Shown here one piece after another: positions 1-8,135 of a stretch of DNA of 8,135 bases (position 1 is the first letter of the stretch; every line of letters begins with the position of its first letter). The translations under genes and the position numbers were made by a program. The notes beneath the pieces were generated by a model. It searched no databases. It was not told where the DNA came from and saw only the letters and a program-made list of their open reading frames with translations. Origin of the DNA: an uncultured Hippea sp. (GTDB taxonomy: Bacteria; Campylobacterota_A; Desulfurellia; JAADFJ01). The stretch is from NCBI GenBank assembly GCA_913009315.1, contig CAJVZA010000070.1, positions 1 through 8,135 on the forward strand. Direction: 5' to 3'.

Positions 1-2
1 TG

Positions 3-47
3 GCAGCGGCACAGGCAAAACTAAAGCATCAGAAACAACAAAAATAA
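3..47 (+). CDS. possible C-terminal tail of an upstream gene (partial)
   Basis: Reading from base 3, the first 45 bases encode a short Ala/Gln/Lys-rich tail (AAAQAKLKHQKQQK) ending in TAA at 45-47. This composition is typical of the charged end of a real protein, but 14 residues cannot identify a family. Another frame (2-271) also stays open but becomes low-complexity and hydrophobic inside the repeat at 141-423, so it is less convincing. The call rests only on composition and on the window edge cutting the gene. Confidence 0.25.
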   Translation, partial: AAAQAKLKHQKQQK

Positions 48-140
48 ATGGAAACCTAACGAAACCTCTGGGAGGGAAAAAGGTAGAAAAGGGATCACAC
101 CTATTTTTTCTCTCATTGAGTTACCTTCTCAGTTGGTCTA

Positions 141-423
141 ACATTATTTTTATACATACTGTTGAATGTCAAAAGCAGAAGCTATATTGTAATTTTAGTC
201 TTTATTTTATAAGTATAGTTGCCAATATTCATATATTAACAGTATGTTTGTTAACTGCAAAGAATAATTAACTATTGGACGGAGAGATAATCAGGGGCGT
301 TGCGAGTATTTTCTTTCGTCATTGCGGGCGCAACGAAGCAATCTTGTTTTTAGATTATTTTTCGGCTATGTGAACAGATAAGTCGTTATGTCAAATGCAA
401 AGACACAGCCCCGGTGTTCTTTG
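141..423. repeat. long imperfect direct repeat, copy A
   Basis: This stretch, which holds no gene, is repeated in the same orientation at 1631-1918. The best block, 205-294, matches 1718-1807 with about four mismatches over 90 bases. A second conserved block, about 350-416, matches about 1836-1907 with small indels. The copy ends at the 3' end of the BrnT-partner gene (stop at 424-426). Its left limit fades into AT-rich sequence before 141. Bases 48-140 hold nothing I can assign. Copies A and B together bracket the minus-strand TA block. Confidence 0.75.
318..346. repeat. REP-like palindromic element inside repeat A
   Basis: The element carries a compact palindrome, TTGCG-GG-CGCAA (322-333), enclosed by an outer ATTGC (321-325) and GCAAT (338-342). 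Its form, cattgcgggcgcaacgaagcaatc split over 319-343, resembles the dispersed 'cattgcgag...gaagcaatc' repeats found in many environmental bacterial genomes. That resemblance is from memory. Copy B keeps only a decayed version (about 1811-1831), so this element has diverged faster than the rest of the repeat, or was gained by copy A. Confidence 0.45.
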
Positions 424-654
424 TCAGTTGGAGTGCCTATTCAGGCCAATTGATGTTTGAGCCACCTTGATTAAAGATTTCAGGGCTTTGTTTACGGCTT
501 CTTCCGTCGGAAACGCTTTTGCAACTTCAGGTTGAAGTAAGACTATGTTATGTGACTCTTTATACGCTTCGTAATACTTTCCGCGAACACCAACACTAAG
601 GTCTTCTCTTTTATATTCACTTTTCATTTCGTCTGGTTTATTAGTCTTCTTCAT
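424..654 (-). CDS. small partner (putative antitoxin) of BrnT-family toxin
   Basis: This gene encodes a 76-residue protein with a charged N-terminus (MKKTNKPDEMKSEY), a GVRGKYYEAYKES segment (residues 22-34), a hydrophobic VVLLQPEVAKAF-type strand-helix around 37-48, and a helix (EAVNKALKSLIK) at about 52-63. I recognise this type as a small protein often found beside RelE/BrnT-like toxins. It is not a classic BrnA with a ribbon-helix-helix at the C-terminus. It follows the BrnT ORF on the same strand and overlaps its last 14 bases. The start ATG (652-654) has a good purine-rich ribosome site (GAGAGAGG) about 8 nt upstream. An antitoxin role is inferred from the pairing. The toxin-first order is that of brnT-brnA. 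Confidence 0.6.
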   Translation of the reverse strand: MKKTNKPDEMKSEYKREDLSVGVRGKYYEAYKESHNIVLLQPEVAKAFPTEEAVNKALKSLIKVAQTSIGLNRHSN

Positions 655-874
655 ATATTTTCCTCTCTCGTTTTGTCATCAGTCTGGCGCTGATAATCCT
701 CATAGATTTGCCCTTTTCAGCATGAGAAACAATAATTGGTTTACCAATCCTCGATAATCCAAATGTCAAAAACCTACGCTCATTGACGGAATGATCAGGG
801 TCGTCGAATGTAACAGACAATGCATCCCCAAATACTGTAGCAGCTTCCTGAAACGAAATGCCATGTTTTTTCAT
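641..874 (-). CDS. brnT: BrnT-family toxin, N-terminally short
   Basis: The product is a BrnT-type ribonuclease toxin of the RelE-like fold. Visible hallmarks are KHGISFQEA (residues 3-11), ATVFGD, a DPDHS..E.R segment (25-34), and the C-terminal signature RIISARLMTKRERKIYEED (59-77). I chose the ATG at 872-874 because GGGGAGGGG lies just upstream (882-890). The longer TTG start at 950-952 has no ribosome site and lies in a TTGACA that looks like a -35 box. With the ATG start the protein is 77 residues and lacks the usual first strand, an F-x-W-D motif about a dozen residues before KHG. The extended reading also lacks that motif. The gene is therefore either an N-terminally trimmed BrnT or partly decayed. 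The family call is firm; activity is uncertain. Confidence 0.75.
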   Translation of the reverse strand: MKKHGISFQEAATVFGDALSVTFDDPDHSVNERRFLTFGLSRIGKPIIVSHAEKGKSMRIISARLMTKRERKIYEED

Positions 875-928
875 AATACTACCCCTCCCCAGCTCATCTA
901 TAATTACCAGCTCACTGCCGGATGTATC

Positions 929-952
929 GAACGCAATCCATACATCTGTCAA
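929..952 (-). promoter_or_regulatory. possible promoter for brnT module
   Basis: On the minus strand TTGACA occupies 947-952, with a weak -10-like GATACA about 18 nt downstream (923-928). This would start transcription roughly 40 nt before the brnT ATG and leave room for its ribosome site. The -35 is perfect but the -10 is poor, so the call is tentative. Confidence 0.3.
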
Positions 953-1116
953 TGGTTTGTATATCGTTTGAAAATTAATCCAACTTCTTTCAAAACAGCG
1001 TTTAATGTCTTCAAGGGGGATGTTAAAAACCGATTTGCAAACCTCAAACTATAATTGGCTAAAAGAATGACCTATAGTTAGATTTCACTGTGCTGACTTG
1101 TTATCTGTTTTTTTAT

Positions 1117-1350
1117 TTATAGTTTTTCTATATATCTGTTGTAATCATCAACAGTAATTTTTATCTCTTTTAAAATTTCTCTTAACAATGAGCGGGACAG
1201 TATCCTTCCTTTGTGATGAGGCAATGTGGTTGTTCTGCCATCAGGATGTCTGTAAAATGCATGGCTTCCTTTCCGGCGAATCCTATCGAACCCAATTGAG
1301 AACAACAATTTTTCGGCAGTTTTGGCGTCAACAAGCCGCAGCTTGCTCAA
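1117..1350 (-). CDS. hicA: HicA-family mRNA interferase toxin
   Basis: HicA toxins are small double-stranded-RNA-binding-fold ribonucleases that cleave mRNA during translation arrest. This 77-residue copy has the expected order: an N-terminal helix (DAKTAEKLLFSIGF, 8-21), the strand-loop RRKGSHAFYRHPDG (25-38) with the catalytic-type histidine at H30, a TTLPHH strand (41-46), and the C-terminal helix SRSLLREILKEI. The start codon is TTG (1348-1350), which overlaps the TGA of hicB as TTGA. No ATG or separate ribosome site is available, so translation must depend on coupling to hicB. The HicB-first order occurs in many hic operons. The 240-odd bases downstream to the brnT region hold no clear terminator. 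Confidence 0.9.
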   Translation of the reverse strand: MSKLRLVDAKTAEKLLFSIGFDRIRRKGSHAFYRHPDGRTTTLPHHKGRILSRSLLREILKEIKITVDDYNRYIEKL

Positions 1351-1568
1351 CCTGCAACTTCAACTTGCTGAAGTCCAACGAATTCCGGTAAATTGTCCTT
1401 TGCTTCAGTGTCCATTTCCTCCAGGCACAATTCAACTACTTCTTTGAGATTCTTCTGTAGTTCATCTAATGTTTCAGCTTGTGTATGGGCGCCCGGGATG
1501 CCAGGAACAATCCCCACATATAATCCTGTTTCCGGGTCTCGCTCAATATATCCAACTATCTTATGCAT
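1347..1568 (-). CDS. hicB: HicB-family antitoxin
   Basis: The product is a 73-residue antitoxin of the short HicB type that masks HicA and can autoregulate the operon. It shows the partial RNase-H-like fold of the family: IVGYIERDPETGLYVGIVPGIPGAHTQ split across residues 4-30, then the TLDELQKNLKEVVELCLEE helix (33-51). There is no C-terminal DNA-binding domain of the long HicB type visible. The start is the ATG at 1566-1568 because a perfect GGAGGA sits a few bases upstream (1571-1576). A longer in-frame start at 1628 would add hydrophobic residues over the promoter and is rejected. The stop overlaps the TTG of hicA by 4 nt. Confidence 0.9.
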   Translation of the reverse strand: MHKIVGYIERDPETGLYVGIVPGIPGAHTQAETLDELQKNLKEVVELCLEEMDTEAKDNLPEFVGLQQVEVAG

Positions 1569-1598
1569 TAATCCTCCTATCCGATTAGTATATATAAA

Positions 1599-1607
1599 AT
1601 TATAACA
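1599..1607 (-). promoter_or_regulatory. extended -10 promoter element upstream of hicBA
   Basis: On the minus strand the sequence reads TGTTATAAT, a perfect TATAAT (1599-1604) preceded by the TGn extension that lets sigma70 work without a good -35. No convincing -35 lies 16-18 nt further upstream. Transcription would start about 25 nt before the hicB ATG, so the ribosome site GGAGGA is included. It lies just outside the right-hand direct repeat. Confidence 0.5.
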
Positions 1608-1630
1608 AATCCAAATAGCTGAACACATAA

Positions 1631-1918
1631 CATCGTTTTTTATACATACAATATATTTTTAGCATAAGATGCTGTTGGATGTCAAGAACAGGAGTCATGT
1701 CATAATTTTAGCCATTGTTTTATAAGCATAATTGCCAATATTCATATATTAACAGCATATTTGTTAACTGCAAAGAATAATTAACTATTGGACGGAGAGA
1801 TAATCAGAGACGTTGCGAGCGAACCAATCTCGTCCTTAGATTACTTTCCGGCTATGTGAACAAAATCTAAGTCTCGTCATGTCAAATGCAAAGACACGGC
1901 CCCGGTGGCTCTCTTCAG
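1631..1918. repeat. long imperfect direct repeat, copy B
   Basis: This is the second copy of the repeat at 141-423. Block 1718-1807 is almost identical to 205-294 (about four mismatches). The right block (about 1836-1907) carries the shared 14-mer atgtcaaatgcaaa (1879-1892) followed by the shared ccccggtg. It fills the whole gap between the hicB promoter and the ThiS-like ORF and extends a few codons into that ORF. Apart from the repeat, I see no gene here. Confidence 0.75.
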
Positions 1919-2198
1919 ACAGCTGGCAAACGTGACTACCGGTTTTGAAATTTTGGTCAACTTTAGCAGCATTATTGAAATTTCGGGAGAAAATTCGGTA
2001 ATAATAGATCAGCCGGTGTATAATCTCAGCGAACTGCGAGACAAAATTACCGCAATCTTATCAAAAAAGGGAATAACCTTTGACGGCACAATGACAAATT
2101 TTGTTGTAAACGGAAATATGATTGCGGGAAACGAATCCGAATATCCGATAAAAAATCATGATGAAATATCGCTCATTACAGCCTTTGCAGGAGGATAG
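1905..2198 (+). CDS. ThiS/MoaD-like ubiquitin-fold protein with C-terminal Gly-Gly
   Basis: The protein (97 residues from GTG 1905) looks like a sulfur-carrier or MoaD-type beta-grasp protein. The fold is seen as an opening strand FEILVNFSSIIEISGENS (14-31), the helix NLSELRDKITAILSKKG (40-56), the strand TNFVVNGNMIAG, and an acidic DEISLITAFAGG end. The free C-terminal GG is what E1-like enzymes activate for sulfur transfer or conjugation. No E1-like, molybdopterin or thiazole gene is nearby, so the pathway is unknown. The start is doubtful: GTG 1905, GTG 1932 and TTG 1953 all lack a ribosome site, and 1905 lies inside direct repeat B. The fold begins at about residue 14, so the true 5' end may have been replaced by the repeat. 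It could be a truncated relic. Confidence 0.6.
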   Translation: MALFRQLANVTTGFEILVNFSSIIEISGENSVIIDQPVYNLSELRDKITAILSKKGITFDGTMTNFVVNGNMIAGNESEYPIKNHDEISLITAFAGG

Positions 2199-2264
2199 TA
2201 TCCTTTTTGAGGCACAATTCATAAATGACATCTCGAATCTCACAAATTAGCCCTCCTCTTTCGT

Positions 2265-2309
2265 TGCAAATAGCAGGCAGAATAGTTCTGCTATTGCCTG
2301 CTATTTGCA
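2265..2309. repeat. 45-nt hairpin (15-bp perfect stem)
   Basis: Bases 2265-2279 pair perfectly with 2295-2309 (stem from tgcaaatagcaggca), leaving a 15-nt loop that itself has a short ATAG/CTAT pairing. No T-run follows on either strand, so it is not a standard intrinsic terminator, although it lies 66 nt after the ThiS-like ORF and could stabilise its 3' end. It runs into a 16-nt inverted copy of part of direct repeat A (see 2304-2319). The rest of 2199-2461 holds nothing else I can assign. Confidence 0.8.
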
Positions 2310-2319
2310 TTTGACATAA
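2304..2319 (-). repeat. inverted copy of a direct-repeat segment
   Basis: The reverse complement of these bases, ttatgtcaaatgcaaa, is identical to 386-401 in repeat A, and 14 of the bases are identical to 1879-1892 in repeat B. The ThiS-like ORF is thus enclosed between oppositely oriented copies of the same word. An exact 16-nt match is unlikely by chance in 8 kb, but AT-richness weakens that argument. Confidence 0.55.
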
Positions 2320-2461
2320 CTTAACTTCAACATGCAATGTATACATATGCATTCCGATAAATGCGAAAATGTTCTTCTGCTTATCGTACAATTTAAAGCA
2401 GATTCAAAAAATCTTTAAGGCTTAAAATTTCTATATCAATATTCTTTAGTTTCTTGGGGTT

Positions 2462-2737
2462 TCACCTAATCAATCTTTTAAGTTTCTTATAAAAGTTTTC
2501 ATGACTGCCGATTACATAGAGGTAGAGAACATCTTCTTTGCATTCATAGGAAATGAGGAAAAGATGAGAGTTGAATGTAAATTTGTAAACCCTTATACCT
2601 TTTAAATCCTCTTTTTTAAGCACGCCTATATTGGGATTTTCCAATATCTTTTGTACCTGATTATCTATTTCAAGCTGTAATCTCGGAGGAAATTTCTTTT
2701 TAAATTTTAGAAAACGATTTGAGGCAATTAACCTCAA
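2462..2737 (-). CDS. RelE/ParE-family toxin
   Basis: This 91-residue basic protein has the RelE-like order: an N-terminal strand (MRLIASNRFLKF), a long helix (KKFPPRLQLEIDNQVQKIL, 14-32), NPNIGVLKKEDLKGIRVYKF (34-53) where RelE/StbE toxins have 'L.G.rvyrf', the strand HLFLISYEC, and VLYLYVIGSHENFYKKLKR at the end (70-88). The closing GSHENFYKKLKR is characteristic of the ribosome-dependent mRNA-cleaving RelE/StbE branch, with a His-Glu..Tyr cluster. The start codon is TTG (2735-2737), overlapping the antitoxin TGA as TTGA, and no better start exists. It is translated second in the operon, by coupling. The exact subfamily is uncertain. Confidence 0.85.
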   Translation of the reverse strand: MRLIASNRFLKFKKKFPPRLQLEIDNQVQKILENPNIGVLKKEDLKGIRVYKFTFNSHLFLISYECKEDVLYLYVIGSHENFYKKLKRLIR

Positions 2738-2967
2738 TGAATAATTCCAAATTCATATTCCTTTCCAATTCCCGCCTCGATCTCTTTTTTTGCCTCAAGC
2801 GTCTTTTTTACAAATGAGAGAGGAAGATCGGGATATTCTTCAGATAACATTCCATCTGTTATATATTTTTTGATTTGCTCCGAGATACTTCTATGTTCCA
2901 TATTTGCCTTTATCTTGATTTTTGTCTCAATCTCATCAGGCAATCTCACGGTTGATACCCCCTTCAT
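2734..2967 (-). CDS. ribbon-helix-helix antitoxin of RelE-type pair
   Basis: The product (77 residues) begins with a ribbon-helix-helix DNA-binding domain: the strand STVRLPDEIE (5-14), helix IETKIKIKANMEH (13-25) and helix SISEQIKKYITDGM (27-40). A charged C-terminal tail (SFVKKTLEAKKEIEAGIGKEYEF, from 51 on) would wrap the toxin. The ATG at 2965-2967 is chosen because a perfect AGGAGGT lies 6-7 nt upstream (about 2972-2978). An upstream start at 3024 would cross the promoter. The antitoxin presumably binds the imperfect inverted repeat around its own promoter. It is TacA/ParD-like in layout, but I cannot name a subfamily. Confidence 0.85.
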   Translation of the reverse strand: MKGVSTVRLPDEIETKIKIKANMEHRSISEQIKKYITDGMLSEEYPDLPLSFVKKTLEAKKEIEAGIGKEYEFGIIH

Positions 2968-2996
2968 TTTTAACCTCCTGTGTTTGTTACAAATAC

Positions 2997-3024
2997 ATAT
3001 TACGCAATATTCGTTATTTGTCAA
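2997..3024 (-). promoter_or_regulatory. promoter and likely operator of RHH-RelE module
   Basis: On the minus strand a perfect TTGACA (3019-3024) stands 16 nt from TAATAT (2997-3002), giving a start about 25 nt before the antitoxin ATG. An imperfect inverted repeat flanks the promoter, gtttgttacaaata (about 2982-2995) against ttatttgtcaaac (3014-3026). Its halves share acaaata/tatttgt, so a dimeric or tetrameric antitoxin bound there would cover both boxes. This is the expected site for autorepression. Confidence 0.7.
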
Positions 3025-3134
3025 ACAAGCTCTTGTCGAGGTTCTGATATATTAAAAGATGTATTTGTAATTCCGGTTGAACACACAAAATTATGAGATC
3101 GCCGCACAATAAGTATTTTCAATTATTATTTTTT

Positions 3135-3149
3135 GTGCTACTATAGCAC
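3135..3149. promoter_or_regulatory. perfect palindrome GTGCTA-N3-TAGCAC
   Basis: A 6-bp perfect inverted repeat with a 3-nt centre (CTA) lies between the RHH-RelE promoter and the tRNA. A T-rich run precedes rather than follows the stem on the plus strand, so it is not a terminator. It could be a protein-binding site, but no regulator is identified. Confidence 0.3.
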
Positions 3150-3167
3150 GCACGACTTGGTCAGTTA

Positions 3168-3197
3168 TTGTCATGTTACTTGAATTATAACTATAAC
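3168..3197 (+). promoter_or_regulatory. candidate promoter for tRNA-Ser
   Basis: TTGTCA (3168-3173) and TATAAC (3192-3197) are separated by 18 nt. Transcription would begin around 3203-3205, a few bases before the mature tRNA 5' end at 3210. Both boxes have one mismatch to consensus. The position is what makes the call reasonable. Confidence 0.45.
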
Positions 3198-3209
3198 CGA
3201 ATGCACGCA

Positions 3210-3298
3210 GGAGAGGTGGCCGAGCGGCTGAAGGCGCACGACTGGAAATCGTGTATAGGTAACTCCTATCGCGGGTTCAAATCCCGCCCTCTCCGCCA
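3210..3298 (+). tRNA. tRNA-Ser (anticodon GGA), CCA encoded
   Basis: The acceptor stem GGAGAGG (3210-3216) pairs with CCTCTCC (3288-3294), followed by discriminator G and an encoded CCA (3296-3298). The D-arm starts TGGCCGAGCGG, typical of class II tRNAs. The anticodon stem cacga/tcgtg encloses the loop CTGGAAA, giving anticodon GGA, which reads UCC and UCU. A long variable arm (tatagg...cctat, about 3254-3269) confirms serine. The T-arm cgggttcaaatcccg is standard. No second copy of its 3' end is visible in the window, so it gives no direct evidence of an integrated element, though it sits inside an accessory region. Confidence 0.97.
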
Positions 3299-3330
3299 AT
3301 TTGCACTTTTGACCACATAAGCAGAGTTTC

Positions 3331-3345
3331 TTGAACAATGTTCAA
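3331..3345. promoter_or_regulatory. palindrome TTGAAC-N3-GTTCAA
   Basis: A perfect 6-bp inverted repeat with an AAT centre lies in the spacer between the tRNA and higBA. It has the size and form of a regulator half-site pair. It is too far (75 nt) from the higB -35 to be assigned to it with confidence, and no T-run follows. The rest of 3299-3412 shows nothing else. Confidence 0.25.
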
Positions 3346-3412
3346 ACTTATAGCAAAAAGATATGACAAAGTGCTATAGCTCGCAATAATATAGGAGTTT
3401 ATCAACAGCCTC

Positions 3413-3448
3413 ATAACGCTTGACAATATTAACGAGATGCGTTATTAT
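3413..3448 (+). promoter_or_regulatory. higBA promoter with overlapping inverted repeats
   Basis: A perfect TTGACA (3420-3425) stands exactly 17 nt from TATTAT (3443-3448), a near-ideal sigma70 promoter. Two nested inverted repeats overlap it: taacg-N5-cgtta (3430-3444) inside the spacer, and ataacgc (3413-3419) against gcgttat (3439-3445) spanning the whole core. These are the natural operator for the HigA helix-turn-helix protein. The predicted transcription start (about 3455-3457) coincides with the higB ATG. Confidence 0.75.
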
Positions 3449-3456
3449 TATCATCA

Positions 3457-3738
3457 ATGATAAAAAGTTTCTCGAGTAAGGAAACTGAAAAATTCTTTAA
3501 CCGTCAGTTTTCTCGAAAAATATCACCAAGTATTCATCAAATTGCTCGACGAAAACTTGAAATGCTTGATGCTGCAGGAGCGCTTCAGGATTTACGAATA
3601 CCACCATCGAACCGTTTGGAGAAGCTATCCGGAGATAGAAAAGGCCGATATAGCATCCGCATTAATGTACGTTGGCGCATCTGCTTTGAATGGCCGGACA
3701 ACGATGTTTACAACGTAGAAATTGTTGACTATCATTAG
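3457..3738 (+). CDS. higB: HigB-family toxin (RelE fold)
   Basis: HigB is a ribosome-dependent mRNA endonuclease of the RelE superfamily. The 93-residue protein is canonical throughout: [14 protein letters not shown] at the start, [16 protein letters not shown] (42-57), [12 protein letters not shown] (59-70), VRWRICFEW (71-79) and the closing VEIVDYH (87-93). The ATG at 3457 gives the standard family length. No Shine-Dalgarno sequence precedes it, and the promoter at 3420-3448 places the transcript start at or within two or three bases of the ATG, so the mRNA is probably leaderless. The antitoxin gene follows after 8 nt, in the toxin-first order usual for hig. Confidence 0.95.
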
Positions 3739-3746
3739 GAGATATT

Positions 3747-4049
3747 ATGACTAAACAAAAATTATTACCAATTCATCCGGGCGAGATTCTGATGGAGGAA
3801 TTTCTCAAACCCATGGGGATTAGTCAGTACAGGTTAGCTAAGGATATTAATGTACCCGCTCGCAGGATTAATGAAATTGTGCACGGGAAGCGGGCAATCA
3901 CACCGGATACTGCTTTGAGGCTGTCACGTTATTTTGAAATGTCAGAAAGATTTTGGATCAATCTTCAAGCAAGACATGACCTGGAAGTGATAAAAGACAA
4001 GTTGAAGGATCGCATAGACAAAGAAGTTAATGTATATGCTGTTGGGTAA
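3747..4049 (+). CDS. higA: HigA-family antitoxin, XRE-type helix-turn-helix
   Basis: The 100-residue protein opens with the family signature IHPGEILMEEFLKPMGISQYRLA (9-31). It continues with a helix-turn-helix (about 24-47, including INVPARRINEIVHGKRAIT), then the helix TALRLSRYFEMSERFWINLQARHDLE (55-80). This is the HigA/VapI group of XRE regulators. It neutralises HigB and should repress the operon through the inverted repeats over the higB promoter. The ATG has a good aggag ribosome site (3737-3741), unlike higB, so antitoxin synthesis should be favoured. Confidence 0.95.
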   Translation: MTKQKLLPIHPGEILMEEFLKPMGISQYRLAKDINVPARRINEIVHGKRAITPDTALRLSRYFEMSERFWINLQARHDLEVIKDKLKDRIDKEVNVYAVG

Positions 4050-4052
4050 TAT

Positions 4053-4080
4053 AAAAAACTCCCCGCCGCAAGCGGCGGAA
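4053..4080. repeat. GC-rich hairpin downstream of higA
   Basis: CCGCCGC (4063-4069) pairs with GCGGCGG (4072-4078), effectively a 6-bp stem with a CAAG loop. On the plus strand no T-run follows, but six A residues lie before the stem, so read on the minus strand the stem is followed by GGAGTTTTTT. As a terminator it would work for leftward transcripts, although no minus-strand gene lies to its right. It may act as a REP-like hairpin protecting the higA 3' end. Confidence 0.5.
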
Positions 4081-4313
4081 AACACAACCACGAGAAATTT
4101 AAACGTTGGAAAGCAGCGCAACCTATTATACTAATCCTATTTTGACATCTTTAGGCAACTCTATTAGTTCCGAGTTATAATTAAGGAGTTTTTCGCAGCC
4201 TGCCTATAACTTCTATTCCAAACTTTACATATCAAAATATAAACATACAATAGAAATATTGTTACCGGATTATTTAATGCACTCATTACAGCCTGTATCG
4301 CATAGGGGGGGAT
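4081..4313. other. AT-rich spacer upstream of cas6, no gene seen
   Basis: This 230-base spacer holds TTGACA (4143-4148) and TATAAT (4177-4182), but 28 nt apart, so they cannot form one promoter. A short inverted repeat, aactc-N10-gagtt (about 4159-4178), lies between them. No CRISPR repeat or ORF is visible. The cas6 promoter is probably here, but I cannot place it. Confidence 0.4.
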
Positions 4314-5081
4314 ATGAGGATTCTCGTTTATCTTATTTCGGACAGTCATATAACAATAAAGCAAAGCTACAACAATATTCTTCAGGGATTGATATATCAG
4401 TTTTTAGACCGGATCGATGCAGCGTGGCTTCATAAAAATGGCTTTGAATCCGGCAGCAGAAAATTTAAGCTTTTTGTTTTCTCGGGAATCAGGGAAAGAG
4501 GAGCAGTCGATCGAAAAACCCAAACCTTCAAATTTTCCAATAAAATAAGTTTTTATCTGTCATCTCCGGTCGATTGGATTATGACTCAATTTGCAGGCAA
4601 TATTATTCGATCAAGAAATTTTAATTTCGGCGGTAATACGGTTTCGGTCGAATCGATCAGTGTCATGAAAGATCAGGCGATAGATAACGACTCAATAATC
4701 GTCCGGGCACTAACTCCCATTGAAGTACATTCAACTTTGATAAAACCTGACGGGAAAAAACTGACCTATTACTATAGTCCGCTTGAGAATGAATTCGGCA
4801 GACTCATAAATGATAATCTGATGAAAAAGTGGCAGGCGTTTTACAAAAAAGATGCTCCGGGCGATATTTTGATAAAACCGCTTTTTTCAGGCGGCAGAAA
4901 TGAACGAATCAGATATTTTGTCAATGGCGACAGAAAAACCGTTATAAAAGGATGGGTCGGAAAATATGAGCTTTCAGGAAGTATGGAGCTGCTCAAATTT
5001 GCGCTTGATGTGGGGCTGGGAAGTCGAGGCAGCCAAGGCTTCGGCATGATAGAGATGGCAGCCAATTGGAGAAATCAATGA
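4314..5081 (+). CDS. cas6: CRISPR endoribonuclease Cas6
   Basis: Cas6 cuts the CRISPR repeat in precursor RNA to release crRNAs for Cascade-type complexes. The 255-residue protein matches the family in length and landmarks: an N-terminal strand (MRILVYLIS), YNNILQGLIYQFL (19-31), WLHKNGF (38-44) with H40 in the place of the family's catalytic histidine, FKLFVFSGI (51-59), a 'VRALTPIEV' strand about 129-137, and the C-terminal glycine-rich RNA-binding loop GLGSRGSQGFGMIE (about 234-247). The ATG follows a run of seven G residues (4305-4311). The TGA overlaps the next gene's ATG (ATGA). The gene seems intact. No array or other intact cas gene is in view. The C-terminal third is repeated at 7921-8091. 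Confidence 0.93.
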   Translation: MRILVYLISDSHITIKQSYNNILQGLIYQFLDRIDAAWLHKNGFESGSRKFKLFVFSGIRERGAVDRKTQTFKFSNKISFYLSSPVDWIMTQFAGNIIRSRNFNFGGNTVSVESISVMKDQAIDNDSIIVRALTPIEVHSTLIKPDGKKLTYYYSPLENEFGRLINDNLMKKWQAFYKKDAPGDILIKPLFSGGRNERIRYFVNGDRKTVIKGWVGKYELSGSMELLKFALDVGLGSRGSQGFGMIEMAANWRNQ

Positions 5082-5125
5082 ATATTAAAATTACACCGAA
5101 AATCATCAAATCCATATGCAATAAG
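4911..5125 (+). repeat. cas6-tail/SWIM-head direct repeat, copy 1
   Basis: This segment matches 7921-8135 without gaps at a constant offset of 3010 bases. By my count about 15 of 215 positions differ (about 93% identity). The match starts sharply at cas6 codon 200 and is still running at the window edge, so the true repeat is longer. Half of the differences fall in the glycine-rich loop (SRGSQG versus SRNSAG). Confidence 0.9.
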
Positions 5126-6715
5126 GTAGTGATATCGAGAGGCAAGAAGATTATCAATACTTATCTTGTTGAAAATATAACAAATTTCAGCGTTGACGAC
5201 AACACAATAAGCGCCTCGATTGACGATATTCTCAACTTTGACGTAAAAATGGATTTATCGGACATGAGCTGCAGCTGCTCATGCAATTACAGCAAAGTCG
5301 GGATATGCAAGCACATAGCGGCACTGCTTTATTTTGCTATGGAGAAGGGAACAAATTTTAAAGGTTCGGAAAAGCAGGATAGTTCTCTCGACGAATTAAA
5401 ATCCGCTATAAACAGTGCGGATAAAGCTCGTCTGGAGCTGTTCATTATCAATGAAACAGCCATAGATGAGGATATCCGAAATAGAGCGCTGAACTTTTTT
5501 ATGGCAAAAAAGCACAAACGTACAGTCGCTGTTTATAAAAAAGAGATGAACAGCCTTTTGAAACACCTCATACGCGACTATTATATACCCGTATCGAAAT
5601 CAGGCGAATTGACAGCCTTCATTAACAACATTGAACTGATGGCAAAGCAAGGCGACATCGAAGAAGCAATCAAAAATTACAGGGCTGTTTTTGAGGTTTT
5701 GGAAAACAAATTGAGAACGCTTGATGATTCTTACGGAATTATTCAGGATGCGATTAGGGATGCGTTGGATAAATATATTGAGTATTCCGACAAATTTTAT
5801 ACAGAGCAAAAGGATAGACGCGGCATAATTGAATATCTGTGGAAACAATTTCTGAAAAATTCCGATATATGCCATTACTACACCGAGGCGATAAAGCAGT
5901 TCTGCGGAAGTGAAGAAGACTGGAAGTGCTACCGTGACATCATTGCAAAAGAAATCTCATCGCGAGACGACAAAGATAGTTTTATGTTCCAAACAATCGT
6001 AGAAGAATATATCGATATACTTATTCAACTGAAAAATGATGATGAATTGAAAAAGGCGTTTGATGAATTCTTAAGTTTAAACGGCTCCATCGCTCATAAA
6101 AAGATCGATTATTTTTGGTCAATCGGCAAATTTGAGGATGCCATCAAGACATTTGAGGACAACATCAACCGCCTGCATTATGAAGATGTCGAACAAATCA
6201 GAACCAAAATATCCGATTATCTCTACAAAAATAACAAAGGGAGACACCTAAACAATCTTATCGCCCTGTTTAAGCTTTCGCCCTCATACGATCTGTATGA
6301 ACAGATTGAAAAAAGCAGCGGAGATTTTTGGGTGAATATCAGGGACAAACTGTATGAGCAAATCAAAAACTCCCCTGAACTCATTGATTCATTTATAAAA
6401 AAAGGGCGAATGAGAGAAGCGTTTGATAAATTAGCGGAGATTGACAAAACCAATCTGTATGACAAATATCTTGAAATTTTGTCGCCGCTATTTCCTGAAG
6501 AGTATTTTGATTACTACAAAAATTCGATAATGAGGGATTACAAAAGTGCTCAGTATCCCGACCGTAATCTATACCGCACAACATTAAGAAAAATCATAAA
6601 TCTCAGTATAATCGTCGGAGCAGAAGATAAATATGCCGAATTTTTGGTGCAGCTTAGAGAAGAAAATAAGCAGCGGCCTTCGTTTTTAGATGAGATGGGG
6701 AAGATTTTAGAATGA
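5078..6715 (+). CDS. SWIM zinc-finger protein coupled to Cas6
   Basis: The product is a 545-residue protein of the SWIM zinc-finger family. The SWIM motif CxCx(n)CxH is visible as C65-S-C67-S-C69 ... C77-K-H79, followed by the usual helix IAALLYFAMEKG. SWIM domains bind nucleic acid or protein partners. The remaining 450 residues are helix-rich and charged, with TPR/HEAT-like helical pairs. The end, AEFLVQLREENKQRPSFLDEM (about 519-539), resembles the closing segment of other long SWIM proteins. No nuclease or ATPase motif is seen. The start is the ATG at 5078, in an ATGA overlap with cas6 and preceded by GGAGAA (5068-5073); a TTG four codons upstream lies on that ribosome site. Coupling to cas6 suggests a role in crRNA processing, complex assembly or regulation, which is inference. 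Confidence 0.88.
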   Translation: MNIKITPKIIKSICNKVVISRGKKIINTYLVENITNFSVDDNTISASIDDILNFDVKMDLSDMSCSCSCNYSKVGICKHIAALLYFAMEKGTNFKGSEKQDSSLDELKSAINSADKARLELFIINETAIDEDIRNRALNFFMAKKHKRTVAVYKKEMNSLLKHLIRDYYIPVSKSGELTAFINNIELMAKQGDIEEAIKNYRAVFEVLENKLRTLDDSYGIIQDAIRDALDKYIEYSDKFYTEQKDRRGIIEYLWKQFLKNSDICHYYTEAIKQFCGSEEDWKCYRDIIAKEISSRDDKDSFMFQTIVEEYIDILIQLKNDDELKKAFDEFLSLNGSIAHKKIDYFWSIGKFEDAIKTFEDNINRLHYEDVEQIRTKISDYLYKNNKGRHLNNLIALFKLSPSYDLYEQIEKSSGDFWVNIRDKLYEQIKNSPELIDSFIKKGRMREAFDKLAEIDKTNLYDKYLEILSPLFPEEYFDYYKNSIMRDYKSAQYPDRNLYRTTLRKIINLSIIVGAEDKYAEFLVQLREENKQRPSFLDEMGKILE

Positions 6716-6748
6716 GCTGAGATATTAGAGCGATTTTGAGGGGGCATT

Positions 6749-6856
6749 ATGATTGAAGCGTTACATGAGATAGGTTCACAGCACTATTTTACTTTAACAG
6801 GAAATCCATTTGTGCATGGAGGTATGAAGAGTTATTTAACATTTTTAAAAAAATGA
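6749..6856 (+). pseudogene. remnant of Cas8-type large subunit, N-terminal piece
   Basis: A strong ribosome site (GAGGGGG, 6738-6744) leads to ATG 6749 and a 35-residue ORF beginning MIEALHEIG. This is how the TM1802/Csh1 (Cas8b) large subunits start, and it is close to the MIEALLDI start at 7663. It continues with FTLTGNPFVHGGMKSYLTFL (14-33), whose GNPFVxxG is the signature found near the start of Cst1-type Cas8 proteins, then stops at TGA (6854-6856). Full Cas8 proteins have 400-700 residues, so this is a fragment or a join of two. The position, 33 nt after the SWIM gene, suggests the operon once continued cas6-SWIM-cas8. Confidence 0.5.
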
Positions 6857-7071
6857 CCGGTTTTAAGCTTTATGGAGCTCAAGAAAGATTGTCCAAAATA
6901 TATTCAGAGGGGAATAATATGTTGTTGAAAGCTCTAAGCGGGGCAGGGAAAATCCGAGCCTTTGTTCTCCCTTTTGTTTTTTTGATGAAGCAGAGAATTT
7001 TAGGAAAAGAGGTCGATATGAATTTGCATGCAAATTTTTTGAAAAATCTACTCAAAAATTACAAAAATTGA
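6853..7071 (+). pseudogene. unrecognised 72-residue ORF, possible cas8 remnant
   Basis: This ORF starts at an ATGA overlapping the stop of the preceding remnant and encodes a basic protein with GAQERLSKIYSEGNNMLLKAL (8-28), a hydrophobic FVLPFVFLM segment and a helix ending NFLKNLLKNYKN. I do not recognise a family. The pattern of helix, LLKAL and a C-terminal Lys/Asn-rich helix could come from the C-terminal helical part of a Cas8 protein left by internal deletion. Only the position next to the MIEAL fragment supports this. It may also be non-coding. Confidence 0.25.
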
Positions 7072-7141
7072 AAAATATATGAAGTTACAAATACAAGCAT
7101 TGTTAGGCGAAAAATAATAAGGCATAACAGGAGGCGAAAGA

Positions 7142-7348
7142 ATGGAACGACGCTTTACACTTGAATATTGGATAGATGAAGGATGGTATGTTGGCAGGCT
7201 AAAAGAAGTGCCGGGGGTATTCAGCCAGGGAGAAACGATTGAGGAATTAGAAGAGAATATAAAGGAAGCCTACCATCTTATTATGGCCGAAGAAGAAATT
7301 TCGCCACCCCATAAGGCTTACCGGAAAGAGTTGGAAATACAGGTGTGA
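7142..7348 (+). CDS. hicB: HicB-family antitoxin (second hic module)
   Basis: This 68-residue protein is a short HicB: RFTLEYWIDEGWYVGRLKE (4-22), VPGVFSQGETIEELEENIKEAYHLIMAEEE (23-52). It is only distantly similar to the copy at 1347-1568: both share a 'GxYVGxxxxxPG' strand and a 'QxETxxELxxNxKE' helix. The ATG has a perfect AGGAGG at 7129-7134. The stop TGA overlaps the GTG start of the toxin gene. It lies between cas8-like remnants, so the module appears to have been inserted into, or retained within, the cas operon. Confidence 0.9.
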   Translation: MERRFTLEYWIDEGWYVGRLKEVPGVFSQGETIEELEENIKEAYHLIMAEEEISPPHKAYRKELEIQV

Positions 7349-7524
7349 AAAGGAAAGAATTTATCCGAGAGTTAATAAAAGCAGGTTGTTATATAAAACG
7401 GCATGGAACAAACCATGACATATATATGAATCCAAGAACCGGTAGAAAAGCTCCTATTCCAAGACATACAGAGGTTAAAGAAAGTCTTTGTGAATTGATA
7501 AGAAAACAGTTAGGATTGAAATAA
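7345..7524 (+). CDS. hicA: HicA-family toxin (second hic module), 59 residues
   Basis: The product is a compact HicA: helix KRKEFIRELIKAG (2-14), then CYIKRHGTNHDIYMNP (15-30) with H24 in the place of the GSH catalytic histidine, the APIPRH strand (36-41) and the helix VKESLCELIRKQLGL. The GTG start (7345-7347) overlaps the hicB stop as GTGA, and no ATG is available until M28. This is the same coupled, weak-start design as the first hicA. It is shorter than the first copy (77 residues) but has all the family's core elements. It is of the 'NHDIY..P.TG...PIPRH' subtype common in other bacteria. Confidence 0.88.
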   Translation: MKRKEFIRELIKAGCYIKRHGTNHDIYMNPRTGRKAPIPRHTEVKESLCELIRKQLGLK

Positions 7525-7662
7525 ACGTGTCTATTTATCGCAAGTTGCTACGTTAGATTTGTTGCCATTTTTAAGTGGGAATAAGGATTTTAATTGATGA
7601 ATTGCGCAGATTTATTGATTGTGGTTGGGATAATATTGAGTGACAAGATTCAAGGGGGAATT

Positions 7663-8091
7663 ATGATTGAGGCATTACTTGATATAAGAGATATCCAACA
7701 GAAAAACGACTTTCTTGATGAATTTGCTGAAAATATTGGAGAGAAAAATAGACATGTATTGAAGATTAATTTTGATATTAATGATAAAGATAATGTCTCC
7801 TATTCCGGCGTTGGATATGAAGAATTTTCTCAACCCAAAAAGCTAAAATATCTTTATAAAGGCGTAAAGGGAAACGAATCCAACTATACTCCCATAGCCA
7901 AGATAACCTATGATATCAAAAGATATTTTGTCAATGGCGACAGAAAAACCGTTATAAAAGGATGGGTCGGAAAATACGAGCTTTCAGGAAGTATGGAGCT
8001 GCTCAAATTTGCGCTTGATGTCGGGCTCGGAAGTCGAAACAGCGCTGGTTTCGGAATGATAGAGATGGCGGCTAATCGGAGAAATCAATGA
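7663..8091 (+). pseudogene. in-frame chimera: Cas8b/Csh1 N-terminus joined to Cas6 C-terminus
   Basis: ATG 7663 follows AAGGGGG (7650-7656) and opens a 142-residue ORF. Residues 1-86 resemble the N-terminus of TM1802/Csh1-type Cas8b: MIEALLDI, VLKINFDI (32-39), YSGVGYEEF (47-55), LKYLYKGVKG (61-70) and YTPIAKIT (75-82), where the family has 'YLY..g...TD.TP.akIT'. From R87 (7921) onward the DNA and protein match Cas6 codon 200 to the end, including GLGSRNSAGFGMIE. The Cas6 part lacks the N-terminal fold and H40, so it cannot be a normal nuclease. A deletion from the middle of cas8b to late cas6, in frame, explains it. An upstream in-frame ATG at 7594 lacks a good site. The ORF is still coupled by ATGA to the next SWIM gene. 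Confidence 0.75.
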
Positions 8092-8135
8092 ATATTAAGA
8101 TCACACCGAAAATCATCAAATCCATATGCAATAAG
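7921..8135 (+). repeat. cas6-tail/SWIM-head direct repeat, copy 2
   Basis: This copy matches 4911-5125 with about 15 mismatches and no gaps, ending only because the window ends. Many differences are synonymous or confined to the glycine-rich loop. It includes the intact GGAGAA ribosome site and the ATGA coupling. Confidence 0.9.
8088..8135 (+). CDS. second SWIM zinc-finger protein (5' end only)
   Basis: The 16 codons before the window edge encode the same residues as the start of the first SWIM protein (MNIKITPKIIKSICNK) with two silent base changes. The ATG overlaps the stop of the Cas8b-Cas6 chimera, and GGAGAA lies upstream as in copy 1. Whether the gene is full length cannot be seen. The zinc-finger motif would begin about 145 bases beyond the window. 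Confidence 0.8.
   Translation, partial: MNIKITPKIIKSICNK

Follow-up and report, generated by a model that had tools for sequence, protein, structure and literature searches.

An intact cas6 gene overlaps a gene for a SWIM zinc-finger protein

The window analysed here is a stretch of 8135 bp that makes up the whole of contig C70 in a draft genome of 1.74 Mb (96 contigs, 88% complete). At positions 4314..5081 of its forward (+) strand lies an intact cas6 gene encoding a Cas6b of 255 aa, as the initial annotation had proposed. The protein passes the curated cut-off of TIGR01877 (9.6e-35, 120.8 bits against 58.65) and also matches PF01881 (2.2e-34) and the PADLOC Cas6b profile (2.2e-68). It is basic in charge and carries an LH..GF motif, whose His40 we take to be the catalytic histidine of Cas6, as well as a C-terminal glycine-rich loop (GLGSRGSQGFG). 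His40 and the motif GLGSRxSQGFGMI are common to this protein and the Cas6 of a second species of the same genus (genome G002).

The cas6 gene runs into a gene on the same strand for a 545-aa protein that combines a SWIM zinc finger with an alpha-solenoid (5078..6715, +), recognised from PF04434, alignment to a relative in Tectomicrobia and an AlphaFold model. Its start is the ATG at 5078; the mechanically called open reading frame (ORF) begins earlier, with a TTG at 5066. This ATG overlaps the Cas6 stop codon as ATGA (5078..5081, +), just as initially described, and a Shine-Dalgarno-like GGAG lies 6 nt upstream (5068..5071, +). ATGA overlaps are in themselves common in operons. The arrangement here likely couples translation of Cas6 and the SWIM protein. 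The zinc finger (5243..5332, +) exceeds the PF04434 cut-off (6.6e-5, 22.8 bits against 19.6), and the four ligands of its motif, C67-x-C69-x7-C77-K-H79, are unchanged in an alignment of 53 homologues. The initial annotation had named the same four residues and suggested C65 as a possible further ligand. Since a tyrosine replaces C65 in the same-genus homologue, its nearest relative, C65 is not a ligand.

A partial second copy of the junction lies at the end of the contig, where 7921-8135 is a 93% copy of 4911-5125 (repeat D1). It reaches into a chimeric ORF (7663..8091, +) in which residues 1 to ~85 of Cas8b/TM1802 are joined in frame to the final ~70-75 residues of Cas6, as seen with PF09484 (8e-14, aa 1-89), PF01881 (6e-16, aa 60-135) and the PADLOC Cas8b and Cas6 profiles. 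The N-terminal half of Cas6, including His40, is missing from the chimera, which to judge by its sequence is not a functional Cas6. The same ATGA then opens a second, diverged SWIM copy (8088..8135, +, from repeat D1), which is ended by the contig edge. The two copies differ at 15 positions and, because these are chiefly third codon positions, the copy at 7921-8135 probably derives from a second, diverged cas6-SWIM unit whose front was lost later. The recurrence at 8088 had initially been taken to support the pairing. The ATGA is indeed present there, but it belongs to a Cas8b-Cas6 chimera inside a diverged duplication and is not independent support, so we dropped it as evidence for coupling.

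Downstream of the complete SWIM gene, a segment at 6739..6772 (+, repeat D6) is 85% like the start of cas8b at 7653-7686 and is a possible, unconfirmed remnant of a cas8b start, a reading that rests on 34 nt. A family profile search gave no convincing match for the short broken ORFs 3' of the SWIM gene (6749-7071).

The rest of the window holds five toxin-antitoxin-like pairs in 8 kb. The HigB-HTH pair at 3457-4049 was confirmed with Pfam, the pair at 7142-7524 consists of a UPF0150/HicB-like gene and a weak HicA-like neighbour, and those at 424-952, 1117-1628 and 2462-3024 were called by eye only. Two copies of an element of ~240-260 bp (156-416 and 1669-1907; 86-94% in pieces D2-D4) flank the toxin-antitoxin-rich stretch, and this is possibly a mobile or repeated element. 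Inverted repeats of 24 nt (I1, 83%; span 1869-2327) enclose a ThiS-family ORF at 1905-2198, and the whole may be a small mobile unit.

The pair stands in an apparently depleted CRISPR setting

A genome-wide search found a single Cas8b in the window's genome, namely the chimeric fragment, which covers 96 of 602 model positions. An intact cas8b with cas7, cas5 and cas3 would mark a type I-B system, and of Cas8b only this fragment was found. Neither Cas1 nor RAMP proteins were detected in the assembly, which is incomplete, so other cas genes may be missing from it. A degenerate mini-array, comprising two repeats plus a third that is truncated, lies on another contig of the same genome (C33; L216:1394-1479), apparently with no cas genes beside it, and its repeats end in CTATGAGGAATTGAAAC.

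The same repeat end, CTATGAGGAATTGAAAC, occurs in G002, in the array of a Cmr (III-B) locus with Csx1, cas1 and cas2. G002 further carries a cas4-cas1 locus, and it gave no match to PF09484 (Cas8b). Because the repeat end of the mini-array matches that of the III-B array in G002, and Cas8b is only fragmentary, we infer that Cas6b and the SWIM protein may serve type III arrays in trans. The type I-B attribution given initially is weak on the same grounds: the window's genome offers only a chimeric Cas8b, and G002 gave no PF09484 match but has a III-B locus. As a separate observation, G002 also has an RT-Cas1 and Cas2 locus beside a CARF-PDDEXK nuclease, together with the Cmr III-B genes and Csx1 (L203:276-3762 and L202).

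The cas6-SWIM arrangement has arisen more than once

The pair is kept in G002, where Cas6 is 76% and the SWIM protein 77% identical to those of the window, and where the two genes overlap through the same ATGA. Comparison of the two genomes gave dN/dS values of 0.11 for cas6 and 0.20 for the SWIM gene; both are under purifying selection between the two species. Along the SWIM gene (window 5078-6712 against L005:12-1625), synonymous divergence is 1.4 over residues 1-110 and then about 0.4-0.6, a drop that suggests recombination within the gene.

Searching 386 genomes with a SWIM profile identified a further pair in a Tectomicrobia genome (L099), in the order cas1-cas2-array-cas6-SWIM, with an array of at least seven repeats and again an ATGA overlap between cas6 and the SWIM gene. 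The Cas6 of this locus belongs to a different subfamily (PF10040) and shows no BLASTP similarity to that of the window. The two SWIM proteins align by BLASTP over their full length (19% identity, E 1e-9), and the Tectomicrobia protein matches PF21810 (DUF6880) at 7.8e-16. A third association is found in Ignavibacteriales (L156), where a cas6 gene (PADLOC Cas6b, 4.6e-64) lies directly 5' of the SWIM gene across a 90-nt gap, with no overlap and no further cas gene nearby. In all three associations the SWIM gene stands behind cas6 on the same strand.

The well-supported branches of a maximum-likelihood tree require three changes of the label 'behind cas6'. Both extra-genus cases are surrounded by cas6-free relatives, and the tree thus shows that the SWIM family has joined cas6 on at least three separate occasions. 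The number of such neighbours outside the genus, two among 80 loci, compares with a rough expectation of ~0.01 per 80 loci, estimated on the assumption that Cas6 occurs in well under half of genomes of ~3000 genes each; clustering of defence genes might raise this ~10-fold. The claim of the initial annotation that the pairing is structural rather than accidental is thus supported by conservation within the genus and by recurrence in Tectomicrobia and Ignavibacteriales, but not by the repeat at 8088 on which it had drawn.

Most relatives of the SWIM protein lie away from cas6

The 80 loci are the nearest relatives outside the genus, drawn from 84,980 genomes; SWIM-DUF6880 relatives number ~415 in all. 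Homologues lying mostly away from cas6 had been put forward initially as one half of a refutation of the pairing, and this half is what was observed: two of the 80 lie directly behind cas6, and the other 78 have no detectable cas6 in front of them. Because the linked cases are so few, the SWIM family is not dedicated to CRISPR. Conversely, none of 28 Cas6b loci fetched from outside the genus has a SWIM gene; in those examined, what comes next after cas6 is cas8b or some other gene. When 116 proteins neighbouring SWIM relatives were scanned with PADLOC, no common cas partner emerged; the commonest groups were PbeA-like and SNF2/restriction helicase families, with at most four members each. Seven loci of haloarchaeal plasmid relatives were viewed, and none has cas neighbours. 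A SWIM-profile match behind cas6 in G273 was rejected as a Cas8b matched by chance through its helices, and a locus with type I-C cas genes ~2 kb behind the SWIM gene (L157) was left uncounted, having no adjacent cas6.

Among 53 SWIM relatives, 50 match the PADLOC family PDC-S62, a phage-defence candidate, and 48 match DUF6880. The PDCs were proposed by a guilt-by-embedding screen, and experimental tests are lacking for most of them (PMC12988326). The window protein itself matches neither PDC-S62 nor PF21810 (the latter at E 1), and it shares a very long branch of the tree with its same-genus homologue. As neither profile matches, we keep it outside both families; in sequence terms it is best described as a divergent relative of SWIM-DUF6880/PDC-S62. 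A whole-genome search with the protein matched G110 (E 3.1e-9); searches of the genome, viral and phage collections gave no matches, and a phylum-wide search (25 genomes) found nothing further.

The gene behind cas6 also varies within the class, one family having a RhuM/Fic-type gene there and another cas8b, with a RAMP gene in a further case. In a sister family (L084:8210-9189; L081:1-278), a RhuM/Fic-type gene overlaps the end of cas6, by 11 nt, and is followed in L084 by cas8b, which argues that the slot accepts unrelated cargo. Two other arrangements were observed among the relatives. At L018:7364-10603, a SWIM-DUF6880 relative lies directly behind a GHKL/HSP90-type ATPase gene without overlap, a candidate two-gene defence pair. 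In Acidobacteria (L148:4724-5662), a separate SWIM-finger gene overlaps a DUF6880-type relative downstream (5638 onward) whose match begins only at residue 103, so that the two are possibly a split version of the SWIM-solenoid protein.

The predicted structure joins a SWIM module to an alpha-solenoid

We modelled the SWIM protein with AlphaFold from an alignment of 53 relatives, leaving out the plasmid rows (mean pLDDT 86.9). In the model, residues 1-90 hold a pair of helices, a beta-sheet and the zinc finger, and the remainder, helical to the C-terminus, is predicted to form a TPR/HAT-like alpha-solenoid, in agreement with the long helical body foreseen in the initial annotation. Sequence searches for a solved homologue of the whole protein found none. 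Structural matches to the whole model are generic helical repeats, the solenoid resembling many unrelated repeat proteins, and we read no function from them.

The N-terminal 110 residues were also folded alone (mean pLDDT 79.2). This module has one clear match among solved structures, ZSWIM8 complexed with AGO2-miR-7-CYRANO (98 residues aligned at 3.2 A, Z 10.1; the runner-up fold has Z 5.2). Foldseek ranked ZSWIM8 first (E 0.019), and it was also matched by sequence profile (E 4e-4). The whole model compares with ZSWIM8 at Z 10.2, with an rmsd of 24.9 over 382 residues, values that unrelated solenoids often equal. ZSWIM8 forms a dimeric superdomain that is organised by its SWIM domain, and its alpha-solenoids act as a clamp on AGO2-miRNA (PMC13083262). 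A shared SWIM fold does not show a shared function. On average, members of the SWIM family carry a net charge close to neutral or acidic, and the window's Cas6b is basic, so a role in protein-protein contact seems likelier than bulk RNA binding.

Discussion

The likeliest mechanism in our judgement, though one that we advance tentatively, is that the SWIM protein works as an accessory adaptor in CRISPR, co-translated with Cas6 and acting on Cas6 or on Cas6-crRNA. The two proteins would be made together from the overlapping genes. The N-terminal SWIM module would serve as a structural organiser held together by zinc, possibly in dimerisation, and the alpha-solenoid as a protein-binding clamp docking on Cas6 or on Cas6 with its processed crRNA. 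The clamp would then either stabilise what it has bound or deliver the crRNA to an effector whose genes lie elsewhere, which in the window's genus would most likely be type III-B, in trans. Sequence comparison establishes the overlapping pair, its conservation, the purifying selection on it and the three cas6 associations. The SWIM and solenoid architecture is a structural prediction, and contact with Cas6, hand-over of crRNA and a type III client are the steps that we infer from these.

Several lines of evidence lead us to this reading. The pair and its ATGA are kept in G002 at low dN/dS, independent pairs occur in Tectomicrobia and Ignavibacteriales, and the tree requires its three label changes. 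The mini-array and the III-B array have a repeat end in common. Only the pair is intact where cas8b is broken and Cas1 and RAMP proteins were not found, and in Ignavibacteriales it stands with no other cas gene nearby. The likeness of the SWIM module to the ZSWIM8 fold and the charges of the SWIM protein and Cas6b point the same way. Against the adaptor stand the scarcity of cas6 among extra-genus homologues (2/80) and of SWIM genes at extra-genus Cas6b loci (0/28), the 90 nt between the Ignavibacteriales genes, the RhuM/Fic-type gene in the sister family's slot, the fact that likeness to ZSWIM8 is not functional proof, and a solenoid with no distinctive match.

A close rival, to which we give similarly tentative credence, is that the SWIM gene is a self-standing PDC-S62-like defence (or housekeeping) gene occupying a variable slot behind cas6, brought there repeatedly by the clustering of defence genes, with the overlap serving expression only and no interaction with Cas6. 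Most SWIM relatives do not adjoin cas genes, nearly all of those compared match PDC-S62, a candidate from a defence-gene screen, RhuM/Fic fills the same slot in the sister family, and one relative lies directly behind a GHKL ATPase gene. A gene of this kind sits less easily with three separate associations that all place it behind cas6 on the same strand, with two neighbours where roughly 0.01 were expected (or perhaps ten times that, allowing for clustering), and with a pair that alone is intact where the remaining locus is broken. That breakage could instead mean that cas6 and the SWIM gene are themselves functionless remnants of a decaying locus, as the chimeric cas8b-cas6 ORF and the absence of the other tested cas genes from the assembly might indicate. 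We think this unlikely, as both ORFs are full length, evolve between species at the low dN/dS given above and keep the catalytic motif, and the draft, at 88% completeness, could simply lack the other cas genes. Less probable still is a guard or effector pair in which the SWIM-solenoid protein watches Cas6 or crRNA and causes growth arrest once CRISPR is disabled. The solitary Cas6-SWIM pair of Ignavibacteriales and the decayed CRISPR locus of the window do resemble small guard modules, and several toxin-antitoxin-like genes surround the pair, but no catalytic or toxic domain was found in the protein, which gave only SWIM, DUF6880 or TPR-like matches.

Little is understood of how crRNA travels from a stand-alone Cas6 to type III effectors that are encoded at other loci, and a protein co-translated with Cas6 and repeatedly recruited to it is a concrete candidate for such delivery. 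The small size of the cas6-SWIM-array unit would allow it to be rebuilt in E. coli. If the protein is an adaptor, PDC-S62/DUF6880, a widespread candidate defence family, would gain its first molecular partner and would be tied structurally to a eukaryotic receptor of microRNA turnover, ZSWIM8. A bolder version, which by analogy with ZSWIM8 acting on AGO2 has the SWIM-solenoid protein clamp crRNA-loaded Cas6 and decide whether the guide is handed over, stored or destroyed, has in our view only a slim chance of being correct; if true, it would give CRISPR systems a quality-control step for guide RNA, which they are not known to have.

Comparison with known systems

In the literature searched, no Cas6-SWIM operon is described and no paper names DUF6880 or PDC-S62. 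In Altae-Tran et al. 2023 (PMC10910872), the legend to Fig. 6B names 'SWIM' as one of the genes newly associated with CRISPR adaptation modules. That entry, like our Tectomicrobia locus, is tied to adaptation genes. It appears as a legend mention, with neither Cas6 coupling nor function described in the main text, and is possibly of the same family as the window protein. With the type I-B operon (cas6-cas8b-cas7-cas5-cas3-cas4-cas1) the window has in common its Cas6b and the N-terminal fragment of Cas8b. It differs in what follows cas6, which is cas8b in the type I-B reference loci and the SWIM gene in the window, with no intact Cas8b (PF09484) genome-wide. The SWIM+DUF6880 proteins (PF04434 + PF21810; PDC-S62) share with the window protein a two-part layout, full-length homology and invariant SWIM ligands; most of them, however, are not linked to cas genes, and the window protein falls below both models on its very long branch. 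ZSWIM8 differs more widely, being a eukaryotic protein of 1866 aa with cullin-binding parts that acts as a receptor for AGO2-microRNA degradation, but it too has a SWIM module of similar fold followed by an alpha-solenoid, the layout predicted for the window protein.

Follow-up and report, generated by a model that had tools for sequence, protein, structure and literature searches.

Decaying CRISPR loci hold fusion pseudogenes, truncated cas genes, frame-broken neighbours and missing partners. The type I-B operon, which is intact in the same-class relative G008, has the order cas6-cas8b-cas7-cas5-cas3. A full-length Cas8b (TM1802 family) is about 600 residues long with a central zinc-finger region. 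A functional type I-B system comprises Cas3, Cas7, Cas5, Cas8b and a CRISPR array. The Cas6 endoribonuclease (PF01881/TIGR01877) is built from two RRM domains with a glycine loop before the last strand (PMC3150331), and the catalytic histidines of the Cas6 proteins studied lie in the N-terminal RAMP domain, or RRM (PMC3652601).

We describe here an ORF in which the start of a cas8b gene is joined in frame to the end of a cas6 gene. The window (the whole stretch of DNA analyzed, 8135 nt) is an entire contig of a genome bin of 1.74 Mb in 96 contigs that is 87.6% complete. The locus shares with the G008 operon the source genes of both halves of the fusion, the ribosome site and the gene order. 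It differs from that operon in its two joined gene ends, in an extra SWIM gene between cas6 and cas8b, and in that effector and adaptation genes were not found in the bin. Compared with Cas6, the fusion has the C-terminal 56 residues with the glycine-rich loop region but lacks the N-terminal catalytic RRM and, it appears, the first half of the C-terminal RRM. The fusion pseudogenes of decaying loci are similar in their partial genes, broken neighbours and absent partners, whereas the join here is in frame.

Anatomy of the fusion ORF

The ORF at 7663-8091 is open as assembled and encodes 142 amino acids. Its residues 1-89 match the PF09484 (Cas_TM1802) profile (E 8e-14, 51.8 bits against a cut-off of 25.1), but the match covers only positions 1-96 of the 602 in the profile, well short of a full-length Cas8b. 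Residues 60-135 match PF01881 (Cas_Cas6_C) in a Pfam profile search (E 6e-16), and the score against TIGR01877 is below the cut-off of that family (44.8 versus 58.65 bits). The position of the join is fixed by DNA comparison at R87 (codon 87, base 7921): positions 7921-8135 are a direct repeat of 4911-5125 with 93% identity, and the sequence before 7921 is unrelated to the corresponding part of the intact cas6 upstream (copy A). Since real Cas6 identity begins at residue 87, the PF01881 match, which starts at residue 60, overruns into the Cas8b part. On the other side of the join, the alignment to the intact Cas8b of G008 reaches residue 82 (...TPTSKITTIDKTFKNK in G008), and the fusion reads ...TPIAKITYDIK followed, across the join, by RYFVNG. 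The features of the locus, in order along the window, are as follows.

4314-5081, + strand: intact cas6 (copy A), from which the Cas6 part of the fusion derives or to which it is a sister; TIGR01877, E 1e-34; 76% to the congener G002, dN/dS 0.11
5078-6715, + strand: 545-aa gene with a SWIM domain, overlapping cas6 by ATGA; PF04434; 77% to its counterpart in G002, where the cas6-SWIM order is the same, dN/dS 0.20
6739-6775, + strand: truncated cas8b of copy A, a second cas8b leader plus the first 7-9 codons (MIEALHEIG), then unrelated sequence; 34-nt repeat, 85% to 7653-7686, and translation
7142-7524, + strand: HicB-like plus HicA toxin-antitoxin pair between the two broken cas8b starts; PF07927 (HicA) above cut-off, UPF0150 and HicB_lk_antitox weak and below the Pfam cut-off
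7652-7662, + strand: cas8b 5' end, ribosome-binding site with its spacer, AAGGGGGAATT ahead of the ATG; the leader recurs at 6739-6749 (repeat family D5)
7663-7920, + strand: Cas8b (TM1802 family) N-terminus, codons 1-86; PF09484; 41% identity to G008 Cas8b over residues 1-82
7921-8091, + strand: last 56 codons of Cas6 with the stop, repeating 4911-5081; direct repeat D1, alignment and codon differences
8088-8135, + strand: first 16 codons of a second SWIM gene, up to where the contig stops; differs from 5078-5125 at 2 positions, both synonymous

The ORF is preceded by the ribosome site AAGGGGGAATTATG and ends in an ATGA overlap into the start of the second SWIM gene. The contig stops at 8135, 215 nt past the join, and the second SWIM gene is therefore visible only as its first 16 codons. 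The first-pass annotation of this DNA had described an in-frame chimera of a Cas8b N-terminus and a Cas6 C-terminus, with cas6 homology setting in abruptly at R87, the frame kept and a ribosome site of its own, and this description is borne out by the two profile matches, the start of the DNA repeat and the site itself. It had further proposed ATGA coupling to a second SWIM gene; the overlap is present, but the gene it leads into is seen only in those 16 codons. A promoter-like match at 7640-7667 was discarded: it runs over the start codon, and shuffled sequence yields matches of this kind at least as often.

Two tandem RRM/RAMP domains are not present in the fusion, which keeps the last 56 of 255 Cas6 residues. 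Residues 1-199 are absent, among them H40, the candidate N-terminal catalytic histidine of the intact copy, and by comparison with the described architecture the C-terminal RRM would also be short of its opening strand and helix. The glycine-rich motif retains GLGSRNSAGFGM, with a change from Q to A at Q241, a position at which the five aligned Cas6 proteins of the class do not vary. The suggestion that the Cas6 glycine-rich loop is retained without the catalytic half is thus correct as to the absent catalytic domain and most of the motif, but not as to this residue. Predicted structures have a pLDDT of about 35 for the fusion and likewise for the intact Cas6; given that the intact protein also scores very low, the prediction is uninformative on the fusion.

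No match spanning both halves was found in 61 genomes, nor in 25 genomes of the class (a search of the phylum covered the same 25), and scans of genome and viral contig collections, with patterns that reach only close relatives, did not return the fusion. Within the genomes and collections covered, a conserved fusion was therefore rejected. A viral origin was rejected as well: phage records gave no DNA match, and viral contigs contained no relative of Cas6. Other DNA copies of the region are limited to copy A, the leader at 6739 and the cas6 of G002.

A probable broken, partly duplicated type I-B operon

The second cas8b leader and start, AGGGGGCATTATGATTGAAGCGTTACATGAGATA, lie directly after the stop of the first SWIM gene. 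Both cas8b copies on the contig are broken. In the relatives G006, G008 and G013 cas6 is followed by cas8b, and in G008 the pair runs on into the rest of a type I-B operon (the later genes being named from their sequence). The position of the cas8b start right after SWIM, taken with this order in the relatives, suggests that the ancestral order was cas6-SWIM-cas8b, and the region is most likely a broken, partly duplicated type I-B operon. The search for uninterrupted cas8b and cas6 in related genomes that the first-pass annotation had proposed thus gave a positive answer, with cas8b intact in G008 and frame-broken in G006, where 7 in-frame stops fall across the matched stretch. In the congener G002, the cas6-SWIM pair is on a contig that ends inside SWIM, and no TM1802/Cas8b match was found in that genome. 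The states of G002 and G006 indicate that loss or decay of the operon occurs in the class.

The search for partner genes in the rest of the bin covered Cas8b, one Cas7 family (PF05107), Cas1 and Cas3-HD. No other TM1802/Cas8b was found, and neither PF05107 nor Cas1 gave a match. A Cas3-HD search returned two weak matches that are not cas-like in character, one over the cut-off (C15) and one sub-threshold in a 287-aa frame (C1). The protein with the C15 match is long and by its sequence resembles a conjugation coupling protein, and we rejected it as a Cas3. Because the bin is incomplete (87.6%) and fragmented (96 contigs), intact partner genes could be missing from it.

The intact cas6 and the 545-aa SWIM gene form a conserved, ATGA-overlapping pair in two species of the genus (window 4314-6715; L027 888-3265), and the dN/dS values against G002 (0.11 for cas6 and 0.20 for SWIM) indicate purifying selection on both. 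The SWIM gene was found in none of the 61 genomes searched beyond these two species, and a literature search for SWIM zinc fingers with CRISPR and cas6 returned a single item, which concerns Cas11b. The SWIM gene is a possible accessory CRISPR gene, and the conserved cas6-SWIM pair is a more interesting element than the fusion beside it. G002 also has a Cas1 contig with RAMP-like genes (L045, G002:C12), a type III-B locus as we read its sequence, and two further Cas1 genes, one of them in a 709-aa frame. A candidate second SWIM gene in the type III operon of G002 was rejected, as the protein, judged from its sequence, reads as a Cmr6-like RAMP that has no SWIM motif.

Open frames without family matches follow the truncated cas8b start at window 6776-7068 (for example 6853-7068). 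At least five toxin-antitoxin-like pairs lie within 8 kb (BrnT with a partner, HicAB, ParE/ParD-like, HigB with an HTH partner, and HicBA), with such pairs at window 424-1628, 2462-3024, 3457-4049 and 7142-7524, and this island surrounds the broken cas genes. An element of ~250 nt, repeated at window 156-416 and 1669-1907 (77-87%), lies on both sides of a BrnT gene and a HicA/HicB pair. Partial copies are present at 29 sites here and at 14 in the congener G001, and the element resembles a small mobile or interspersed repeat that is non-coding.

Origin of the join and competing explanations

The copy of the Cas6 tail differs from cas6-A at 15 of 215 sites. These differences are unevenly spread, with 1 in the first 101 nt of the copied tract and 12 in the next 60 nt (permutation p about 0.009); the tract at the join includes an exact 56-nt match to copy A, and the last 33 nt of the contig equal copy A exactly. 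Against G002, divergence is ordinary in both tracts (21-22 of 100 and 16-17 of 60), and the clustering is therefore not accounted for by constraint. Near-identity over the first 101 nt followed by clear divergence suggests instead gene conversion from cas6-A, or a join that copied from it. A further check proposed at the outset, dN/dS in the chimera, gives 0.18 between the two Cas6 tails; the value is based on 56 codons and for the most part records divergence that predates the fusion. Polarised with G002, the changes private to the fused copy are Q241A and W252R, with cas6-A changed at N239. Small in number, the changes at Q241 and W252 are weak evidence that constraint on the fused copy may be relaxed.

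Most likely, the ORF is a scar that recombination or deletion left in a type I-B operon which is partly duplicated and in decay; a simple deletion scar was also among the options of the first-pass annotation. The lack of long homology at the join points to illegitimate recombination or deletion, and as a random join is in frame one third of the time, the in-frame state is no evidence of use. The ancestral type I-B operon would have run cas6-SWIM-cas8b and onward, with a second, diverged cas6-SWIM copy nearby. A rearrangement may then have deleted codons 1-199 of the second cas6 along with the bulk of cas8b, so that codon 86 of cas8b came to stand directly before what corresponds to codon 200 of cas6; this join would have involved little or no homology and kept the frame by chance. 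The join itself, or a later gene conversion, would have copied from the upstream cas6-A and then met the older, diverged second copy. The product, if made, would be a non-catalytic fragment. Against the scar reading stand the intact frame, start site and stop and the dN/dS of 0.18 between the Cas6 tails, as well as the incomplete state of the bin and the restriction of the Cas7 search to one family.

An assembly artefact, in which the assembler or chimeric library molecules near the contig end made the join or paired a cas8b arm with a diverged cas6 tail, is unlikely, though several features of the contig fit it. The contig stops 215 nt past the join and its final 33 nt equal copy A, the 56-nt exact match lies at the join, and a continuation of the second SWIM gene was found on none of the contigs of the bin; the G002 MAG is a low-coverage (1.75x) short-read NODE assembly, and the data behind this contig may be similar. 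A k-mer misjoin, however, needs sequence common to its parents, and cas8b and cas6 share almost none, as judged from the Cas8b of relatives and the sequence before 7921. There is no N gap at the join, and a misjoin inside the 56-nt tract would only swap tails and leave the cas8b/cas6 boundary in the reads. The 15 differing sites likewise indicate that the tail is not a simple misplaced copy of copy A.

Compatible with the scar reading, though improbable as an explanation of the ORF, is a leader role, with translational coupling to the SWIM gene that follows; the first-pass annotation had likewise raised a role in SWIM translation alone. The ATGA overlap that favours this idea is like that of the intact cas6-SWIM pairs here and in G002, but it is inherited from cas6 and needs no new biology; the SWIM start also has its own upstream GGAG, and the contig ends inside the second SWIM gene after 16 codons.

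It is very unlikely that the ORF encodes a small working protein which has kept the glycine-rich loop of Cas6, binds repeats or crRNA and modulates Cas6-A. The open frame, the native cas8b ribosome site and the largely kept glycine-rich motif would suit such a protein, but it would lack the N-terminal RRM as well as the opening strand and helix of the C-terminal one, it has lost Q241, no homologue was found in the genomes and contig collections searched, and no intact interference genes were found for it to modulate. The earlier proposal of a new small RNA-binding protein competing for crRNA repeats is without support, as no relative has the fusion, the catalytic domain is absent, half an RRM is missing and an invariant residue of the glycine motif is changed. 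Equally remote is the idea that an in-frame Cas8b-Cas6 mini-protein arose recently, uses its Cas6 tail to bind crRNA repeats or a Cas partner, and dampens or redirects the remaining Cas6 and SWIM products. A function of the fusion is unsupported.

Were the fusion functional, it would show a new way in which small proteins that modulate CRISPR can arise, but no evidence points there. As a scar, the ORF shows how partly duplicated cas operons break into open chimeric frames, and automated annotation may label such frames Cas6 or Cas8b.
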